This document shows positions 1-64,000 of a stretch of 64,000 nucleotides of DNA, in pieces. The translations under genes were made by a program, and so were the position numbers. Origin of the DNA: a virus. A model generated the notes under the pieces. It had not been told where the DNA came from, ran no database searches, and saw nothing but the letters and a program-made list of their open reading frames with translations. Where the stretch lies: IMG/VR virus record IMGVR_UViG_3300037054_000044, positions 21,206 to 85,205 of that record; one strand, given 5' to 3'. Numbering within the stretch: the first letter of the stretch is position 1; every line of letters starts with the position of its first letter.

Positions 1-3000
1 AACGCTCAAGACCTTCCCGAAGGTGCCTCCCCAAGGTGCTGGGATTGCGACTTCATTATCGGCAGCGTGTTCACTCGCGCTGGCCTGTCCTCAGTCTATT
101 CCTATGCATCATCTTTGAACATCACGATGCTGCAAGTAGGCAGTGGCAGCGTTGGTACATTTTCGTACTCAGGAAATTCGACTCCCACGGTGAACGAAGG
201 GTTCGTGCTTCAGGGATTCTCAGGAAGCGCACAGTCTCTGAACGGGCAAACGATCTTCGTGATCTACGTCAACGCCATCGCTGGTACCTTCACAGCCGAC
301 GTTGCGCTCCCAGCAGGGACGTACATTAACCTTACGGGAACTGCCGTGTCAATCGTTGGGCAGTTCCTTGGGCCTAACATTCCTACCGCAGCCGTGTCCG
401 TTGCGCTGAGCGGTGGAAACGCATGGCAGACGCCCAACAATGTCATGGGTACCGTAGGTTACGCAACGGTACTGTCGGGGTCCACGGTAGTCACATCTCA
501 AGTACCGCTGCTAGCAGGCAGCCTTCCAATAGGCGGCACCGTACTGTGGAACAACCCTAGTTTCCTGAACCACCCCAGCGGAGGCAACACCTTCGCCAGC
601 ATAACCATTGCTGCAGGGCAGGCGCAGAACCCACTCATAGCGTACAACGGTGCACTTGCAGTCCCAGCCGACGCGATTGTTAACGGCGTAACGGTTGCAG
701 TGTACGCTGGTAGCATGAATGCAGGTGGTTCACTGAGCATTCAACTGGCAGATGGAGACACAGACACAGCCGTAGGCACAGCAGTGAACATTCCCTTAGC
801 TGTTAACTCAGCTAAAGTGTACTCTGTTGGTTCTGCATTTTACCAATGGGGCACCACGCTGACGCCAGCCATGTTAAATGGCACGCACCTAGGCGTGATC
901 GTCAAAGCCGCAGTTACCAGTGGATCGACATTCATCTGGGCCAACGGTGTTATAGTCACGGTGTACTACACTTTGGCAGGAAGTTCTCAGGTACTGAAGA
1001 CAACTGGGTATGTGTTCTCTGCCCCCTCGACTGCAGGCGTCACAGGCTTCGGGGTCACATTCCAAGCCTTCACCACAGCGACCAACACACTGAGTGTGCA
1101 GTTGCTGAAGAACGGCATTGCAGTAGGTCAGCCAAAGACGCTGGCTCTTACCACGACTCCCACCATATACTCTTTGGGAGCCCCCAGTGATCTATGGGGC
1201 AGCACGTGGACGTACGCTGACATCAACAACACGAGTTTCGGCGTAGCCATTGTAGCTTCCGATAGCGGCACGGTCTCTATCAATGACCTAGACGTTCTGG
1301 CCTACATTACGCCAGCACAAGTCAATTTCAACTACGTCAAGTCATACATACAAGATGACGGACAGATCGACACCTTGGCACTGGATGCCTCAGGGCTCAT
1401 GTGGAAGGAAGACGTAACGAGTGCCCCCGGAGCACTGGCAGTGGTACTGTCAGGCATACTCCCCGGTTCATTTGCTAAAAGTGCCACAGCCGATAATAAC
1501 GAGTACATCATGTTTTCGGACCTAGCAATAGGAACGGACAGACCCCGCGTCTATTTCAGAGGCGAGCAGTTCCTTCCCCTATCGCAAGGTGGTCCCGGTG
1601 CACCTCCTACGGTCGTGGCATCACAAAGCACGGCAGGCGGTACGTTAGCGGTCACGGATTACTCTTCTGATGGAACGGTTATCACTTTCACCTTCACTGC
1701 TGTTGCTGGCTTCACGCCCGTCATCAACTCCCTGTACACCATTCAAGGGACAGGCGTAGCAGCGCTGGACAACCAGACGTTTGAAGTCGTTGCCCCAGTA
1801 TCTGGCACAACCTTCACAGCGTCGTTCGTGCACACGCCTATTTCCGGCAGCGGATTGGTAGGAGCAACGGCTGTCCCGACAACCTCCTATGGAATCACGT
1901 CCATCGTGCAGGATGGAAACACTTCTAGTACCCCACTTCAAGTTGGTTCTGTTCCATTCAATGGACAGATCACAACGTGGAGTGCTCAAGGACAGTTTGG
2001 AACTGCAGGAACCACGGTACGGTTCTACTACGGCAGTGCAAACTCTCCGCAGAACCAAAGCCTGTTGGACACCATAGCGGCGTATGGCACAGCGTACGTG
2101 TACATCGTAAGTACTGCAGCATGGCCGACAGCCACCACCATAGGAAGTGGAACATACCAAGTTATTAATACTGGAACTGCTATACCGGGATTCGGTGAGC
2201 ACCAACCTGTGCCGTGGTTTGAAATTGCATACGGCTCCTCTAGCGCAGTAGGTGGTCAGCACTGGGGCGATGCTCTAAACACGGGCAACACAGGGCATTG
2301 GCAACAGACGTTGGCAACCGTCACTACTGCAGTGGCTATACCGGGATTAGGTCCGGGTGGCAACCTTACCATACAAGGTGTGAACACATCTTGGGATAAA
2401 ACTTGGACAGTTCTGCAAGCCTTAAAAAGCAATGTGATGAGCATTAGTAGCGTTTCCATGGATGGAAGCGGTGTGGCAACATACGACTACAATGTGACCA
2501 GCGTTCCTGCGGTACTACCTGCGGCTGGTGAAGAAGTCACCATCACAGGCACTACCAATAGTATTGGTGCTCCGGGGATATTCAACACCGTAGGCATCAT
2601 CTCCAGTGCCAGCGGAACACAGTTTACAGTCGCAGGGTTTACACCCCCTGCAGGAGGTATTCCAAGTACCCCCCAGTCGGGAGCACAAGCCTCAACATCT
2701 GGCACACAGTTCACGTTTGATCCGGGTCAGACAGTGCCCAATGGAAGCAGCATCAACACCATCTACGGGAACGTAGGGGCTACTGGTTCAGTGTCCGTTA
2801 CTAACGGGGCATTTACCCCCATCGGACAGGGCACCAGACAGGCCGTGGTGTTCTTCATCACAACCAGCGGCTACGAGACAACGCCGTCTTACCCCGTCAC
2901 CTTCGACACGACGGCTAATTCTAACTTCCTCACTTTTTCAGGTGTTCCAATAGGACCGCCAGACACCGTGGCGAGGGGAATTGCCATCACCGAGGCTGGA

Positions 3001-5016
3001 CAAAACGGAGTACCGGGAGCAAACTTCTACGTCATCATGCAACCTGTTAAGGACATAGTAAACAGCGTGCCAGTGACGTACAGTTCTACGATCATCAACG
3101 ACAACACAACCACCGACAACATCCAGTTTACTTTCACCGATGCAGTTCTCTTGAATTCCAGAGAGATCGACATTCAAGGTGACAATCTGTTTAACTTGAT
3201 TGAGTTGGGAAGCGCAGCTTGGGTTGTGCCATATGTTGGTCGCAACTTCTACGGCTTGCAACTGAACAAGATTGACAACTGGTGGACAGGTGGTTCCCTT
3301 GCGTTTGACCAAGGATACTTGCCTGCCGCTGGAGGTAACATTCAACCCTTGGGATGGTCTACACTGAACAGCGTAGATCAGACACTGATTGTCAGTGCCA
3401 TAACAGGTGATGCTCTGTATATCAAGAACGTGAGTGGAGCAACTGCTCCTATCACAGGAATGGTGTGGCAGACTGCATACCAAGACTACTACGCAACGGC
3501 GATCCTTAAACCCAACGTCACTTACTCGGTGAGGGTGTCAGCATATATACCCTCGGGCATCACTGTTGGAAACTTAGTGATTGACTTGACGGATTACGTC
3601 ACTGGTATAGGTGCAGGGTTTGCACCTACGTCGTATGGCTCTTTCACCGTGCCGTTCTCAAGCATGTCAACTAACGACCAAGTGTTCACTGGGACACTGC
3701 TAACAGTTCCATTCCTGAACCAAGTATCGCCCAACGTACAGATTCGAGTGTATGGGACGAACATGGCAGCGGGAGCGGACCTTGCAGTTGATCGCATCGA
3801 AGTGTTCGAGACACTGACGCCTTACCTAAAGGCGCAGGTGTACGGCTCCTATGCGAACCAGCCCGAAGCAATCGACGCCTCAGGTACAGGCGGCATCATA
3901 GACACAACCTCCGAGAATGCACAGCCGTGCATGGGGGCCTTCGTGATGCACAACCTGTTGTACCTGCTGAAGACGCAAAGCTGGTACTCCACTCAAGACA
4001 ATCCAAACTCCGAACCCGGAGGTTGGGGGCTTAACGAGGTCTCGAATAAAGTAGGGACAATCGGAATCAACTCCTATGACACAGGAGAAGAGTGGTGCAT
4101 CACCGCATGTCGCTCTGGCATCTATGGCTTCGACGGTGGACAACCTACGAAGATATCACAGGAACTGTGGAATCTCTGGGAGTGCATCAACTGGGACGCA
4201 GGGAACACCATCGTGCTACGCAACGACGTGGTATCCAAGCGTCTCTATGTTGCTATTCCATTACCCACAGGGACTGACCCTGCCACAAGCAAAGCGCTCC
4301 CCTCGGTAAAATGGTTGCCAGCGGCTCCATACAATCCAACTCCAAATTCACCAAACGTTATGCTGATGATGAACTATCAAGGACTAGCTGACATCAAAGA
4401 AATGATGATGTCTCCCGAAGTCCATACTACGATGTTCGGCACTTTGGCAGCAGTTGACATGAAGCGGAAATGGACTATCTGGAACATCGCAACCCCAGAC
4501 ATGGAATTCATCATGCAGCAGGACGGAGAGTCAACTCCTCTGTACATCTGCAATGGTATCGCATCTTCCAAGATTTATAAGTTGGATCAGAACAAGTACT
4601 CTGATGACGGCCAGCCAATTAACAGCTTGTACACTACGTACGGGTTCGTCAATGCGGCTAAGGCTGCAACGCTGCCGATCTTTGGATTCCATCGTAAATT
4701 ATACACTGTTTTCCAAACATCCATCACAGGAGGACAACTGTACAAGAGCACGGCAACCAACGCAAAGATTAGAATGTTGCCAAACACTCTCAATCCTAAA
4801 TTCCCGTATACAGTGCCTGTGGGCATACCATTGGTTGATCCTGCTATGGATGACTACTTCCGCCCAATTAACACAGCGGGTAATCGTATGTTTGTGGAGG
4901 TGAGCAGTTTTGCGGTTGGTAGTTGGTTTAATCTTAGTAAGATACTTATTACTGGAAAAGCCGATCCGCACTCTACGCTCAATCCCACGGGCGGTGGGAA
5001 CGCAGGTATTGTGTAA
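1..5016 (+). CDS. Very large virion structural protein, 5' end beyond the window
   Basis: The frame is open from base 1, so the true start lies left of the window; the GTG at 67 is probably internal because the residues before it (DLPEGASPRCWDC) read as protein. At least 1,670 residues are visible. The first two thirds are Gly/Ser/Thr/Val-rich, beta-type sequence with low charge, and the last 500 residues are more mixed, with several Trp and Cys (EEWCITACRSG, NLWECINW). This looks like a large virion or tail-associated protein, perhaps a nozzle or tail-tube component; I recognise no catalytic motif. It ends in TAA and is followed at once by a promoter and an endonuclease gene. Role is inferred from size, composition and position. 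Confidence 0.8.
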   Translation, partial: NAQDLPEGASPRCWDCDFIIGSVFTRAGLSSVYSYASSLNITMLQVGSGSVGTFSYSGNSTPTVNEGFVLQGFSGSAQSLNGQTIFVIYVNAIAGTFTADVALPAGTYINLTGTAVSIVGQFLGPNIPTAAVSVALSGGNAWQTPNNVMGTVGYATVLSGSTVVTSQVPLLAGSLPIGGTVLWNNPSFLNHPSGGNTFASITIAAGQAQNPLIAYNGALAVPADAIVNGVTVAVYAGSMNAGGSLSIQLADGDTDTAVGTAVNIPLAVNSAKVYSVGSAFYQWGTTLTPAMLNGTHLGVIVKAAVTSGSTFIWANGVIVTVYYTLAGSSQVLKTTGYVFSAPSTAGVTGFGVTFQAFTTATNTLSVQLLKNGIAVGQPKTLALTTTPTIYSLGAPSDLWGSTWTYADINNTSFGVAIVASDSGTVSINDLDVLAYITPAQVNFNYVKSYIQDDGQIDTLALDASGLMWKEDVTSAPGALAVVLSGILPGSFAKSATADNNEYIMFSDLAIGTDRPRVYFRGEQFLPLSQGGPGAPPTVVASQSTAGGTLAVTDYSSDGTVITFTFTAVAGFTPVINSLYTIQGTGVAALDNQTFEVVAPVSGTTFTASFVHTPISGSGLVGATAVPTTSYGITSIVQDGNTSSTPLQVGSVPFNGQITTWSAQGQFGTAGTTVRFYYGSANSPQNQSLLDTIAAYGTAYVYIVSTAAWPTATTIGSGTYQVINTGTAIPGFGEHQPVPWFEIAYGSSSAVGGQHWGDALNTGNTGHWQQTLATVTTAVAIPGLGPGGNLTIQGVNTSWDKTWTVLQALKSNVMSISSVSMDGSGVATYDYNVTSVPAVLPAAGEEVTITGTTNSIGAPGIFNTVGIISSASGTQFTVAGFTPPAGGIPSTPQSGAQASTSGTQFTFDPGQTVPNGSSINTIYGNVGATGSVSVTNGAFTPIGQGTRQAVVFFITTSGYETTPSYPVTFDTTANSNFLTFSGVPIGPPDTVARGIAITEAGQNGVPGANFYVIMQPVKDIVNSVPVTYSSTIINDNTTTDNIQFTFTDAVLLNSREIDIQGDNLFNLIELGSAAWVVPYVGRNFYGLQLNKIDNWWTGGSLAFDQGYLPAAGGNIQPLGWSTLNSVDQTLIVSAITGDALYIKNVSGATAPITGMVWQTAYQDYYATAILKPNVTYSVRVSAYIPSGITVGNLVIDLTDYVTGIGAGFAPTSYGSFTVPFSSMSTNDQVFTGTLLTVPFLNQVSPNVQIRVYGTNMAAGADLAVDRIEVFETLTPYLKAQVYGSYANQPEAIDASGTGGIIDTTSENAQPCMGAFVMHNLLYLLKTQSWYSTQDNPNSEPGGWGLNEVSNKVGTIGINSYDTGEEWCITACRSGIYGFDGGQPTKISQELWNLWECINWDAGNTIVLRNDVVSKRLYVAIPLPTGTDPATSKALPSVKWLPAAPYNPTPNSPNVMLMMNYQGLADIKEMMMSPEVHTTMFGTLAAVDMKRKWTIWNIATPDMEFIMQQDGESTPLYICNGIASSKIYKLDQNKYSDDGQPINSLYTTYGFVNAAKAATLPIFGFHRKLYTVFQTSITGGQLYKSTATNAKIRMLPNTLNPKFPYTVPVGIPLVDPAMDDYFRPINTAGNRMFVEVSSFAVGSWFNLSKILITGKADPHSTLNPTGGGNAGIV

Positions 5017-5019
5017 GAC

Positions 5020-5048
5020 TTGACTTTATACTAGGAAACTGGTATAAT
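5020..5048 (+). promoter_or_regulatory. Consensus sigma70-type promoter before an HNH gene
   Basis: TTGACT (5020-5025), a 17-base spacer and a perfect TATAAT (5043-5048) lie just after the stop codon of the giant structural gene. The predicted start near 5055 is the base before the leader hairpin, so this promoter would feed the endonuclease gene independently of the late operon. Confidence 0.8.
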
Positions 5049-5055
5049 GATTGTA

Positions 5056-5110
5056 GTGAGGCTCAGCCGTGAACTGCGCCTCACTGCAAATTCCTTTCAC
5101 GGAGGAAACT
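5056..5110 (+). promoter_or_regulatory. Pseudoknot leader over the Shine-Dalgarno, copy 1
   Basis: A 7-bp stem GTGAGGC/GCCTCAC (5056-5062 with 5078-5084) closes a 15-base loop. Loop bases CCGTGAA (5067-5073) are perfectly complementary to TTCACGG (5096-5102), whose last two bases are the first bases of the GGAGG ribosome site. The result is an H-type pseudoknot that would mask the Shine-Dalgarno of the HNH gene. Three other endonuclease genes carry the same architecture with different base pairs. This copy lacks the extra upstream hairpin, its place being taken by the promoter. Confidence 0.7.
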
Positions 5111-5710
5111 ATGTTAAAGAAGTGCACAGTTTGCAATGAAGAGTTTGAAGCATATCGGAGCGGCAAATTATGTTCCGATAAGTGTAGAGAAGAAAAAGAA
5201 CTACAAAGAAATAGAAAAAGAGCTAGAACCAAAAAGTACCAAGAGCAGCAACGAAGGTACAGAGAAGAACACCGTGTTGTAGCAGTTAAAAGACAAAGAA
5301 CATACTATGCTACTCACAAAGATCGACTCAATTCTACGCGCAGAAAGAAATATGCTAAAAACCCAGAGCCTGCAAAGCTGCAAGCAAAGACTTGGGCGCA
5401 GAAGAACAAACAGAGAAAAACTGCGACTGACAAGGCGTGGGTGAAATCTAACCCTGACAAGTTTAAAGCTGCGCAGCATAGACATCGCACTGCTAAGAAG
5501 AGCAACGGTGGTTCCTTCACCGCCGCTGAGTGGAACGCTCTGTGTAAGCATTACCACAACCGTTGCCTGTGCTGTGGAAAACGTAGGAAACTCACAGCAG
5601 ACCACGTGATCCCCGTGTCCAAAGGTGGATCGAGCAATATTAGCAACATTCAACCTCTTTGCGGACCTTGCAATTCTAGCAAAGGAATAAAGAGCACAGA
5701 TTTTAGGTAG
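5111..5710 (+). CDS. HNH homing endonuclease
   Basis: The 199-residue protein has an N-terminal zinc-knuckle (CTVCNEEF, CSDKC), a long Lys/Arg-rich middle that probably contacts DNA, and a C-terminal HNH domain: CLCCGK, the catalytic ADHVIP segment, and PLCGPCN as the second Cys pair. The ATG at 5111 is chosen over an upstream in-frame GTG (5069) because GGAGG sits 6 bases before it and the GTG lies inside the leader stem. It stands free between structural genes, as invasive endonucleases do, and is close kin to the protein at 13981-14526. Confidence 0.9.
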   Translation: MLKKCTVCNEEFEAYRSGKLCSDKCREEKELQRNRKRARTKKYQEQQRRYREEHRVVAVKRQRTYYATHKDRLNSTRRKKYAKNPEPAKLQAKTWAQKNKQRKTATDKAWVKSNPDKFKAAQHRHRTAKKSNGGSFTAAEWNALCKHYHNRCLCCGKRRKLTADHVIPVSKGGSSNISNIQPLCGPCNSSKGIKSTDFR

Positions 5711-5722
5711 AGGGAGAACTCA

Positions 5723-6349
5723 ATGGCACAAGGTGAAAATCAGCAGGTACAAGGTGGTCGTGAATTGGCGTACATAAACCAACGCGATGCCTATGCAGGT
5801 TCTCTGTTTGGTAGGCTTATAACTGCGATGAACACCCTTGCCAAGAACGCTGGTGTAGCTGCTGTAGGTAAAGTATCACCTCCTCCTCCGATTGATGCAA
5901 TTAACGTACAAGGAGCCTTGTCCGGGGGCATTATGACAGCTCCTTCAGAGATACTTCACTGGACCCTTCAACACTCTCAGGCCATACAGAAGAACATTCA
6001 TTACTTCAGTGAGATTGACACCGATCCAAACTTCCCAGCACCACACGTCGTTGCCCATGGCGCATCTCGTAGCGCATTTCTTACGCTACCTAAGATGGAC
6101 AACGCAGGAAATGTGCAAACATATTATCTAAGAAGCTACGCGCAGATGCCTGGGTCAAACCCATGTAAACCCAAGGTTCACGGCAACCTTGGTGGTGCAA
6201 TAGGAATTCAGATGACAGGTGCTAGTAAAACATCGCTCCTGCCATCAGCAGGAAGTGGCACAGCAAGTCCCAACGGACAGCAGGGTGGGTCGGGGCTTGG
6301 TGTTGTGTTAGACAGACCAGCACCGGGTCCGAAAAGGAATATAGCATGA
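5723..6349 (+). CDS. Putative virion protein, unknown
   Basis: A 208-residue protein, opened by ATG with GGGAGA upstream. It begins with polar, Gln-rich sequence, has a Pro-rich stretch (VSPPPPID) near residue 53, and ends in a Gly/Pro/Ser-rich tail. No motif is recognised. Its place between the giant tail-associated protein and Ala-rich virion proteins suggests a structural or connector role. The stop codon overlaps the start of the GIY-YIG gene (ATGA), so that gene sits exactly on its 3' end. Confidence 0.75.
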   Translation: MAQGENQQVQGGRELAYINQRDAYAGSLFGRLITAMNTLAKNAGVAAVGKVSPPPPIDAINVQGALSGGIMTAPSEILHWTLQHSQAIQKNIHYFSEIDTDPNFPAPHVVAHGASRSAFLTLPKMDNAGNVQTYYLRSYAQMPGSNPCKPKVHGNLGGAIGIQMTGASKTSLLPSAGSGTASPNGQQGGSGLGVVLDRPAPGPKRNIA

Positions 6350-6852
6350 TTGTTTACTTGGCAACGAACACTGTGAACGGTAAACAATACGTCGGGCAAA
6401 CTACGTCAACACTAGAACGACGTTGGCAAAAACATTACCAGTCTGCTCGGGCAAATAATCAACGTCATTACAAGATCAGTAGAGCACTCGTGAAGTATGG
6501 TAAGAATAACTTCACGGTAGAAGTACTTGCTGTCTGTAAGAACAAGACAGATATGGATAAGAAAGAAAAGTACTTCATAAAAACTTTGGAAACCAGAGAA
6601 AAAGGCTACAATATCACCTCTGGTGGAGAAGGCGCGGTAGGGTACAGACATACTTCTGCATCTAAATTAAAAATGCACACCGCACAACTTGGGAACACGA
6701 AGATGCTAGGCAAGCATACCTCTTTGCTACAAAAGCAGAGAGCAAGTGAGACATGGTTAGGTAGAAAACACACCGCTGAAGCCAAGGCGAAGATGAGAAC
6801 CGCAGCCCTGTTACGCCACAGAGAACGCAACAATAAAGGGCAATATTCATAA
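6346..6852 (+). CDS. GIY-YIG homing endonuclease
   Basis: The 168-residue protein opens with the GIY-YIG core in the form IVYLATN followed by KQYVGQT, with a conserved Arg in ERRWQKH and a Glu-bearing segment later in the domain (KKEKYFIKTLE). The C-terminal half has NUMOD3-like repeats (SASKLKMHTAQLG, HTAEAKAKMRTA) that in this family contact DNA. Its ATG overlaps the preceding stop, so it is translationally coupled and, unlike its relative at 10823, has no separate leader RNA. Confidence 0.9.
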   Translation: MIVYLATNTVNGKQYVGQTTSTLERRWQKHYQSARANNQRHYKISRALVKYGKNNFTVEVLAVCKNKTDMDKKEKYFIKTLETREKGYNITSGGEGAVGYRHTSASKLKMHTAQLGNTKMLGKHTSLLQKQRASETWLGRKHTAEAKAKMRTAALLRHRERNNKGQYS

Positions 6853-6863
6853 AGGAAAATGCA

Positions 6864-7472
6864 ATGATGAAAACAATTTTTGCCCTGATGTTTCAGGGCG
6901 TGTTCCCTTGTTTTATAGGGCTGGGCGGTAGCAAGTTCGCACCTTTAGCAGCGGCCAACACAGCGGCAGCGCAGGGTGCGGTGGGAACGTATGGTACTAA
7001 TGCGGCGACAGAAGGTGCTGCACTAAACCCTTTCTTCACCCAAGAGATGAACGCACAGCATTCCCTAAACCCTAATCAGACAGACGAGATGCTAACCGCA
7101 GCCGAAAGCGGTGCAGGTGCAGCGACGGGCGCTGAGCAAGGTGCATTGATTAACAACGCCACGCGCACGGGTAATGCTACGGGCGTAACTAAGTCTCTCG
7201 ATGAGATGGCTAGGGACAAGGCCAAGGCAGCAGCAGGAGCCAGCGAAGGTATCGCAGCGCAAGACGTAATGGGAGCCAAGGCTCTAAACCAGCAGGGCGC
7301 GGCAGGCATGCAAGGGCTGTACGGCGTCAACACTGGCGCTCAGTTGAACGCTATGAAGCAAGCCAACGCTGATGTACAGACACAACAGGAACTAAACCCT
7401 GGATGGTTGAAGGGTGTTGAAGGCATTGTAAACACAGCAGCAAACGCGGCTTCGGCTGCAGCCAAATTCTAA
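6864..7472 (+). CDS. Ala/Gly-rich virion protein, unknown
   Basis: A 202-residue protein with a short hydrophobic N-terminus (TIFALMFQGVFPCFIGLG) followed by an Ala/Gly/Gln-rich, probably helical body ending in NTAANAASAAAKF. AAAGGA precedes the ATG. Together with the two long proteins downstream it resembles internal or ejected virion proteins of short-tailed phages in composition and order. This is inference; no signature motif is visible. The hydrophobic start could be a membrane-insertion segment. Confidence 0.7.
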   Translation: MMKTIFALMFQGVFPCFIGLGGSKFAPLAAANTAAAQGAVGTYGTNAATEGAALNPFFTQEMNAQHSLNPNQTDEMLTAAESGAGAATGAEQGALINNATRTGNATGVTKSLDEMARDKAKAAAGASEGIAAQDVMGAKALNQQGAAGMQGLYGVNTGAQLNAMKQANADVQTQQELNPGWLKGVEGIVNTAANAASAAAKF

Positions 7473-7481
7473 GGAGAGACC

Positions 7482-10400
7482 ATGGCAGACACGTTAACTA
7501 AACTTGGCGATAAAGTCAAGGATTACTGGGGCAAGATCAAGTCTCTCCCGCCTGATGAAGGCGAAGCACAAGCCATCAAGGAGAAGCAGGCCAACGTCGA
7601 TGCAGTGACAGCCAAGCCTACTCCAGAGCCAGAGCACACTGGAAGTGAACCTATGCCGCAGGGCAACTATGGATCACGCCCTGGTGAGAAACGACTAGAC
7701 TGGGCAATGAAGCCAGAGGCACCTGTTTACGACAATGGTGGGGATGTAGCCATGTCAGGCTTTAAAAAGATGGCACCATCTCTTGACGAGGAAGACCCAC
7801 ATCTTAAAGAGGAACAGATTCCTCAGTACACGCATGGCAATGACCCTGCAAGAGCCAAACCACAGCCGAAGGACTTCAATGGAGGCTCCGTGGGAGGTGT
7901 GCAAGACACAGCCCTGGCAACTCCTATGTATGCTCCTGGGCAAGCCCCAGCTATGGCTGCACCAATAATGGACAACGGCGGCGACGTGAAGAACATCAAC
8001 GATGGGCAGCATCAGGTGGCGATCCTGCAGACAGGTGAGCGAGTGCTCGACCGCGACGAAGCAGCACGCTATCGTCAGATGCACGGCTCAAAGATGCCGA
8101 CCATGCATGAGTCTATGGACGTGAACACAGGGAAGCCTTCATCGTCTTTGCCTGAGTTGACACCTGCGATTAAGCCGACACCCACAGCACCACTGTATGA
8201 CCAAGGTGGCATTGTAGGTGGCAGCAACCTGCGTAAGCTGGGAGCACCTGTCTACGACAACGGTGGGGAAGTGAAGACACAGCCTAGTTATGAGGAGAGA
8301 ATTGCACCTTACCAACTTCCTCGGGGATATGAAGATGCAAAACCTGTGCATGACACATTGCAACTTCCTAGGGGCTATGAGGACGCACAGCCTGTTTCAC
8401 GTTATGGCGAGGCTCAGGCTGTGGCAAATCGACCTAGAATTGGCATGCCAAAGATTAGCATGGAAGAGGATCACTCTACAGAGAAAAGATCAACACTTCC
8501 TGTCTATGATGACGGCGGTAGCGTGGACGTGAATGATGGGCAACACCAAGCAGCTATCTTAAAAGACGGAGAGCGCGTGCTCACCCCAGAAGAGAATGCA
8601 CAGTACAAAGCAGAGCACCCAGAGAAGGGTGCGCCTGCAGACTTCGGTGGACGTGTAATACCTAATCCCAAAGGCATAAAGCCTATGGACAGCGATGCAC
8701 CTCATGCACCGACACCCATGACTTACCCAGGCGGGGCAAAGATGAACATCGACAACGCTCCTCTGGATGACAAGGAGAGCGAGAAGACGTTCCCTACGGT
8801 CATGCCTACGGAAGCCAGTGCCAAAAGTCCAGCACGGCCTTACGCAGAGGTGGAAGCAGAGCAGAAGAAAGCAGCCGAAGCCAAAGTGAATGGAGATCAA
8901 GGTGCGCAAGTTGCTCCTGCTCCTACACAGGAGTCAGTACCTGAGCAGTTGCCTACCGCAACGCACGAAGAGCGCGTGGCGATTAAGCATGACGAGCAAG
9001 AGGCTATGGGCAAAGGCATCCAAGGGTTGACGCAACTTGGAATGTCAAAGATTCACGCTAAGCAGTTAGGCATCAATGAAGAGCCTAGCACCGAAGGCGT
9101 TACTGCCCCCAAGGAATTCGCACGGCCTGAGCAGGGTGGCTTCCCCAAGATGGGCGAAGCAACCCCCGAGGCAGCCGCACCCGCAGCACCCGCTGCTGGA
9201 GCACCTGCAGCACCTACTACTACCTCTGAGCGTTCCCCAGACTTCAAAGCTAAGCTGGCACAGTTGAACCAAGACCATGCCAATGCATTAGCAGAGCGTA
9301 CGCCTGAAGGCAAAGTTCGAGCGGATTATATTCAAGAGCAAATAAACGATCTGCACAAGAACAACCCATGGGGTACCGCTGGAAACAGACCAGGAGCGCT
9401 CGGGCGGCTGGGGCACATCGCTTCTAAGTTCGGTAACTTGGCGGGAGATGTTTTTGCTCCAGCCACGATGGAACTAATCCCTGGCACTGACCTGAACAAA
9501 CGAGTTCAGGAAGCTGGTCTGCAGAAGCAGACGCAAGCCGACGTTCAAGAAGCCACAGCACGTGAGGCTGAAGAGAATAAAGCAGGAAAAGTAGCGCCAC
9601 AAGACACCTACAAGGAAGCCACACAGGGAGGCATAACTGACCCTGCGCATCCTGAACTAGGACCGCAACAGGCGTATGTAGATGAGAAAGACCCAAGCAA
9701 GATTCACTTCGCAGGGCCTATGCCTCCCAAGGCAGGGGCAGAGAAGGACCAACCTGCCAACGTGGATCAGCAGAAGGATTACCAACAGCGCATTGCTAAC
9801 TCTGGGTTGACTGGACAAGCATTGCAAACTTATGGTACAGTACCTAAGGGAGCTACTACAGCCGAACTGGATAAGCGCTTCGATGAGGCTACTAAACTGC
9901 GTGGCATGAACCAGAAGGACCAAGAAACCGCAATCCAGAACCAAGCACGTAAGGACGCTGCCGATGAGAAGCAGTTTGAGCACGAACAGGCACGTGCTGA
10001 CAAGTTGGAGAACCAACACTTCAGTTACGTAGATGAAAAGGGACAGACACAAATCACCACTGGCGATAAAGTAAAAGAGTTGCCAGAAGGTACACAAACT
10101 ATCCCAATAAAAGACGTAGCCAATCTCGTTGGAGAAGCACGCTCTATGAACGCTGTGCAGGAGAACATGAATGTTCTGCACAAAGACATAGAAGAGCACC
10201 CAGAAGTGTTCGACAACGCAGCAGCACGCACTATTGTTCAAACTACTACTAAGGAAATGAACCGAGCATCTATAGGTCTGTTAGTTGCTGGCACAGGCAT
10301 GAATTTGCCTATTCCAGAAGGTTTTAACAACATGATAGATACAGCCCTGCAGAACAATGCACTGGACGCAAAAACAGCCAAGTCCGTAAAGAACTACATC

Positions 10401-10739
10401 GCAGACTACAAAGCCTTAAAAGACAAGGCAATGGTCATCCAGATGATGATGCAGAACGGCAAGATGGGTAGAGGTGGAATGCAGGCATTTGATTCCATCG
10501 TTAACCAACTGCCTGGAGGTTCAACTCCAGACAGCGCCACAGCCGCTCGTCAAATGGGAGCACTGCAGAACACAGTCAAGGGACTGATGGGTAAATACCC
10601 AGAAAAGTACGCTGACTACACCAAGGCTAAGCCGTATGAAGCCAAGGAGCAGGGTGCTGCCCCCAAGCAGGGTGACAAGCATCAATACGCTGGTGCCAAC
10701 TATACGTTTGACGGTAAACAGTGGGTGCAGCAAAAGTAG
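7482..10739 (+). CDS. Large repetitive virion protein, possible internal/ejection protein
   Basis: The 1,085-residue protein has at least five copies of a motif like PVYDNGGxV (around residues 83, 164, 237, 256 and 345). Two of them continue into a longer repeat, NDGQHQxAILxxGERVL, and there is a separate duplicated LPRGYEDAxPV. The middle is Pro/Ala/Lys/Glu-rich and probably extended; the last 500 residues look alpha-helical and highly charged. GGAGAG lies before the ATG. I infer an internal or ejected virion protein from size, context and composition. The C-terminus abuts the leader RNA of the next endonuclease. Confidence 0.75.
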   Translation: MADTLTKLGDKVKDYWGKIKSLPPDEGEAQAIKEKQANVDAVTAKPTPEPEHTGSEPMPQGNYGSRPGEKRLDWAMKPEAPVYDNGGDVAMSGFKKMAPSLDEEDPHLKEEQIPQYTHGNDPARAKPQPKDFNGGSVGGVQDTALATPMYAPGQAPAMAAPIMDNGGDVKNINDGQHQVAILQTGERVLDRDEAARYRQMHGSKMPTMHESMDVNTGKPSSSLPELTPAIKPTPTAPLYDQGGIVGGSNLRKLGAPVYDNGGEVKTQPSYEERIAPYQLPRGYEDAKPVHDTLQLPRGYEDAQPVSRYGEAQAVANRPRIGMPKISMEEDHSTEKRSTLPVYDDGGSVDVNDGQHQAAILKDGERVLTPEENAQYKAEHPEKGAPADFGGRVIPNPKGIKPMDSDAPHAPTPMTYPGGAKMNIDNAPLDDKESEKTFPTVMPTEASAKSPARPYAEVEAEQKKAAEAKVNGDQGAQVAPAPTQESVPEQLPTATHEERVAIKHDEQEAMGKGIQGLTQLGMSKIHAKQLGINEEPSTEGVTAPKEFARPEQGGFPKMGEATPEAAAPAAPAAGAPAAPTTTSERSPDFKAKLAQLNQDHANALAERTPEGKVRADYIQEQINDLHKNNPWGTAGNRPGALGRLGHIASKFGNLAGDVFAPATMELIPGTDLNKRVQEAGLQKQTQADVQEATAREAEENKAGKVAPQDTYKEATQGGITDPAHPELGPQQAYVDEKDPSKIHFAGPMPPKAGAEKDQPANVDQQKDYQQRIANSGLTGQALQTYGTVPKGATTAELDKRFDEATKLRGMNQKDQETAIQNQARKDAADEKQFEHEQARADKLENQHFSYVDEKGQTQITTGDKVKELPEGTQTIPIKDVANLVGEARSMNAVQENMNVLHKDIEEHPEVFDNAAARTIVQTTTKEMNRASIGLLVAGTGMNLPIPEGFNNMIDTALQNNALDAKTAKSVKNYIADYKALKDKAMVIQMMMQNGKMGRGGMQAFDSIVNQLPGGSTPDSATAARQMGALQNTVKGLMGKYPEKYADYTKAKPYEAKEQGAAPKQGDKHQYAGANYTFDGKQWVQQK

Positions 10740-10746
10740 AAGAAAT

Positions 10747-10822
10747 CTCAGGGCCTCGAACCCTGGGCTAGAGTCGGGAGGTGCCAGTTACACCTCCCTT
10801 CTCGACCTTAACTGGAGGAGCA
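10747..10822 (+). promoter_or_regulatory. Pseudoknot leader, copy 2
   Basis: Seven bases after the preceding stop comes hairpin A (10747-10753 with 10761-10767, 7 bp). Hairpin B follows: GGGAGGTG/CACCTCCC (10776-10783 with 10791-10798). Its 7-base loop CCAGTTA (10784-10790) is a perfect complement of TAACTGG (10809-10815), which runs into the GGAGG site (10814-10818). Folding would hide the ribosome site of the GIY-YIG gene. Confidence 0.75.
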
Positions 10823-11455
10823 ATGTATTACACGTATTTGTGGTTAAGAGAAGACAGCACTCCGTACTATGTTGGAAAAGGTTCAAAGAATAGAGCCTAC
10901 ATTAGTTTTTCGCATGGTGTTCATAAGCCTACAGATAAAAGTAGAATCATCATCTATCCAGCAGAGTCTGAAACCAATGCGTTTGAAACAGAGATAGCGC
11001 TAATTTGGTATTATGGAAGAAAAGATTTAGGGTTAGGCTGCTTAAGAAACCTAACAGATGGTGGAGAAAATCCTCCTAAGATGTATGGCAAAAGGTCCAA
11101 AGAAACTTGCAGAAGGATCAGTGAAGCCCTTAAGGGCGGAGTAAGAACAGAAGAGCATCGTAAAAAGATAAGTGATACTCTTAAAGCCTATACCATACCA
11201 GAGTCGGTGCGCATTAAAATGGTTACTGCACTTAGGCTAAAACTGGTAGGCAAAAAGCACCCCATATCTGAAGAAACTAGAAAAAAGATAAGTATGTCCC
11301 TTACAGGAAAACCAGGGCACAAGTCAACAGAAGAAACAAATCAAAAGATACGTTTAAAAGCTACAGGAAGAAAGCATTCGGCTGAGACTCGCTTAAAAAT
11401 GAGTATATCAGCAAAGAACAGAGGAAAAAATGGCAGACACACAGGTAGCACCTGA
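10823..11455 (+). CDS. GIY-YIG homing endonuclease with NUMOD3 repeats
   Basis: The 210-residue protein begins MYYTYLWLRE and PYYVGKG, the GIY-YIG core, with ETEIALIWYYGR carrying the conserved Glu. At least three NUMOD3-type DNA-binding repeats follow (TCRRISEALKG, HRKKISDTLK, ETRKKISMSL). GGAGG lies 5 bases before the ATG at 10823; an in-frame GTG at 10781 is rejected because it lies in the leader stem. The last 26 bases overlap the start of the next structural gene. Confidence 0.92.
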   Translation: MYYTYLWLREDSTPYYVGKGSKNRAYISFSHGVHKPTDKSRIIIYPAESETNAFETEIALIWYYGRKDLGLGCLRNLTDGGENPPKMYGKRSKETCRRISEALKGGVRTEEHRKKISDTLKAYTIPESVRIKMVTALRLKLVGKKHPISEETRKKISMSLTGKPGHKSTEETNQKIRLKATGRKHSAETRLKMSISAKNRGKNGRHTGST

Positions 11456-13898
11456 TCAGCAACAGGCACCCGACACATTACCTGCTGACTTTTTCCAAAC
11501 CAAAGGTACAGCCACAAGTGCGCCTGATACGCTCCCAGCAGATTTCAAGTTCAAAGAAACTCCTGAGGAAAAACCCCAGCCATCTGTTATGCACAATGTT
11601 GGGGAGTATGGAAAAGGCTTAGCACACTCCGTGGGACTTCCTGAGTCTATGCAAGAGGCAGAAGAAGGAACCAAAGCGGCTACTGAAGTAACTCCCATGA
11701 ACGCTATCCGCGCAGTAGGCGGCCCTGCCGTGAGCGCAGGAGAGCAAGTTTACAATGCTGGCAAGGGATACCTGAAAGGTTTGTGGAACACAGGAAAAGA
11801 AGCCTACGAAGCAGGGCAGAATATTGCCAAGGGTGGTCCTGTACTTCAGAACATAGCAAAACCAGCTTCTGAGTATCTGAATACCAATGTAGGAGCAGTT
11901 CCGTTCATCGGACAACCTACCGTAGAAGCAGGCAAGGATATCGCCGCAGGAACCAAAGATATTGTAGGAATGACACCACGAGCCGCAGGTGAACTGACTG
12001 GAGCAATTGGTCAGGTTGCGTTGCCTGAAGTGCTAGACAGAGTGCATCCTGAGCAAACCATGGACTTCCACAATAAAGCCGTGGAAACTGCACAGAAGAA
12101 ACTAGACACCGCCAAAAAGGCGGCTCTACCGTATGCGGACTCTGTGGATAAAGGTGTGCAGCCTCCCGCTAAAATTCAGAAGCCAATTGACAAGGCACAG
12201 ACCGAGTTGAATGAGGCCATTTACCACCGTGATACGCATAGGGATGCGATGGATGCACGGCGTACACACGTCACCAATCCCAAAGCCCCTGCTGCTGCCC
12301 CTGAGGTGCCTACAGAGCAGATTGAAGCAATGCCGCGCCCTGGTGCTCCTAAGCCAGCCGCTGCACCCGAGAACGTCAAAGTCCCAGGACAGGTTCAGCC
12401 AGAGGTAGTGCCACAGCCTCTGCTTGAACAGCCGCGCACTCCTATAGGACGCATGCAGCTTCCCGATGAGCAAGGCACAATGGGCAAGCCACGGCAACTC
12501 ACCGCAGGTGCCAATCCTCCCACAGGCTCATCGAACCTAGAGGATGTAGTAAAGGCTACGGAAGAGAAAGAAAAGCCGGGAATGCCACAGATGAGGTTGC
12601 CTGAAGAGGCACCGAAGTCGGGAATGCCACAGATGACGGATGAGGCCGCGCTGCGAGCATTGGAAGCTAAAGAAGGAAAGGTTGTAACGAATCCTAAGAA
12701 GTTAGTAGGCGAGCAACTGAAGGAAGCGTTGAAGCCGGGAGAAGCAGCTAAGCCTGTTGCCGAGAAGGCACCAGCAGTTGCTGAGAAGCCTGCTGAGCCG
12801 CCCGTTGCCAAGGCCGAGGAAAAGCCTGTTCTTCCCAAGGAAGAGCCCACTGGCTATACTCCCAAAGCAGAAGAAGTTGTAAAAGCTGGAGAAGAAGGCC
12901 GCACACCTGCAAAGAGTGCAGCAGAGTATCACCCTGCCGTGCAGCAGAAGGTCAACGAACTGTCCGATGAGAAACTTCGTACGCTCGCAAAGGCGCACGG
13001 CTTGAATCCTGACGAGTATGATTTCAATGCACGTGACGAAGGCCGTCATCGCACTGAGCGTGACCGATTAGCGCGGGAAGTTACCGAACAGATGGGCGAT
13101 GACGAAAAGATCAACCTAGGCCGTGCAGCAGAGAAGGCGGATAAGGAAGGTCTATTCCAAGGCGCAGATACGTCTTCCAAAGGGCGTGCAGCACGTGCGG
13201 AGAAGATGTTCCCACGTCTACGCGGTCCCGTTGATGAGCACGGTAATCCTAAGATTGGCGGTGGGTCACAAGCTGCCACAGCTACTGCCAAGGAAAAGTA
13301 CGCAGGAGAAGAACGGCGTACTGCTGAACGTAAGGCACCGCTTAATTCTAAGGAAACGGAAGAGGCTATAAAAAGCCGTAAACCATTCACCAACCCATTC
13401 GACGAAACCGAGGGTGCTTCCAAAACTATAGCCAAGGACAAGAACATGCCCGTCCACCCGGCTGAGGAAGCCAAGGCAGTAACTAAGGCTGATAACTACC
13501 ATGGTGAGCCCATGTCCTATGAGCACCACCCCATGGGAGAAGAAGGTAGCAATCAGCAACATCACGTCACAACCAAGGATACAAACGGTCGTAAGATTGG
13601 AGAACTAGTAGCACAGGACACAAAGTCCGGTGTAGCTACTGTGCGCTCCAACCAAATTTACGATAAAGAGTTGCAAGGCAAAGGCCGGGGTGTTGACCAA
13701 ATTACTCACTTCCTGAACAACGTAGGGAAAGACATCCACACTGTGCATAGCGACATCAGCACATCTGACCAAGCGAGGGGAGCATGGGATAAACTTGAGA
13801 AAGCATATCCTGAGTCCGTGACTAAGAAGACGTACAAAGATGGCCAAACTCGCTACACCGTGGATATGGAAAAGTACCAAGAAGAACTAAAGAAATAA
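11430..13898 (+). CDS. Large virion protein with a GNAT-like C-terminal segment
   Basis: The 822-residue protein starts with a duplicated APDTLPADF element, then a Gly/Ala-rich region of amphipathic helices, a long Pro/Glu/Lys-rich extended middle, and a compact C-terminal domain of about 130 residues. That last part contains KELQGKGRGVDQITHFL, which resembles the acetyl-CoA pyrophosphate loop of GNAT acetyltransferases, followed by a segment ending in DQARGAWDKLEK, also GNAT-like. It is probably an internal or ejected virion protein. The acetyltransferase idea is tentative. The start overlaps the upstream endonuclease gene. Confidence 0.75.
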   Translation: MADTQVAPDQQQAPDTLPADFFQTKGTATSAPDTLPADFKFKETPEEKPQPSVMHNVGEYGKGLAHSVGLPESMQEAEEGTKAATEVTPMNAIRAVGGPAVSAGEQVYNAGKGYLKGLWNTGKEAYEAGQNIAKGGPVLQNIAKPASEYLNTNVGAVPFIGQPTVEAGKDIAAGTKDIVGMTPRAAGELTGAIGQVALPEVLDRVHPEQTMDFHNKAVETAQKKLDTAKKAALPYADSVDKGVQPPAKIQKPIDKAQTELNEAIYHRDTHRDAMDARRTHVTNPKAPAAAPEVPTEQIEAMPRPGAPKPAAAPENVKVPGQVQPEVVPQPLLEQPRTPIGRMQLPDEQGTMGKPRQLTAGANPPTGSSNLEDVVKATEEKEKPGMPQMRLPEEAPKSGMPQMTDEAALRALEAKEGKVVTNPKKLVGEQLKEALKPGEAAKPVAEKAPAVAEKPAEPPVAKAEEKPVLPKEEPTGYTPKAEEVVKAGEEGRTPAKSAAEYHPAVQQKVNELSDEKLRTLAKAHGLNPDEYDFNARDEGRHRTERDRLAREVTEQMGDDEKINLGRAAEKADKEGLFQGADTSSKGRAARAEKMFPRLRGPVDEHGNPKIGGGSQAATATAKEKYAGEERRTAERKAPLNSKETEEAIKSRKPFTNPFDETEGASKTIAKDKNMPVHPAEEAKAVTKADNYHGEPMSYEHHPMGEEGSNQQHHVTTKDTNGRKIGELVAQDTKSGVATVRSNQIYDKELQGKGRGVDQITHFLNNVGKDIHTVHSDISTSDQARGAWDKLEKAYPESVTKKTYKDGQTRYTVDMEKYQEELKK

Positions 13899-13904
13899 CA
13901 GAAT

Positions 13905-13980
13905 CTCAGGGGTTGCTCCCTGAGCCAGTGCTGGGCGGTGCTCGTTACACCGCTCAGTGCAACCTTAACGAGGGGGAATT
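13905..13980 (+). promoter_or_regulatory. Pseudoknot leader, copy 3
   Basis: Hairpin A pairs CTCAGGG with CCCTGAG (13905-13911, 13918-13924). Hairpin B has 13 pairs including three G-U (13928-13940 with 13948-13960). Its 7-base loop CTCGTTA (13941-13947) is a perfect complement of TAACGAG (13966-13972), which merges into the GAGGGGG ribosome site before the ATG at 13981. Compared with copy 2, loop and partner have both changed and still pair. Confidence 0.75.
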
Positions 13981-14526
13981 ATGTACAAGAACCCAGAAGA
14001 TAGTAAAGCTAACAACGCAAAGTGGAGAAAGTCTCACAGGGAAGAGGACTTGGCTAGGAAGAGAAAATGGTACCTAAAGAACCGTATTTACTTATTACAG
14101 CAAGCGCACCTTTGGAGAATCAACAATAGAGAAACTTCCCGTGAAAGCAATAGAAAATGGAAGAAGAACAACCCAGAGATAGTACTAAGAGAAGGACGGG
14201 AGTGGAGAAAAAACAATCCAGACAAGGTAAAAGTGAACGACCACAGGCGCTTGGCTCTTAAAGCAGGCAACGGAGGTTCTTTTACCGCTGCTGAGTGGAA
14301 CTCTTTGTGTAAGCACTATAGGCATCACTGTCTGTGCTGCAACAAGAAAAGAAAACTGACAGCAGATCATGTTGTCCCTTTGTCCAAGGGAGGCACAAGT
14401 AATATAGAAAATATTCAACCCTTATGCGGCCCTTGTAATTCAAGGAAGGGAACAAAAACAATAGACTACCGCAAACAAAATCCTGAAAGTCCTGCCATTA
14501 CGCAGGGGAATGCGAGTACATTTTGA
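13981..14526 (+). CDS. HNH homing endonuclease
   Basis: The 181-residue protein has an Arg/Lys/Asn-rich N-terminus with repeated RKWKKNNPE-like units and a C-terminal HNH domain: CLCCNKKRK, TADHVVPLSKGG and PLCGPCNSRKG. It is clearly related to the protein at 5111-5710. The gene follows its pseudoknot leader directly and its stop codon overlaps the TTG start of the next virion gene. Confidence 0.92.
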   Translation: MYKNPEDSKANNAKWRKSHREEDLARKRKWYLKNRIYLLQQAHLWRINNRETSRESNRKWKKNNPEIVLREGREWRKNNPDKVKVNDHRRLALKAGNGGSFTAAEWNSLCKHYRHHCLCCNKKRKLTADHVVPLSKGGTSNIENIQPLCGPCNSRKGTKTIDYRKQNPESPAITQGNASTF

Positions 14527-15278
14527 GCCTATACACTAAGTCACCGTTTAAACCGTCACCAACTCTGCTCGTGCAGGGCAGACCAGAATACACATTCGGA
14601 AGCTGGCTCGACAAGACAGGCCCAACTTTGGGCTATGTAATTTCAGACTCAGCGGTAACAACCACTGGAACTTTAACGTTTCGCATAGCCTCAGGAAATG
14701 TCCCAGTCGTGGGTAGCCTGATTACTGTGATTGGCACTGTCAATGGCAGTGGAAACCTGAATGTGACCAACGCACAGATTTTGTCTGCAACGACTACGAA
14801 CGCCGGAATTTCCACGGTGACTTTCACCATCACCTCCTCGACCGTAGCAGCGGGAACGCCTGACGGTGGCCAAGTATCTATACCGCAGCCTGAACTTGGG
14901 GATGTCCTATCGTCATTCCCAGCGTCATCCATTGCAGTTGCTTGCCCATCATCCCCTGGCAATCAGTCAGGCAAATCCCTTAGCGCCACTGTTAAGCTGC
15001 CAGCGCAGCAACTCGGTGTTGCGAGTACCTTGTCAGCAGTTACGGTTCTTATTCAAGGCGCGAACTTCGATGAAGATGCGCAGTATAACACCATAGGAAC
15101 TATCACTGCAGCAGGCACAGCATCGGGTGGGCCAAACGTTTATGACTGGCAATCAGGACAAGGTAACTCCGGTACACTAGCCTCAGGCGATGTTGATTTG
15201 ATCAACTTCAGGTTTTACAGACTACAAGTATCTGCGGCGACGGGCTCTGGACCTGTTGTCGGAACCATAATGTTCTAG
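14523..15278 (+). CDS. Putative virion protein, beta-rich
   Basis: A 251-residue protein rich in Thr, Ser, Gly and Val with almost no Lys, typical of beta-structured virion proteins such as decoration or tail components. The start is uncertain: the only in-frame candidate is TTG at 14523, with AGGGG 14 bases upstream, and the original start may have been displaced when the endonuclease gene entered. No motif is recognised. Confidence 0.65.
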   Translation: MSLYTKSPFKPSPTLLVQGRPEYTFGSWLDKTGPTLGYVISDSAVTTTGTLTFRIASGNVPVVGSLITVIGTVNGSGNLNVTNAQILSATTTNAGISTVTFTITSSTVAAGTPDGGQVSIPQPELGDVLSSFPASSIAVACPSSPGNQSGKSLSATVKLPAQQLGVASTLSAVTVLIQGANFDEDAQYNTIGTITAAGTASGGPNVYDWQSGQGNSGTLASGDVDLINFRFYRLQVSAATGSGPVVGTIMF

Positions 15279-15350
15279 TATCGGTAATATGCGCAATTCA
15301 TAGCAAGCGGGGTAAAAGCCCTCGCAGACATTTGAACTCAGGAGACTCAT

Positions 15351-15797
15351 ATGGAACTCAAAGAAATTGCGTTGCAGTTAGCAGAGCAATCTGCACAGTT
15401 GGAACAAGAGGGACAGGCCGCTCAGCGGACTGCTATGGAAGAAACTGCTAAGGCTCTAAAGTTAGAAGAAGAGCGAAGAGCCGCAGAGAAGAAAGCAGCG
15501 GACGTAGCCAATGCACGCGCCGAGAAGAAAGCAGCGGACAAGCGCGAGGCCGAGGCTGAGCAATTGCGTACGGAATCCGAAGCACGCCGCCGCATAGAGC
15601 AGGCAGCGGATAAGCAACGAGAAGACATTGAAAAGGCCATGTATATCAAGGAAGGCATTGCTAGGCAGATGGCTGAGATAGAGCACGCGGCGGATGTCGC
15701 TGTGCGTCAGATTGAAGATGCAAAAAATCGCATCGTAGTAGCAGAGGTCACACCAGAGCATCCGCTCAAGCGTTTCTTACAACACGCACCAGAATAA
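15351..15797 (+). CDS. Coiled-coil protein, unknown
   Basis: A 148-residue protein made almost entirely of Ala, Glu, Lys, Arg and Gln in heptad-like order (EKKAADVANARAEKKAADKRE), so one long coiled coil, followed by a short tail TPEHPLKRFLQHAPE. GGAGA precedes the ATG. In a late operon this could be a structural rod, a scaffold-like or a chaperone protein; composition alone does not decide. Confidence 0.7.
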   Translation: MELKEIALQLAEQSAQLEQEGQAAQRTAMEETAKALKLEEERRAAEKKAADVANARAEKKAADKREAEAEQLRTESEARRRIEQAADKQREDIEKAMYIKEGIARQMAEIEHAADVAVRQIEDAKNRIVVAEVTPEHPLKRFLQHAPE

Positions 15798-15806
15798 GGA
15801 GTACGC

Positions 15807-15986
15807 ATGGCAACGTTTAGCCCAGATGGAAATGAACGAAACCGTATGGTAACGCTCTGGAACCAAGGCAAAACCTTGGCGCAGATTGCTACCACGTTTG
15901 GTTGCTCTACTGCTATAGTAGATGCAACTATTAAGGCACTTTCTACAGAAGGGTGTTTTTCAGCTATAGACTACACAGGTTTGTAA
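15807..15986 (+). CDS. Small helix-turn-helix protein
   Basis: A 59-residue gene with AAGGAG before ATG 15807, starting 9 bases after the coiled-coil gene. Residues 14-40 (RMVTLWNQGKTLAQIATTFG then CSTAIVDATIKAL) match the spacing of a helix-turn-helix of the resolvase/Trp-repressor-like kind. It may be a small DNA-binding regulator within the late operon. The stop at 15984 is followed by the next pseudoknot leader. Confidence 0.65.
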   Translation: MATFSPDGNERNRMVTLWNQGKTLAQIATTFGCSTAIVDATIKALSTEGCFSAIDYTGL

Positions 15987-15991
15987 ACATC

Positions 15992-16071
15992 CCAAGGCTT
16001 AGCGGCTTTGGAGCAGAGCAGGGGAGTGTCCTCAAAGCCTCCCCGCTCGACCTACTTTGAGGAGGAACAAT
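15992..16071 (+). promoter_or_regulatory. Pseudoknot leader, copy 4
   Basis: Hairpin A pairs CCAAGGC with GCTTTGG (15992-15998, 16005-16011) around the loop TTAGCG. Hairpin B pairs GGGGAG with CTCCCC (16021-16026, 16039-16044), extended by AGC/GCT. Loop bases CCTCAAAG (16030-16037) are complementary to CTTTGAGG (16055-16062), which overlaps the GAGGAGG ribosome site of the HNH gene. Confidence 0.75.
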
Positions 16072-16794
16072 ATGCCAGCAAAAGGTTTTAGGAAAGAAAA
16101 GTGTATAAGAGGCCATCTCAGGACACCAGACAACGTACGATTAAACGGAAACTGTGTACAGTGCCAATTGCCGTTGCAGTCTCGGACTAAGAAAACCCAC
16201 TGTTTGCGTGGGCATGAAAAAACAAGCGACAACACAACTAAAAGTGGAAATTGCAGAACGTGTTCATTGGAGCACAGCAGAAGTTACTACCAAGAAAACT
16301 TAGAGTCCGAAAAAGAAAAAGCACGATTGCGACAGGCATCGCATCCAGAAGAACGCAGGGAAAGTGTTAAGAGGTTTCTTTCAACGCATCCTGGCTATGC
16401 TTTGGAATACCACAGAGCGTGGGCTAAGGCGAACCCAGATAGAAAAGCTGAGCATGCCCGTAGGACGCGCAAAAAGCACCCTGAAACAAAAAAGGCAGCC
16501 CATCACCGACGTAAAGCATGGAAGTTAGGCAACGGCGGTTCTTGGACGCCCAGAGAGTGGCTAGAACTTAAAGTGGTATATGGGCTTAAGTGCCTATGCT
16601 GTCTTCACAGCGAAGAAGCCTTGTTTGAGGTAGGTTTAAAACTGGTACCAGACCATATACAGCCTTTAGCAAAAGGCGGAAGAAATAGCATTGAAAATTT
16701 GCAACCACTTTGCCACGGCAAGGGTGGATGTAACAACAGTAAGTCTATCAGATGGATAGACTATCGTCCCGGTTTCCCGTTAGAAATTGTGTAA
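16072..16794 (+). CDS. HNH homing endonuclease
   Basis: The 240-residue protein has two Cys-containing N-terminal motifs (KCIRGHLRTPDN, HCLRGHEKTSDN) that look like a duplicated zinc-binding module, a basic linker and a C-terminal HNH domain (CLCCLHSEE, VPDHIQPLAKGG, QPLCHGKGGCNNSKS). ATG 16072 is chosen because GGAGG lies 7 bases upstream; an in-frame start at 16057 falls inside the pseudoknot. It is a free-standing insert between the HTH gene and the tail fibre. Confidence 0.92.
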   Translation: MPAKGFRKEKCIRGHLRTPDNVRLNGNCVQCQLPLQSRTKKTHCLRGHEKTSDNTTKSGNCRTCSLEHSRSYYQENLESEKEKARLRQASHPEERRESVKRFLSTHPGYALEYHRAWAKANPDRKAEHARRTRKKHPETKKAAHHRRKAWKLGNGGSWTPREWLELKVVYGLKCLCCLHSEEALFEVGLKLVPDHIQPLAKGGRNSIENLQPLCHGKGGCNNSKSIRWIDYRPGFPLEIV

Positions 16795-16819
16795 AATACA
16801 AGTTCGTTGAGGTAGCCCC

Positions 16820-18520
16820 ATGTCACTATTTGCATATCCAAACCAGAGATACACCAGTCAACTGGGCTTAGCCCTCTTCGGACAAGAAGAGATAATTGCG
16901 GAGAACTTCCTACTGATCGACGCAGCTTACGCGGCTGGTTCTTCAATTTCAGTTAACGGCACATTGGTGCCTTCCCCAAACCTGTCCTCCACCCTGCCCC
17001 TTGCGCCGTTGGGCGAGCAGCTAGTTACGTTCCAGTTTGACATCAATGGGAACATCTCAGCGTACGTTCCGATACCTGCCGCAGGAGGAGTGACTTCGTT
17101 CTCAGGGGACTCCGTTGTGTATAACAACGCACTGTCCGCTGGAGCGGTCACATTGTCTCTCATTGCGCAGGCAGCAAACTTTGTACTTGCAGGGCCAGCA
17201 TCTGCTGGACCAACAGCACCTACCTTCCGCGCACTAGTTGCAGCGGACATCCCTTCACTATCGGGTACGTATTTGCCCTTGGCAGGTGGAACCCTTACAG
17301 GGAACCTGCTATTCAGTTTAGACAATGCACACACCATAGGAGCGGTGGGCGCAACGCGGCCTAGCATCATCTACGCAGGTACCTCTGTAATCGCTCCGCT
17401 CTTCAACGCAGCTACAGGCTTTCAAATCGCAGGTGCAGCACCCTCTGGACACTTCCTAGTCGGCAATGGCACAAACTACGTGGACGCCACGGCTCTGCCT
17501 TCCGGTACTGTTACATGGAACCAAATTGGCAACGCCGCCGCCGCCCTGTCCCTGTCCAATGCGAATTACGCTACGACATTCAACCAGACATCTGCAGTGG
17601 CGTGGACGTGGGCAAACACCACGGTCGGGACTGTAGGGTCCACCAACGCATCCCCATTGCTTGAACTCGCAGCTAACTACTGGGCAACTGGTGGCGCTAC
17701 TGGCGTGGATTTGTGGACAATCGGTACTGCTGCGATAGTGGCAGGTTTGAACGGCAGAAGCAACCTGACTTTCACCCATACGGGTAGCACAGGACAAGCC
17801 GCCGTTCAGGTACCATTGCTTGACATCGGTGGAACCGATGCAGGCATCTCTCGCCTCGGTGCAGCATCCTTAGCAATCGGCAATGGGACTGCTGGGGATT
17901 ACTCTGGCAACTTGACTCTAGGAACCTTAGTCACAACAAGGTCAACTACTTTTATCAACGGAGCATCCTTCGGCGGCAATGGCTCTAGTGCAGGAACCTT
18001 TATTCAACTCTATGCAGCAGCCAGTGATGGTAGCGCGGCCACAATCCTAGCAAACTTCTACGGATCAACACAGGGCATTCTGTACATCGGTAACTACGCC
18101 CACCAAAACGCAATCGGAATCAACACAGATGGGACGTTCATCTTTGGTGCTGCACATGACTCGGGCATCTCCCGCCTCGGTGCAGCATCCTTAGCAATCG
18201 GCAATGGGACTGCTGGGGATTACTCTGGCAACTTGAGTTTCAACAGAGTTAGCCTTGCAGGTGCGGACTATGCTGGACAAGCAACTGTTACTGCTGCGGC
18301 AACGACCAAAGCAGTTACCTTTGCAGCTAACTATACTGGTACAGCACAGCCCGTGATTGTGCTGACGCCAACGTCTGACCCACTCGCTCTGGGGGTGCCG
18401 GTCGGATACTGGGTTACGTACAGTGGAGGCGCAGGCGCGTGGACTGGATTCACAGTGAACATACAAACAGCACTAGCAGGAAATGTGACGTTCAATTACA
18501 TTGTTATTGGCAAAGCATAA
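16820..18520 (+). CDS. Tail fibre / receptor-binding type protein
   Basis: The 566-residue protein has the N-terminal layout of many phage fibres, including APTFRALVAADIPSLSG followed by YLPLAGGTLTGNL, a motif I know from fibre and spike proteins. The body is Gly/Ala/Ser/Asn-rich, consistent with a fibrous beta-structure. A stretch of about 24 residues (GISRLGAASLAIGNGTAGDY) occurs twice, 107 residues apart. Its position at the end of the structural genes supports host recognition as the role. Receptor and trimer state are unknown. Confidence 0.8.
   Translation: MSLFAYPNQRYTSQLGLALFGQEEIIAENFLLIDAAYAAGSSISVNGTLVPSPNLSSTLPLAPLGEQLVTFQFDINGNISAYVPIPAAGGVTSFSGDSVVYNNALSAGAVTLSLIAQAANFVLAGPASAGPTAPTFRALVAADIPSLSGTYLPLAGGTLTGNLLFSLDNAHTIGAVGATRPSIIYAGTSVIAPLFNAATGFQIAGAAPSGHFLVGNGTNYVDATALPSGTVTWNQIGNAAAALSLSNANYATTFNQTSAVAWTWANTTVGTVGSTNASPLLELAANYWATGGATGVDLWTIGTAAIVAGLNGRSNLTFTHTGSTGQAAVQVPLLDIGGTDAGISRLGAASLAIGNGTAGDYSGNLTLGTLVTTRSTTFINGASFGGNGSSAGTFIQLYAAASDGSAATILANFYGSTQGILYIGNYAHQNAIGINTDGTFIFGAAHDSGISRLGAASLAIGNGTAGDYSGNLSFNRVSLAGADYAGQATVTAAATTKAVTFAANYTGTAQPVIVLTPTSDPLALGVPVGYWVTYSGGAGAWTGFTVNIQTALAGNVTFNYIVIGKA
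17843..18236 (+). repeat. 73-bp in-frame direct repeat in the tail fibre
   Basis: Bases 17843-17915 recur at 18164-18236 with a single mismatch near the left end, 321 bases apart, which is 107 codons. Near-identity at the DNA level implies a recent duplication or ongoing exchange within the fibre gene. Confidence 0.85.
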
Positions 18521-18529
18521 GGATAAAAC

Positions 18530-18871
18530 ATGATCACACTTTCACCAGCATCTATCACCACCACCACAGCCGTGTTCAACGGCACCACACTGGTTACGAC
18601 TACGGATACCCTGCGCGTGTCCTATGTGGAGCTAAACCTCCCCGCAGGTTCCGTCGTGGCAATGCTCGACCGTGGTACAATGGTTGACGGTGTATTCACG
18701 CCTAACCAGCCTCGGCTCCGCGTCGATGTTGCAGCGGACGGTACGTTCCGTTCTAACGACGGCGTATGGTCAGGCACACTGCCTAACTGGTCCACGGCAC
18801 TCACAGCACTTGCCTCGTCATTAGACGGGCTACTGCTAAGCGCTGGCCTAGTATCTGGCACAGCGGTGTAA
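18530..18871 (+). CDS. Unknown, probable tail-associated protein
   Basis: A 113-residue protein beginning 9 bases after the fibre stop, rich in Thr, Val, Ala and Leu with two Trp in the last third. No motif is recognised. Position suggests a fibre accessory or a small structural protein. Confidence 0.65.
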   Translation: MITLSPASITTTTAVFNGTTLVTTTDTLRVSYVELNLPAGSVVAMLDRGTMVDGVFTPNQPRLRVDVAADGTFRSNDGVWSGTLPNWSTALTALASSLDGLLLSAGLVSGTAV

Positions 18872-18874
18872 GCT

Positions 18875-19171
18875 GTGCAACCAGACCAAATCAACGTAGC
18901 ACAGCAGGAAGCCCAAGCAGCGGCAGAGGGATACCCCCACCGCTGCTTAGTGGCAATCGACGTATGTGCCAATGTAATTTTGCTACGCGGTAGACAGGGA
19001 GAAACTATATCTGCCCATGCGTACCGCGCAGCATTGCAGAACAAACTGTGGGGCCGTATACTAAACGGTGCCCTCAACCTCATTCAAAGCAATCACGGCG
19101 CGAAGGCTGCGGCGGGAGACCTAGAACGGGCGACTTCAATCGCAGATACCGAAGAGAAAATCTTGAAGTAG
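18875..19171 (+). CDS. Small conserved-looking phage protein, unknown
   Basis: A 98-residue protein opened by GTG. Residues around 38-85 (RGETISAHAYRAA, LWGRILNGALN, AAGDLERA) resemble a small phage family I have seen near fibre and lysis genes but for which I know no function. The C-terminal half is probably helical. Confidence 0.6.
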   Translation: MQPDQINVAQQEAQAAAEGYPHRCLVAIDVCANVILLRGRQGETISAHAYRAALQNKLWGRILNGALNLIQSNHGAKAAAGDLERATSIADTEEKILK

Positions 19172-19180
19172 GAGCATGCT

Positions 19181-19507
19181 GTGTTTAGTCCAGAGCTAGC
19201 AGCATTCGGATACAAGTTGGCTGCAAGTGCAGCCGTAGGAGCAATCATGGCCATTATCCTTTGGCCGTTCCGTAAGATAAAAAAAGAATGGGCTGTGTTG
19301 AAAACGGAGCAAGCATCCATTCACACTGAACTGGTAAAGCAACGAGAAAATCACCTTACTCATATTGAAGAGTATGGCAAGCGGCAGATTGAACTGCTAG
19401 GGGAAGTTTCGAAGACCCTGACAAGTATGGCCCTGTCCCAAGCAGAACAGACTGGCTTCCTCCGTGCATCCGCTATGCCCATGCGCCGCAGGACCGCTAA
19501 GAAATGA
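19181..19507 (+). CDS. Small single-span membrane protein, holin or lysis candidate
   Basis: A 108-residue protein opened by GTG with GGAG upstream. One transmembrane segment (about residues 8-29, YKLAASAAVGAIMAIILWPF) is followed by a basic stop-transfer (RKIKKEW), a helical coiled-coil-like region and a basic tail RRRTAKK. Size and topology suit a holin or an anchored lysis factor. The next gene has the opposite topology, and the two may act as a pair. Confidence 0.55.
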   Translation: MFSPELAAFGYKLAASAAVGAIMAIILWPFRKIKKEWAVLKTEQASIHTELVKQRENHLTHIEEYGKRQIELLGEVSKTLTSMALSQAEQTGFLRASAMPMRRRTAKK

Positions 19508-19518
19508 AGGAAACACCT

Positions 19519-19920
19519 ATGGTAAACGGTAACAGTACATTAGTAGAGGTATTAGCAGAGCGCATCTCCAACCTTTCGAGACGAGTCGATGAGCAGGTAG
19601 TAATCTCGAAAACATCAGTTGACGCCGCACTCACGGCTATCAGCGTAGCCAAGCTGGATCAAGAACGCACGGTTTCCGTAGCCTTCTCCGCTGCCGAAAA
19701 GGCCAACGCTAAGACTGAAGAGTCACAGAAGGAAAGCAATCGGGCTATCGGCGTCCTACAGAACGATGTGGTCAGTTTGAAGGAAAGCCGCTCACAGAAC
19801 GTGGGTGATAGAACCGCCAAAACAGAGGATAAGCAGCAATTCAACCTCAATACCGGCCTACTGGTCACCATCGGCCTTGCGTTGATTGCGCTGGTCTTCA
19901 AGATGTTCCTAATGAAATAA
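19519..19920 (+). CDS. Tail-anchored coiled-coil protein, XhlA-like topology
   Basis: From ATG 19519 the protein has 133 residues. An N-terminal helical region (LVEVLAERISNLSRRVDEQV) is followed by a charged coiled coil and one C-terminal membrane segment (TGLLVTIGLALIALVFKMFLM). This layout matches XhlA-type haemolysin/holin partners. ATG 19519 is preferred to ATG 19504 because AGGA lies 8 bases before it. Confidence 0.55.
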   Translation: MVNGNSTLVEVLAERISNLSRRVDEQVVISKTSVDAALTAISVAKLDQERTVSVAFSAAEKANAKTEESQKESNRAIGVLQNDVVSLKESRSQNVGDRTAKTEDKQQFNLNTGLLVTIGLALIALVFKMFLMK

Positions 19921-19924
19921 AGCA

Positions 19925-19954
19925 TTGACAACTCCACATACCGTGTGGTAGACT
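19925..19954 (+). promoter_or_regulatory. Strong promoter with an operator-like repeat in its spacer
   Basis: TTGACA (19925-19930), an 18-base spacer and TAGACT (19949-19954). The spacer holds the inverted repeat CCACA-N5-TGTGG (19934-19948), the right place for a repressor. It precedes the A1-like gene by about 35 bases, starting a transcription unit separate from the structural genes. The downstream protein has its own helix-turn-helix and could autoregulate; that is conjecture. Confidence 0.7.
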
Positions 19955-19987
19955 TTAACTGTGGTACAACTCCAATTTGAGGAATCA

Positions 19988-21613
19988 ATGAAAGAGAAGA
20001 GTAAACAGCAGCAGCACGGCGAAGAGCAACGCAAGCGGATTGCCGAACTTTATGCAAAACATGCAGGCAAAGTTCCAGACATTGCGAGAGCAATGGGACT
20101 GGCGCGGAGCACTGTGTGGGAGCATCTTCAAAAGTTAGGCATTAAAAAGCCGCTTGCAGGTGGTAAGCAACGTGCAGCAGAAATTAAGGAACCTCTACCT
20201 ATCTCTGGGAGCGTCAAACGCTACATCCTGACATCTGCCCAGAACAACACGTTCGTCCATGAAGACTTTTGGGAGAACGTCGAAGCAATGGCAAAGTATT
20301 ACAAGGCACAGATTCTTGTCGGCACCTTCAGCTACAACCAGAACAACTTTGGTAAGCTGGCCGTCAAGAACGGCACCAAGAAAGCGTACGAAGATGACTT
20401 GTGGTATGACCCCAAGGTCACGCCGTACATCAGCGATGCTCCTAGGGAGCTAGCGCCGGGGCTCAAATGGTGTGGCAATCTCAATGTGCTACCCACGGAA
20501 GACAACCCGATATCTGGGTTGGAAACCTACGGCGGTTCGGCAAGCATCATCTTCCCACACACGAAGATAGAGATGCGGTCTATTGCTACAATGCCGGATA
20601 TGCCTGTCAAGATGGTTTATACCACGGGTGCTTGCACCCTTATGAACTATCTGCAGAAGAAACTGGGCATCAAAGCGGAGCATCACCATCGCTACGCCTT
20701 CCTCCTCGTAGAGGTAGACGGTGAAGGCAACTGGTGGGTCAGACAAGTCGCGGCTAGGAAGAACGGGCGCAGCATTCAAGACTTGAATGTTGTTGTCGAA
20801 GACGGAGTGGTTTATACGGATGGAACAGCCGAAGCAATTACATGGGGTGATCTACACTCAACGATAGCACAGCCTGAGGTTGTAGAGTCTTCTCTGAACA
20901 TGCTGGACACTTTACGTCCAAAGTACCAGTTTTTGCATGACATCATGGAGGGCGCATCCACCAACAGACACTTGCAAGGTAAGGTAGAACCCTACAAACG
21001 CTTCCACACATGGCTTAGGGGTCTGCACAGAGTAGATGAGGAATTGCGACAGACGAGAGTTATGGTTGAAAAGTACCTCCGTCCATGGTGCAAGACTATT
21101 GTGCCGGATTCAAATCACGACAGGGCATGGTTGAGGTCATGGTTGGAGAACTACGACTATCGGTTCGATCCTGCAAACTCAGAGTTGTTCTTGCGTCTTC
21201 AGAACTTTGCATACGCTGAAATTCGCGGCGGAAAACTTCCGAAGAACATCAACTTTTCAGAGCATGCCTTTGAGGTAGAAGCTGGCATGAAACATGGAGC
21301 AGTAAAGTTCCTGTTGCCAGACGAATCCTTCGAGGTCAAGGAAGTAGAATGTGGCTGCCACGGGCATTTGGGTCCGAACGGGGCGTTCGGGAGTCCATCT
21401 AACCTTTCCAAAATTGGCAAGAAAGCCACCACAGCACACACTCACTCTTGCGGAATCTTTCACGGACTTTACGTGGCAGGAACCTCAACTAAGTTAACAA
21501 AGGACTGGACGTACACGAGCGGACCTAGCTCGTGGAGTCACAGTCACGTAGCACTCTACCCAAATGGGCAGAGAACTATAATTACTGTGAAGAACGGGAA
21601 GTGGAGAGCCTAA
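19988..21613 (+). CDS. T5 A1-like calcineurin-type metallophosphoesterase with N-terminal HTH
   Basis: The 541-residue protein (ATG 19988, GAGGA upstream) starts with a helix-turn-helix (residues 15-52, KVPDIARAMGLARSTVWEHL). The rest carries calcineurin-like metallophosphoesterase elements in order: ITWGDLHST, PDSNHDRAWLRSWL, and TTAHTHSCGIFHGLYVAGT. Overall length and the C-terminal block (SGPSSWSHSHVALYPNGQR) recall phage T5 protein A1, which is needed for host DNA breakdown and the second step of T5 DNA transfer. Here I infer a nuclease or phosphoesterase acting early in infection. Its own promoter fits that. The HTH may target it to DNA. Confidence 0.7.
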   Translation: MKEKSKQQQHGEEQRKRIAELYAKHAGKVPDIARAMGLARSTVWEHLQKLGIKKPLAGGKQRAAEIKEPLPISGSVKRYILTSAQNNTFVHEDFWENVEAMAKYYKAQILVGTFSYNQNNFGKLAVKNGTKKAYEDDLWYDPKVTPYISDAPRELAPGLKWCGNLNVLPTEDNPISGLETYGGSASIIFPHTKIEMRSIATMPDMPVKMVYTTGACTLMNYLQKKLGIKAEHHHRYAFLLVEVDGEGNWWVRQVAARKNGRSIQDLNVVVEDGVVYTDGTAEAITWGDLHSTIAQPEVVESSLNMLDTLRPKYQFLHDIMEGASTNRHLQGKVEPYKRFHTWLRGLHRVDEELRQTRVMVEKYLRPWCKTIVPDSNHDRAWLRSWLENYDYRFDPANSELFLRLQNFAYAEIRGGKLPKNINFSEHAFEVEAGMKHGAVKFLLPDESFEVKEVECGCHGHLGPNGAFGSPSNLSKIGKKATTAHTHSCGIFHGLYVAGTSTKLTKDWTYTSGPSSWSHSHVALYPNGQRTIITVKNGKWRA

Positions 21614-22149
21614 TGCGATGCGCATGTGGTTGCGGTACAGATGCAGGCGTATACAAACGCACCCACAAGTCCTCGGGACACGTAGAGGGTGAACCTAAGA
21701 GATTCGTGCAAGGACACAACTCCATGCATGGAACGCATATTAAAGTATGCAAGAGAGGTCACCCTAGGGTCGAAGGGGAGTTAAAGTGCAGGGTTTGCAG
21801 AGCAGCGGCTTGTAGAAATTGGGGAAAGAACAACCCAGAGAAACTAAGAGCATTGAATCTGAAGTTCAAATTCAAAATAACACCTGAAGTAATTGATGAG
21901 AAACTTACGAAGCAGAACAATAGGTGTGCTTTATGTGACTCTTTATTTTGCTCTGAAAATCTTCCTTGCGTAGACCACAGCCATAAGTGTTGCTCAGGCG
22001 ACCGCAGTTGCGGCAAATGCGTACGTGGCTTGCTTTGCAGTACCTGCAATTCTGGGCTAGGTTATCTGCATGATGATGTAACGTTGTTGGAAAAAGGCAT
22101 TCAGTACCTCAAGAAATGGGAGACTCAGTGGAACAACAGGAATACATAA
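21613..22149 (+). CDS. Endonuclease-VII-like homing endonuclease
   Basis: The 178-residue protein begins MRCACGCGTDAGVYKRT, a zinc-knuckle found at the N-terminus of several endonucleases in this genome (38591, 55306, 63206). The C-terminal half matches phage recombination endonuclease VII: NNRCALCD, CVDHSHKC, GKCVRGLLCSTCNSGLG. Its ATG shares one base with the preceding stop (TAATG). An upstream in-frame start at 21532 is rejected because it lies inside the A1-like gene. Confidence 0.88.
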   Translation: MRCACGCGTDAGVYKRTHKSSGHVEGEPKRFVQGHNSMHGTHIKVCKRGHPRVEGELKCRVCRAAACRNWGKNNPEKLRALNLKFKFKITPEVIDEKLTKQNNRCALCDSLFCSENLPCVDHSHKCCSGDRSCGKCVRGLLCSTCNSGLGYLHDDVTLLEKGIQYLKKWETQWNNRNT

Positions 22150-22298
22150 TTCGCACCGAATCTGCAAGGTCGTACACCTACGGACTCGGCAAGGTCGTGA
22201 GCCCCGGCGTTGCGTACTTCGAACGGGGAACATACGGCTTAACCAAGGAAGAACTCAACGCTGCATTGAAGAAGGTCGGAAAGGTGACTCTACGATGA
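22128..22298 (+). CDS. Small unknown protein
   Basis: 56 residues if the GTG at 22128 is used, which has GGGAGA five bases upstream; ATG 22116 is the alternative. It overlaps the 3' end of the endonuclease gene, so the insertion probably lies exactly at its 5' end. The sequence (YTYGLGKVVSPGVAYFERG) suggests a small beta-type fold. Function unknown. Confidence 0.6.
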   Translation: MEQQEYIIRTESARSYTYGLGKVVSPGVAYFERGTYGLTKEELNAALKKVGKVTLR

Positions 22299-22420
22299 GA
22301 TACGAAGAGAAGGACTTGTTCACAGGCATTGAGGGCATGGACCCAGTAATGATTGACGGCTGGGATGGCATCACCGATTGCGACATTACCGTGGGCCTCA
22401 TTGGTGGAGTCATCATCTAA
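22295..22420 (+). CDS. 41-residue acidic protein, unknown
   Basis: ATG overlaps the previous stop (ATGA) and the stop TAA is one base before the start of the dNMP kinase gene, a tight operon arrangement. The product is acidic (MRYEEKDLFTGIEGMD), ending in a hydrophobic VGLIGGVII. Real by context, no function recognised. Confidence 0.5.
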   Translation: MRYEEKDLFTGIEGMDPVMIDGWDGITDCDITVGLIGGVII

Positions 22421-22421
22421 C

Positions 22422-23144
22422 ATGGCAATTGACTCAGTGATATTTGGATTCGGCTATCGGGCTCGCTCTGGTAAAGACACAGCCGTTGCCGAGATAATTA
22501 AACAGCGCGGATTGCTGCCAGTTGGACCCCAAGAAGACGGGTATACAATTGGAGCAAACGTAAACAACGACCGCTACGACATCCGCAAGTACTCCTTTGC
22601 AGACGCATTGCGTAGCGAAGTGGATGCCGAGTACCGCAAGGCAGGTAGTGTGGAGAAAGTTTTTAGTCCTGACTACTGCTTCGCAAAGAAGGGGTACGTT
22701 GTGACTCTGCCTGAATGGGTTCAGTATGACCCCAATGGGGAAGTCAACGAACAGTACCCACGCGGTAAGCAGCGCTCCTTCCTGCAATGGTGGGGCACAG
22801 AGTATCGCCGCTCAGATGACGACAACTATTGGGTCAAGCGATTGGCCGAACAGATCGAACTGGAGAAACCCCAGATCGCGCTGATCACGGACATGAGATT
22901 CCCGAACGAGATGTCGTTTGTACTGCAGTATGGCGAGACAGTTCGCGTGGATCGTGCAGGGCTTCCGCCTAGCACCCACGCATCGGAAACGGCTCTACAA
23001 GATGTGTCGGACGAGGACTGGTCAATAATTTTGGAGAACAATGGGACTTTAGAGGAGTTTCTGGAAGGTGCGGTCACGGCCTTCGATGAACTCTTGCTGA
23101 ACTTTCCACAACAACGAAATGTAAGACAGGCGCTTGGAGTCTAG
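22422..23144 (+). CDS. Deoxynucleoside monophosphate kinase
   Basis: The 240-residue protein starts with a P-loop of the form FGYRARSGKDT (residues 9-19), the GxxxxGKD[ST] signature of phage dNMP kinases, and later has LITDMRFPNEM, a segment seen in T4 gp1/T5-type enzymes. It would phosphorylate dNMPs to dNDPs in the cytoplasm for phage DNA synthesis. ATG 22422 is chosen over an earlier in-frame start because it directly follows the preceding stop. The unit ends 11 bases before a strong terminator. Confidence 0.8.
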   Translation: MAIDSVIFGFGYRARSGKDTAVAEIIKQRGLLPVGPQEDGYTIGANVNNDRYDIRKYSFADALRSEVDAEYRKAGSVEKVFSPDYCFAKKGYVVTLPEWVQYDPNGEVNEQYPRGKQRSFLQWWGTEYRRSDDDNYWVKRLAEQIELEKPQIALITDMRFPNEMSFVLQYGETVRVDRAGLPPSTHASETALQDVSDEDWSIILENNGTLEEFLEGAVTAFDELLLNFPQQRNVRQALGV

Positions 23145-23154
23145 AACCGCCTAT

Positions 23155-23195
23155 GCCCTGCCACAGTTCCAAGAACTGGCAGGGCTTTGATTTTT
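23155..23195 (+). terminator. Rho-independent terminator
   Basis: GCCCTGC (23155-23161) pairs with GCAGGGC (23179-23185), then after a 2-base bulge CAGTTC with GAACTG around the loop CAA, a 13-bp stem followed by TTTGATTTTT. It closes the unit that starts at the 19925 promoter. Confidence 0.88.
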
Positions 23196-23263
23196 GCTAA
23201 GGAGTCGAACAGAGGGCCACATAAAGTGGGCGACTATAAATTGTGCTCTTGGGTGAGAACATT

Positions 23264-23968
23264 ATGCGTAAGATTTTCAGAAGTCTAGCCAGCCTAGTGA
23301 TCATTGCGACACTGGCAATCAGCCCTGCTTTCGGCATCCACAAGAAGCAGCTAACCAAATTACAAGAGAACCAGCACAAGTCCATGCACGAGATTGTCAT
23401 GGTCAACCGCGACGAGAACGGCAAGGTCATTGGTGGAGGACTCTGCACAGCATATGCAGTCGGACCCCATACCCTGCTCACCGCAGAGCATTGCAACGAT
23501 GAGTATGCCACAGGCGTCTACATTGATGCCCCGCTGCAACTCATCCGCCCACAGCAGGTGATGTCCTACAAGATCATCAGCCGCACGTTCGACAAGCAGG
23601 ATCATATGCTGCTAGATGTCTCTGGCATCTACTTCAAGAACACCATCGAACTGACTGACCACGTACGAGTACCGCGCCAGGGCGAGCACACTTACCAATG
23701 GGGCAACCCTGGTGGGATACGTGACCAGTACCGCGAAGGCGTAGTCATGGGAAACATGCCTAGTTCCGGTGACGATGAAATTGACGCCACAGGAGTTGTG
23801 TACCTCATCCAAGAGACAGTCATTGGTGGCGACTCCGGTAGCTCAGTCTTCTCCGCAGAGGATGGACAACTCATCGGCATCATCACGTACGGAATTGACG
23901 ATGGAAAACTAGCAGGTGTGTACGCCATCGCCTTCACGCAGGCACAGATCACAGCATCAATGAAGTAA
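23264..23968 (+). CDS. Secreted trypsin-like serine protease
   Basis: The 234-residue protein begins with a signal peptide (MRKIFRSLASLVIIATLAIS, likely cut after PAFG). A chymotrypsin-fold catalytic triad is visible: His in LLTAEHC, Asp in DHMLLDVSG, Ser in GGDSGSSVF. ATG 23264 is used because it starts the signal peptide cleanly. Signal-bearing S1 proteases are rare in phages. Possible roles are attack on envelope proteins at lysis or processing of secreted targets. The gene lies downstream of a terminator, so it needs its own promoter; only a TATAAA at 23235-23240 is suggestive. Confidence 0.82.
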   Translation: MRKIFRSLASLVIIATLAISPAFGIHKKQLTKLQENQHKSMHEIVMVNRDENGKVIGGGLCTAYAVGPHTLLTAEHCNDEYATGVYIDAPLQLIRPQQVMSYKIISRTFDKQDHMLLDVSGIYFKNTIELTDHVRVPRQGEHTYQWGNPGGIRDQYREGVVMGNMPSSGDDEIDATGVVYLIQETVIGGDSGSSVFSAEDGQLIGIITYGIDDGKLAGVYAIAFTQAQITASMK

Positions 23969-23984
23969 TCCAAAGGAGACTCAG

Positions 23985-24701
23985 ATGACCATTGCAACAA
24001 TCAGTACATACGTAAAGGCGCACGAGCGGCTAGTCCTAGCAGGGATCGCCGCCGTGCTCCTGTGGTTCGCTGTAGGGCATGTGGAAAGCATTATCGCCGC
24101 ACATGACAACGCAAATCTCACACAGGCGAAGGTCGTAGCGCAAAGCCAAGCGGACAAGACCGCTGCGCTCGCCGCACAGGTGGAACAACAATCGGCGCAG
24201 TATCAGGCACTGGCCACTAAGCTAGACGCACAGAATGCGGCATTGGTAGCAGCCAACACACAGCTTGCCACAGCGCTCGCGCAGCAGCAACGCACGGACG
24301 CTGGTTTACCGCCTAGCGAACTCGCCCAGCGGTGGAACACCCTTGTCCCTTCAGCGAATGTCACTGTTTCAACAAACGGTGAAACCCTCCCAACGAGTGG
24401 CGCTATAGCGACCGTGCAGAGCCTCGAACAGGTACCCGTGCTGCAGAAGCAACTAGGCAACACACAGGATGAGCTAAAGAGCGCCCAGCAGCTTCTAGGT
24501 TTGTCTCAGAATGAGAATACAACGCTCAATTCCGAGGTTTCTAGCCTAAACGTTCAGCTAAAAGACAATCAAACCGTATGTAATCAACAGATTGCAGTTA
24601 TTAAGGCCGAGGGACGGCGCAGCAAAAGGCGCTGGTTCGCCATTGGCTTCGTCTCGGGCTTCATTACAAGGCAGTGGATCAAGACCAGCACAGGGCTATA
24701 A
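23985..24701 (+). CDS. Spanin-like inner-membrane coiled-coil protein
   Basis: The 238-residue protein has one N-terminal membrane span (RLVLAGIAAVLLWFAVGHV), a long Ala/Gln-rich coiled coil, LPPSELAQRWNTL, a second coiled-coil region with a Cys, and a C-terminus with a weak hydrophobic helix (RRWFAIGFVSGFITRQWI). The layout resembles Rz/i-spanin-type proteins that join inner to outer membrane in lysis. GGAG lies before the ATG. No o-spanin partner is identified. Confidence 0.6.
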   Translation: MTIATISTYVKAHERLVLAGIAAVLLWFAVGHVESIIAAHDNANLTQAKVVAQSQADKTAALAAQVEQQSAQYQALATKLDAQNAALVAANTQLATALAQQQRTDAGLPPSELAQRWNTLVPSANVTVSTNGETLPTSGAIATVQSLEQVPVLQKQLGNTQDELKSAQQLLGLSQNENTTLNSEVSSLNVQLKDNQTVCNQQIAVIKAEGRRSKRRWFAIGFVSGFITRQWIKTSTGL

Positions 24702-24851
24702 AGTGCCCAAAGGAGCCCGTACAGCGATGTTTAGGGAGCGGCCACAGCAGAGTGGCTTAGCATGCCTCGCGCTCGCGTAGCGGTCTGCAATGCGAAATAC
24801 AGAGTTTGCCACCTGAGCAGGTCGGACCATTACCTCAGAACGGCTCCAAAT
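24702..24851 (+). other. Non-coding structured stretch before the tRNA-like gene
   Basis: No gene is seen. GGAGCC (24711-24716) can pair with GGCTCC (24842-24847) to close the segment, and GCCAC/GTGGC forms a hairpin inside. One part (GCAGAGTGGCTTAGCATGC) reads like a tRNA D-arm, but I cannot build a whole cloverleaf. It may be decayed tRNA sequence or another structured RNA. Confidence 0.3.
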
Positions 24852-24927
24852 AGGGGGATAAGATAACTGACTAATCGGCTCGTTTCCAAAACCTGCAATC
24901 TGGGTTCAAATCCCAGTCGCCCTACCA
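24852..24927 (+). tRNA. tRNA-like gene, probable tRNA-Trp (CCA), weak stems
   Basis: A 76-base cloverleaf with encoded CCA. Acceptor AGGGGGA pairs with TCGCCCT except for one G-G. The T-arm CTGGG-TTCAAAT-CCCAG is perfect, and the D-stem has GAT/ATC. Loop TTCCAAA gives anticodon CCA. The anticodon stem has only three pairs (T-T and C-C mismatches) and G19 is absent. Either a degenerate phage tRNA-Trp or one with altered decoding. 29 bases separate it from the next gene. Confidence 0.5.
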
Positions 24928-24956
24928 AAGTTTAGAATCAAGAAAAGGAATAACAC

Positions 24957-25343
24957 ATGTCCACCGGAATCAATAAAAATGGAAAAGCAGTAAACATCAA
25001 CGATGCAGTCAGCATCATAGGCAAGGTAGTGGCTGTGAGTGGCATTGGATCACTCGCTTCGGTTACTGTGCAATCCCCTCTCGATGCCGGAACCTATGTT
25101 ATCACCTCGTATGATGCGTACGCAGTGCAGCAAGAGTATAACTCCACTAACCCCGACGCTCTATACCCAGCGGTTTCCATTGACGGAAAGCACTACGGCC
25201 AAGCTGGGGACGACCTTACAGCGCTTGGTGTTTGCACAGCGATTAGTGGTTCTGGTCTCAATGCAATCCTCACGGTACTGTTGAAGACTAGCCAGACATC
25301 CATCAACACTGCTGCAGGTAATTGCTCGTCTGACAACGTCTAA
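24957..25343 (+). CDS. Unknown, possibly a virion or secreted beta-protein
   Basis: 128 residues, AGGA upstream, rich in Val, Ala, Ser, Thr, Asn and Gly, few charges. It has no signal peptide and two Cys in the C-terminal third. The alternation suggests a beta-sandwich. No family recognised. Confidence 0.6.
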   Translation: MSTGINKNGKAVNINDAVSIIGKVVAVSGIGSLASVTVQSPLDAGTYVITSYDAYAVQQEYNSTNPDALYPAVSIDGKHYGQAGDDLTALGVCTAISGSGLNAILTVLLKTSQTSINTAAGNCSSDNV

Positions 25344-25358
25344 ACTGAGGTGACCCCC

Positions 25359-25523
25359 ATGCCTTCTGTCGGGCAGCTAATAGCGGCACGCGCACAGCGT
25401 GACGTTGTGTTCCGCAAAGAAGTACTAAGGGCTCTGTACAAGAGATTAGCCGAGGCAGAACCCAAGACGCCGCTGTGGAGGAACCTAGACAAAGCCATCA
25501 CAGCGTTCGAGAGAATGAAATAG
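25359..25523 (+). CDS. 54-residue basic helical protein
   Basis: ATG 25359 with GAGGTG upstream, 15 bases after the preceding stop. The product (MPSVGQLIAARAQRDVVFRK...) is basic and helical; PKTPLWRNLDKAI resembles the TDTPLWKVQEYL segment in the small gene at 46071-46238, hinting at a shared small fold. Last + strand gene before the terminator. Confidence 0.55.
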   Translation: MPSVGQLIAARAQRDVVFRKEVLRALYKRLAEAEPKTPLWRNLDKAITAFERMK

Positions 25524-25530
25524 AAACGAC

Positions 25531-25572
25531 AAATGCCCCACAAACCCTTTCGGGAATGTGGGGCATTTTTTT
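25531..25572. terminator. Bidirectional terminator between convergent operons
   Basis: AAATGCCCCACA (25531-25542) and TGTGGGGCATTT (25557-25568) form a perfect 12-bp stem, extended inside by CCC/GGG, followed by eight T on the + strand and AT-rich sequence on the other. It sits exactly between the last + gene and the last - gene. Confidence 0.92.
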
Positions 25573-25575
25573 TGT

Positions 25576-25803
25576 CTATGCTAGGTTTTCTTTGTAGTTG
25601 CGAAGGGCCTTCTTGGCGTAGAACGAAGCCTCCTCCAGTTTAGTACGGATGATGGATACTTCCCGTGAGCCACCGGGGAGAAGTTCTTCCAGTTCATATA
25701 AGAAAGCTGTGAACTTCTCGGCAACGGCAACAGCCTTTTCTCGGCCTACTGTACTGTAGGGTGCGAAGCTAAAGAGAGGGTCAACGCTCATAGCAAAGCC
25801 CAT
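25576..25803 (-). CDS. Acb2/Tad1-hairpin-like anti-CBASS protein candidate
   Basis: The 75-residue protein has a helical hairpin: AVAEKFTAFLYELEELLPGG, then SREVSIIRTKLEEASFYAKKA. The pattern, a helix, a Gly/Pro turn, S-R-E, and K-L-E-E-A followed by W/F-A, is what I know from the Acb2 family (Acb2/Tad1 hairpin domain). Members act as cytoplasmic sponges for CBASS cyclic nucleotides. The start is not firm: ATG 25803 or ATG 25791, neither with a good ribosome site, and it overlaps the preceding gene, so coupling is likely. Confidence 0.6.
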   Translation of the reverse strand: MGFAMSVDPLFSFAPYSTVGREKAVAVAEKFTAFLYELEELLPGGSREVSIIRTKLEEASFYAKKALRNYKENLA

Positions 25804-26159
25804 GGTGTCGGCACCATCTTCTTTGCCACGATGAGTAGGTCTTTCTTGTTGTTCTCGGTTTCGAGGATGATCTGTTCTCCTGTGCCTTCGCTCAGGTTGA
25901 CAAGCATGACCAACTCAGGGATCGTCAGACCGTTAATCAAGCCCTTTTCATTAGCAGGAGCAATGGACATCAACCTGCGTCTGTTGGAACTGCTGCCGAC
26001 CGCTATAGTGTACGCACGGACCTTTGCACGGTATTCCTCGTAGTTCAGTTGCAAACCTTCGTACAGTTTCTTTGCGGATGGTGCCTTGCACTTCTTCATA
26101 GTTCTCCTTTGAGTTGGAAAGCAATCGGTACAACTTTTTTCTTCACAATCACATCTCAT
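25788..26159 (-). CDS. Unknown protein with Cys-rich N-terminus, two possible starts
   Basis: From ATG 26159 the protein has 123 residues and opens with MRCDCEEKSCTDC, a possible zinc site. An internal ATG at 26099 has the better ribosome site (AAAGGAG, 5 bases) and gives 103 residues without the Cys cluster. Both may be used. The C-terminal half (NGLTIPELVMLVNLSEGTGE) is helical. The upstream start overlaps the end of the 36-residue membrane gene. Confidence 0.65.
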   Translation of the reverse strand: MRCDCEEKSCTDCFPTQRRTMKKCKAPSAKKLYEGLQLNYEEYRAKVRAYTIAVGSSSNRRRLMSIAPANEKGLINGLTIPELVMLVNLSEGTGEQIILETENNKKDLLIVAKKMVPTPWALL

Positions 26160-26259
26160 AGCCACCTCTACCTGTTGGCGTTTCAGGGGTGAAAATAATT
26201 ATCACTAGCACCACCAGTACTGCCCATCCCCACCAAGGAACACTGCTTAGAGTACTCAT
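26149..26259 (-). CDS. 36-residue single-span membrane protein
   Basis: ATG 26259 has GGGGAC upstream. The product has one membrane segment (WWGWAVLVVLVIIIF) then PETPTGRGGYEM. The stop overlaps the next start by 11 bases. Function unknown. Confidence 0.55.
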   Translation of the reverse strand: MSTLSSVPWWGWAVLVVLVIIIFTPETPTGRGGYEM

Positions 26260-26271
26260 AGAATGTCCCCT

Positions 26272-26560
26272 TTACTCGTTCACTACTTTTACAACGTTCC
26301 AAACGCCATTGTACTTTGGGGAAAACTCTTTGGCGTATTTAAGGTACGCTGTGCCTTTCCATGGAACACTGAATGCCATGCGTTTAACGATGCCTTCTGG
26401 AGTGATCACAAGAAACTTCTGTGGACCGTTACCAGTAGACTCGTTGTCAATGAAAATTCCAATTGACCCGTCAGAGTGCTGCTTCATTGAAAAAACAACT
26501 TCAACTTGTCTCTCGTGTCTGTTCTGAGTTACTGCCTTTAACACTTACATTGAACTTCAT
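26272..26560 (-). CDS. Unknown small protein with an apparent frameshift near its start
   Basis: The expected start is ATG 26560: GGAGAA lies 6 bases before it and it overlaps the stop of the ClpB-like gene (ATGA). That frame reads MKFNVSVK and then runs to a stop after 11 more codons. The long frame (KAVTQNRHERQVEVVFSMKQ... to 26272) is in the next register and only opens at a GTG (26544) with no ribosome site. Removing one G in the run TTAAAGGCAG joins the two into a 95-residue protein. Either an indel or programmed +1 shifting. No function recognised. Confidence 0.55.
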
Positions 26561-27621
26561 AGTATATTCTCCACGTCTGTGAATTTTACATCTGTGCTGC
26601 TCAACTTCTGAATCGAAAACTCGAACTGTGTGTCCTTGGGGCTTGCTTGGTCAATGACCACGGTGTTACCCGGAAGGATTTGCCCAGATGATACTAGGCC
26701 AGCCAACGGCAGCCGCACACGGCGTTCGATGGCACGTTTCAGGTTACGTGCACCGTACTCGATGCTGTAGCCTTCCTCCATTAGCGTGAACTTCGCCGCA
26801 GGAGTTAGCTGGTACAGGAACCTTGCCTTGGTGTAGAACATCTGCTGGACAATGCCCAGTTCGATGTGCATGACTTCCGCCGCCTGTAGCTTTGTCAGAG
26901 TCTTGAAGACCTCCACGTGGTCAAGGCGGTTCATGAACTCAGGTGTGAAGTGCTTCTTGGCAGCCTCCATTGCTACTGCTTTGTTCTTCTCGTCGTCTAG
27001 TACCTCAACTTCATTGCCCTGTTTGAACCCATACTTCTGTGCGTGCATCTGCTTCGCACCGAGGTTCGAGGTCATAATGATGAGCACCTGCTCGAAGTTC
27101 ACCTTGCGGTTGTCGCCTAGCGTGAGCGTAGCCTTATCCAGCACGCCCAGCAGCAATTGCCACAGGGAGTCCGAAGCCTTCTCTATCTCATCGAACAGGA
27201 GCACGCTCAGGGGCATGCCTTCCTTGTGCCACTGGTTTAACGCTTCCTGAGTGAGCAGAGGATGCGTCTCGCGGTGCCCCAGGTAGCCGGGAGGCGAGCC
27301 GATTAGCTTGGCAATCTCATGGCTGTGCTGGAACTCCGCACAGTCAATCTTGATGCAGGCGCGAGCATCCCCTACCAAGCCCTCGCATAGCACCTCCACG
27401 GCGTGCGTCTTGCCTGACCCTGTAGGGCCTAGCAACAGCGCATTGCCTGCTGGCCTGCCAGGGGCACTGAAACCTGATAGATGGGTTGACACCATGTCCA
27501 CCAGAACCTGCGCAGCGCCGTCCTGCCCTACCAGACGCTCGTGCATCTTCTTCAGCAGTGGATCGAGAATGGGATTGCGCTTGGTTAGGTCTAGCACTTT
27601 CTTTGCTGTCCCGGTGGTCAT
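26557..27621 (-). CDS. ClpB/ClpA-type AAA+ ATPase, single D2-like ring domain
   Basis: The 354-residue protein has Walker A GPTGSGKT (near residue 65), Walker B VLLFDEIEKA, sensor 1 IIMTSNLG, and the C-terminal small domain with sensor 2 YGARNLKRAIERR, as in the second ATPase domain of ClpB/ClpA. The Clp N-domain, first ATPase domain and middle domain are absent, so it is about 40 % of a full ClpB. It probably unfolds or remodels a phage or host protein. AGGAGG precedes the ATG. Confidence 0.85.
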   Translation of the reverse strand: MTTGTAKKVLDLTKRNPILDPLLKKMHERLVGQDGAAQVLVDMVSTHLSGFSAPGRPAGNALLLGPTGSGKTHAVEVLCEGLVGDARACIKIDCAEFQHSHEIAKLIGSPPGYLGHRETHPLLTQEALNQWHKEGMPLSVLLFDEIEKASDSLWQLLLGVLDKATLTLGDNRKVNFEQVLIIMTSNLGAKQMHAQKYGFKQGNEVEVLDDEKNKAVAMEAAKKHFTPEFMNRLDHVEVFKTLTKLQAAEVMHIELGIVQQMFYTKARFLYQLTPAAKFTLMEEGYSIEYGARNLKRAIERRVRLPLAGLVSSGQILPGNTVVIDQASPKDTQFEFSIQKLSSTDVKFTDVENIL

Positions 27622-27636
27622 GGAGCCTCCTATTTG

Positions 27637-28242
27637 TTATACGCCCAGATACGCCCAGTTATAGTACACGTCGCTCATGCCGCAGTCGTTGCACACGCTG
27701 TAACCCTTGCCTGTTCCTACGAACAAGTGGCAGTGCTCAGCACACTGTGGTGGTATAGGTGTCACTTTGGGATGATAGAACTCCCAGTTGGTGTCATTGC
27801 ATGTGTGCGTATGCTTCGAGCGATTTGGATGCTCACTTAGTCCACAGATACACTTGAAATTGCCCTTGTCCACCTGTGTTACGGTTGTGCCGTCGCTGGG
27901 GAAGCGCCCACCTACTGACCCGCCTACAGTACTACCGATGCGAGATATGCCCACTGTAGAGCCCGTAGCCGTGCGCATAGGGGCATTAGTGATAAGCCCT
28001 CCGAACATCGCTGGGGTTATGTCCTTTGCTTCATCTATGAACACTTCCATGCCTTGCCATGGTCGGGGCTTGGCAATGTACAAGGGCTTGATACATCGGT
28101 CTGCGTGCATGGTAGCCGCTAGTATGGCTGCCTGCCGCAGTTCCGCTGGTGTGATCTCGTACTCACTCAGGTAAGCGCACATCAGGTTCACCACGCGGCG
28201 GAAGGTTGAATCGTACTGGTACGCTTCATTTGGTGTTAGCAT
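27637..28242 (-). CDS. Unknown protein with C-terminal zinc-binding region
   Basis: 201 residues: a helical N-terminal third (STFRRVVNLMCAYLSEYEIT), a Gly/Thr/Val-rich middle, and a C-terminal region with Cys and His pairs (KCICGLSEHP, HTHTCNDT, CAEHCHLF, CNDCGM) that should hold one or two zinc ions. The stop of the upstream gene overlaps its ATG (TAATG). Function not recognised. Confidence 0.7.
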   Translation of the reverse strand: MLTPNEAYQYDSTFRRVVNLMCAYLSEYEITPAELRQAAILAATMHADRCIKPLYIAKPRPWQGMEVFIDEAKDITPAMFGGLITNAPMRTATGSTVGISRIGSTVGGSVGGRFPSDGTTVTQVDKGNFKCICGLSEHPNRSKHTHTCNDTNWEFYHPKVTPIPPQCAEHCHLFVGTGKGYSVCNDCGMSDVYYNWAYLGV

Positions 28243-28670
28243 TATTGAAAGTCCTCCACGCTATTGTATAGCATACAGCGAAGCAGCGTATACAGTGCTG
28301 CCTTGTCTGGCACATGAATCCTAGACTCAAAGCGGTCGAACAGGCTTTGATTACCACCTACGACAATGATGGTTTTTCCCAAAGCATACGCCATGCCTGT
28401 CTCTTCGAAACGCGAGGCAGTTCCCCAGCGCGAGGGTATGGTAGCGGTAGTCAAATCATCGCTAAAGCGGACTAGGATGTCGCAGGCGTACACGTCATTC
28501 CTGTCCAGCGTTGCCCTGTCTCGCAGCACAGTCTCCGAAGGGTTTGCACCTTCTTCCTGCACAATCCAGTGCGATACATCGTCATAGCCTAGCGCCTGCA
28601 CTGCAGTTGATACGTCTTTCATCTCTTCTCTGCGGTCAAAGCGAGATGAAATGTAAACTCTTTGTTTCAT
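28242..28670 (-). CDS. Nucleoside 2-deoxyribosyltransferase-like protein
   Basis: The 142-residue protein has the fold signature of the deoxyribosyltransferase/DUF4406 group: VYISSRFDRREEM at the N-terminus, DVYACDILVRFSDD in the middle, and RFEETGMAYALGKTIIVVGG, where the Glu is the likely nucleophile. Such proteins cleave or exchange the base of a deoxynucleoside or nucleotide; some act in base-modification pathways. The Mom-like gene makes a nucleotide-modification role possible, but that is inference. Confidence 0.7.
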   Translation of the reverse strand: MKQRVYISSRFDRREEMKDVSTAVQALGYDDVSHWIVQEEGANPSETVLRDRATLDRNDVYACDILVRFSDDLTTATIPSRWGTASRFEETGMAYALGKTIIVVGGNQSLFDRFESRIHVPDKAALYTLLRCMLYNSVEDFQ

Positions 28671-28673
28671 AGG

Positions 28674-29042
28674 TTAGCTCCCCAGCAATGGCTGGATGAC
28701 AACGAAGTCTACACCATGGCTCTTGAGTCCCAAGGTTGTAGCGGCGTGCTCCGACAAATCTAGAACTCTTCCCTTCACCCACGGCCCACGGTCATTCACG
28801 CGGACCACAACGAAGGTACCCATGCGAGGGTACTTTACCATGAGCCACGTCCCTAATGGGTAGGTGTGGCTCGCGCAGGTGAATCTATGGCGGTCGAAGC
28901 GCTCGCCACTGGCAGTCTTTTTGCCTTGTTCTCTGCGCCCATAAAACGACGCCAATCCTTCAGTTTTAGGAAGAGCAATATTCAAACCGTTCTTAGCCTG
29001 ACACAGCACCGTTAGTACCAGAAGCGCCACTATTAATCTCAT
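28674..29042 (-). CDS. RlpA-like double-psi beta-barrel protein, secreted
   Basis: The 122-residue protein has a signal peptide (MRLIVALLVLTVLCQAK) and a near-complete RlpA-like domain: ASFYGRREQGKKTASGE, YPLGTWLMVKY, VVVRVNDRGPW and GRVLDLSEHAA. RlpA proteins are septal lytic transglycosylases that act on denuded glycan strands. No SPOR domain is present, so this is a minimal catalytic form. Next to a GH24 lysozyme gene it probably helps degrade peptidoglycan at lysis. AGGA precedes the ATG. Confidence 0.85.
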   Translation of the reverse strand: MRLIVALLVLTVLCQAKNGLNIALPKTEGLASFYGRREQGKKTASGERFDRHRFTCASHTYPLGTWLMVKYPRMGTFVVVRVNDRGPWVKGRVLDLSEHAATTLGLKSHGVDFVVIQPLLGS

Positions 29043-29124
29043 TGATTTTCCTTTCTGATCTTAGAGTTTTTAGAAGTGCTCCTATCCTTTCCATCTCCTG
29101 TACAGTAAACCTGTTGGCTCGCAC
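28993..29124 (-). CDS. Possible 43-residue protein before the RlpA-like gene
   Basis: GTG 29124 has AGGGAGA eight bases upstream; the frame (MRANRFTVQEMERIGALLKT...) is helical and overlaps the first 50 bases of the RlpA-like gene. It could be a leader gene that couples translation. Small size leaves chance possible. Confidence 0.3.
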   Translation of the reverse strand: MRANRFTVQEMERIGALLKTLRSERKINEINSGASGTNGAVSG

Positions 29125-29143
29125 CCAATTTCTCCCTACTTAC

Positions 29144-29173
29144 AGCTTACCAAAGTTCAGGACTTCTTGTCAA
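29144..29173 (-). promoter_or_regulatory. Possible promoter before the RlpA-like gene
   Basis: On the - strand a perfect TTGACA (29173-29168) is followed after 18 bases by TAAGCT (29149-29144), a poor -10. It is a weak candidate for separate transcription of the RlpA-like lysis gene. Confidence 0.3.
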
Positions 29174-29417
29174 CCCCTTCGTTTATGACCACAGCGTAAC
29201 GTGTCTCATCGAACTCGGCAGTTATGTGGTTCTGTAGCAGGCTCAGTGCGATTTCTAGTTGCAAGGCACGTGCTTGCTCCAATTCCGTGTGGAACAGATT
29301 AGGGCGCGTCAGTATGCCGTAGACATCGGACCAGAGCATCTGAAGGTCCATCATATGCTGCAAACGAGTTCCAACGTCGTCACCATGGAGCACTTTGCGG
29401 TACGTCGGTTCTCCCAT
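29157..29417 (-). CDS. Unknown helical protein in the lysis cluster
   Basis: 86 residues from ATG 29417, which overlaps the lysozyme stop (TGATG). The sequence is helical and His/Met/Leu-rich (RLQHMMDLQMLWSDVYGIL), with no membrane span. Translation is coupled to the lysozyme. Function unknown; an antiholin or lysozyme regulator is possible but not shown. Confidence 0.65.
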   Translation of the reverse strand: MGEPTYRKVLHGDDVGTRLQHMMDLQMLWSDVYGILTRPNLFHTELEQARALQLEIALSLLQNHITAEFDETRYAVVINEGVDKKS

Positions 29418-29845
29418 CACGAGTTGAACTCCTGTTCCTCTGCTATGCGTCTGCGGAGCAGTCCCGCTACGACTTTACCCGAAGCATGGTCCCACTTCTC
29501 AAACTCATTGGCAGCCCCAGCAAAGTCCCCTTGATTGAGCAGGACAAGCATAGTAGAGCCTCTGAATGCCCCTACGCCACAGTTGTAGCAAAAGTCTACT
29601 AATCCATCGTATTGACCTTGAGATAGAGGAACAGTTACCAATGTATTTACAGCGTGCTCTGCTTTGGTAAGGTCGAGTATGAGTTGACTATCGGCTGAAT
29701 TCTGATCCCACGTTAGTCCCTCTACGACTTCAGGTCCAACGTGCCCAAAACCAATCGTCCATATGCCCTTAATGTCTTGGTAAGCCGTGAGACGACAAGA
29801 TTCAAAACTCTTGGTTAACGCTATCCCTTCTTTTGAGTACTGCAT
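29417..29845 (-). CDS. Endolysin, GH24 (T4-type) lysozyme
   Basis: The 142-residue protein has the GH24 catalytic triad at T4 spacing: Glu15 in SFESCR, Asp24 in YQDIKG and Thr30 in IWTIGFGH. YDGLVDFCYNCGVGAF matches the second conserved block. It hydrolyses peptidoglycan glycan strands. ATG 29845 is chosen (AAAGG upstream) over a GTG nine bases earlier. There is no signal peptide, so a holin is expected for export. The upstream endonuclease gene overlaps its first 25 bases. Confidence 0.93.
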   Translation of the reverse strand: MQYSKEGIALTKSFESCRLTAYQDIKGIWTIGFGHVGPEVVEGLTWDQNSADSQLILDLTKAEHAVNTLVTVPLSQGQYDGLVDFCYNCGVGAFRGSTMLVLLNQGDFAGAANEFEKWDHASGKVVAGLLRRRIAEEQEFNS

Positions 29846-30234
29846 AGTTTGCACCCTTTCTTTATGATGCCTCTTGATGTGTGCCAGCGATTGTGTGCGA
29901 GTGCTCCTGCTTGTCCAGTTCTACGGGCTAGTTGCCCTGCTGCTTTGGCAGCTTTCCTGTTGTGCTGTAACTTTGCCTCGGTCATTCTCTGGTTCTTCTT
30001 TGAATCCCCTGCGCTTGCCCATCGCACGTTTCCCGGTTCGTAGTTTCCATCGTTGTCTTTGCGGTCTAACAAGAATGAAGGGTCTGGTTTCTTTCCAACA
30101 CACTTCAAGAACTGTTCAAAACTTTTGAACAGGAATTTTATGCCACGTCCGGCGTAGTCTTCATAATCTGGTTCCCCCGGCTTGCGAGAGCACCTAGACT
30201 TTGCGTTTAGGAAAGCAGAGTATTCCACTGTCAT
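29821..30234 (-). CDS. HNH homing endonuclease, 5' end possibly frameshifted
   Basis: 137 residues with the block common to several proteins here: YEDYAGRGIKFLFKSFEQF, then LLDRKDNDGNYEPGNVRWA. It is an HNH variant in which LDR-D-NDG-N is the metal site. ATG 30234 has a poor ribosome site. An out-of-frame ATG at 30293 has a very strong AGGAGG and reads MKPGPKPKTL before a stop, a typical N-terminus for this family, so a one-base indel is likely. It has a dedicated promoter. Confidence 0.8.
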   Translation of the reverse strand: MTVEYSAFLNAKSRCSRKPGEPDYEDYAGRGIKFLFKSFEQFLKCVGKKPDPSFLLDRKDNDGNYEPGNVRWASAGDSKKNQRMTEAKLQHNRKAAKAAGQLARRTGQAGALAHNRWHTSRGIIKKGCKLCSTQKKG

Positions 30235-30314
30235 CCTACGACGTGGCCGCGAGTGGTACCTTATAGTGTTTTCGGTTTTGGTCCCGGTTTCATAGACACA
30301 CTCCTCCTAGTTTT

Positions 30315-30343
30315 AGGATACCAAGTTTTGGCACCTTTGTCAA
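30315..30343 (-). promoter_or_regulatory. Consensus promoter before an HNH gene and the lysis genes
   Basis: On the - strand TTGACA (30343-30338), 17 bases, TATCCT (30320-30315). Predicted start near 30308, at the AGGAGG of the endonuclease. It can also serve the lysozyme and RlpA-like genes downstream. Confidence 0.72.
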
Positions 30344-30344
30344 C

Positions 30345-30488
30345 TTATCTCGGGTGCGTCATGATGTAGTGCAATCCGAAGATTTGCACCCCAAGCGTGA
30401 CCAGTTGCAGCACAACACTAACGATGGAGTCCAGCGTACGAATGAACTCCTCTCGGTTATGGTCTCCTAATAACTTTTTTACCCACAT
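30345..30488 (-). CDS. 47-residue single-span membrane protein
   Basis: ATG 30488 overlaps the preceding stop (ATGA), GAGG upstream. The N-terminus is basic and polar (MWVKKLLGDHNREEF), the C-terminus hydrophobic (IVSVVLQLVTLGVQIFGL). Adjacent to lysozyme and another small membrane gene, it is a holin candidate. Confidence 0.6.
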   Translation of the reverse strand: MWVKKLLGDHNREEFIRTLDSIVSVVLQLVTLGVQIFGLHYIMTHPR

Positions 30489-30889
30489 CAGTTTCTGCCC
30501 TCCTTCATCTCATCGACGCGCACAAGGTCATGGCAACCTATGCCCTGCACCATGTGTGACGCTTTCGTTTTGTAGGTCAGCAGCAAAGGGTTGTGCTTGC
30601 CCTCGAACATCTCCGCAAGTTTCTTCTTGTCACACAGTAGAATATCCTCAGTGAACAAGTTGTAGGTCGCCAGCGGCTGGATGCGGACTACAACCGCGTC
30701 GTCCACGATGCCAGAAACCGATATCTCTCCCGCCTTGTACGTGTACGGATTCAGCGTGTACTGCGTGACGCAGCCCTCGGGAAGCCAGCACGTTGTGTCA
30801 CTCTTCTTTGAGTTGGTTGAGCAGCGTGACATCTCTGAGAGTCCCAACAGGAGCACTAAGAGCATGGCTATAACGATTAGAGATTTCAT
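30488..30889 (-). CDS. Secreted or envelope protein, unknown
   Basis: 133 residues with a signal peptide (MKSLIVIAMLLVLLLGLSEM) and five Cys in the mature part (CSTN, CWLPEGCV, LLCDKK, IGCHDL). No proper lipobox is seen. It is in the lysis cluster and could be an envelope-spanning lysis factor (spanin-like) or a secreted effector. Family not recognised. Confidence 0.65.
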   Translation of the reverse strand: MKSLIVIAMLLVLLLGLSEMSRCSTNSKKSDTTCWLPEGCVTQYTLNPYTYKAGEISVSGIVDDAVVVRIQPLATYNLFTEDILLCDKKKLAEMFEGKHNPLLLTYKTKASHMVQGIGCHDLVRVDEMKEGRN

Positions 30890-31044
30890 AGCAAGTCACC
30901 TAGGATGCCGCCCAGCATGGCTATGCCAGCCCCCGCTGCCGCCAGCAATGCTGACGGCCAGAAGCCTGTGTACTTGTACAAGCCAAGGTTGATGATGGCT
31001 AGGATGACCCAGCCGATTGCAACGAGTAGTCTATGCGGTAGCAA
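30886..31044 (-). CDS. Two-span small membrane protein, holin candidate
   Basis: Using TTG 31044, which has GGAGG 6 bases upstream, the protein has 52 residues and two hydrophobic helices (LLVAIGWVILAIINLGLY and ALLAAAGAGIAMLGGILG) joined by a short turn, the topology of class II holins. It ends with an overlap into the next gene. Given the nearby lysozyme this is the best holin candidate on this strand. Confidence 0.6.
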   Translation of the reverse strand: MLPHRLLVAIGWVILAIINLGLYKYTGFWPSALLAAAGAGIAMLGGILGDLL

Positions 31045-31555
31045 CGGGCACCTCCATAAGTTGCTGTGTAAGTCCCTGTGGAAGGCCAGCGCCTCCTTCA
31101 AACACAACATTCACCTTAGGTGCTTCCTTCGGCTCAGGCTTCTGTGGCGTGACCTTGGCAACCTTGCCACATGCTGTGCAGCGCCAGTGACCCAAGCCCT
31201 TCGGCTTGTCTTTCGTTTTGCCGGTCTCAGGGTCTTTCACCGACTCCTTCATACCAGCGCGAGGCTTGCGTGAAGGTGCGGAGCAGCATGCCGAGATGTA
31301 CTCATGCACGGGACCGCGCTGTACGATGGGCTTTGCTACGGGCTTTGCTTTTTTGGCCCAGCGTGCTCTCTTCTGGTTCCGTGACGGTTCGTTGGGTCTC
31401 TGTGCGCTGCCCGAGGACTTCTGCACGGTAGGCTTTGCGGTCTGTTTTCCGGCTGAAGACTTGTTCTGTTGTTTCATCTTGAGCCACTTCGGCACTGGCT
31501 TGGTGGCACTCGTTGAAGAGGTCGGTACGGTCGTTGAATTGGGTGCTGCGCACAT
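31031..31555 (-). CDS. Basic protein with a zinc ribbon, unknown
   Basis: 174 residues: a Lys/Pro/Ser-rich, probably disordered first half, then a zinc ribbon with two CxxC-like pairs far apart (SACCSAPSRK and WRCTACGKV). Basic charge suggests nucleic-acid binding. GGAG precedes ATG 31555. Confidence 0.7.
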   Translation of the reverse strand: MCAAPNSTTVPTSSTSATKPVPKWLKMKQQNKSSAGKQTAKPTVQKSSGSAQRPNEPSRNQKRARWAKKAKPVAKPIVQRGPVHEYISACCSAPSRKPRAGMKESVKDPETGKTKDKPKGLGHWRCTACGKVAKVTPQKPEPKEAPKVNVVFEGGAGLPQGLTQQLMEVPVATA

Positions 31556-31575
31556 TATTAGCTCCTTTTAGGTTT

Positions 31576-32151
31576 TTAGTCTAACAGTCTGAATTTTGGA
31601 AGTTGTGATCTATATTGTCGAAACCTATGCATGAACTCCATAGGTACTCGACCGCTCGCTTCAAGCATGTCCTCGTAGGTGTATTCTTTCACATATTTAA
31701 AGATCAGTTCCTCAGCCTCACCGCAGGGTGGATAGAACTCTTGCAATGCCACGTTTCCTGTTGTGTAAATCTCTCCGCGAAACGCCTTGCGGTCTGCTTC
31801 TTTCACTTCCTTGCAGGCGTGTTCGTCAGGAAAAGTGATTCCATGGTACTCGTAAATGGAATGCAACAGTTCCTTCTCGAATGCCTCTATTTCTTCTGTT
31901 TTGGCGGGTTTTGGCGTGTCTCCGGTAATTGTCTCCGGTGAATCATGAAGTAGCCCATCGAACTGTAGAGATGTAGGCAGCAGGTCACACACCACGAAAG
32001 TGTGTAGTGCTACCGAAAAGAATCTGCGCCCAGCCCCAGCAAACCTTCCCTCCCTAGACAACGAAATTGCTGTATCAAGGAGGGAAGGTGCTCCACCGGG
32101 GAACGCTATCTTGCCGGAGTAGGTGTATAGTGTACCACGATGTTCAGACAA
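31576..32151 (-). CDS. HD-domain phosphohydrolase, YfbR-like
   Basis: The 191-residue protein has VALHTFVVCDLL and LLHDSPETITGD, the His and His-Asp pairs of the HD fold, plus a later conserved DRKAF. Related proteins are metal-dependent 5'-deoxynucleotidases. It fits nucleotide metabolism together with dNMP kinase and the dCMP deaminase. The ATG overlaps the end of recA by 8 bases. Confidence 0.82.
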   Translation of the reverse strand: MSEHRGTLYTYSGKIAFPGGAPSLLDTAISLSREGRFAGAGRRFFSVALHTFVVCDLLPTSLQFDGLLHDSPETITGDTPKPAKTEEIEAFEKELLHSIYEYHGITFPDEHACKEVKEADRKAFRGEIYTTGNVALQEFYPPCGEAEELIFKYVKEYTYEDMLEASGRVPMEFMHRFRQYRSQLPKFRLLD

Positions 32152-33262
32152 TAGGTGCTCCTGAGACGGGTTGCGTCTCTTCCTTCTTGATCAGCGCGGC
32201 CACATCATTTCGTAGACGCTCTACCACTTCGAAGTGACTTGCCAAGTACAGTTTCAGGTTATCCATTCCGTTAGCAATTTTTTCTGGCCCTATAGGCACG
32301 GGCTTTCCTTTTACTTCAGTTGTGCTGCCTACATCATACCAGAACCAGCTTCCCTTCTGCTCAAACAACTTACGACCAACTGCAAACTCTATAAGGTTGT
32401 CTGTTTTGTCAAAGCCGGGTGTCCTTCCCTTACCGGGGTAAATGAGGTTGATCTGTGTGCGCCGGAAGGGTATGCCCCCACCGTTCTTCACACACCTTAG
32501 GTCAATGCTGTGGCCTATGATGTTTTCCTTGGTGCCTTCCCAAATTGCCTCTTTACGGCTAATGCTTAGGCGCACACTGGAGTAGAACTTCAAGGCGCGT
32601 CCACCGGGAGTCGTTTCGGGATTACCATAGACAATGCCAATCTTGTCCCTCACTTGATTCAGCCACAGTATGGTAGTTTGGCTACGCGAGCACTTTCCTG
32701 TCAGGATGCGCATAGCCTGACTGAACATCCTAGCCTGCAGACCCATGTGTTGGTCTCCGATGTCACCAGCAAGTTCGGCTTCAGGAACTAAAGCAGCGGC
32801 AGAATCAATCACGATCAAGGTGACCGCCCCTGACTCTACTAACTTGTCTACAGTGTCAAGTGCTTCTTCTCCACTGTTAGGCTGATTGAATAGCAGGTTG
32901 TCGATGTTTACACCTAGCACCTGTGCGTAGGTTGGCTCCAGTTTATGCTCTGCGTCTACATAGGCTACGATGCCTCCTGCGTTCTGTTCTTGTGCTGTGA
33001 TATGTAGCGCCGTTGTAGTTTTCCCAGAGGCTTCCGCCCCGAAGATTTCTACGATACGGCCACGTGGTACGCCTCCGTATTGGAGGACATCGTAGTCAAA
33101 CGTAGGAAGGTTGGTCTTGATGCAGGGCACACGCAGTACAGGCTTGTCCCCTAGGCGCACTATGGAATTCTTAACCTCTCTTCCAATCTTTGTAATCGTG
33201 TGCGCCTCGTCTAGTTGTTTGCTGAGTGCTGCGATTTGTCGAAACTTATCTGCGTTGCTCAT
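32144..33262 (-). CDS. recA: RecA-family recombinase
   Basis: The 372-residue protein has Walker A FGAEASGKTT (near residue 74), Walker B-type LIVIDSAAALVP, and NQVRDKIGIVYGNPETTPGGRALKFY, the loop-2 region of bacterial RecA. It lacks the long acidic tail typical of host RecA. It would form filaments on ssDNA for strand exchange and repair of phage DNA, and perhaps for copying endonuclease genes into cut targets. ATG 33262 (GAAAGGG upstream) overlaps the HNH gene that precedes it. Confidence 0.95.
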   Translation of the reverse strand: MSNADKFRQIAALSKQLDEAHTITKIGREVKNSIVRLGDKPVLRVPCIKTNLPTFDYDVLQYGGVPRGRIVEIFGAEASGKTTTALHITAQEQNAGGIVAYVDAEHKLEPTYAQVLGVNIDNLLFNQPNSGEEALDTVDKLVESGAVTLIVIDSAAALVPEAELAGDIGDQHMGLQARMFSQAMRILTGKCSRSQTTILWLNQVRDKIGIVYGNPETTPGGRALKFYSSVRLSISRKEAIWEGTKENIIGHSIDLRCVKNGGGIPFRRTQINLIYPGKGRTPGFDKTDNLIEFAVGRKLFEQKGSWFWYDVGSTTEVKGKPVPIGPEKIANGMDNLKLYLASHFEVVERLRNDVAALIKKEETQPVSGAPIV

Positions 33263-33671
33263 CCAGTGCCCTTTCCCGTGCTTCCTTGGCTTCCTTCTTC
33301 GTGTCAAAAGTACCTAGCCAAGTTTCCTTGTCGTTCCTGTGTATCCTTGCGTACCACTTACCAGAGGCTTCGTGCCACCCGTACCCTTTGCCGTAGGCTC
33401 TCTTGTTCTTCTGTTGCTGGCTTCGTGTTGCCCAGCGTACATTCCCCGGTTCGTAGTTGCCGTCGTTATCGGGGTAGCGGTCTAGCGAGTGCTCGGGGGT
33501 AGGGCGCGGTCCTATTTCCGCAATGAGTTCCAAGATGTGTTTGAACAGGAACTTTATGCCGCGCCCTCCGTGTGAGTGCCAGCGTTGACTGTTTGGGTTG
33601 GTGCAGCGGTCCTTAGCCGTCTGGTAGACTTGGTATTCCGGTGTGCCCGATATTCCTTTGTTTTTTGACAT
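33246..33671 (-). CDS. HNH homing endonuclease with an AP2-like tail
   Basis: 141 residues. The core is HGGRGIKFLF, then HSLDRYPDNDGNYEPGNVRWA. The C-terminal WHEASGKWYARIHRNDKETW followed by LGTFDTKKEAKEAR is an AP2 DNA-binding domain. ATG 33671 is used (AAAGG upstream). It lies directly upstream of recA and its last 17 bases overlap that gene. A consensus promoter precedes it and so also drives recA. Confidence 0.88.
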   Translation of the reverse strand: MSKNKGISGTPEYQVYQTAKDRCTNPNSQRWHSHGGRGIKFLFKHILELIAEIGPRPTPEHSLDRYPDNDGNYEPGNVRWATRSQQQKNKRAYGKGYGWHEASGKWYARIHRNDKETWLGTFDTKKEAKEARERALDEQRR

Positions 33672-33697
33672 TTTTAACCTTTTCTCTAACTGATTAA

Positions 33698-33726
33698 AGT
33701 ATAACACACTTTGAGAGGAAAGTCAA
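33698..33726 (-). promoter_or_regulatory. Consensus promoter before an HNH gene and recA
   Basis: On the - strand TTGACT (33726-33721), 17 bases, TATACT (33703-33698). The start would be near 33691, about 20 bases before the endonuclease ATG. Confidence 0.75.
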
Positions 33727-33728
33727 GT

Positions 33729-33992
33729 CTAATCTGGCAGTCCACGCGGGTCTACTCCAATGTATGACCTTCCTTCGTAGGAATGGTCGTTATCTTCACT
33801 GTTGCCTTGGTATGCCGTCCATGACACAGGCAGAGACTTGTGTTTCTCCTGATAATCTTCTAATGCTTTTCTTGTCTCTGCTATGCGTTTACTAGCATAG
33901 GTTTTAGCCTCTTCTGTAGTGGCTCTACCCATCAACAGTAGAGCACCTTCACAGTCGCTCTGCAATATTCTTTCATCCCAGTTACTCGCCAA
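33729..33992 (-). CDS. Unknown small protein
   Basis: 87 residues, opened by TTG with GGAGG 5 bases upstream. Helical first half (EGALLLMGRATTEEAKTYAS), then a polar C-terminus (YIGVDPRGLPD). Overlaps the end of the previous gene. Function unknown. Confidence 0.65.
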   Translation of the reverse strand: MASNWDERILQSDCEGALLLMGRATTEEAKTYASKRIAETRKALEDYQEKHKSLPVSWTAYQGNSEDNDHSYEGRSYIGVDPRGLPD

Positions 33993-34413
33993 ACGTGCCT
34001 CCTACGATAGTTGCTGGGGCCTCGTCCTGAGGCTTGACGGTGATCTCCGCTGCGAGCGCAGGGAGTAATTGAGAACTGATAAAACCATGGAACATGCGAA
34101 CGAACTTCGTGCCCTTCATGGCGACCAGTGCCTTGACACCTTTCGTGGTCAGCACGGCGTGGATGAAGTCCAGATCGACGCTGGTAGCAAAGTATGCAGA
34201 CCAGCAGTCAACGCAGTTGCTCTTAGGATCATGATCCTTGCTGAACCGCGCTTTGTGTTCGCAGGCTTTGACGGTGCCGTGTGTAATGGTCAGGTACTGA
34301 CGGCGCAACTGTCCAAGCTGCTTCCGCGTTAGCTTTTCAGGAGGTGCAGCAGGAAGCGTAGGTTCTTCAGTCGAACTGGTTAGGCTCTGTTCCATCTGCT
34401 CTAAAGATTCCAT
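33982..34413 (-). CDS. Unknown protein, possible zinc site
   Basis: 143 residues: disordered Ser/Thr/Glu/Pro-rich start, a basic helix (KLTRKQLGQLRRQYL), a His/Cys group (KACEHKARF, HDPKSNCVDCW) and a hydrophobic C-terminal helix. Its start overlaps the upstream gene by 47 bases. No family recognised. Confidence 0.65.
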   Translation of the reverse strand: MESLEQMEQSLTSSTEEPTLPAAPPEKLTRKQLGQLRRQYLTITHGTVKACEHKARFSKDHDPKSNCVDCWSAYFATSVDLDFIHAVLTTKGVKALVAMKGTKFVRMFHGFISSQLLPALAAEITVKPQDEAPATIVGGTFGE

Positions 34414-34798
34414 TGGCTGACCCTTTCATGTAACTGCGGATTTGGTCGTTTTTAATCTTGTAATAGAGCCTTGCGTACGTGCCATCCGGCCCCAGGCCAT
34501 ACTCAGCGAACGTTCTACCGAGTGCTTCGCGTAGCGTCTCTGAGAGAATGTCAATGTTCTCATTGTAGACGGCTCGAAGGAATATATCGTAGAACCTTTG
34601 GCCAACCGCTCGCTTCACTTTCACTTCCACGTCGATGATGAAGTCAATAGGCTCGGCGGCTACTTCGTCCTGCTTGTACACCGCCTGCTTCACTCGCAGG
34701 GACATGCTGTTGGTTTTCAACACAGAATACAACGCCACAACGCTATTAAACTCTTCGAGATAATCGCGCTTCTGCGTTACTTCATTGATCGTTGTCAT
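34367..34798 (-). CDS. Unknown protein
   Basis: 143 residues, mixed alpha/beta, with a Val/Lys/Arg-rich central strand (IDFIIDVEVKVKRAVGQRFY) and LREALGRTFAEYGLG. No motif I can name. It lies directly downstream of an endonuclease gene whose insertion split an OB-fold gene. Confidence 0.65.
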   Translation of the reverse strand: MTTINEVTQKRDYLEEFNSVVALYSVLKTNSMSLRVKQAVYKQDEVAAEPIDFIIDVEVKVKRAVGQRFYDIFLRAVYNENIDILSETLREALGRTFAEYGLGPDGTYARLYYKIKNDQIRSYMKGSANGIFRADGTEPNQFD

Positions 34799-34801
34799 TT
34801 C

Positions 34802-35443
34802 TCACTTTCTTTTGTTAATCTCTAACACCTTAAACAGCGTTTGTGCAGGGGGATTTTCTAGGTATGCCACTGCGTTCTTGAGCCATTCCACATTGTCTAC
34901 GCGTCCTAACTTTGCATTACACCCTGCATAACGACCACCGCACAACAGTCCTCTTACCGTAGACTTCTTGTCAGGCTGTGGTTTTGTTTTCTTTGTAACG
35001 TGTCTGTGGTCTACTTCAGCACGTGTTGGATCGCCCTCTGTAGGAGGAACCACTGAAAATGCCCCATTTATCAGCAACGCCCTGCCACAAATTGCGCAGT
35101 TCCCACTTTGGTAGGTAAACAAAGCAAGGTACTCATCGAGAGACATCCCGTAAGCACGACGGATGTGGCCTTCTACTGTGCAGAGTTTGCATTTATAGTC
35201 CTCTGCTCTTCCACAGAATTCAGTGTCGTGTCCTTTTTTGCAGATTCTCCTTTTTATGCAGCTTTTGCATCCTGTAGAAAAACCACCCTTCAAGTGATAA
35301 TAGTCCACTTTGCAAATTGCCCCACACATACATTTGCACCAGTAGTGTATGTGTTTTCCGTTTGCTTCGGGAAGCAACTCTTCCCCTACAGTCCAGTTCC
35401 CAAACTGCTTACCAGTTAGACTGGGAACAGTGCGTTTCTTCAT
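34802..35443 (-). CDS. Endonuclease-VII-like homing endonuclease
   Basis: 213 residues from ATG 35443. N-terminal WCKCMCGAICKV, then CKSCIKRRICKKGH zinc motifs; the C-terminal domain has NCAICGRAL, AEVDHRHV, and RGLLCGGRYAGCNAKLG, the endonuclease VII fold with its catalytic Asp-His. Its first 35 bases overlap the end of the truncated OB-fold gene, so the endonuclease entered that gene. Confidence 0.88.
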   Translation of the reverse strand: MKKRTVPSLTGKQFGNWTVGEELLPEANGKHIHYWCKCMCGAICKVDYYHLKGGFSTGCKSCIKRRICKKGHDTEFCGRAEDYKCKLCTVEGHIRRAYGMSLDEYLALFTYQSGNCAICGRALLINGAFSVVPPTEGDPTRAEVDHRHVTKKTKPQPDKKSTVRGLLCGGRYAGCNAKLGRVDNVEWLKNAVAYLENPPAQTLFKVLEINKRK

Positions 35444-35606
35444 TGCTTGCCTTCCTGTACAGCGCCAAGTCTCCAACCTTGTAGGCGTCCTTCTTGATGA
35501 CACACTGGTATCCGCCGATGAACACGATGCCTAGGGTATCGGCATTGCTGTGCGGCAGAATCTCTTCGATGCGAACTACGTTGACTCTGTGTGTGCTGTT
35601 GCTCAT
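35409..35606 (-). pseudogene. OB-fold remnant of an RNA-ligase-like gene, truncated
   Basis: Of the 65 residues the first 50 (VVRIEEILPHSNADTLGIVF, GGYQCVIKKDAYKVGDLALY) match the N-terminal OB domain of Deinococcus-type RNA ligases. The frame then changes character (RKASNEETHCSQSNW) at the endonuclease start and stops inside it. No ligase catalytic domain is found nearby, so the rest is lost, or the OB domain alone is kept. GGAGG precedes the ATG. Confidence 0.55.
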
Positions 35607-35628
35607 GTTCCCTCCAAACTAAAATGGT

Positions 35629-35650
35629 GCCCCGGAATTTTCACCGGGGC
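35629..35650 (-). terminator. GC-rich hairpin, possible terminator
   Basis: GCCCCGG/CCGGGGC, 7 bp with an 8-base loop, between two - strand genes. The following bases are ACCATTTTAG, so the T-run is short. It may terminate, attenuate or protect mRNA. Confidence 0.45.
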
Positions 35651-35657
35651 GATTTGT

Positions 35658-35858
35658 CTAGCGTGTGTAATGCGATTTGCTGAACCGAAGCCCAATCCAC
35701 TCAGGGGTAGGTGCGTCGATCAGTGCTTGTAAAGACTCAATGGCTGCACGGTAGTATGCATAACCTTTGCGTTGCTTTGCAGTGAACACCTGCGTAACGG
35801 AAACTTTGTGCAGTATGTTTTGTGCGTGGTCTTTGTACTGCTCAAGAACTCTCTTCAT
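35658..35858 (-). CDS. Unknown basic helical protein
   Basis: 66 residues, GGAG before ATG 35858. Basic, helical, Tyr-rich (QRKGYAYYRAAIESLQALID). Function unknown. Confidence 0.6.
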   Translation of the reverse strand: MKRVLEQYKDHAQNILHKVSVTQVFTAKQRKGYAYYRAAIESLQALIDAPTPEWIGLRFSKSHYTR

Positions 35859-35867
35859 GGGGTCTCC

Positions 35868-36053
35868 TTAGTGTTTGAATGGACTGCCATAGCGGATGAG
35901 GTAGTAAACTACGTAAATCCACCCGCCGAACAAAGCCTGTCCCAGCGCTAACCAGAACGAGGCCCACTTTGCGTACGAGAAGGCAAAGGCTAGAATGAAC
36001 CCCACTGATGCAACCCAGTCTCTTGCATAACTTACCTTTGTTGATGTACTCAT
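35868..36053 (-). CDS. Two-span membrane protein
   Basis: 61 residues from ATG 36053 (AAAGGAG upstream), with two hydrophobic segments (WVASVGFILAFAFSYAKW and LALGQALFGGWIYVVYYLI). Could be a membrane-acting host-takeover or lysis protein. Confidence 0.6.
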   Translation of the reverse strand: MSTSTKVSYARDWVASVGFILAFAFSYAKWASFWLALGQALFGGWIYVVYYLIRYGSPFKH

Positions 36054-36063
36054 GCGATCTCCT

Positions 36064-38031
36064 TTAGATTGGAATGTTGGCCGTAGCCACGGGAACTGCA
36101 TTGCCGTTCTCCATGGGAATCACATTGTTGAACGTCTGGAGGTTGGCGTTGAGTTTGCCCTTCTCTTCTGCTGAGTAAGAACGGAACTGGCTACGCGCAC
36201 CATCGCAGAATACATAGCAACTACCCCCAGCAGAATACCGGGACAGGCCGACTGTGAGTTTCGTTTTGGGATCAAAGGACTGAGAAGTCTCAGCGAAGCC
36301 AACGGACTGCTCGTCGTATTCTGACTTTTTCATCTCTCCGAGTACGCTACGCCACATTAAAATCATCGAGTCGCAATCCTTGGCGACCTGACTGCTACCG
36401 TCAATATCATTGCTAGATATAATCAGTCCTTTCTCGATGCGTTTTGGCTGCAGGATACGAATCAACTTGATGCGATAATCTTTGGCGATTTTCGCAAACT
36501 GTTTACTGATTTGAGACAGGTGAACTGTGCGGTGCCCTTGGTTGCGCAGAGTATCATCCGCCAACCTCTGCACATTGTCAAACACAACCCATTGAACGCC
36601 GTATCTCCTGATGCAGTCCCTAATCAACTTGAATACATCCTCAGGCTCCTTGACTAATGCCGGATAGGCGAAGTACAAGTCAGCACTACGGGATTGCTGT
36701 ATCTCCCTAGCTTTTACCACAGCAGTCTTCAGTTCTGCCAGTTTAGTTTTAGACTCCTCTGTTCCCGGTGCAGTGATTGTGTCTTCAAAGCCTGTAACAA
36801 GGGAAACCCATTTTCGTGCGAGTCGAGCCGAAGTCATCTCCAGACAAACGAACAATCCGTCTTCTCCATAGGTTTTCACCATATGATCTAGGATGTTGAG
36901 TCCTAAAGTTGTCTTACCTACCTTCTCCGGGGCCACTATGTCTATGACATCCCCCGCTTCGAACCCCACTAGCTTATTCAGTTCAGGCCACGGGGAAATA
37001 TAGGTTGGAGCCAAATCGGCTTTGCCATTCAATTCGTCCTCAAGTTGTTGTAAGGCATCTTTGGAGGAAGTGACCCCTGTTACATCAAAGAATACCGCAC
37101 GTCTCTTCAACTCTTCGAACCCTTCTACTGTGCCTCCACTTTGAAAATAAGCGTTGATGTCTTTGGTTCCCTTCGGCAATACAATTTTCAAGCACTTCTC
37201 AATGCCAATACGGCTGGCGAGTTCCTGCGCTCCTTTGGTACCTGCTTGGTCGCTGTCATAGAGTATGTACACTTTAGGAGCCACACGATCAAGTATTTCG
37301 ATCCATGCTGCCTTGCGTACATTGGCTCCCGGCACTCCCACTACGTTATCCACACCATGGGACATTAAAGCCAGAGCATCTGCTTCTCCTTCTACCATGA
37401 TGATTTCTTTGCACTCTTCATCTAAGGCAGGGGCATTGTACAAACCTGCTTCATGACCGCTGGGGCAAGTGAAATCTTTTTCTGCAGGGGGAAGGGTTCG
37501 CATCTTAGCGAAAGTTACGTTGCCTTCGACTGACAAGTAGGGAATAACCAGTGCGCGTGTCTCCCCCGCTTTGTGGAAGTATACTTTCTCTTTTAAGCCC
37601 AACTTCTGCCGTTCGATAATCTCCTTGGTGAAACCGCGCACGTTAAGTAGATAGTCCATAGCCGAGGCATCCCCTAGAAGGGTAGCGTGGCAAATGTCGG
37701 CATCTGGCAAAGCATCCTGCTTCTCTTTTTTCCCAGACCATTCGGCGCGGGAGTCCACATTTGCTATGCGATCTCCACAGTGTTCTTGCAGAGTCCTCAG
37801 GTTTCCTGTTTTTCCGCAACTGCCGTGATAGCAGAAAAATAACCCATCACGTGTGCTTTCCTCGGGATCATTGCAAGCCACGTAGAACTTGAACCCGCCT
37901 TTTTTGCAGAACGGGCAAGTCTCCACCTGCACCTGTCCACCTGCAGGTCCTTGCCAGTTCCACCCTTTTTTGGTTATATACTGGATTGTGGGGCTGTTCC
38001 TTAATTCTGCTGGGATTGCTTGACTTGGCAT
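36064..38031 (-). CDS. Bifunctional primase-helicase, T7 gp4 type
   Basis: The 655-residue protein has an N-terminal zinc finger (CPFCKKGG, FFCYHGSCG), a TOPRIM domain (IIMVEGEADALAL and VYILYDSDQAG), and a DnaB-like helicase core: Walker A APEKVGKTTL, a later GSSQVAKDCDSMILMWR matching motif H4. It would unwind DNA 5'-3' and lay primers at the fork. ATG 38031 with AAGG upstream is preferred to a GTG six bases earlier. The upstream endonuclease overlaps its start by about 30 bases. Confidence 0.93.
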   Translation of the reverse strand: MPSQAIPAELRNSPTIQYITKKGWNWQGPAGGQVQVETCPFCKKGGFKFYVACNDPEESTRDGLFFCYHGSCGKTGNLRTLQEHCGDRIANVDSRAEWSGKKEKQDALPDADICHATLLGDASAMDYLLNVRGFTKEIIERQKLGLKEKVYFHKAGETRALVIPYLSVEGNVTFAKMRTLPPAEKDFTCPSGHEAGLYNAPALDEECKEIIMVEGEADALALMSHGVDNVVGVPGANVRKAAWIEILDRVAPKVYILYDSDQAGTKGAQELASRIGIEKCLKIVLPKGTKDINAYFQSGGTVEGFEELKRRAVFFDVTGVTSSKDALQQLEDELNGKADLAPTYISPWPELNKLVGFEAGDVIDIVAPEKVGKTTLGLNILDHMVKTYGEDGLFVCLEMTSARLARKWVSLVTGFEDTITAPGTEESKTKLAELKTAVVKAREIQQSRSADLYFAYPALVKEPEDVFKLIRDCIRRYGVQWVVFDNVQRLADDTLRNQGHRTVHLSQISKQFAKIAKDYRIKLIRILQPKRIEKGLIISSNDIDGSSQVAKDCDSMILMWRSVLGEMKKSEYDEQSVGFAETSQSFDPKTKLTVGLSRYSAGGSCYVFCDGARSQFRSYSAEEKGKLNANLQTFNNVIPMENGNAVPVATANIPI

Positions 38032-38591
38032 TTCCACCTTCTCCTATTACGGTTGCTTTCTTTTCTGGTTACCCAGCGTACATTACCCGGTTCATAGTGT
38101 CCGTCATTGTTCCTTCTGTCGAGTATGTAACCCTGAGGTTTGACACCAATTTCTTCAAAGAATTGCTCGAAACTGGTGAATAGAAACCTTATTCCGCGAC
38201 CTCCATAGTTCTTCCAATCCTTACGCCTTGGATTAGTGCAGCGAGTTTGCGCATTCGTGTACGCTCTGTATTCTGGTGTGATTTTACCTCTACGAGTCTG
38301 TCCGTGTTTAAGCGGAGAGTGTCCTAAGATGAAAAACTTAGGCTGTCCCTTAGTGTAGCCGTTTGCGGTTTTTAATCCTGTAGCAATCTCTGTTTTACCA
38401 CCGCATCCACACTGGCATAGACCTATGGGGATGTCAGGATTCAGGTTTTGTTTTGGAGGAGCAGCTTCCCAGCGGTAGGGTTTATGTCCAGACAGGAATA
38501 CCTTAGGCGCTCCCTCTACTTGTCCCCGTTCCTTCCTTGTTTTTGCATAAACTCCCGTTTCTTTGCCGCATCCGCACTGGCATTGTGTCAT
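38001..38591 (-). CDS. HNH homing endonuclease with duplicated zinc knuckle
   Basis: 196 residues. Two copies of a CxCGCGxxTxxxxGxxxxxGxxKGxPKxFxxGH knuckle (MTQCQCGCGKETGVYAK and GLCQCGCGGKTEIATG), then the HNH block YGGRGIRFLFTSFEQFFEEI and LDRRNNDGHYEPGNVRWV. GGAGG before ATG. It sits directly before the primase-helicase gene, which it overlaps. Confidence 0.88.
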   Translation of the reverse strand: MTQCQCGCGKETGVYAKTRKERGQVEGAPKVFLSGHKPYRWEAAPPKQNLNPDIPIGLCQCGCGGKTEIATGLKTANGYTKGQPKFFILGHSPLKHGQTRRGKITPEYRAYTNAQTRCTNPRRKDWKNYGGRGIRFLFTSFEQFFEEIGVKPQGYILDRRNNDGHYEPGNVRWVTRKESNRNRRRWKCQVKQSQQN

Positions 38592-38600
38592 GGGTTCCTC

Positions 38601-38915
38601 CTATTGAACCTTGCGTTCATTTGCTTGGCTGAACATCTTGCGCCCGATCTCGGTTAACTCGTAGACTCGGAACAGGCGGTTAGTCATAGCAAATATGGTT
38701 GCTAGTTTGTCCTTGGTTGCTGGCTCCTCTGTGATCTCTTTGATGAGACCAAGTATCACCAGCTGCTCATTGTCCATCATAGTTCGCATGGCCTCGTGGT
38801 AATCGTTCACCGTGTCCAGTTTAGGGTCAGGCACGGCCTGAGAGAATGCTCCCAAGCCGTTTACCATGCTTTCCAGCAATGCCACTTGCTCTGCGTTTAG
38901 TTGCGGAATACTCAC
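38601..38915 (-). CDS. Unknown helical protein
   Basis: 104 residues from GTG 38915, which overlaps the helicase stop (GTGA). Helical, Met/Leu-rich (MVNGLGAFSQAV, YELTEIGRKMFSQANE). Probably coupled to the helicase. The C-terminal part could be a small winged helix, but this is uncertain. Confidence 0.65.
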   Translation of the reverse strand: MSIPQLNAEQVALLESMVNGLGAFSQAVPDPKLDTVNDYHEAMRTMMDNEQLVILGLIKEITEEPATKDKLATIFAMTNRLFRVYELTEIGRKMFSQANERKVQ

Positions 38916-40681
38916 TTCTTTCGCCTCGCTTTCATCGTGTTGATGGCTACGCTTGCTTGTCCTGCAGTAATGCCCGTTTCCAAGTGGCACGTTGGACACA
39001 TCTTAGCAGACTGCTGACCGGGACACAAGCACTTTAGCAATGGACGGTTCCTGCTCAGTGACCTTAGTAGTTTCTTAGCAGGCTCACTGGCAGGGTACGT
39101 ATGCCACTCTGCTTCGCGTGTAACCAGCTTCATTCGGTCGGGACGGCACCGCTGCATCACTTCATCTGCCGAGGCAAACGCCTCTTGAAGTGAGTTGTAG
39201 ATGCCTAGTTGCTTGTCCACGTTCACTGCTGAGATTGATAGAACGTATTCGCCTAGCTCATTCTCAGCAATTGCCAAGCGTTCGTGCTTATGAGCGTAGA
39301 ACATACCTTTGAGTTCCTGCTTCTCGGGGATTTGCAGAGTATAGCCCCCTGCGCTATCTGCCATCCATGCTAACTTGGAGAATTCTAAGACTTCTTCTCC
39401 GTAGGGCTTGGCAAACAAATCTACACTCTCTACGTATGCGTTTATTTTGGAGATATCAGTGAGTTGTGTGAAATCTATGCCGGGGAACTTTTCCTGCATA
39501 GCTTCCAACTTCTCTGCTGCATCAGTGAGTGATCCTCCTTGTAGATTTAACTCAGGACTCATCCCTAACAGCGATGGCAAAGTTACTAAACTGCAGCGTT
39601 TGTAGTTGTCCACCACGTCAATCACGGAGCAGTCCGTTTTGCCGTCCATAATACGTGTTCCACGTCCAACCATCTGCGTGTACAAAGAACCACTTTTAGT
39701 AGGCCGCGCAAGTACGATGCAAGCCACAGAAGGACTATCGAACCCTTCAGTGAGCAGCGCACAGTTGCACAGCACCTGTACCTTTCCAGATTCAAACCAG
39801 TTCAACTTATCAGCGCGTTGGGGATCGTCCCCGTAGATGGGCTGCGCCATCACTCCGTTGCGTAGAAACATCTCCGCAAGGTCTTTGCCGTGCTGCACGT
39901 CCACAGTAAAGCACAGAGTCGGTCTGTTATTGGTATTCTCCTTCCATGCCTTGACTACCTGTAGATTACGTTCCGGTGTATTAACAGCCTCTGAAAGCTG
40001 CTCCGTGGCAAAGTCACCGGCAACAGTCTTTACTGCATCGAGGTTAGTCTGCGTGCCTACCCTAAAGCCTTTCAGTGGGCACAGGAAGCCTTCTTTTATG
40101 CCGCGCCGGATTGGGAAGCTGTAGACGATTTTGCTGAACACACTTTTCAGCGTCAGCAGATCGTCGTCGTCTAGTGTGTTGATTTGCTTTCCGCGTGCTT
40201 TGTTGCGCCTGCGCGGTGTGGCGGTGAACCCAACCAGCAATTTATCGCTAGCTGGCAGGAGAACACCTGAGTCCTCAAGAATGTTGAGGTAGCTCCCGCC
40301 TAAAACGTGGTGGCACTCATCTATTACGATTGTGCCGATGTCGTCCCAGAAGTGCTCTAAACGCTTGGAACCTGCGCGACCTACCGAGGCGTTGCACGCG
40401 ACTATTACGTCGCAGTCGGCCTCGGCATGGTGCCCTGCTTTCTCAAGTCCTACTTTGAGCGTGGGGTTCCAGTGTTGAATCTTGTCTACCGCTTGATCCA
40501 GCAACTCACTGCGATGAGCAATGACCAGCATCTTCCCCTTGTTCAATCGCGCAGGAAGGTTGCTGAATACCACGGTCTTGCCCAGCCCTGTTGCCATAAC
40601 CACTAATTGATGGCGTACGCCTGCTTGCATGTTCTCTACGATAGCATCCAAACAGTCTTCTTGATATTTTCGTAGCTGCAC
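38912..40681 (-). CDS. Superfamily 2 DNA helicase
   Basis: The 589-residue protein has motif I ATGLGKTVVF, Ia-like AHRSELLDQA, II IDECHH, III GFTATPRR, V ALLTEGFDSPS and VI QMVGRGTR, so a complete SF2 helicase of the DEAD/Res group. The C-terminus has a Cys cluster (KCLCPGQQSAKMCPTCH), a probable zinc finger. GTG start with GGAGG 7 bases before. The gene lies just downstream of a truncated helicase N-terminus and an HNH gene. Confidence 0.9.
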   Translation of the reverse strand: MQLRKYQEDCLDAIVENMQAGVRHQLVVMATGLGKTVVFSNLPARLNKGKMLVIAHRSELLDQAVDKIQHWNPTLKVGLEKAGHHAEADCDVIVACNASVGRAGSKRLEHFWDDIGTIVIDECHHVLGGSYLNILEDSGVLLPASDKLLVGFTATPRRRNKARGKQINTLDDDDLLTLKSVFSKIVYSFPIRRGIKEGFLCPLKGFRVGTQTNLDAVKTVAGDFATEQLSEAVNTPERNLQVVKAWKENTNNRPTLCFTVDVQHGKDLAEMFLRNGVMAQPIYGDDPQRADKLNWFESGKVQVLCNCALLTEGFDSPSVACIVLARPTKSGSLYTQMVGRGTRIMDGKTDCSVIDVVDNYKRCSLVTLPSLLGMSPELNLQGGSLTDAAEKLEAMQEKFPGIDFTQLTDISKINAYVESVDLFAKPYGEEVLEFSKLAWMADSAGGYTLQIPEKQELKGMFYAHKHERLAIAENELGEYVLSISAVNVDKQLGIYNSLQEAFASADEVMQRCRPDRMKLVTREAEWHTYPASEPAKKLLRSLSRNRPLLKCLCPGQQSAKMCPTCHLETGITAGQASVAINTMKARRKK

Positions 40682-40694
40682 AGGCGTCCTCCTT

Positions 40695-41231
40695 TCAGTT
40701 TGTTCTCATTTTGTTTAGCAGTTTTCCTATTTCCACAAACTGCTCGTATGTAAAGCGGTTTCCTCGGGTAAGGTTGCACACCGTGCAGCACACTACACAA
40801 TTCTCCGTGGAGTATCCCTTGGAATTGTCTTTGCGGTCTAGGTTGTAGTTGCCGCGTTTTCTTGTCCCTATGTTATGCTGCGCCCATGTTACAGTGGCGT
40901 TGCAGTAGTGACATGTTGATACCTTGGTGTATTCCAAGAACTGCTTGAAAGTTAGGGCACATGCATGTCCTTGTGTCGCGGACGACTTCCTCAGTTTGTG
41001 GTACAAGGATGCGTACGGCACTCCGCGTACTGCCTCCAAATTTAAACACTTGCAACTTCTTACAGGTTTGGTTTTGTTCCGCAGGCTATTTGCTCTTACT
41101 CCCTTATAATTACCGCAGTCACATAAGCATAACCACCATCTCCCTGCCCCTAAAGACTGTAACTCTGCGGTTACTAGTAGCCTGCCGAAACGTTCGCCCA
41201 GCAAGTCATTTCCTTTACGGCCAACTTTCAT
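40695..41231 (-). CDS. HNH homing endonuclease inserted at a helicase P-loop
   Basis: 178 residues from ATG 41231. N-terminal WWLCLCDCGNYKGVRANSL zinc motif, then CHYCNATVTW, YNLDRKDNSKGY and NCVVCCTVCNLTRG, an HNH nuclease. Its ATG overlaps the stop of a 40-residue helicase fragment that ends in AATGIGKAKL, that is, exactly at the ATP-binding motif. It ends 13 bases before the intact helicase gene. Confidence 0.88.
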   Translation of the reverse strand: MKVGRKGNDLLGERFGRLLVTAELQSLGAGRWWLCLCDCGNYKGVRANSLRNKTKPVRSCKCLNLEAVRGVPYASLYHKLRKSSATQGHACALTFKQFLEYTKVSTCHYCNATVTWAQHNIGTRKRGNYNLDRKDNSKGYSTENCVVCCTVCNLTRGNRFTYEQFVEIGKLLNKMRTN

Positions 41232-41350
41232 AGTTTCGCCTTGCCAATTCCCGTGGCGGCTACGACGAGTTGCTGGTAGCAACCTGCCAAGTATTCGTTG
41301 CGGATTGATTCCAAGCATTCTACTTGGCGTGGGCGTAGCGATAGAGCCAT
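41228..41350 (-). pseudogene. Truncated N-terminus of an SF2 helicase
   Basis: A 40-residue frame with AGGAGGT before ATG 41350. LRPRQVECLESIRNEYLAG, then QQLVVAATGIGK, parallels the N-terminus of the intact helicase (LRKYQEDCLDAIVENMQ, HQLVVMATGLGK) but differs in sequence, so it is a diverged second copy and not a fresh duplication. It breaks off after the Lys of the P-loop, where the endonuclease gene begins. Confidence 0.75.
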
Positions 41351-41362
41351 GGTAACCTCCTT

Positions 41363-41833
41363 TCAGTTTTTAATCCACCCAACACCTTTGCATTGTGGGC
41401 ATTGCTTTCCTGTTACTTTTTCTGGGCGCTCCCAGACTCCTTCAGTCTCATCACTTTCCCACTCTTGATAATCGGAAAACTCTAAAGGTGTCCTTGGAGG
41501 GAACCCTTTAACCCAGCCCTTTACTGGTTTGAAGTTTGGGTCTGTGTTGTCGTACTCTTTTGGGTATGCAGGGGTGTACTCTTTGGTTATAGGCGAAACT
41601 GTTTCGCCTCTGCTGTGATTACCTCCATCGAGCATATACTGCACTGCACGTATAGAGCGTCCTAAATGTTTTTCACAAAACTCAGTTTTGGTTTTGCATC
41701 CTCGTATTGTTTCTTGTGGTTGAAGTTTTTCAAACTCTTTCCACAGGTTTTTGATGTCTGTTTTGTGTGCTGCAAGTTTAGCGAACGCTGCTACCACTTT
41801 CTCTGCTAAGGCTTCTCTTTTTTTCTGGTCCAC
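41363..41833 (-). CDS. Unknown protein with C-terminal zinc knuckle
   Basis: 156 residues from GTG 41833 (GAGG upstream; GTG 41839 is an alternative). A Lys-rich helical first half includes KTEFCEKHLGRSIRAVQYML, similar in feel to a segment of the 45329 protein; the end is CPQCKGVGWIKN, a DnaJ-like zinc knuckle half. Overlaps the Mom-like gene by 56 bases, so probably co-translated with it. Confidence 0.65.
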   Translation of the reverse strand: MDQKKREALAEKVVAAFAKLAAHKTDIKNLWKEFEKLQPQETIRGCKTKTEFCEKHLGRSIRAVQYMLDGGNHSRGETVSPITKEYTPAYPKEYDNTDPNFKPVKGWVKGFPPRTPLEFSDYQEWESDETEGVWERPEKVTGKQCPQCKGVGWIKN

Positions 41834-42686
41834 CTTCACCTCGTGGTATCTCGTAGTACTCCATACCCTCGAACAAATCTTTAATATGGAGAATTTTTCC
41901 TTCTTCCTTTTCAAGTGTAGCTGCTCCGCTGGCAATAGCCGCTCGCAATCTAACTGACAAAGAAGTTAAATACTCAGGAGTTTTAATAACGTACACCAAT
42001 CGCCCCGTTGCTCGTTCTGTCCAGCATATAGCCCTAGGTTTTTCAAGGGAGACTGCTGTTTTCCAATCATGCAGTACTTTAGGGTCTAATTCACTTTCAG
42101 AGCGTACTCGGAAGTTTTGGTACTGATCCAAGTTGCGTATAGGAAGACGCCTGCCCTTCTTAAAAGTTTTACCATCTACGGTGAAGTCTTTTTGCATGAT
42201 AGCGGCTCTAGTGCTTCCAGCCTCTTTGACCAGATGAAAACCGCTAGCACAGTAGATTAGCCCTGTATGTTTACCGTCTGGGTGCTCAGGTCGTTTTTGA
42301 TTGGGGTCAGCATAGGATATTACTCTTTCTACTCCCAAAGTAGCTAGTTTTTGAAGCATTCTCCCTAAGAGGAAACTTTCGCTGTTCTTTGGTAACTCAT
42401 CCAGTAGCACTAGCCGTCGCAACTCAACTGCAATAACACCCGGACGAGTCTCTTGTTTGGAAGCAGAGTATTCTCCGTATTTTCTTTCTGTTTGAGTCTG
42501 TCCGGGCATTCCAAAAATGGCTGCTCCCACTTGTTTTTGAAAGTCATCTTTTAGAACCACCTCAAAAGACATGAAAGGCGTTATGCCTTTTACAGAGTGG
42601 GAGTAATGGTGCTCCTCTACAAACTTCCTGATGTCTCCCATGGAAGTGCAAGGGCGTATCCATAGGTTTTCTAGTTCAACAGTCAC
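41778..42686 (-). CDS. Mom-like GNAT-fold DNA-modification protein
   Basis: The 302-residue protein resembles the Mom family (adenine N6-methylcarbamoylation, phage Mu). Visible elements: IRKFVEEHHYSHSVKG near the start, VGAAIFGMPGQ, ELRRLVLLDELPKNSESFLL, and ISYADPNQ followed by HTGLIYCASGFHLVKE, the order seen in Mom proteins with a GNAT-like fold. It would modify adenines of phage DNA and block host restriction enzymes. The start is GTG 42686 with AAAGGA upstream. It is preceded by its own promoter and a structured leader. Confidence 0.65.
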   Translation of the reverse strand: MTVELENLWIRPCTSMGDIRKFVEEHHYSHSVKGITPFMSFEVVLKDDFQKQVGAAIFGMPGQTQTERKYGEYSASKQETRPGVIAVELRRLVLLDELPKNSESFLLGRMLQKLATLGVERVISYADPNQKRPEHPDGKHTGLIYCASGFHLVKEAGSTRAAIMQKDFTVDGKTFKKGRRLPIRNLDQYQNFRVRSESELDPKVLHDWKTAVSLEKPRAICWTERATGRLVYVIKTPEYLTSLSVRLRAAIASGAATLEKEEGKILHIKDLFEGMEYYEIPRGEGGPEKKRSLSRESGSSVR

Positions 42687-42706
42687 GTTTTTCCTTTCTT
42701 TGAAAA

Positions 42707-42778
42707 TGGAGCGGGGTGGTCGGTTCGATACGCCATCTCCTGACGGGTAGTCAGGTGTCCTGCTTAGACGAACCCCGC
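42707..42778 (-). ncRNA. tRNA-shaped 72-base RNA ahead of the Mom-like gene
   Basis: Read on the - strand the segment has a perfect 7-bp acceptor stem GCGGGGT/ACCCCGC, discriminator T and encoded CCA, a short D-arm GTC/GAC, a perfect 5-bp anticodon stem CCTGA/TCAGG with loop CTACCCG, a 4-base variable loop and a 17-base T-arm slot. The T-stem pairs at only two of five positions, though the loop keeps TCGAAC. The predicted transcription start is its first base. It may be a decayed tRNA, or a tRNA-like leader controlling the Mom-like gene. Confidence 0.5.
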
Positions 42779-42784
42779 ATATTG

Positions 42785-42814
42785 ATTATACAGCCTGTCC
42801 TTGTGCACAGTCAA
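42785..42814 (-). promoter_or_regulatory. Consensus promoter for the tRNA-like RNA and Mom-like gene
   Basis: On the - strand TTGACT (42814-42809), 18 bases, perfect TATAAT (42790-42785), inside the last codons of the upstream gene. +1 falls on 42778, the first base of the tRNA-like stem. Confidence 0.8.
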
Positions 42815-43529
42815 CAGGCTGTATACGTCCGTCTTTGATTAGCCTTAGCACATGGAAAAACCAAAAACTGTCCCAATTTAACGTGACTTTTGGACCCCAA
42901 GAACTGTCCTCTTTCTGTGCCACGCTTGTTAGAAACTCATTCCGAAGGTTATCAAAATGGCATCTTTGTGCTTCCGTCATAACTTCCATTTTGAAAGTAG
43001 CAGCCGTTCCTTTCGGACGCTGTGCTTTGCCTTTATTTCTTTCTCCTATTGGGGTGGCATCACAATGTGACAGTCCATATTTAGCCAGTTCACCTAACGA
43101 TGTGCCGTAATTGTTTGCAATCTCCTCGGCACGTGCTTCAGTCCCTGCGTGGTAAGAATAACGAGAAGGTTGTATTCCGTGCTCAAAAAGAGCCTCGGAA
43201 ACTGAAGCCGCGTCTGGTGATGCAAGTAACTTAGTGAGCATACCTTCCGCATGGCTCTTTGCTTTTTTCTTGCGGTTTTCTTCCTTCTGTTCTGGGGTTA
43301 AGGAACTACGGCGCTTGAGTGCTGTGACTTGTATAGGAGGGGCTGGGGTGTATGCCTCCCCTGTAAACTCAAAGCGGGTCTTCGGAGCAATGAATACCTG
43401 CTTACTGGCAACGTTCATCACTCTCAACAATCCTTGTTTAACGCCTTTTTGCCCTGCTGGGTCCATGATGTAACGGTCGTTTTGCTTGTATAGCGGATCG
43501 CAGTTGTCACGGAACATAGGCTCACTCAT
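42786..43529 (-). CDS. Unknown protein
   Basis: 247 residues, GGAG before ATG 43529. Mixed composition with a Lys-rich linker (SSLTPEQKEENRKKKAKSH) and a C-terminal aromatic segment (LNWDSFWFFHVLRLIKDG). It may be nucleic-acid binding. The stop lies within the promoter of the next unit. Confidence 0.65.
   Translation of the reverse strand: MSEPMFRDNCDPLYKQNDRYIMDPAGQKGVKQGLLRVMNVASKQVFIAPKTRFEFTGEAYTPAPPIQVTALKRRSSLTPEQKEENRKKKAKSHAEGMLTKLLASPDAASVSEALFEHGIQPSRYSYHAGTEARAEEIANNYGTSLGELAKYGLSHCDATPIGERNKGKAQRPKGTAATFKMEVMTEAQRCHFDNLRNEFLTSVAQKEDSSWGPKVTLNWDSFWFFHVLRLIKDGRIQPVDCAQGQAV
42787..42825. repeat. 12-bp inverted repeat overlapping the promoter
   Basis: TATACAGCCTGT (42787-42798) and ACAGGCTGTATA (42814-42825) are perfect inverted arms around 15 bases. 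The left arm covers most of the -10 and the right arm touches the -35, so a dimeric repressor could occlude the promoter. As RNA it would form a hairpin at the end of the upstream mRNA. Confidence 0.75.
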
Positions 43530-43541
43530 CGTTGGTCTCCT

Positions 43542-43685
43542 TTAATCTTCCTGATCTTCAACTGGTGTGAACTCTTCCCCACACTCAGGGCATGTATATG
43601 TCACAGAGCCGCAGTTGGAGCACGTACGCATCTCTTCATAACTGCCTGTTTGCACAGGCCCACAATTAGGACACTCTATGTCCAT
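43542..43685 (-). CDS. 47-residue zinc-ribbon protein with three CxxC pairs
   Basis: ATG 43685 with GTGAGG upstream. ECPNCG, TCSNCG and TCPECG give three CxxC motifs in 35 residues, so it probably binds at least one zinc. Likely a small nucleic-acid or protein-binding module. Confidence 0.65.
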   Translation of the reverse strand: MDIECPNCGPVQTGSYEEMRTCSNCGSVTYTCPECGEEFTPVEDQED

Positions 43686-43795
43686 GAACCCTCACCTCCG
43701 TACGTTAGCGTTGCGAACTTCCTTCACTCTCGTTCTACCTCTGCATCGCCATACTCCGCGAATGCATTGGGGACTGCTAGGTATTCGATACGCTC

Positions 43796-44380
43796 CTATT
43801 CTGTTCCTCCCATTACGAACATATGGAAGCAGGCTTGGTGCTTCTCCTCTTCAACTATTGCTCGATTCATTACCACTTCGTAACTGAGCACCACCCTCAT
43901 CCATTGCAATTGTGCTCTGGTCATGCCACGTTTTGCTATGTCCACAGTACTGCCAGTTTCATGAGATGAAGCAGTCTCCCCGTCCACGGGCGCGGCGTTC
44001 CTGTTGCGTTTGCGTAGCCGTCGCTGTGTATCTGCATCGCGCACTGCGCTGTCAATCGTTAGGTACTTACCGAAACGCAGACGATATGCTTCGGACAACG
44101 TAAGGAGAAATTGGACCGTTGTCGGACGCGCATATCGTCTGCTGAGAGGCAGGCTGGGCGCTACGTGAAGCCCTAGGGTTTCAGGGAGGGCGATGAGAAC
44201 TCCACGGCGTACTGCTTCCTGCACTTCATCTTCATTTTGAAATCTCTGCAGGTTCATCTGGTCTGCGCACAGGTTTTGCCGTACGAGTGAACTGTGGGAC
44301 GGGGTTATGGGAGTCCGCTTGGCGAGTGACCGTGCCTGTGCGGTGCCAATCAGCAATAGGATCATCAAAGCAGTTCGCAT
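43796..44380 (-). CDS. DUF5715 secreted peptidase-like protein
   Basis: The 194-residue protein has a signal peptide (MRTALMILLLIGTAQA) and the DUF5715 pattern: SLVRQNLCADQMNLQRFQNE, YARPTTVQFLLTLSEAYRLR, DSAVRDADTQRRLRKRN, GETASSHETGSTVDIAKRG and QACFHMFVM. The His and Asp in SSHETGSTVD and the final HMF resemble the zinc ligands of VanY/M15 peptidoglycan peptidases. It may cut cell-wall peptides. In my knowledge the family is largely acidobacterial, which points to the host. AGGA precedes the ATG. Confidence 0.78.
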   Translation of the reverse strand: MRTALMILLLIGTAQARSLAKRTPITPSHSSLVRQNLCADQMNLQRFQNEDEVQEAVRRGVLIALPETLGLHVAPSLPLSRRYARPTTVQFLLTLSEAYRLRFGKYLTIDSAVRDADTQRRLRKRNRNAAPVDGETASSHETGSTVDIAKRGMTRAQLQWMRVVLSYEVVMNRAIVEEEKHQACFHMFVMGGTE

Positions 44381-44392
44381 AGCAGTCCTCCA

Positions 44393-44653
44393 TTAGTTTG
44401 GTCTCCATCCATTCAGCCTTGTAATGATGTGCCCTACAATCTCTAAATCGCCTCGGTGCACAGCTTCATGGCATTGATTACACAAAGTGAGTAAGTTCTC
44501 TGCTGTGTCCTCGCCTTGGTGTGACCTGTACACAACGTGATGGCAGTGCAGGTTGCCACGCATCCCGCATGATCTGCACTTCCACCCATCCCTTTGCATT
44601 ACGCTCCTACAGAGCGCATGGTATTCCTTTTCAGGCAGGCGTAGGTTTGACAT
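44393..44653 (-). CDS. Small canonical HNH endonuclease
   Basis: 86 residues consisting of one HNH domain: GWKCRSCGMRGNLHCHHVVY, then ENLLTLCNQCHEAVH. It lacks the accessory modules of the other endonucleases and resembles host-type or packaging-type HNH nucleases. Its start overlaps the preceding small gene. Confidence 0.88.
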   Translation of the reverse strand: MSNLRLPEKEYHALCRSVMQRDGWKCRSCGMRGNLHCHHVVYRSHQGEDTAENLLTLCNQCHEAVHRGDLEIVGHIITRLNGWRPN

Positions 44654-44888
44654 AGCCCTTCTGATGTTCAGGCCCTATTTTAGAAGCGTAGTCAATGCCG
44701 GGAGTGTTCTTGGTGTCCCCTGTGCGCTGTGCCTTGGCCTTTGCTCCATCAATGCTACGATGGGCAATGCCTCCCTGCCACTCTCCAAGTCCGTCAGGGG
44801 TTGGGGCAGCAGCATCAAGACTGCTTCCCTCTGCTACTGTCTTAGGTTGACGATCTGCGATGTGCTTCAGTTTTTGTTTTTCAGACAT
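44631..44888 (-). CDS. Unknown small polar protein
   Basis: 85 residues from ATG 44888, which shares a base with the endonuclease stop (TAATG); GGAG upstream. Polar, probably disordered (GSSLDAAAPTPDGLGEWQGG). Function unknown. Confidence 0.6.
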   Translation of the reverse strand: MSEKQKLKHIADRQPKTVAEGSSLDAAAPTPDGLGEWQGGIAHRSIDGAKAKAQRTGDTKNTPGIDYASKIGPEHQKGYVKPTPA

Positions 44889-45328
44889 TAGGTTGTCTCC
44901 TTCCAAGATTTGCCTTTGACTGCACTTGCAACAGTGTGCCAATCCACGTTGTATAGCCTTGCTAGTTCGGCTATTTTAGCACCAGCGGCAAACTGCTTTC
45001 TTAAAAATCTCGCTGCCTCTACGGTTAGTACGTGGGATGCTCTTCGGCGTTGAGTTTTCCATTGCTCTTCTTTGGTAGCCCACTGGACGTTACCCGATTC
45101 GTAATTGCCTTCGGTGTCTTTGCGGTCTAATGTCTTTCCCTTCGGTCTAAGTCCTAGTTCGGAAAAGAACTGCTCAAAGCTAGTAAACAGGAACTTGATG
45201 CCTCTCCCTCCGTAGTTTTTCCACCCTTTGTAGTTTGGGTTGGTGCAGCGTTGCTTAGCGTTGTTGTACGCCTTGTACTCGGGCTGCATTGTTTCATGGG
45301 TGCACATTCCATGTTTGTAACGTCCCAT
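44888..45328 (-). CDS. HNH homing endonuclease with C-terminal HTH
   Basis: 146 residues. HNH block NYGGRGIKFLFTSFEQFFSE and LDRKDTEGNYESGNVQWA, then a helix-turn-helix (LRKQFAAGAKIAELARLYNV) like the NUMOD-type DNA-binding modules. GAGGAG before ATG, which directly follows the preceding stop (TAA-ATG). Confidence 0.9.
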   Translation of the reverse strand: MGRYKHGMCTHETMQPEYKAYNNAKQRCTNPNYKGWKNYGGRGIKFLFTSFEQFFSELGLRPKGKTLDRKDTEGNYESGNVQWATKEEQWKTQRRRASHVLTVEAARFLRKQFAAGAKIAELARLYNVDWHTVASAVKGKSWKETT

Positions 45329-46078
45329 TTAGAACTCCTCCATGGGTAGTTCAGCGTTGACATAATCCTGCATATCCTTTTCCTCGGTCGGTAGCTCTGG
45401 CTTGTCGCCGGGGTCTTCTTCGTAGTTAAGATCAGCATTGAAGGCCGCGCAGATGCATTCGTAGCACTCGCCCTCCGAGTACTCCACAGCATTGCCTGTG
45501 TCCTCATCGCGTCCCTTGCTGCCCAGGTACTTCCGTGCCTTTTCAATCGCCGCGCTGATGACGAGTGCCCACGTCGTAATGTCAGTGGAGTAGGAGCGGA
45601 TTACACGGCGATCCTTCCCGACTTGCCCTTTTAGCCGCGCCACCTCTTCTTTCACCTGCTCTACGTTCAGCTTGTCTGAATCTAAGATCAACCGTACGAT
45701 GTGTTCGTCCAGCGGCTCATGCACGTGATCCAGTGCGTTGTAGTATGTCTTCTCTGGGTTTAGTGTTGTGATCTCTCGCAGCTTGCTTGTTCCAGCAGGC
45801 TCATACTGCTCGCGTTTAAGGCCCACCGCTTTGCACACTGTGCCGATGCGAGTAAGGTATTGAACCTTGCGTTCTTTGAGACCCAACTCATTGATTCCGT
45901 AGTCAAGCACAGATGCAAAGCCCCACTGCAAAGGGTAGTTGTTATCCCGCGCTTCACACAGCAATTCTACCATGTCGAATGTGGAGGCTTTCACATCCGC
46001 ACTCAGGTCCAGCAGTTGCCTACGCACCTTCGCCGCACGTCCGGCAATGGGTTCGCCTACGATCACAACTTCATTCAT
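45329..46078 (-). CDS. Unknown helical protein
   Basis: 249 residues, ATG 46078 with GGGGA upstream, overlapping the end of the small gene before it. Helical N-terminal domain (GFASVLDYGINELGLKERKV), a coiled segment (VEQVKEEVARLKGQVGKD) and an acidic tail (PELPTEEKDMQDYV). No family recognised; possibly replication-associated by position. Confidence 0.7.
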   Translation of the reverse strand: MNEVVIVGEPIAGRAAKVRRQLLDLSADVKASTFDMVELLCEARDNNYPLQWGFASVLDYGINELGLKERKVQYLTRIGTVCKAVGLKREQYEPAGTSKLREITTLNPEKTYYNALDHVHEPLDEHIVRLILDSDKLNVEQVKEEVARLKGQVGKDRRVIRSYSTDITTWALVISAAIEKARKYLGSKGRDEDTGNAVEYSEGECYECICAAFNADLNYEEDPGDKPELPTEEKDMQDYVNAELPMEEF

Positions 46079-46238
46079 CAAAGTTCCCCTTACTCATTTC
46101 ATTTGCAGTGAAGGCTAGGCTGTCCAAGTATTCCTGAACTTTCCACAGTGGAGTGTCTGTACGTATGCCCTCTTGCGCCTGCTTAACCCTGTGAGCTAGC
46201 TCTGAGAGAGAACTGTGTACGTTGTCAAACAGTGCCAT
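46071..46238 (-). CDS. 55-residue unknown protein
   Basis: ATG 46238 with GGAGA upstream; stop overlaps the next ATG. Helical (SSLSELAHRVKQAQEGIRTD, TPLWKVQEYLDSL). The TPLW segment recalls the + strand gene at 25359. Confidence 0.6.
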   Translation of the reverse strand: MALFDNVHSSLSELAHRVKQAQEGIRTDTPLWKVQEYLDSLAFTANEMSKGNFDE

Positions 46239-46249
46239 GGGTGTTCTCC

Positions 46250-46450
46250 TTAGAAGTACTTGGGTCCGACTGGGTTCAATCCCTCAGCGTGCTTCGGTTG
46301 TGGCTTCAGGTCTTCGATGCGAAGGCTGCGTCGAAAGTAGTTGAACCTATCGTCTATGAACTGCTTTGCCGAGTAATTGATGTTGTCGTCTTCAGCAGGC
46401 AATGTGTGGTACGCATTTGCCAACCTTAGCATTATTTGTAGTTTGTTCAT
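46250..46450 (-). CDS. 66-residue unknown protein
   Basis: AAAGGAG before ATG 46450. Helical start (MNKLQIMLRLANAYHTL), basic and aromatic middle (DRFNYFRRSLRIED). It lies immediately downstream of the tmRNA coding piece. Confidence 0.6.
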   Translation of the reverse strand: MNKLQIMLRLANAYHTLPAEDDNINYSAKQFIDDRFNYFRRSLRIEDLKPQPKHAEGLNPVGPKYF

Positions 46451-46527
46451 GTGGTCTCCTTTGGGATTCGCATCGGGATACCGGAGGTCTTGCCCCCGGT
46501 CCCGTGCGATGGAACGTCACTCCTGCA

Positions 46528-46587
46528 TTAGCAACCTGCAGCAGCGCCCATGGCCTTAGCCTTGGGAACGACAATGTTTTCATTGGC
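46528..46587 (-). other. tmRNA tag reading frame
   Basis: Resume codon GCC at 46587, then 19 codons and TAA: ANENIVVPKAKAMGAAAGC. ANEN is typical of tag starts. The end -GAAAGC lacks the hydrophobic-Ala-Ala end that ClpXP recognises in ordinary tags. Confidence 0.65.
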
Positions 46588-46684
46588 ATTTCTTGGTTTT
46601 GGCTCTCCGTAACGTGGCGAGACAGAATCCGACTCGAAGTTATCCCCTTGACATCACCGTCGAAGCCGTGACAGGCCCATCAGC

Positions 46685-46755
46685 GCCACTTACCTTACCC
46701 CGCACATAGGCGTCCCTGATGCGGATAGGGTTGATGACCTTGGTTGGTAAGTGGC
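46685..46755 (-). repeat. 10-bp inverted repeat in the tmRNA intervening segment
   Basis: GCCACTTACC and GGTAAGTGGC (46685-46694, 46746-46755) are perfect arms lying just inside the two ends to be processed (CCA at 46758, 5' G at 46678). They would extend the acceptor stem in the precursor and close the intervening loop. Confidence 0.75.
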
Positions 46756-46907
46756 TCTGGTGGACCTGACGGGAGTTGAACCCGTGTCCGATAATGTAGC
46801 AGATAACCATTGACGAGCGTAAATTAAGGCAGCAGAACATCCACCGCGTGCGCCACGGCGTTGCTTAGGTGTCCACACTTTTAGGAGTCTACTACCATCT
46901 CGTTGCC

Positions 46908-47099
46908 CTACTTCTGGCGAACTTTGTACTGTACGCTCGGGTACTGTAGCTTCGATACATCTGCTGCGGCTTGCGCCAGTTCGCGGGTCTCGAAGTATCC
47001 CGGTACGCTGAATGAGCGGACGAACTTCTCATCTGACCCGTTCTTTTTCAGAATGATGAACCGTGTAACGTGCTTGCCTTCCGGCGTGCGTGATGCCAT
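46908..47099 (-). CDS. 63-residue unknown protein
   Basis: AAAGGAG before ATG 47099. Mixed alpha/beta with KHVTRFIILKKNGSDEKFV, then FETRELAQAAADVSKLQ; the shape recalls a small strand-strand-helix module. It lies just upstream of the tmRNA. Confidence 0.6.
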   Translation of the reverse strand: MASRTPEGKHVTRFIILKKNGSDEKFVRSFSVPGYFETRELAQAAADVSKLQYPSVQYKVRQK

Positions 47100-47150
47100 G
47101 TTGTATTCTCCTTTGGATTTTAGTTGTGGTTCAAGGTTCAGGGCCTTCGT

Positions 47151-47229
47151 GAAGTGTGTCAGTCACCGAGACTCCGCGCTATAGTCGCAGCTTCTGGGTA
47201 GGTCTAATCTGACTCTAAATCCACACTTC
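47151..47229 (-). other. Cloverleaf-like structured segment
   Basis: Within the 217-base gap between two - strand genes, GAAGTGTG (47229-47222) pairs perfectly with CACACTTC (47158-47151) and closes three small hairpins (GTC/GAC, a GCT/AGC stem, AGTC/GACT). It has tRNA size but no T-loop or CCA. The neighbouring bases to 47300 hold further hairpins, CGGAGAC/GTCTCCG among them. Possibly a small RNA or a decayed tRNA. Confidence 0.3.
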
Positions 47230-47316
47230 GCGGAGACCCTGAGTAAGTCTCCGGGGAGTCGCACGGTTATTGCCATGCGTCACCGCCACCATCCTGAGAC
47301 ACACGCTCAGGCACGT

Positions 47317-48090
47317 CTAGTTAATGCGTGCTGATGTGAAGAACTGCTTCATTGCATCCGTATCAGTAGTGGTCACGTCCAGATAAGAGGCGAATGCGAA
47401 GATGTAGTTCGTATTGCCTCTGAACGTCAACAGCACTCCAAAGCGTATCTCTCTGTCGTTGTCAGGGTCTTTCGCAGAGATGACGGCTGCTAATGCAGGC
47501 TGACCCGATACTGTCACCACTTTCTGAGTGAGCACAGTGCCGTGGACTGCATCGCGGAAGCCTTCGAGACCGTTGTCATTATCCGCAACCACGAGAGCGA
47601 AGGGATAGTTACCGACAGCCACCATGTAGATGTCGCTATTCGGCAATGTAGCTTCATAGACAGTCTGGGTGTAGGCAATGCCCTTGTTGGTAGTGCCTGG
47701 AGTCGTAGCACCCTTCGACAAGGTGACCGGAGAATCAACCGTAAAACTATCGCTGTACTCGCGTAGTGACACTGTGCGAAGGCTCGGGTTGGTATTGCAC
47801 CCTGTCTGCACGTAGACACGATAGTTGAAGGTCTCGCCATAGGCGATGTCAAACGATTGACCGCCCGTGGTCTGCTGGCCATTCGTCGCGGATGCTGTGT
47901 AGGCACCAGGGTTGACAGGTTCGGTGCAGAAGCCACCGGGGATAACATCTCCCGTGCAAGCCGGATTACCATTCAGCATGAAGCGCAGGGTGCTGTCGGT
48001 CTGGTTGTAGAAGTTGACTTTCGTGCGACCGTCCTGAGCAAACATCAGGGTGGACGCCAGGAACAACAGTGTGATCAAAAACTTCTTCAT
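47317..48090 (-). CDS. Secreted protein, unknown
   Basis: 257 residues from ATG 48090 (AAAGGAG upstream), with a clear signal peptide (MKKFLITLLFLASTLMFAQ). An N-terminal beta-domain carries a Cys pair (NPACTGDVIPGGFC); the C-terminal 130 residues (NSDIYMVAVGNYPFALVVAD, AALAAVISAKDPDNDREIRF) look like a compact alpha/beta domain. Secreted proteins of this size are unusual in a phage early region; it may act in the periplasm or at the surface of the infected cell. Not recognised. Confidence 0.72.
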   Translation of the reverse strand: MKKFLITLLFLASTLMFAQDGRTKVNFYNQTDSTLRFMLNGNPACTGDVIPGGFCTEPVNPGAYTASATNGQQTTGGQSFDIAYGETFNYRVYVQTGCNTNPSLRTVSLREYSDSFTVDSPVTLSKGATTPGTTNKGIAYTQTVYEATLPNSDIYMVAVGNYPFALVVADNDNGLEGFRDAVHGTVLTQKVVTVSGQPALAAVISAKDPDNDREIRFGVLLTFRGNTNYIFAFASYLDVTTTDTDAMKQFFTSARIN

Positions 48091-48094
48091 TGTG

Positions 48095-48322
48095 TTATTT
48101 CTCCTTTTGAGTTGCGAAAGATTTGTGGTACTTTTTAGCTGCTTTGTCGTGAACTTGGGAGGCTTCCTTGGCAGTTGCAAAGTAGCCTAAGAAGTATTGT
48201 TTACTGCCTACTGCAATGTACACCTTCCATGGTTTCTTCCTATTACCTTGCGCTAGAGACACGCCTTTGAAACCAGAAGTGTTAAGAATTGAAATCCTAG
48301 CATTGTGAAAGTTAGATCGCAT
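48095..48322 (-). pseudogene. AP2-domain remnant of an HNH-AP2 homing endonuclease
   Basis: From ATG 48322 the 75 residues are MRSNFHNARISILNTSGFKG and an AP2 domain (PWKVYIAVGSKQYFLGYFAT, ASQVHDKAAKKYH). In the intact relative at 60144-60632 the same order (NMRSNLRQATHAEN, NNTSGYKG) follows an HNH domain. Here the HNH part and ribosome site are missing, and the ATG touches the end of a leader hairpin, so a deletion has joined leader and AP2 end. Confidence 0.65.
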
Positions 48323-48372
48323 GGGGCTTGTCTTAGGCAAACCCCACGCTAGCCCATGGCCGCTAAGCCATG
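48322..48372 (-). promoter_or_regulatory. Decayed copy of the pseudoknot leader
   Basis: Eight bases after the stop codon boundary, CATGGC and GCCATG (48372-48367, 48360-48355) enclose the loop TTAGCG, the same loop as in copy 4. A 9-bp stem TGGGGTTTG/CAAGCCCCA follows (48346-48338, 48330-48322) with a 7-base loop CCTAAGA. The complementary strand and Shine-Dalgarno expected next are absent. Confidence 0.55.
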
Positions 48373-48377
48373 AGATG

Positions 48378-49292
48378 TTAAATCTCGATCTGTGCGTTCT
48401 TCTGTGCAACTTCATTCGTCTGTACAGATATAACCTGTGCAGTAGGTGCTTCGCTTAACGCTGCGGCTTCTTCTTCGGCTTCGGCTGCTTCTTGGTTCTG
48501 CAATTGCCCAGCCTGACGCCGTGCTTCCATATCCGCAACCATTTGTCCAAAGTCTGCGCGATCTTCAGGGCTCATAACCTTGAAGTCCTTGAAGCCCAGA
48601 GCAAATTGCCCACCTTTGATAGGCTGACTTGGGTAGATGGTGAAGGAGATTTGCCAGATTACGTCTGCAATGCTGGTTGGCATTGGAGTGTCCTTGCCTG
48701 CTCGGCGCTCTGCTTTGATATTTGCCAAGATCATCTGAAACAGTCTGGCAATGTTTTGCATTGCGTTCTCGAAGGACTTCACGCTCGTTCCGCCCACATT
48801 TAAGTAGTAAGGGGATTGCGTGTTGCGGTCTGCAATGAATAAGTGCCACACCTGCTTGCAGGCGGGAATCAGAGCCGAAAGGGCTTCTCCGGTTACGCCT
48901 TTGTCTTTTGCTTCCCTGTACTTCGCCCACATCAGGTCCCCAAATGGACAGGAAGCGCAGTACAAAGCTGGCGGGTTCTTAGCTTTCGCATGGGGTTGCA
49001 CCGAATCCAACGAAAAGCATTCCAGTGCTTCCCTAGAGTACTCTCCCTTGCGATATTTTTTCCTCTGCTGAGTAGGCTCTGTGAGGATTACCGCACGCAT
49101 TTCATCGAAGTGTTCATTGGTCTGTACCACGCGCAGTTTCCCTGCTTGTGCGCCCTCTTGCCTACTCGACTTGGATACTAGCTCAAGTGTGGCAGGCTTA
49201 AGAGTGAATAGGCGGGACAATGCGCTTGCCTTTTGTGCTACGATGAGCCCCTGCGGGGCTTTGTTTAGTACTGTAAGTTTTTCTTCTGACAT
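48378..49292 (-). CDS. Unknown protein in the recombination region
   Basis: 304 residues. The middle has Cys residues that could bind zinc (ALYCASCPFGDLMW, IPACKQVWHLF); the acidic C-terminus (AAEAEEEAAALSE) resembles tails of phage ssDNA-binding proteins. It directly follows the PD-(D/E)XK nuclease gene, so a DNA-binding or annealing partner is possible. No firm family. Confidence 0.65.
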   Translation of the reverse strand: MSEEKLTVLNKAPQGLIVAQKASALSRLFTLKPATLELVSKSSRQEGAQAGKLRVVQTNEHFDEMRAVILTEPTQQRKKYRKGEYSREALECFSLDSVQPHAKAKNPPALYCASCPFGDLMWAKYREAKDKGVTGEALSALIPACKQVWHLFIADRNTQSPYYLNVGGTSVKSFENAMQNIARLFQMILANIKAERRAGKDTPMPTSIADVIWQISFTIYPSQPIKGGQFALGFKDFKVMSPEDRADFGQMVADMEARRQAGQLQNQEAAEAEEEAAALSEAPTAQVISVQTNEVAQKNAQIEI

Positions 49293-49295
49293 GTG

Positions 49296-50810
49296 TTAGT
49301 TCTCCATAGGAAGATTGAATGGTAATACAGTTTCAGTCTTGAATAAGGCTTTCAGCGCTTCGTTTGGTGCAGGTGGATTTTCCAATATCTTGACGAACGC
49401 GTCGAACGCCTCAGGACTAACCTTGATGTGCTCCGTCACCGCCATTGAGGTAGTTGCAGCGAGCGCTGGCGTCTCTTCGGCTGCTGTGCTCAGACTCAGT
49501 ATACCATTCGCTAAAGGTGTATCCTTCGACGTCAGTGTGGGTGTAATAGTAACCAACTGTGAAGATGTTTCGCTCAGTGGTTCCTGTGCTATCGGTAATG
49601 GTTTGTAACTCGGTTCTGTAGACGTACATGGTTTTCCTTTCTTCTCAGCCTTCAGTCGCTCACGCTCAGCTTTTGCTTCAGCTTTTATGCGAGCCTTCTC
49701 AGCTTCTTTCTCAATCTTCGCAGCAGCCTTGTCCAAAGCCTTCTGCAACTTATCCTGCTCTTTTTTTATCGCCTTTGCAGTCTCGCGTTGTTCTTTCTTC
49801 ACTGCGCGAATCGTGTTCTTCTGGCATTTCATGCGCTCCTTTACGCTGTCCACCAGCCGCGTGAGTGTGAGGCAGGCCAAGAATCCTTGGAAGTCCTCTT
49901 CATACTCACTAGGTGTCATGTGCCATGGTTCGAACTTCCCAGCCTCTTCTTCGCTCTTACCCAACCTGAGAATCCACGTGTCGAGGATGACCATCTCAGG
50001 ATGCTCTTCCATTTTAGCATGCTTGTACGAAGCCGTTTGGAAGAGGTATTCGATCTTCAGATAATTCGATGACTTCCAGTCGCATAGGGAGAGGCGATCA
50101 GTGAACGCCACCGGACAACAGGACTTGTCATTGCAGGAGTCACAGATTGCAAGGCCGTCCATTGTGCCTGCATAGTCGTGCTCCCTAGAATAAACCTTAG
50201 ACTCGGTTTCGATCCAGCGTACGTGGTGCGCGGACATCCAATTGAATCCACTGCGTGCGGCGTTCGCTGCCAGTTCATCCGTGGGAACATTGATTAGGCT
50301 CCTTACGATTTTCTCTGGGTCATTCGCCAGTGCATAGTTGATCGAATCCTCAAGGCACTTGTGTGCTATGTGTCCGATGTCCGACGCTTCATCTAACTTC
50401 TCTTTGTGTGCACCCTTTGCTTCGAGCGCAATGACTGTGAACTCTTCGAACGTCAGAGGCTTGATGCGGATGATGCCTTCGACCATTTCCGTTGGCATGA
50501 TGCGCAGCAATTTCTGGATCGCCATCTTCGCAGCCCATGGTGTCAGCATCATGGATTTATCAATTATTCCAACAACATTGGTTACGCCGTTTAGGCGTAT
50601 GAGATTGCCAAGTTCTCCTACCCTGTAATAGACGTGTTCCTCTGTGTCAAACCTGAGGGTAACTGCATCTCCATAGAAGTGATATTCCTCAGTTTTGTGC
50701 CCATGCCTTTGAATAAACGCCTCTAGGCTTCCAGCCGGGGAGGGCTGTAGCTCAGGTTCTACCTCGTCGGTAGGCCCAAACTTTTTCTGAATCAAATCGC
50801 TAAACGACAA
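49296..50810 (-). CDS. PD-(D/E)XK exonuclease, RecB/Cas4-like, with a charged coiled-coil extension
   Basis: 504 residues. The first 300 carry a RecB/Cas4-type core: GHIAHKCLED, YAGTMDGLAICD with the metal-binding Asp, LCDWKSSNYLK (the D-x-K motif), and YLFQTASYKHA. A Cys group (CDSCNDKSCC) is inserted between strands. Residues 330-400 are a Lys/Glu/Ala coiled coil and the rest is low complexity. It probably resects DNA ends for RecA-dependent recombination. The upstream endonuclease overlaps its first 11 bases. Confidence 0.8.
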   Translation of the reverse strand: MSFSDLIQKKFGPTDEVEPELQPSPAGSLEAFIQRHGHKTEEYHFYGDAVTLRFDTEEHVYYRVGELGNLIRLNGVTNVVGIIDKSMMLTPWAAKMAIQKLLRIMPTEMVEGIIRIKPLTFEEFTVIALEAKGAHKEKLDEASDIGHIAHKCLEDSINYALANDPEKIVRSLINVPTDELAANAARSGFNWMSAHHVRWIETESKVYSREHDYAGTMDGLAICDSCNDKSCCPVAFTDRLSLCDWKSSNYLKIEYLFQTASYKHAKMEEHPEMVILDTWILRLGKSEEEAGKFEPWHMTPSEYEEDFQGFLACLTLTRLVDSVKERMKCQKNTIRAVKKEQRETAKAIKKEQDKLQKALDKAAAKIEKEAEKARIKAEAKAERERLKAEKKGKPCTSTEPSYKPLPIAQEPLSETSSQLVTITPTLTSKDTPLANGILSLSTAAEETPALAATTSMAVTEHIKVSPEAFDAFVKILENPPAPNEALKALFKTETVLPFNLPMEN

Positions 50811-51252
50811 CGCTTGCCCTTCTTTCTCGCTTCCAATCTCTGCGACATATTTTGCAATGCCTTCTTCCGTTCTTAACGTAGGCGTCCGCTAAGTCATGCC
50901 CACGTTTGCAAACCGTTGGATGAGCCTTGCGTGCCCTGCCTTTTGCAATGCAGTCCCTAACGTTCTCCAGTTGTGTACCAAGGAATAGGTGACTAAAGCG
51001 TGCGCATGGCGGATTGTCACACTTGTGTAGCACTTGCAGCGTAGGCCACTCCCCAGTGTGCAAGAACCAAGAAACGATGCTGGCTACTTTGTGTTTCCAT
51101 TCACCATTGATACGAACGTCCAGCATTCCATAGCCACCTTCTTTGGTCCATGCAGTCCACTCCCAGCAATCATCACCGAGGAGCACCTTGTTCCAAAACC
51201 TCTTGAACAGGTGCTCCTTTACCTCCACTTCGTTCAGTGTTCTTGGTGCCAC
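50800..51252 (-). CDS. HNH homing endonuclease (HNH_3 type)
   Basis: 150 residues, GTG 51252 with GGAG upstream. HNH_3 pattern: CWEWTAWTKEGGYGML, LQVLHKCDNPPCARFSHLFL, GTQLENVRDCIAKGR; a C-terminal zinc knuckle CKRGHDLADAYVKNG, CKICRR. It has cut off a small upstream gene, with which it overlaps by 80 bases. Confidence 0.9.
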   Translation of the reverse strand: MAPRTLNEVEVKEHLFKRFWNKVLLGDDCWEWTAWTKEGGYGMLDVRINGEWKHKVASIVSWFLHTGEWPTLQVLHKCDNPPCARFSHLFLGTQLENVRDCIAKGRARKAHPTVCKRGHDLADAYVKNGRRHCKICRRDWKRERRASVVV

Positions 51253-51355
51253 AAAGTTTTCTCCTTAGGTTGGAATCGTTGGCCCACCTGTAGGCAGGAT
51301 CAGACCAACGCGCTTGCATGTCAGTCTGCTCCTCCCTCAGTGGTTTGCTGAGCAT
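51173..51355 (-). pseudogene. Small gene truncated by the HNH insertion
   Basis: ATG 51355 shares a base with the previous stop (TAATG) and has GAGGAG upstream, so it is a real start. The first 33 residues (LREEQTDMQARWSDPAYRWA) read as protein; the rest continues out of frame through the endonuclease gene and is probably not the original C-terminus. Confidence 0.5.
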
Positions 51356-52227
51356 TAGACTAGCTCCTCCGGTGCGAATAACGCATTGCCACCAACGGTG
51401 ATGCGCTCGACATGGGACGTGGGAATGTATGTGCAGGTCCACTCATCGGCGTATTCCTTGAGTTCAATAGGTGGATGCTGTAAGCCTCTGCCATCATCGA
51501 AACATTGTATCACGTCCGAAGCCAATCCTCCAATGTAACGGAAGGCATAGACTAGGGTGCCCTTCGCATCGGTAGTGCGGATGATCTTGTCATCACCCTC
51601 GGTCACCACTTCGGATTTGAAGCTACTCTTCGGCTGAGCATTGAGCCATGCACACATCTCCTCAGGTGTAGAGGGCTGCAGTTTGTGCGCCGTTGAAACC
51701 CTCACTTCGGAGTCGTACTCCATTTGCTGCCTGTCTTTGAATACGTCGTAGCCTATGGCTTCTGCTGTGGTGATGCGTCGAATGATGCCATCCGCACACC
51801 TTTCTTCTCCCGGCAGAATCTCCGCAGGTACGCTGGTACCACTGCTGACTGCTAGGCGATTGCTTAGGTTACGCACCTCGTCCACTTCCATGGTGAACTC
51901 GTTCAGTGCAACAATAGGTGACCCACAGAACGAACCTACAGCGCCGTCCCGTTGCATGTGATCTTCGTGCGCGTAGAGTAGGTCTAATTTTGGACTAGGG
52001 ATGTCCGCAGCATAGACAGGCAACTCTGGCATGCCTTGCCAATGGAACGCCCTGAGTTTGCGATAGGACTTTCCCGGTGTGCCTGTGCGTTCGTCCCGCT
52101 CTAGTAGGCGGTCCAGATCGAACTTAACAATAGCTGGACCATCCGCTGAGCACAAGCTAGGCAGTTCTTCCTGTGCTGTATTGAACAAAACTGTACCGTC
52201 TTCATAGACGCTGTAGTTGTTGATCAC
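51355..52227 (-). CDS. Unknown protein
   Basis: 290 residues, GTG 52227 overlapping the ParB-like gene's stop (GTGA), GGAG upstream. Mixed alpha/beta and acidic, no motif I can name. It forms a coupled pair with the ParB-AP2 gene. Confidence 0.65.
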   Translation of the reverse strand: MINNYSVYEDGTVLFNTAQEELPSLCSADGPAIVKFDLDRLLERDERTGTPGKSYRKLRAFHWQGMPELPVYAADIPSPKLDLLYAHEDHMQRDGAVGSFCGSPIVALNEFTMEVDEVRNLSNRLAVSSGTSVPAEILPGEERCADGIIRRITTAEAIGYDVFKDRQQMEYDSEVRVSTAHKLQPSTPEEMCAWLNAQPKSSFKSEVVTEGDDKIIRTTDAKGTLVYAFRYIGGLASDVIQCFDDGRGLQHPPIELKEYADEWTCTYIPTSHVERITVGGNALFAPEELV

Positions 52228-53606
52228 TTGCTCTCCTTTTTGATGCGGGGTTTAGTGCTGAGTGGTGGTAGGAACTGTGCTGCTACGAAGTCCAAATACC
52301 ATGTGCCTCTGGCAATGGCGGCTTGCCTAATGAGTTCTCGATCATTGGCGTTGAGTTCCCTACGGGACAGCGCCTTGACTTGCTCCTCCTCATCGCGCCG
52401 TTCCAACAGATGAATTATACGTATAGCCTCCCTACGGATAGGAAGGTACACGTCCTCCTGCTTCATTGCTACCTGCTTCTGCTTAACCTCCTCCACCTTT
52501 GCTTCGATAGCGGCTTTCTTTACCTCGAATGTCTCAGCCACCTTCTCAGCCTGTGCATCTTTCTCTGCAATGCGCTCCTTGATTTCCTTAGCCTTCTTTG
52601 CATCTGCTTCGCGTTTGGCTTCGGCTTCTTTCTTTACGAGCGCAACGCGTTCGTCTGCAAGTTTCTTCTCCTTGTCACGCTGCTCGGCTTGGATGCGCAA
52701 TGCATCTGCATTGAGTTTCTTGATCTCTTCCGCAGTCTTAACTTTGCGGAGGATTGTACGCTCACGCTCTGCCTTGGCATCTGCTACGAACCTGCCAAGC
52801 TGTGACCAGTTCATCTCTTTAATCATCGCCGTGCTAATGGCTTTTACTTCGAGGAGGTACAGGGCGTCTAACGCTGTGCGAGTGTTGGCGTCTGCGTTAC
52901 CATTTTTATCGCTGCGTCCAAGATAAGAGGCAATGCTACGGACGGTGTAGGGTTGGCCTTTTGCATTAGTCTCTTGTGAATTGTGACACGCAAACGACGG
53001 AGCATAACGTAGGTCTTCTAATGCTCCAGTTTGTATGTATTTTCCCTTCACAGCGTCTCTGTAAGCCTGTGCAGCCTCTTCCCTTGTTGGGAAGATTCCT
53101 AGGTATTCTTGCTTGCCTCCAGAGTTTGCGTAGGACTTCCAAGACTCACCGCACTTTGTGGTTCCCTTGTACCTCTCTGGGTCACCCTCGGGTGGAAGCG
53201 TGCCATCTTCTACGCGATAGAACGGCACAATCCGCCCAGCAGCCAGAGCATTGACCACTGCTTTGCAGGACTCTAATAGTGACAGAGGACAATAGCGGTA
53301 GTCCTCTTGATTCTCCAGTTCCATCATCTTGAGCATCATGTTCTCATCAAGGTCACGCACTACGAAGTCGGCCTCCTTGATGCCGCTACGCCGTGCTGCT
53401 TCGATGCGATGATGACCATAGGCTTGCTCATAGCCCTTTCCATCGGGAGCCTTCCGTACGATGACGTTGGTCCAGAACCCTGTCTCTCCAATGGACGCCA
53501 TCAGTGCGGTGATCTTCTCCTCGTTGAATGGGTTGAACTTCAGATCACGATTCGGATTCGGGCGAATATCACTCAGCTTGATGTTCACTAGCTTCTCCTG
53601 TGGCAT
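52224..53606 (-). CDS. ParB-like protein with an embedded AP2 domain
   Basis: The 460-residue protein begins with a ParB/Srx-type domain (VNIKLSDIRPNPNRDLKFNP, and QAYGHHRIEAARRSG as the nucleotide-binding box). Residues about 140-190 (SWKSYANSGGKQEYLGIFPT, REEAAQAYRDAVKG) form an AP2 DNA-binding domain. The last 200 residues are a charged coiled coil. Possible roles are DNA partitioning, transcription control or a nuclease function. GAGGAG precedes the ATG. The AP2 may come from a homing endonuclease. Confidence 0.78.
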   Translation of the reverse strand: MPQEKLVNIKLSDIRPNPNRDLKFNPFNEEKITALMASIGETGFWTNVIVRKAPDGKGYEQAYGHHRIEAARRSGIKEADFVVRDLDENMMLKMMELENQEDYRYCPLSLLESCKAVVNALAAGRIVPFYRVEDGTLPPEGDPERYKGTTKCGESWKSYANSGGKQEYLGIFPTREEAAQAYRDAVKGKYIQTGALEDLRYAPSFACHNSQETNAKGQPYTVRSIASYLGRSDKNGNADANTRTALDALYLLEVKAISTAMIKEMNWSQLGRFVADAKAERERTILRKVKTAEEIKKLNADALRIQAEQRDKEKKLADERVALVKKEAEAKREADAKKAKEIKERIAEKDAQAEKVAETFEVKKAAIEAKVEEVKQKQVAMKQEDVYLPIRREAIRIIHLLERRDEEEQVKALSRRELNANDRELIRQAAIARGTWYLDFVAAQFLPPLSTKPRIKKESK

Positions 53607-53805
53607 GGGTCTCCTCTATCGTACCGAAAGATAGTGTTGCTGTTGCTGTGGAGAATCTTTGGGCTTTTAGCCCTTTCTGTTTCATCAAATCACGCGCTGC
53701 TGCTCCCATGGCGGCTCCCCAATTGCTACCGCGCCCTCTGCCTTGCTGACGGCAACGGGAACCTCGTAATTCAGGGAACAAGGCAGAGATGGTCACTACT
53801 CTCAT
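53569..53805 (-). CDS. Unknown small basic protein
   Basis: 78 residues, AAAGGAG before ATG 53805. Arg/Gly-rich centre (RGSRCRQQGRGRGSNWGAAM) that could bind nucleic acid; overlaps the ParB-like start. Confidence 0.55.
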   Translation of the reverse strand: MRVVTISALFPELRGSRCRQQGRGRGSNWGAAMGAAARDLMKQKGLKAQRFSTATATLSFGTIEETHATGEASEHQAE

Positions 53806-53840
53806 TGGACGCTCCTTTGACTCCTATGATTATACCACAC

Positions 53841-54158
53841 TCACCACAACCCATCGAACGCACCCGCTTTGGCAAGGCGTAGCATGCGCTTGTCGAACTG
53901 CCAGCCATGCCCCATGCAGTGTGGCTTTTCAACATGCAACATCTCATGCAGAACAACCTGCATAGTCATGGCTTGGAACCTGCGTAGCTTCTCCGTTACC
54001 CATATCTCTATGGCCACATCATTACCATCTACCCAAGTTTTGCCCACGTCGCGCATCTTGGCGAACCGCATGGGTATATCTTTGGGCAAAGCGTTGCGGA
54101 AGTACTCGGCATTCGCCCAGCAGTAGTAACTCCGCAGGTGCGCATTAGTCTGCCTCAC
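53841..54158 (-). CDS. SprT-like zinc metalloprotease
   Basis: 105 residues from GTG 54158, which overlaps the deaminase stop (GTGA); GGAGGTG upstream. The active site is VVLHEMLHVEKPHCMGHGW: HExxH plus a third His, the SprT/WLM-like arrangement. This is a minimal domain. Relatives cut protein-DNA crosslinks; here a role in clearing DNA-bound proteins is conceivable but unproven. Confidence 0.75.
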   Translation of the reverse strand: MRQTNAHLRSYYCWANAEYFRNALPKDIPMRFAKMRDVGKTWVDGNDVAIEIWVTEKLRRFQAMTMQVVLHEMLHVEKPHCMGHGWQFDKRMLRLAKAGAFDGLW

Positions 54159-54541
54159 AGCGTCACCTCCTCGGGTATTCCCTCTGCGTTGTAGAACCAT
54201 ACCCTGCGCACTCCCGCTAGGCGTGCCAGAGCCATGCAGTTCGCACAGGGTTTGCTGCACCCTAGCGTACCGTCTTCCCTACGACGTGCCACATACAACG
54301 TCATTCTGCTTAGCACATCGTAATGCTGGCGTCGAACTAAGGCGCAGTGCTCTGCGTGAAGTGAGCGGCAGAACACATCGTTGTTGTCAGACGCAGGGTG
54401 CGTACTCCACTTGTTTGCGCCGATGCTGAGCAAGCGACTGCCTGCCATCAAGCACGCACCGAGTCTGAGCCCTGTTCTCGGTGCGTTGCTCAGCAATGAC
54501 GCGGCAAGTGCAATGGACATGCCACGATCAACCTGACTCAC
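54155..54541 (-). CDS. Cytidine/dCMP deaminase-family protein
   Basis: 128 residues with the zinc deaminase core: LHAEHCALV (His and catalytic Glu) and SKPCANCMALA (two Cys). It probably turns dCMP to dUMP for thymidylate supply, consistent with the dNMP kinase and HD phosphohydrolase, or acts on another nucleobase. Confidence 0.83.
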   Translation of the reverse strand: MSQVDRGMSIALAASLLSNAPRTGLRLGACLMAGSRLLSIGANKWSTHPASDNNDVFCRSLHAEHCALVRRQHYDVLSRMTLYVARRREDGTLGCSKPCANCMALARLAGVRRVWFYNAEGIPEEVTL

Positions 54542-54702
54542 TGTTCTTCCCCATCTAGGTAAGCGTCTGAATCGTTGCGTTGGTATGTATCGCCTTCTTG
54601 CTCATCCATGGTAGGGATACGCCCTCCATCCTTTCTCTTCCATGCTGGTCCATAAATATTAAGCAGGCAGTGGTCTGGTTCAAAACGTGGATTGTTTGCC
54701 AT
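54538..54702 (-). CDS. 54-residue unknown protein
   Basis: GGAGG before ATG 54702; its stop overlaps the deaminase start by 4 bases. Polar and acidic (MDEQEGDTYQRNDSDAYLDG). Unknown. Confidence 0.6.
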   Translation of the reverse strand: MANNPRFEPDHCLLNIYGPAWKRKDGGRIPTMDEQEGDTYQRNDSDAYLDGEEQ

Positions 54703-54712
54703 GGTTCCCTCC

Positions 54713-55306
54713 TCAGGGTATGACGGTGAACGTTCGTCTTAATTTTATTCTGCTGATAACAGACTTGCTCACTTCGTACTGTTTGGCAAGTTCTACTCCT
54801 TTGGCACCTCTGTAACACGCTTCGCGTATCTCAACAACTTGAGGCACAGTCAAGGTAGAAACACTTCTACCTTTTATCACCATATCCTCCATGTTGGCTT
54901 GCCTAGCACCTTCGTACAGATGTGAAAAGCGTACGCATCTTGGGTTGTCGCACTTGTGGCAGATGTCTTTTCTTGACCACTTACCCGTCTCCAAAAACCA
55001 TGCGACACAGTAATCGGCCTCTTCTTTGTTGCCTACGTATATGCTCAACCTTATGGCTTTACTGTTCGACGTTCTTTCCCAGCAGCGAGTACCTTCAATG
55101 CTCGGCCATATGTGCATAGCCTCTGCGCTTGGCAATGGTCCTTGTTTATTGATTGTGAACCAAAAGCGATTTGCAAAAGGCACAGCACCGTTGTGTCCGC
55201 TGATAAAGCGTAGTGGTTGCCCCTTTACTGCTCCCTGTTTGACTCTGGTGTGCGTGGCAATCGGAGCAGGGTTGCCACATCCACACTCGCATAGTTGCGT
55301 GCTCAT
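54713..55306 (-). CDS. HNH_3 homing endonuclease with zinc knuckle and HTH
   Basis: 197 residues. N-terminal knuckle QLCECGCGNPAPIATHTRV, HNH_3 core DICHKCDNPRCVRFSHLYEG, and a C-terminal helix-turn-helix (GVELAKQYEVSKSVISRIK). The same knuckle begins the proteins at 21613, 38591 and 63206, so modules have been shuffled among the endonucleases. The ATG overlaps the preceding stop. Confidence 0.9.
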   Translation of the reverse strand: MSTQLCECGCGNPAPIATHTRVKQGAVKGQPLRFISGHNGAVPFANRFWFTINKQGPLPSAEAMHIWPSIEGTRCWERTSNSKAIRLSIYVGNKEEADYCVAWFLETGKWSRKDICHKCDNPRCVRFSHLYEGARQANMEDMVIKGRSVSTLTVPQVVEIREACYRGAKGVELAKQYEVSKSVISRIKLRRTFTVIP

Positions 55307-55617
55307 GGTATCACTCTACTGATGGGCCTATGTACTTCTCTGCCTTCCCTATATTCCCGTGCGACTTGTCCTAGCGATACCGTGGGTTCCTGCTCATTGT
55401 CAAAGTCCGACAATGGGCGCTCACCCTGCGCACTCGTTTCGCCTCCGCTTGGCAATAGGCTTTGTTCATCGCCTAGCGCATGCGGTGCGGCGTGCTCAGG
55501 GTGCCCACTCATGGCGAAGGAATTCACCATGGTAGGCGGGGAGATGGAACCACCAGTCTGCGCATGACTCAGGTAGCATAGGAACAGCAATGCGATCAGC
55601 GATGCTAGAAACTTCAT
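55303..55617 (-). CDS. Secreted protein, unknown
   Basis: 104 residues from ATG 55617 (GGAGG upstream): signal peptide MKFLASLIALLFLCYLSHAQ, then a Pro/Gly/Ser-rich, probably disordered mature part, ending in a charged helix (VSLGQVAREYREGREVHRP). Confidence 0.62.
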   Translation of the reverse strand: MKFLASLIALLFLCYLSHAQTGGSISPPTMVNSFAMSGHPEHAAPHALGDEQSLLPSGGETSAQGERPLSDFDNEQEPTVSLGQVAREYREGREVHRPISRVIP

Positions 55618-55775
55618 TCTGCCTCCTTCGTTTTGCAATCAGGGCACAGGTGCACTTCCAGTTCCCGCGCTGTGTCCTTGCCTGCGGTTGTTTTCCAGTA
55701 AAGGTTGACTCCACACCGTAGCGGTACGCCCGTCACTTTGAACGCACCGTTGTATGCTTTTCCACAGCCTGCCAT
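55614..55775 (-). CDS. 53-residue protein with a zinc site
   Basis: GGAGG before ATG 55775; stop overlaps the next ATG. Cys at MAGCGK, LRCGVN and CPDCKTK can form one zinc site. Unknown function. Confidence 0.6.
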   Translation of the reverse strand: MAGCGKAYNGAFKVTGVPLRCGVNLYWKTTAGKDTARELEVHLCPDCKTKEAE

Positions 55776-55776
55776 G

Positions 55777-55917
55777 TTAGCCCTCCTGCTCTCCTATGTA
55801 GTCTGCCAGCACACTTTCCGCGTCAGCTTCGTAGCCTTTCCATGACCACGTGCCGTCTTTGAACTGCGTGTAACCTTGGGACAGGAGCCATGCTTTTGCT
55901 TTGGCTTCTGGTGTCAT
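55777..55917 (-). CDS. 46-residue unknown protein
   Basis: ATG 55917 overlaps the previous stop. Sequence MTPEAKAKAWLLSQGYTQFK, then an acidic helix. Probably a small alpha/beta module. Confidence 0.58.
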   Translation of the reverse strand: MTPEAKAKAWLLSQGYTQFKDGTWSWKGYEADAESVLADYIGEQEG

Positions 55918-56066
55918 GCGGTCACCTTCTTCCATGTTCTGGTTTCCGCATTGAACTGCTGCGCGGGACGGCCTAGCTTCTTCGCCTTCTGCCACTCCTC
56001 GCACTCGCGGTACTTCTTCTTAGAGTTGTCTTTCTTCTTCGCTGCAAGTCCCACGGGTCTCGCCAT
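55914..56066 (-). CDS. 50-residue very basic protein
   Basis: GAGGAG before ATG 56066. Lys/Arg-rich (GLAAKKKDNSKKKYRECEEW), likely nucleic-acid or ribosome binding. Confidence 0.58.
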   Translation of the reverse strand: MARPVGLAAKKKDNSKKKYRECEEWQKAKKLGRPAQQFNAETRTWKKVTA

Positions 56067-56067
56067 G

Positions 56068-56163
56068 TTATTTTCTCCTCCAGATGTTTTTGAATTGGTG
56101 CAACCACAGCCGCCATCCAACGAGGATGGTGACTCCAGCAACAGCGGCTTCGGTGCATATCAC
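56068..56163 (-). CDS. 31-residue membrane peptide
   Basis: GTG 56163 overlaps the preceding stop (GTGA) with GGAGGAG upstream. Hydrophobic centre (AAVAGVTILVGWRLWL) and a basic end. The overlap is the main support. Confidence 0.42.
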   Translation of the reverse strand: MICTEAAVAGVTILVGWRLWLHQFKNIWRRK

Positions 56164-56399
56164 ACACATGCTAACTCCTCCTCGAATCGCATGGTGCACA
56201 CTTCATTGTCGTGCACCATGTGGTGCTTCTTGCACTCGGGGCAGAAGTTGCTCTCCAAAGCCGCAGATGCGCGTGAGTACTCAAGGTTATTGAATGCGTT
56301 GGATATCAGCTTGTGCATGCGCACGTTTACCCATTCCGAGTTTCCTGAGTAGTGTTCCCATATCATCCTGTCCCGCCATTGACAGATGCTTTCAAGCAT
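56160..56399 (-). CDS. 79-residue protein with a zinc ribbon
   Basis: ATG 56399 (GGAGG upstream, TAATG overlap). Helical start, Asn/Ser-rich middle, then FCPECKKHHMVHDNEVC. Unknown. Confidence 0.58.
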   Translation of the reverse strand: MLESICQWRDRMIWEHYSGNSEWVNVRMHKLISNAFNNLEYSRASAALESNFCPECKKHHMVHDNEVCTMRFEEELACV

Positions 56400-56500
56400 T
56401 AGTAGATTCCTCCTGTTATCCAGCGTTCGAAAATGCAAAGCCACCACAACATATTTATAATACCCAGAGTTATTGCTAACTCGGCTGCCATGCGTTTCAT
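56399..56500 (-). CDS. 33-residue membrane peptide
   Basis: ATG 56500 overlaps the previous stop (ATGA) with GGAGG upstream. One membrane segment (AITLGIINMLWWLCIF). Confidence 0.5.
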   Translation of the reverse strand: MKRMAAELAITLGIINMLWWLCIFERWITGGIY

Positions 56501-56781
56501 CGGTGGTCCTCCAGCGCATAGATTGCTTCGCACTCATCTATACTCTTACGCTCTGCAAGTGACATAGTACTAGCGCTGCCAAGGCTGTCCAGAGCATTGC
56601 GCAATCGCGTGCGTGCTTCTGAGCCATACTCCTGTGCTTCCTGCGCGGTCACCAGTCGCGCCCAGCGTACGCCAATTCCGTTGCAGGCAGGGCACGAAAG
56701 CCCAAACTTTAAATCATACAGGAACCCACAGGAACTACATTGTGCCTGTATATGCGGTACATCATTGTCGTCTATTCGCAT
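56497..56781 (-). CDS. 94-residue zinc-ribbon protein
   Basis: CSSCGFLYDLKFGLSCPACNG forms a zinc ribbon near residue 15; the C-terminal half is helical. GGAG before the ATG. Could be a transcription or translation modulator. Confidence 0.6.
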   Translation of the reverse strand: MRIDDNDVPHIQAQCSSCGFLYDLKFGLSCPACNGIGVRWARLVTAQEAQEYGSEARTRLRNALDSLGSASTMSLAERKSIDECEAIYALEDHR

Positions 56782-56888
56782 GGCTTACTCCAGAAGAACA
56801 ACAAGGCATCCACAACCATAACAAAGCCAATAGTCAGGCCCACGCTAGCGGCTGTCCATAGAAACGAAAACATGAAAGTGACTAGCAT
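56772..56888 (-). CDS. 38-residue membrane peptide
   Basis: AAAGGAG before ATG 56888; two short hydrophobic stretches (LVTFMFSFLWTAASVG, LTIGFVMVVDALLFFW). Overlaps the next gene by 10 bases. Confidence 0.55.
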   Translation of the reverse strand: MLVTFMFSFLWTAASVGLTIGFVMVVDALLFFWSKPCE

Positions 56889-57034
56889 TGCGGATTCTCC
56901 TTTGTTTCAATCACCGTGCGTACGATGTCCTCGGCAACTTCTCTTGTGATCCCTCGGCTCTTCTCATGGCGTTGCACAAGGGCATTAACCCTTTCTTCAA
57001 AACGCCACTTTGGATCACTCCAGTCTATGTCCAT
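56882..57034 (-). CDS. 50-residue unknown protein
   Basis: GGAGG before ATG 57034. Helical and charged (WRFEERVNALVQRHEKSRG, VAEDIVRTVIETKE). Unknown. Confidence 0.55.
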   Translation of the reverse strand: MDIDWSDPKWRFEERVNALVQRHEKSRGITREVAEDIVRTVIETKENPQC

Positions 57035-57103
57035 GATGTCCTCCTTGGTGCGAGCAATAAAGCGCACGGCGTACAAGTTCGTGCGCTTGATGCTTACACT
57101 AGA

Positions 57104-57469
57104 CTACTGGCACGCTCCCACTGTAGTGGTGAAGAAGTAGTGCAAGTGGAAAGCTGCTGACTGGTCAATGGAGTTGATGCGACCAACATACACTGTGCCA
57201 CCGACAGGCACGGTCACACGTTTTCCATCTAACTGTCCGTTGTACATATTGTACGTGTGGTTCGCATCGGGATCAACTGTGATCAGGACACAGACATCCT
57301 GATTTGCACTCGTCGCAAACATGTCAATGCTGCGACCTACCACCTGCACAGTCACGGCAATGCCATTGCTCACTGCGTCGTTGTGGTACGAAGGGTCAGT
57401 GCGCTGCGCAACAGCGAACATGGAGCAGCACAGCAGAGCGAGTACGGCTAATGTTGAGCGTAGTTTCAT
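57104..57469 (-). CDS. Secreted protein, unknown
   Basis: 121 residues with a signal peptide (MKLRSTLAVLALLCCSMFAVA) and a beta-type mature domain with two distant Cys (DVCVLITVD, TVGACQ) that may pair in the periplasm. GGAG before the ATG. Third secreted protein of unknown role on this strand. Confidence 0.65.
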   Translation of the reverse strand: MKLRSTLAVLALLCCSMFAVAQRTDPSYHNDAVSNGIAVTVQVVGRSIDMFATSANQDVCVLITVDPDANHTYNMYNGQLDGKRVTVPVGGTVYVGRINSIDQSAAFHLHYFFTTTVGACQ

Positions 57470-57509
57470 TGTGTAATTCTCCTTTGGATTTGTGGTGCGA
57501 TTTGTGGTT

Positions 57510-57623
57510 CTACTCCTTGGGTAAATTCGTGTAATCTGTGCTGCTGAAGGCCCTCGTGCTGTTGGGCAACTTCTTGAAAAGTTTCTTGGCAGCTTTCTTT
57601 GCCTTCTTGGTAATCGGTTTCAT
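57510..57623 (-). CDS. 37-residue cationic amphipathic peptide
   Basis: GGAG before ATG 57623; ATG overlaps the preceding stop. The first 20 residues (MKPITKKAKKAAKKLFKKLP) are Lys-rich with Ala/Leu/Phe on one face, like a membrane-active or nucleic-acid-binding helix. Confidence 0.55.
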   Translation of the reverse strand: MKPITKKAKKAAKKLFKKLPNSTRAFSSTDYTNLPKE

Positions 57624-57763
57624 AGTTGGTTCTCCTTTTTAAAGTCTTCTATTGCTTCGGACATTGCCTCATCCGCTCGCTTGGCTGTAATGCACATCCC
57701 TACCACGAAACCAATGATGAGCACAGCGAGTGCTACAATGCCTACGATTAGCAGATGCATCAT
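57620..57763 (-). CDS. 47-residue single-span membrane protein
   Basis: ATG 57763 (GGAGG upstream). Membrane segment LLIVGIVALAVLIIGFVVGM then a charged helix. Start and stop overlap neighbours. Confidence 0.58.
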   Translation of the reverse strand: MMHLLIVGIVALAVLIIGFVVGMCITAKRADEAMSEAIEDFKKENQL

Positions 57764-57915
57764 TTCGCCTCCATTGGCTCGTACTTCTTGCACTGCTGCT
57801 CACAGGTATTGCCAGTGACAGCACCATGCCAGCAGCGCTCCGTGTCCTTATAAGTTTCGTCTGAGGCGTGGCTTTCGTAGTCATGCTGACAGGTCTTGCA
57901 CTTTGGTTCACTCAT
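57760..57915 (-). CDS. 51-residue Cys-rich protein
   Basis: GAGGTG before ATG 57915. Five Cys and two nearby His (KCKTCQHDYESH, RCWHGAV, TCEQQCKKY) suggest a zinc module. Unknown. Confidence 0.58.
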   Translation of the reverse strand: MSEPKCKTCQHDYESHASDETYKDTERCWHGAVTGNTCEQQCKKYEPMEAK

Positions 57916-58181
57916 TATTTCACCTCGCATTGAATGTGGTGCGTACTGGTTGTGTCCACTAGCGTTCCTGTGATGAGCGGCTTAAAACATATGCAGCACA
58001 TTGCGTACACGGGCTTCACATGCTGCTTGGAGTGACGTGGGGGAACGTCACGCACGTACCTGTGGATAAACAAGGCCTGCTCCCTGGTATCCGCAGGCAG
58101 ATGTACACGCATGCGCTTGAGGCGCAAGTGCGCCAGCGCTATCAGCGCTGACGTAGGAACAGGCGAGTAGTTAGGCTCCAT
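57915..58181 (-). CDS. 88-residue unknown protein
   Basis: AAAGGGG before ATG 58181. A basic helical part (ALIALAHLRLKRMRVHLPAD) and CCICFKPLITGTLVD with a Cys pair. The stop overlaps the next ATG. Confidence 0.6.
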   Translation of the reverse strand: MEPNYSPVPTSALIALAHLRLKRMRVHLPADTREQALFIHRYVRDVPPRHSKQHVKPVYAMCCICFKPLITGTLVDTTSTHHIQCEVK

Positions 58182-58371
58182 ATAGTCCCCTTTCCTTGCG
58201 AGTAAGCCTTGCTGGTGGCATGGCAATGACCGTGACCACTCTATACTTGCCCCATTGCCTTACAGCTAAGTGAGTGGCGTAACCAAACGCACGGAGATGC
58301 AGAGCACAGTCTCATGCATGTGCAAGGCCGTGCGCGTTGTCGGGAAAAGTATAGTGCTCAGCAGTTGCCAT
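58171..58371 (-). pseudogene. Small gene interrupted by an in-frame TGA
   Basis: GGAGG before ATG 58371. The frame reads MATAEHYTFPDNAHGLAHA, then TGA (58314-58312), then continues with DCALHLRAFGYATHLAVRQW and a further 27 residues to TAA at 58171. The two parts look like one domain. Either CGA or TGG has mutated to TGA, or the codon is read through. Confidence 0.5.
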
Positions 58372-58381
58372 GCGATCCTCC

Positions 58382-58720
58382 TTAGTTCTCTTGCTCCTTG
58401 TATTTGTTGTCCTTCAGCACCTCGCGTGCTACTTCTGCGATGCGCTGCTGGCTGTGTTCGTACTTGTATAGACGCAGCGCAAAGTCTTGCACTACTAGCA
58501 GCCAGTCGTAATCTTCACCAGCCACTCCAAACTTAGCGGCCTCCCGTTCTAATGTGAGCGCAGCGTCACGCACGTATTGCCATACGCCTACAATACCACT
58601 GTCCGTATGCTCGGCATCGTAGAATTCATTAACTTTTCTGCGATCACCAAAGAACTCAGCGGTTACAGCAGACACGGATTCAAGGTCTGCCAGCGTATAC
58701 TTCTTTTCGATCTTCCCCAT
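58382..58720 (-). CDS. 112-residue unknown helical protein
   Basis: GGAGG before ATG 58720. Mostly helical (ALTLEREAAKFGVAGEDYDW, QRIAEVAREVLKDN). No family recognised. Confidence 0.62.
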   Translation of the reverse strand: MGKIEKKYTLADLESVSAVTAEFFGDRRKVNEFYDAEHTDSGIVGVWQYVRDAALTLEREAAKFGVAGEDYDWLLVVQDFALRLYKYEHSQQRIAEVAREVLKDNKYKEQEN

Positions 58721-58730
58721 GGTATCCTCC

Positions 58731-58997
58731 TTAGAATAATTCAGACGTGGCGACCATTTGGTACAGGGCACCATCTGGTGGCTGTGGAACTTCCACGATT
58801 GAATCAATGCTCACATCATACGCGCCGTACTCATACTGCGTATACGCATGCGCTAGCATTGTCTCTTTCACCTCTACACGCGCCGTGCTCTGCTTCGCAC
58901 TGCGCATATAGAAAGTGGCTGGGTTGTCGTCTGGTATGTCTTCACACAGCAGCGTGGCTACGACCTTCCACCAGCGTACCTTAGACGCTGTGCTCAT
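58731..58997 (-). CDS. 88-residue unknown protein
   Basis: GGAGGA before ATG 58997, which overlaps the previous stop. Mixed alpha/beta (VRWWKVVATLLCEDIPDD, AYDVSIDSIVEVP). Unknown. Confidence 0.6.
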   Translation of the reverse strand: MSTASKVRWWKVVATLLCEDIPDDNPATFYMRSAKQSTARVEVKETMLAHAYTQYEYGAYDVSIDSIVEVPQPPDGALYQMVATSELF

Positions 58998-59182
58998 AGT
59001 TCCTCCTCCGTGTCTGCTATCAAGTCCTGTGCGCTCGCACATGGCTCTGTGCATTCGATCAGTACAATGGCATGCTCTCTGCGAGTGCTAAGCAGTTCTG
59101 CAAGGTGCCGCCGTGCGGTAATGTTGTTAACCGCATCGCACTCCGCACGGCGATTGTCAAGGTATCCCACGTAATGATGCAT
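58994..59182 (-). CDS. 62-residue unknown protein
   Basis: GAGGA before ATG 59182. Helical, His/Arg-rich start and acidic end. Unknown. Confidence 0.58.
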   Translation of the reverse strand: MHHYVGYLDNRRAECDAVNNITARRHLAELLSTRREHAIVLIECTEPCASAQDLIADTEEEL

Positions 59183-59184
59183 GA

Positions 59185-59541
59185 CTATTTCCTCCGTATG
59201 ACAAAATAGGCAGGCTTGCTTGGTGCATCTTCCTTCGCCGCGCTCTTAACCTTCCCGACAACCTTGATGGGTCCGATGTGTGCCGCCTTGCCGTATGTCT
59301 GGATGATTGCTTTGGCGAGTGCTGGGTCTTTCTTTATGATGTAGTTCGTGAGGTCCATCATCTCATCACTGAGACCAGATGTGCCCTCGAACTCAATGCC
59401 ACCCCACACTTCCCAAGCTTCTTCGAACGTTTTGTAAACAGGGAACTGCTCTGGGTCGTTGTAAGAGGCGTTCTCTTCTTGCCACTTCTTAAGCCACAGA
59501 GCTTTCACGCGGCTGCTAAGCTTTTGTCCTGACCAATTCAT
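59185..59541 (-). CDS. 118-residue unknown protein, start uncertain
   Basis: ATG 59541 has only a very close GGGG upstream. The same frame stays open back to a TAG at 59680 and reads acidic, protein-like sequence (WKNLVPDEDDVYELLNDRG), so the true start may be further up or the TAG may be passed. The C-terminus is basic (KVVGKVKSAAKEDAPSK). Confidence 0.6.
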   Translation of the reverse strand: MNWSGQKLSSRVKALWLKKWQEENASYNDPEQFPVYKTFEEAWEVWGGIEFEGTSGLSDEMMDLTNYIIKKDPALAKAIIQTYGKAAHIGPIKVVGKVKSAAKEDAPSKPAYFVIRRK

Positions 59542-59679
59542 CTCCCCGCCACGGTCGTTGAGAAGTTCGTAAACGTCATCCTCGTCGGGTACAAGGTTCT
59601 TCCAGTTGGGTTGAGCTACCTCAAGAACAACTCCGGGTCCGCTTTGACGTGTGCGCTCTGTTCCGGCGCAATGTGTTGT

Positions 59680-59793
59680 CTAACGTGTGGCGAACCCAAA
59701 GGCTAGCACTAGTGCTCCGATGAGAAGCACAAGGAATGTGAAGAGGCATGCGGCGAGCACGCCTAGCGTTGCTTTGAATGTACGTAGGAACAT
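59680..59793 (-). CDS. 37-residue membrane peptide
   Basis: GGGAGG before ATG 59793, which directly follows the previous stop. One membrane span (VLAACLFTFLVLLIGALVLA). It ends in TAG and is in frame with the 118-residue gene downstream. Confidence 0.55.
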   Translation of the reverse strand: MFLRTFKATLGVLAACLFTFLVLLIGALVLAFGFATR

Positions 59794-59880
59794 TTACAGC
59801 CTCCCGCTTACTACTCGGTTATATAGCCCTTGATTTTCGTGGTGGCACTTCAGCGCATACTCAGGTACAGTCCAATGCAT
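59794..59880 (-). CDS. 28-residue peptide
   Basis: GGAGG before ATG 59880. MHWTVPEYALKCHHENQGLY and 8 more residues; its stop abuts the next ATG. Supported by ribosome site and packing only. Confidence 0.42.
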   Translation of the reverse strand: MHWTVPEYALKCHHENQGLYNRVVSGRL

Positions 59881-59891
59881 GATGCCCTCCG

Positions 59892-60134
59892 TTAACGTTT
59901 GAATGTGGTTGTTAGTCTCGGCTTAGGTTGGCAGTCCTGCGATAGTGCGAGCAATCCTGCACCATCGAACTCTTCAGAGTCTATCCAGCTTCCATCTTCG
60001 TCTACGGCTGTAATGCCACACAGGTCGCCATTGGCTTCATAGTCAAAGGTGATAGAGAGAAGATCAGGCAGACCGCTACAGGGGAACGTGCGCTTGAATG
60101 CTGCTATCTCATGACGATTGAGTGTTACTTGCAT
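59892..60134 (-). CDS. 80-residue unknown protein
   Basis: GGAGG before ATG 60134. Beta-type and acidic centre (LLSITFDYEANGDLCGITAV). Unknown. Confidence 0.62.
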   Translation of the reverse strand: MQVTLNRHEIAAFKRTFPCSGLPDLLSITFDYEANGDLCGITAVDEDGSWIDSEEFDGAGLLALSQDCQPKPRLTTTFKR

Positions 60135-60143
60135 GATGTCCTC

Positions 60144-60632
60144 CTAGAAGTTTGTGCGTGCGAACCTGCCAAACAACCGCTTTGCGGCTGCATCGTGCGC
60201 TAGTGCGGCTGCCTTGGCTGTAAGGTGCAAGCCAAGGGATACATGCTTGCCTTTGTAGGAAAGCTGTGCAGCCCACTTACCTCTCTGCTTGTGCCACGTT
60301 ACGCCTTTGTACCCCGATGTGTTGTTGATTTGCTTCCCTCTGTTTTGCAAGTTCTCAGCATGCGTTGCTTGGCGTAAGTTGCTGCGCATGTTGTTTAATC
60401 CGTTGCCATCCTTGTGATCCACTTTGATAGTGGGGTCAGTGACACCAAGAATGAAACGGTGCAGTTGCTCCGTGTGCGATTTGCCCTTGCCTTCATAGGA
60501 CATGCGCTTGGCGTATATGGTAGTACGATCTTTGCGCTTGTCTACGTGCCATGCATAGCCTTGCATGCATCGTACATAATCTTTGTTCGATACCAAGGCA
60601 AAATAGCCTTGCGATAGTTTGATGCTGCGCAC
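60144..60632 (-). CDS. HNH-AP2 homing endonuclease
   Basis: 162 residues. HNH core QLHRFILGV, IKVDHKDGNGLNNMRSNLRQ, then AP2 domain NNTSGYKGVTWHKQRGKWAA to AAALAHDAAAKRLFG. GTG start with GAGGA upstream, sharing a base with the previous TAG. It is the intact form of the remnant at 48095-48322. Confidence 0.9.
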   Translation of the reverse strand: MRSIKLSQGYFALVSNKDYVRCMQGYAWHVDKRKDRTTIYAKRMSYEGKGKSHTEQLHRFILGVTDPTIKVDHKDGNGLNNMRSNLRQATHAENLQNRGKQINNTSGYKGVTWHKQRGKWAAQLSYKGKHVSLGLHLTAKAAALAHDAAAKRLFGRFARTNF

Positions 60633-60808
60633 TAGCCTATCCTCGTTTTCTTTGTAGTTACAGCCCTGCCAAAGCGCTTATCGTTTGTGGTGAACTGCTC
60701 ACAATTGAGCAACTGCTCAATACCGTATTCAATGCGTGGTCGGACAGCGCTTGGCAGTGCGCCATGCGAAACGATGGTGTATTTCAGCGGTGCTTCGGGA
60801 ATGTACAT
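60632..60808 (-). CDS. 58-residue unknown protein
   Basis: AGGAG before ATG 60808. MYIPEAPLKYTIVSHGALPS, then a polar end FGRAVTTKKTRIG that runs into the endonuclease start, so its C-terminus may have been altered by that insertion. Confidence 0.58.
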   Translation of the reverse strand: MYIPEAPLKYTIVSHGALPSAVRPRIEYGIEQLLNCEQFTTNDKRFGRAVTTKKTRIG

Positions 60809-60834
60809 GATGTGATTCTCCTTTGCGAAGTGTT

Positions 60835-60857
60835 GAGGCGGTTGACTATGCCGCCTC
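60835..60857 (-). other. Leader hairpin
   Basis: GAGGCGG/CCGCCTC, 7 bp, in the 5' region of the gene starting at 60808. Function unknown; it may stabilise or regulate the mRNA. Confidence 0.45.
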
Positions 60858-60932
60858 GTTCTCATCGTGACCAACGAGAGAATTACTCCCAGCCCACTGC
60901 AGTGCAGTGAGCAAGGGTAAGTGTCTAGTGGC

Positions 60933-61157
60933 CTACTTTACACCTTTTGGTTTAGATGCTGTCACTCTACCATCTGCATCATAATACGTAATTTTGCCCT
61001 TCGCATCAACAGTGCAATATTTAGGAGTTTTCGGTGTGTTGGGTGCACTTACACCACCGTTTACCAAAACTGAGTTTCCAAGTCTACGGAAGGAGCAATG
61101 GTAGTTGCTTTTTCTAGTGTCCCTTCTGTACGTTTCGTTTCTCCTCCAGTCCATCAT
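60933..61157 (-). CDS. 74-residue unknown protein
   Basis: GGAG before the ATG pair at 61157. Basic N-terminus (WRRNETYRRDTRKSN) and a C-terminal strand pair (YCTVDAKGKITYYDADGRV). Unknown. Confidence 0.6.
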   Translation of the reverse strand: MMDWRRNETYRRDTRKSNYHCSFRRLGNSVLVNGGVSAPNTPKTPKYCTVDAKGKITYYDADGRVTASKPKGVK

Positions 61158-61366
61158 AGTGTCTGCTCCTTCTCATACTGAAGATGCCATGACCAGAACG
61201 ATGAGGCTTGTTTGGTTCTCACTGTCCTGCGGGTTTGAATCTTGCTATCCCATTGCACCTTACCACTGCCGCAGCCCATCGGGGCTCGCTCTGTAGGCGG
61301 CTCAAGTTTAACGCCTCGCAGTTCCCTAACGGGCTTCATGTGCGTCTTACGTTCCCATTCTGTCAT
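61154..61366 (-). CDS. 70-residue basic protein, first gene of the - strand block
   Basis: GAGGAG before ATG 61366. Basic, Trp-containing (KIQTRRTVRTKQASSFWSWH). As the first gene after the putative early promoter it could be a host-takeover protein. Unknown. Confidence 0.6.
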   Translation of the reverse strand: MTEWERKTHMKPVRELRGVKLEPPTERAPMGCGSGKVQWDSKIQTRRTVRTKQASSFWSWHLQYEKEQTL

Positions 61367-61387
61367 ATTGTCTCCTCAGGCACTCAT

Positions 61388-61428
61388 CTAAGATCACGTT
61401 TCCTGTTGCCAGTCTGTCGTGATCTTAG
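61388..61428. repeat. 11-bp inverted repeat upstream of the early block
   Basis: CTAAGATCACG (61388-61398) and CGTGATCTTAG (61418-61428) are perfect arms around 19 bases, 22 bases before the first - strand gene. Could be an operator or a leader hairpin. Confidence 0.7.
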
Positions 61429-61921
61429 TCAATGTCTGTGTTTTACGTGGTAGCAGGTTTGCTAAGCCTTTGACTAGCACGATTGAGCAGTGGTTTCCTC
61501 TGCTATGCAGGTTTCGGGGTTTCCTATGATGGGCCCTTGGAACCAACCGTTGATTTTAGTGGTATTGCTTCCTGAGTTTCTCGGCCTTTGGTAGCATCTT
61601 CGAGAGGACTCGGCGGTTAGTTATCTTAGCCTCTTGACTTATTGGCTTCGACTGATAAAAGTATGCCTGAAGACTATAAACCTGTCAAGCACAAAACATG
61701 GCCCATTCGTGCTTTTCTGTGCACTAAAGTGCAACCCTTGCGGGCACATAGAGTTAAGGGAATGCGCTGGCGTTCGTTTCTACGCTCAAACTCGCACCGA
61801 TGACTCAGACTGCCATAGAGGACAGATACAGGGCTAGAATCGAAGCTAATGCACCGCATGTGCCATGCCGTAGCACTGTTGTGCCATTGCAGCGCCCTAG
61901 GCTATGCCTTAGACTGTTCCT
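61429..61921. other. Non-coding region between divergent genes
   Basis: No supportable gene on either strand in almost 500 bases. It contains the - strand promoter at 61660-61688 and, on the + strand, TTGACT (61634) followed by the AT-rich TAAAAG. It is the likely control region for leftward early transcription. Confidence 0.55.
61660..61688 (-). promoter_or_regulatory. Putative early promoter for the - strand block
   Basis: TTGACA (61688-61683), 17 bases, CATACT (61665-61660) on the - strand. The transcript would have a leader of nearly 290 bases that includes the 61388-61428 hairpin. Confidence 0.62.
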
Positions 61922-62359
61922 ATGACAAACACAAAACAACCCAAAGCAGTATCCTTCGAAGAGTACAGAGCGGCTCATCCTGAGAGGTTCACCACAAGCA
62001 CTGAGGCTATCGAAGCTATCCGCATCAATAAACAGACACAAACTACCAAGCAGGGCAGCATCGTCCTAGCTACACTCTTAGGGGCAGTCTTAGTATCCTG
62101 CATAGCATTAGCTTTTGCATATCCCAAAGAAGCCCCAATCACTACCCAGCCTCTAACCCCAGCACAAACCCAAGCGCAGGTTGAGCACAATGCCAAGCAT
62201 GATGTGCTGGTAGCGAGACTGGCAGAACTAAACCAGATTGAGGACAAGATTAATTGCCCTTCGTTCTTCGACGCACCGCTCGGCAACAAGCCCTGCCCTG
62301 CTCACGAACTGGTAGAGAGTGGCAAGGCTATCATTCAAGAACAGCTAAATGCCGAGTAG
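61922..62359 (+). CDS. Single-span membrane protein, unknown
   Basis: 145 residues: polar N-terminal part (FEEYRAAHPERFTTSTEAIE), one membrane span (IVLATLLGAVLVSCIALAFA), then a mainly helical outer part with two Cys (INCPSFFDAPLGNKPCPAHE). No clear ribosome site precedes the ATG, which is odd here. Possibly a superinfection or envelope protein. Confidence 0.6.
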   Translation: MTNTKQPKAVSFEEYRAAHPERFTTSTEAIEAIRINKQTQTTKQGSIVLATLLGAVLVSCIALAFAYPKEAPITTQPLTPAQTQAQVEHNAKHDVLVARLAELNQIEDKINCPSFFDAPLGNKPCPAHELVESGKAIIQEQLNAE

Positions 62360-62601
62360 TCTGCAAAGCGTACACGCGGCGTACACGAACCGCGCCATAA
62401 CGGGGAGTGCCTACTAGTAGACTATCAAGAGGCAGAAGCCATGTATTCCCGATGCCGTGGTCCTGTTCCTTCCTGTTCCTTTGCCATGCATTCACCATAA
62501 CTCAGGTGACATGGTAGAAGCCTATCTATATCACTGACTAGTCTTAGTCTTATCAATAACTTAGCTCATTCCTCTGCTCACTGCCAAGCCAAGCCAGCTA
62601 T

Positions 62602-62631
62602 GTTACATGGTGTAACACTACAGATTGTAAC
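62602..62631. promoter_or_regulatory. Operator-like TGTAAC cluster
   Basis: GTTACA-TGG-TGTAAC (62602-62616) is a perfect inverted repeat, and a third half site TGTAAC lies at 62626-62631, 15 bases on. Such spacing suits a dimeric regulator with cooperative binding. Confidence 0.5.
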
Positions 62632-62836
62632 ACTTAGCAATTACCAAGCTTCTCCCTATCTTATACATATACAAGCACTTGCTATGCATTCCCCTAGCAC
62701 ACTGCTATGCGAACTGCCTAGCGTAGTTTCCCCGCCCATCTGCACCGCTCTGTTCCCATGCCACGGCCCGTGCCCTGTCCCTAGCAGCACGCTAGGCGAA
62801 CGCAAAGCGAATGCCCAGGCCGACTGCAGCGCTCCC

Positions 62837-63029
62837 GGCTTCGCTCTCTCTTCGCTTGGCGAGACAGCTACCTGATACTGTGCCATGTGATACCACTGCA
62901 TAGCTAAGTCCTTGCATTGCAACAGCACAGGAGAATCCATGCCTCTCCACCACGAGCTAAGTCCTTTGCAATCACTATGCGAACAGCAACGGACTGTGCA
63001 ATGGACAGGAGCGAAGAGAAGGCGAAGCC
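62837..63029. repeat. Long-range 20-bp inverted repeat
   Basis: Bases 62837-62856 and 63010-63029 are inverted copies with 18 of 20 matches, 153 bases apart. Arms are built of GCGAAG/CTTCGC. They could fold a large stem in RNA or extrude in DNA. Confidence 0.6.
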
Positions 63030-63159
63030 ACAGGCTCTCCAGGTGGCCAAGTGAAGGTGGGGCATACCCTTGGAAGGCCGACCATCCTTCTGCGTCGGGG
63101 GCGTAAATCGAGACGCATGTACCTAACGTTTGCGTTTTGGGTATTCTACTACAATATGC

Positions 63160-63189
63160 TTGACAGGAAGAGTAACCCCATGGTACACT
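63160..63189 (+). promoter_or_regulatory. Consensus promoter before an endonuclease gene
   Basis: TTGACA (63160-63165), 18 bases, TACACT (63184-63189), 17 bases before the ATG with GAGGTG between. Confidence 0.7.
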
Positions 63190-63205
63190 ATATGTGAGGT
63201 GATTT

Positions 63206-63679
63206 ATGCTTTGCAAATGTGGATGTGGTGCCGAGACTAGCTTGGCGAAGCGCACGGACCCGCGCTATGGAACTGTAGAGGGTCAGCCTTTGAACTACGT
63301 GACTGGGCATCACAACACGAAGAGGAAACTGCCAGTCGAGGAAGCTGCACGTCGCTTGGCAATTTCCCGAAAAACGTGGAGGTCGCGCAACCCTAATGAG
63401 ACTAGGAAAATGCGATTGAAACACATGGGGTGGACAGAGGAAAGCATTGCCGCTGCTAAGGAAGCCCAGAGCGAGTGCTGTGCCCTCTGCCAAGAAACCA
63501 AGACACTGGTGCCCGACCACAAACATAGCAAACCCCCTGTGCCAAGAGCGCTGCTGTGTTTCAGTTGCAACGTAGCCATAGGAATGCTGAAGGACTCTCC
63601 TGAACGCTGCGAAGCCGCCGCTGCTTACCTCAGGAAATTTTTGAGGACGCCATGGCGCGGCCCTGTCCTTTGCGGGTAG
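63206..63679 (+). CDS. Endonuclease-VII-like homing endonuclease
   Basis: 157 residues: N-terminal knuckle MLCKCGCGAETSLAKRTDPR, basic linker, then CCALCQETKTLVPDHKHSK and RALLCFSCNVAIGMLKDSPE, the endonuclease VII-type zinc and catalytic elements. GAGGTG precedes ATG 63206. It has its own promoter in a region without structural genes. Confidence 0.88.
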   Translation: MLCKCGCGAETSLAKRTDPRYGTVEGQPLNYVTGHHNTKRKLPVEEAARRLAISRKTWRSRNPNETRKMRLKHMGWTEESIAAAKEAQSECCALCQETKTLVPDHKHSKPPVPRALLCFSCNVAIGMLKDSPERCEAAAAYLRKFLRTPWRGPVLCG

Positions 63680-64000
63680 CCTGGGAGCCTGGCTGCGGTG
63701 AATGCGGGGCTTAATCGCCGCACCTGTCCTCGGACCCGGCTTGGGTACGACCAGACCCACTGTCCATTGGTAGCGGCTTGGCATAAAAGCTGGACAAAAT
63801 CGCCCAGTCCTTTGTTATCAAGCAGATGGCAGGACCACTGCGGAGCTATCCCATTGATTCTGCAGGGAGTGTCTAATTGTGTGACAAAACCCCCCTGCTT
63901 CGGGGTGTTTCGTGCAAATGAATAGCCCACGGCCTATCGGTTCGCCCTGCCGCAATAGTACTCGACCTATGCGACCGCAGGGCACCCAGTCTATGAGGCT
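63680..64000. other. Non-coding right edge
   Basis: About 320 bases with no supported gene. There is a hairpin at 63684 onward (GCCTGGGAGCCTGGC) and a terminator-like hairpin at 63890. The next gene is presumably beyond the window. Confidence 0.45.
63886..63910. terminator. Weak terminator-like hairpin
   Basis: CCCC (63890-63893) pairs with GGGG (63902-63905) around CCTGCTTC, flanked by AAAA on the left and TGTTT on the right, so it could act on either strand, better on the - strand where TTTT follows. Confidence 0.4.

Follow-up and report, generated by a model that had tools for sequence, protein, structure and literature searches.

A group of soil phages tied by their primase-helicase to phages isolated on Acidobacteriota carries a circularly permuted tmRNA gene, and in the genome analysed here this gene specifies a tag peptide without the canonical Ala-Ala end and is accompanied by a phage-encoded Clp-type unfoldase. 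These features are new, while permuted tmRNAs as such were already known from phages. tmRNA is the RNA that releases stalled ribosomes and tags their incomplete proteins, and the reason for a phage tmRNA is an open question, since the hosts already have one. We consider the chances even that the phage owns both the writer and the reader of a degradation signal, which would operate through host SmpB and host ClpP. The DNA analysed (hereafter the window) is a stretch of 64,000 nucleotides and forms part of an 85,205-base IMG/VR virus record (record G000). The features discussed are collected in Table 1.

Table 1. Features of the window that bear on the permuted tmRNA and the Clp-type unfoldase (window coordinates).
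Feature	Position	Strand	Basis
Single-ring Clp/Hsp100 D2-type AAA+ unfoldase, 354 aa, YGF at the ClpP-docking loop position	26557..27621	-	Pfam, structures, alignment, AlphaFold
DNA primase-helicase, marker for placing the phage	36064..38037	-	primase comparison and tree
Hairpin TCGCACGGGACCGGGGGCAAGACCTCCGGTATCCCGATGCGA 3' of the tag, probable end of the coding piece	46468..46509	-	read directly from the sequence
tmRNA coding piece with 5' tRNA-like domain, P2, pseudoknot 1, the tag frame and the hairpin 3' of it; 3' end placed by inference	46468..46678	-	ARAGORN, Rfam, sequence
Tag frame ANENIVVPKAKAMGAAAGC and stop TAA; resume codon GCC at 46587	46528..46587	-	ARAGORN, sequence
Intervening sequence, predicted to be removed on maturation; closing 10-bp stem GCCACTTACC/GGTAAGTGGC	46679..46757	-	shuffle comparison
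tmRNA acceptor piece (3' tRNA-like domain with T-arm, the 3' strands of P2 and of the acceptor stem, and an encoded CCA whose last base is 46758); 5' end at 46818 approximate, ARAGORN gene start at 46850	46758..46818	-	ARAGORN, Rfam, sequence
63-aa ORF that immediately precedes the tmRNA, same placement in relative G001 (L018); no PHROG match	46908..47099	-	ORF lists

It is nearly certain that window positions 46437-46850 (- strand) hold a real circularly permuted tmRNA gene. The initial annotation had proposed a phage-encoded, two-piece tmRNA here and had suggested ARAGORN and the Rfam permuted model as checks, and both match. ARAGORN calls a permuted tmRNA with the tag ANENIVVPKAKAMGAAAGC, and the Rfam family RF04321 (tmRNA_permuted, which merges RF01849, RF01850 and RF01851) scores 75.9 bits (E 9e-13) against a cut-off of 47 bits, over the full length of the model (positions 1-213). 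The reversed domain order that had been reported is visible in the sequence: on the - strand the 3' domain (T-arm, CAGGTCC, A and CCA ending at 46758) is followed, after 79 nt, by the 5' domain (GGGCCTG from 46678). The acceptor stem GGGCCTG/CAGGTCC, described as 7 bp with one G-U, pairs at all seven positions with the G-U as third pair and is completed by an encoded CCA; G3-U70 is the alanine identity position. The P2 strands that had been named as complementary are present, and the free duplex has an energy of -25.4 kcal/mol (z = -2.2 against shuffles), P2 being weaker in several relatives.

The same architecture is found across the relatives of the window phage. The acceptor stem pairs at 7/7 positions in every correctly parsed relative; its inner pairs vary in a compensatory manner, and the G-U at pair 3 is kept in 23 of 24 distinct relatives, the exception being G011, which the acceptor script misparsed along with G012 (the tags of these two were read from the 5' half only). 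The 79-nt intervening sequence of the window has a closing stem of 10 bp without mismatch, a length equalled in 1 of 1000 shuffles, and the closing stem is longer than 99% of shuffles in 12 of the 24 intervening sequences from relatives. Similar closing stems occur in the permuted tmRNAs of Microvirga and of gammaproteobacterial phages, so that the closing stem is to be seen as a usual feature; as a special feature of the window group it was ruled out, being present in other permuted genes.

Among phage records, the window primase-helicase is nearest to those of Tunturiibacter phages Tunturi_3 (46% identity) and Tunturi_4 (41%). Both of these phages infect Acidobacteriota, and from this proximity we infer an acidobacterial host for the window phage. 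RF04321 exceeds its cut-off in six of the nine first relatives and in 21 of another 46 records, a set that includes many fragments. The initial annotation had named as evidence against itself a loss of the tmRNA from relatives that keep the surrounding genes, and these 27 further records present a different picture. ARAGORN misses most permuted tmRNAs of this group. Tunturi_3, Tunturi_4 and Tunturi_5 each carry an unannotated permuted tmRNA; for example, that of the jumbo phage Tunturi_5 (PP885688) lies in an annotation gap at 157899-158195 (-) and has the tag AKNSPVVRGTAKVLSFARKFVPAVSSTRAFAMAA. Tunturi_1 and Tunturi_2 have no permuted tmRNA by RF04321, and the paper on the Tunturi phages does not mention tmRNA (PMC11924767). 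The permuted tmRNA is well supported as a trait shared across this family of soil phages, whose isolated relatives infect Acidobacteriota, and its presence in three of five isolated acidobacterial Tunturi phages makes the tmRNA part testable in culture.

Phages often integrate at tmRNA genes, and fragments of such genes are carried by prophages (PMC9004378); the window gene could on these grounds be a passenger or a decaying host gene, such as an attachment-site remnant. This explanation is extremely improbable: the gene is complete, its acceptor stem and tag are intact, a permuted tmRNA is present in 22 of the 24 group records of at least 80 kb, a conservation that already contradicts it, and the likely host class has the other, one-piece form. 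No prophages of the window phage family were found in bacterial genomes by primase alignment, and blastn of the window tmRNA against phage records gave short matches only, mostly tRNA- or tmRNA-like.

Several other elements of these genomes were recorded. Proteins with an RF-1 domain and an intact GGQ are encoded at 43946-44293 in Tunturi_4, where the gene abuts the unannotated permuted tmRNA, and at 82469-82807 (-) in Tunturi_3; as a part of the system such a protein was ruled out, being absent from the window record and four relatives. The window has a tRNA-Trp (CCA) gene at 24852-24927 (+), and tRNA-Trp also occurs in several relatives. Small HNH-, GIY-YIG- and AP2-like ORFs, recognised by eye, are scattered through the window (e.g., 5069-5710, 13981-14526, 16057-16794, 44393-44653 and 60144-60632) and probably encode homing endonucleases. 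To the left of the window in the same record, a run of ORFs resembles by eye glycosyltransferases and nucleotide-sugar enzymes (L308, 7479-16704). An Rfam search of the window found no glutamine riboswitch.

The likely hosts use a different form of the molecule. The host class was taken as the GTDB class to which an Acidobacteriaceae genome belongs; a one-piece tmRNA is present in 177 of 200 genomes there, with tags mostly of nine residues (e.g., ANNNLALAA) that end in Ala-Ala in 33 of 36 ARAGORN calls. The sole RF04321 hit in 399 host-class genomes comes from a tandemly duplicated one-piece tmRNA (L247, G152:C13:202144-202387), and three hits in 109 Acidobacteriota genomes consist of a tRNA-Asp followed by a one-piece tmRNA and are likewise false. 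No genuine permuted tmRNA was found in Acidobacteriota genomes among the best few candidates scored per genome, a depth at which a rare case could escape. A host origin was ruled out to this depth of search, the RF04321 hits in Acidobacteriota being false on inspection and the likely host class using the one-piece form. One sequence titled Rhodanobacteraceae (L194, CAJCHN010000145.1) has an acidobacterial-type 16S start, its phylum sample contains the acidobacterial genome G070, and it is probably mislabelled.

With a one-piece host class, the permuted form could have arisen a fourth time, independently, from the acidobacterial one-piece gene, and the window tmRNA fits none of the three lineage models well: its best clan match, beta_tmRNA (RF01850), reaches 41.7 bits against a cut-off of 84, and no alpha_tmRNA (RF01849) score is reported for it beside this best match, although the relatives L016, L110 and L104 pass the latter model. 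We nevertheless judge a fourth invention very improbable, because a pseudoknot motif of the alphaproteobacterial GCAACAGAA type is kept in nine of 24 relatives and in none of 35 host genes, even though the window tmRNA itself lacks it. The distribution of this motif favours horizontal transfer over a fresh permutation event, in a comparison that took in one alphaproteobacterial (L295) and one betaproteobacterial (L296) permuted gene.

The tag itself sets the window phage and its closest relatives apart. The window tag ends in Ala-Ala-Ala-Gly-Cys in place of the canonical Ala-Ala C-terminal end of ssrA, and on the primase tree the window groups with G001, G002 and G017 (98/98 support), whose tags, like that of the window, all end in AMGAAAG and one variable residue. 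The distance from the 5' end to the resume codon is 72-98 nt across relatives. Within the ten-codon core PKAKAMGAAA, comparisons among the window, G001 and G002 show 2, 4 and 4 synonymous codons and 0 non-synonymous ones, and since the core codons differ only synonymously, it is the peptide that is conserved. An altered tag in the window clade is therefore well supported. With the Ala-Ala end gone, the window tag is expected to be recognised poorly by host ClpX. The initial annotation had noted neither this tag end nor the closing stem of the intervening sequence nor the Clp unfoldase.

The unfoldase of the window belongs to the Clp family by several lines of evidence. It matches Pfam AAA_2 and ClpB_D2-small and has Walker A and B motifs, a GYLG pore loop and a C-terminal small domain; its nearest solved structures are ClpB, ClpC and ClpA, and its AlphaFold model has a pLDDT of 85. 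At a loop absent from ClpB, the window protein has YGF and its homologues have YGF, FGF, IGF, MGF or LGY (G001), a position that appears from the alignment to correspond to the ClpP-docking loop. These tripeptides resemble the ClpP-docking ones IGF of ClpX, IGL of ClpA and VGF of ClpC, for which the pattern [LIV]-G-[FL] was taken. A motif scan saw no ClpP in the window and no SmpB was found in 23 phage records, for which reasons the use of host ClpP and host SmpB is assumed.

The type of tag and the presence of the unfoldase go together. The window Clp family is present in eight of 37 phage records (G000, G001, G002, G008, G015, G017, G023 and G050). In the set of 23 large records that have a permuted tmRNA, tags ending in M-x-A-A-[A/C](-G-x) occur in 8/8 records with Clp and in 0/15 without it (G007, G016, G018, G026, G032, G033, G036, G038, G040, G041, G044, G047, Tunturi_3, Tunturi_4 and Tunturi_5), with -G-x following the motif in seven of the eight; records too incomplete or ending too near the primase were left out of this count (G005, G009-G012 and G024). 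Of these, G005 and G011 have tags ending in KAMAVAA and KAMAAHA on contigs that stop short of the clp site; from the tag length and the M close to the end, the pairing would predict Clp in both. Tags are 12-21 aa long in the records with Clp versus 26-37 aa in those without, and their last residue in the former varies (C, V, R or A). Fisher's test gives p = 2e-6 when shared descent is ignored, and the records represent about four lineages rather than 23 independent cases. The tmRNA might be a plain supplementary one of known kind, with Clp and tag type associated only through shared phage descent, as the clustering by descent of the label counts on the primase tree and the wide spread of permuted tmRNAs in phages would lead one to expect. 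We hold this to be unlikely, since the primase tree needs at least two separate switches and the same pair recurs as an adjacent cassette in other phages.

In the window the tmRNA and clp are 19 kb apart, and the adjacent cases came from a Clp-family search of viral contigs. In L315, L318, L325 and L326, a permuted tmRNA precedes clp at a distance of no more than about 0.6 kb and in the same orientation, with one small ORF between the two in L315 and L318; the tags are ANTNVLAMSAAA, ADTKVFAMAA, ANTNVLVMSAAA and VTAKAKTMSAAA, respectively. A search with the tag pattern ANTNVL[AV]MSAAA alone returned eight contigs (three already known and five new), which are not all independent because several are near-copies of each other. 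Clp adjoins the tmRNA in six of them and is elsewhere in the genome in G023, and the eighth is a fragment too short to judge, so that seven of seven testable contigs have clp. L398 has the tag and Clp of L315 but a different tRNA-like domain. Two loci with Clp depart from the tag motif, namely L318 (AMAA) and L323 (YANA); L323 has, immediately after its permuted tmRNA, another gene that resembles a permuted tmRNA but shows no clear tag frame (2414-3100 for the two), and its Clp gene is 6 kb off. An association of tmRNA with Clp in phages may extend beyond these cases, as more distant phages have a one-piece tmRNA within a few kilobases of a Clp ATPase gene: it lies about 2-6 kb downstream in L351, L356, L361, L369 and L376, and also in L330, L339, L368 and L370, with tags near 21 aa where read and GOLLD RNA in two of these contigs. 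Among the open-access results listed, no paper on a pairing of phage tmRNA tag and Clp was found.

These data bear on a further explanation, in which ribosomes are rescued without destruction of the product, the tag having lost its Ala-Ala end in order to escape degradation and the Clp having an unrelated job. The AAAGC end of the window tag and the AAAG[C/V/R] ends of its clade, set against the Ala-Ala ends usual in the host class, are what such a role would produce. Strict co-occurrence of Clp and tag and their adjacency in other phages are not, and a tag that is merely to be ignored need not be conserved residue by residue; we regard this explanation as rather unlikely.

A pathway with a phage-owned writer and reader can be outlined as follows. 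One precursor transcript would be made, from which host tRNA-processing enzymes would excise the 79-nt intervening sequence, leaving a tmRNA in two pieces that stay joined by pairing in the acceptor stem and P2. Once aminoacylated with alanine and in complex with host SmpB, this RNA would free stalled ribosomes and add the phage tag ...KAMGAAAGC instead of the nine-residue host tag of the ...ALAA type; the initial annotation had suggested that it might serve to keep ribosomes of the host free late in infection. The single-ring phage Clp, docked through its YGF loop on host ClpP, would then read this tag. Tentatively, and with somewhat less confidence than in phage ownership of writer and reader, we propose that the pathway is private, the tag being unreadable for host ClpX and read by phage Clp on host ClpP, and that writer and reader evolve jointly and pass between phages as a pair; host ClpX could, however, read the tags of L315, L325, L326 and G050, because those still end in Ala-Ala. 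If true, a matched tag and unfoldase would give the phage control over which stalled-ribosome proteins are destroyed, a testable answer to the question of why it has a tmRNA, and would constitute a natural orthogonal pair of degron and unfoldase.

The window tmRNA resembles the permuted tmRNAs of RF04321 in gene order, the G3-U70 acceptor stem, encoded CCA, the intervening sequence with its closing stem and the tag frame. It differs from them in being borne by a phage group tied to Acidobacteriota (whose sampled genomes have one-piece genes), in the AAAGC end of its tag and in falling below the lineage-model cut-offs. The initial annotation had stated that it knew of no permuted tmRNA described in a phage of this kind, which holds for acidobacterial phages only. 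Two-piece forms make up 53 of 133 unique phage tmRNA structures, mostly marine or aquatic, according to Buchholz et al. 2022 (PMC9004378), and a 2025 tmRNA database lists 79 phage sequences (PMC11915505). The marine phages Melnitz and Mosig, compared by description, share with the window phage a phage-encoded permuted tmRNA; unlike it, the marine phage tmRNAs follow host lineages that have the permuted form, and the available text describes no pairing with a Clp unfoldase (PMC9004378). Phages of Xanthomonas, Stenotrophomonas and Alcaligenes (L290-L294, L297 and L298) proved to carry permuted tmRNAs as well, some of them with an existing tmRNA annotation; their tags, unlike that of the window, are 10-14 aa long and mostly end in Ala-Ala. 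The window Clp has the Walker motifs, GYLG pore loop, C-terminal small domain and fold of the D2 ring of ClpA, ClpC and ClpB, but consists of a single ring of 354 aa with no N-domain or D1, and has YGF where ClpA has IGL and ClpC has VGF. Pseudomonas phage PA5oct likewise encodes a Clp ATPase; in contrast to the window phage, it has a longer ClpA-type ATPase together with a ClpP of its own.
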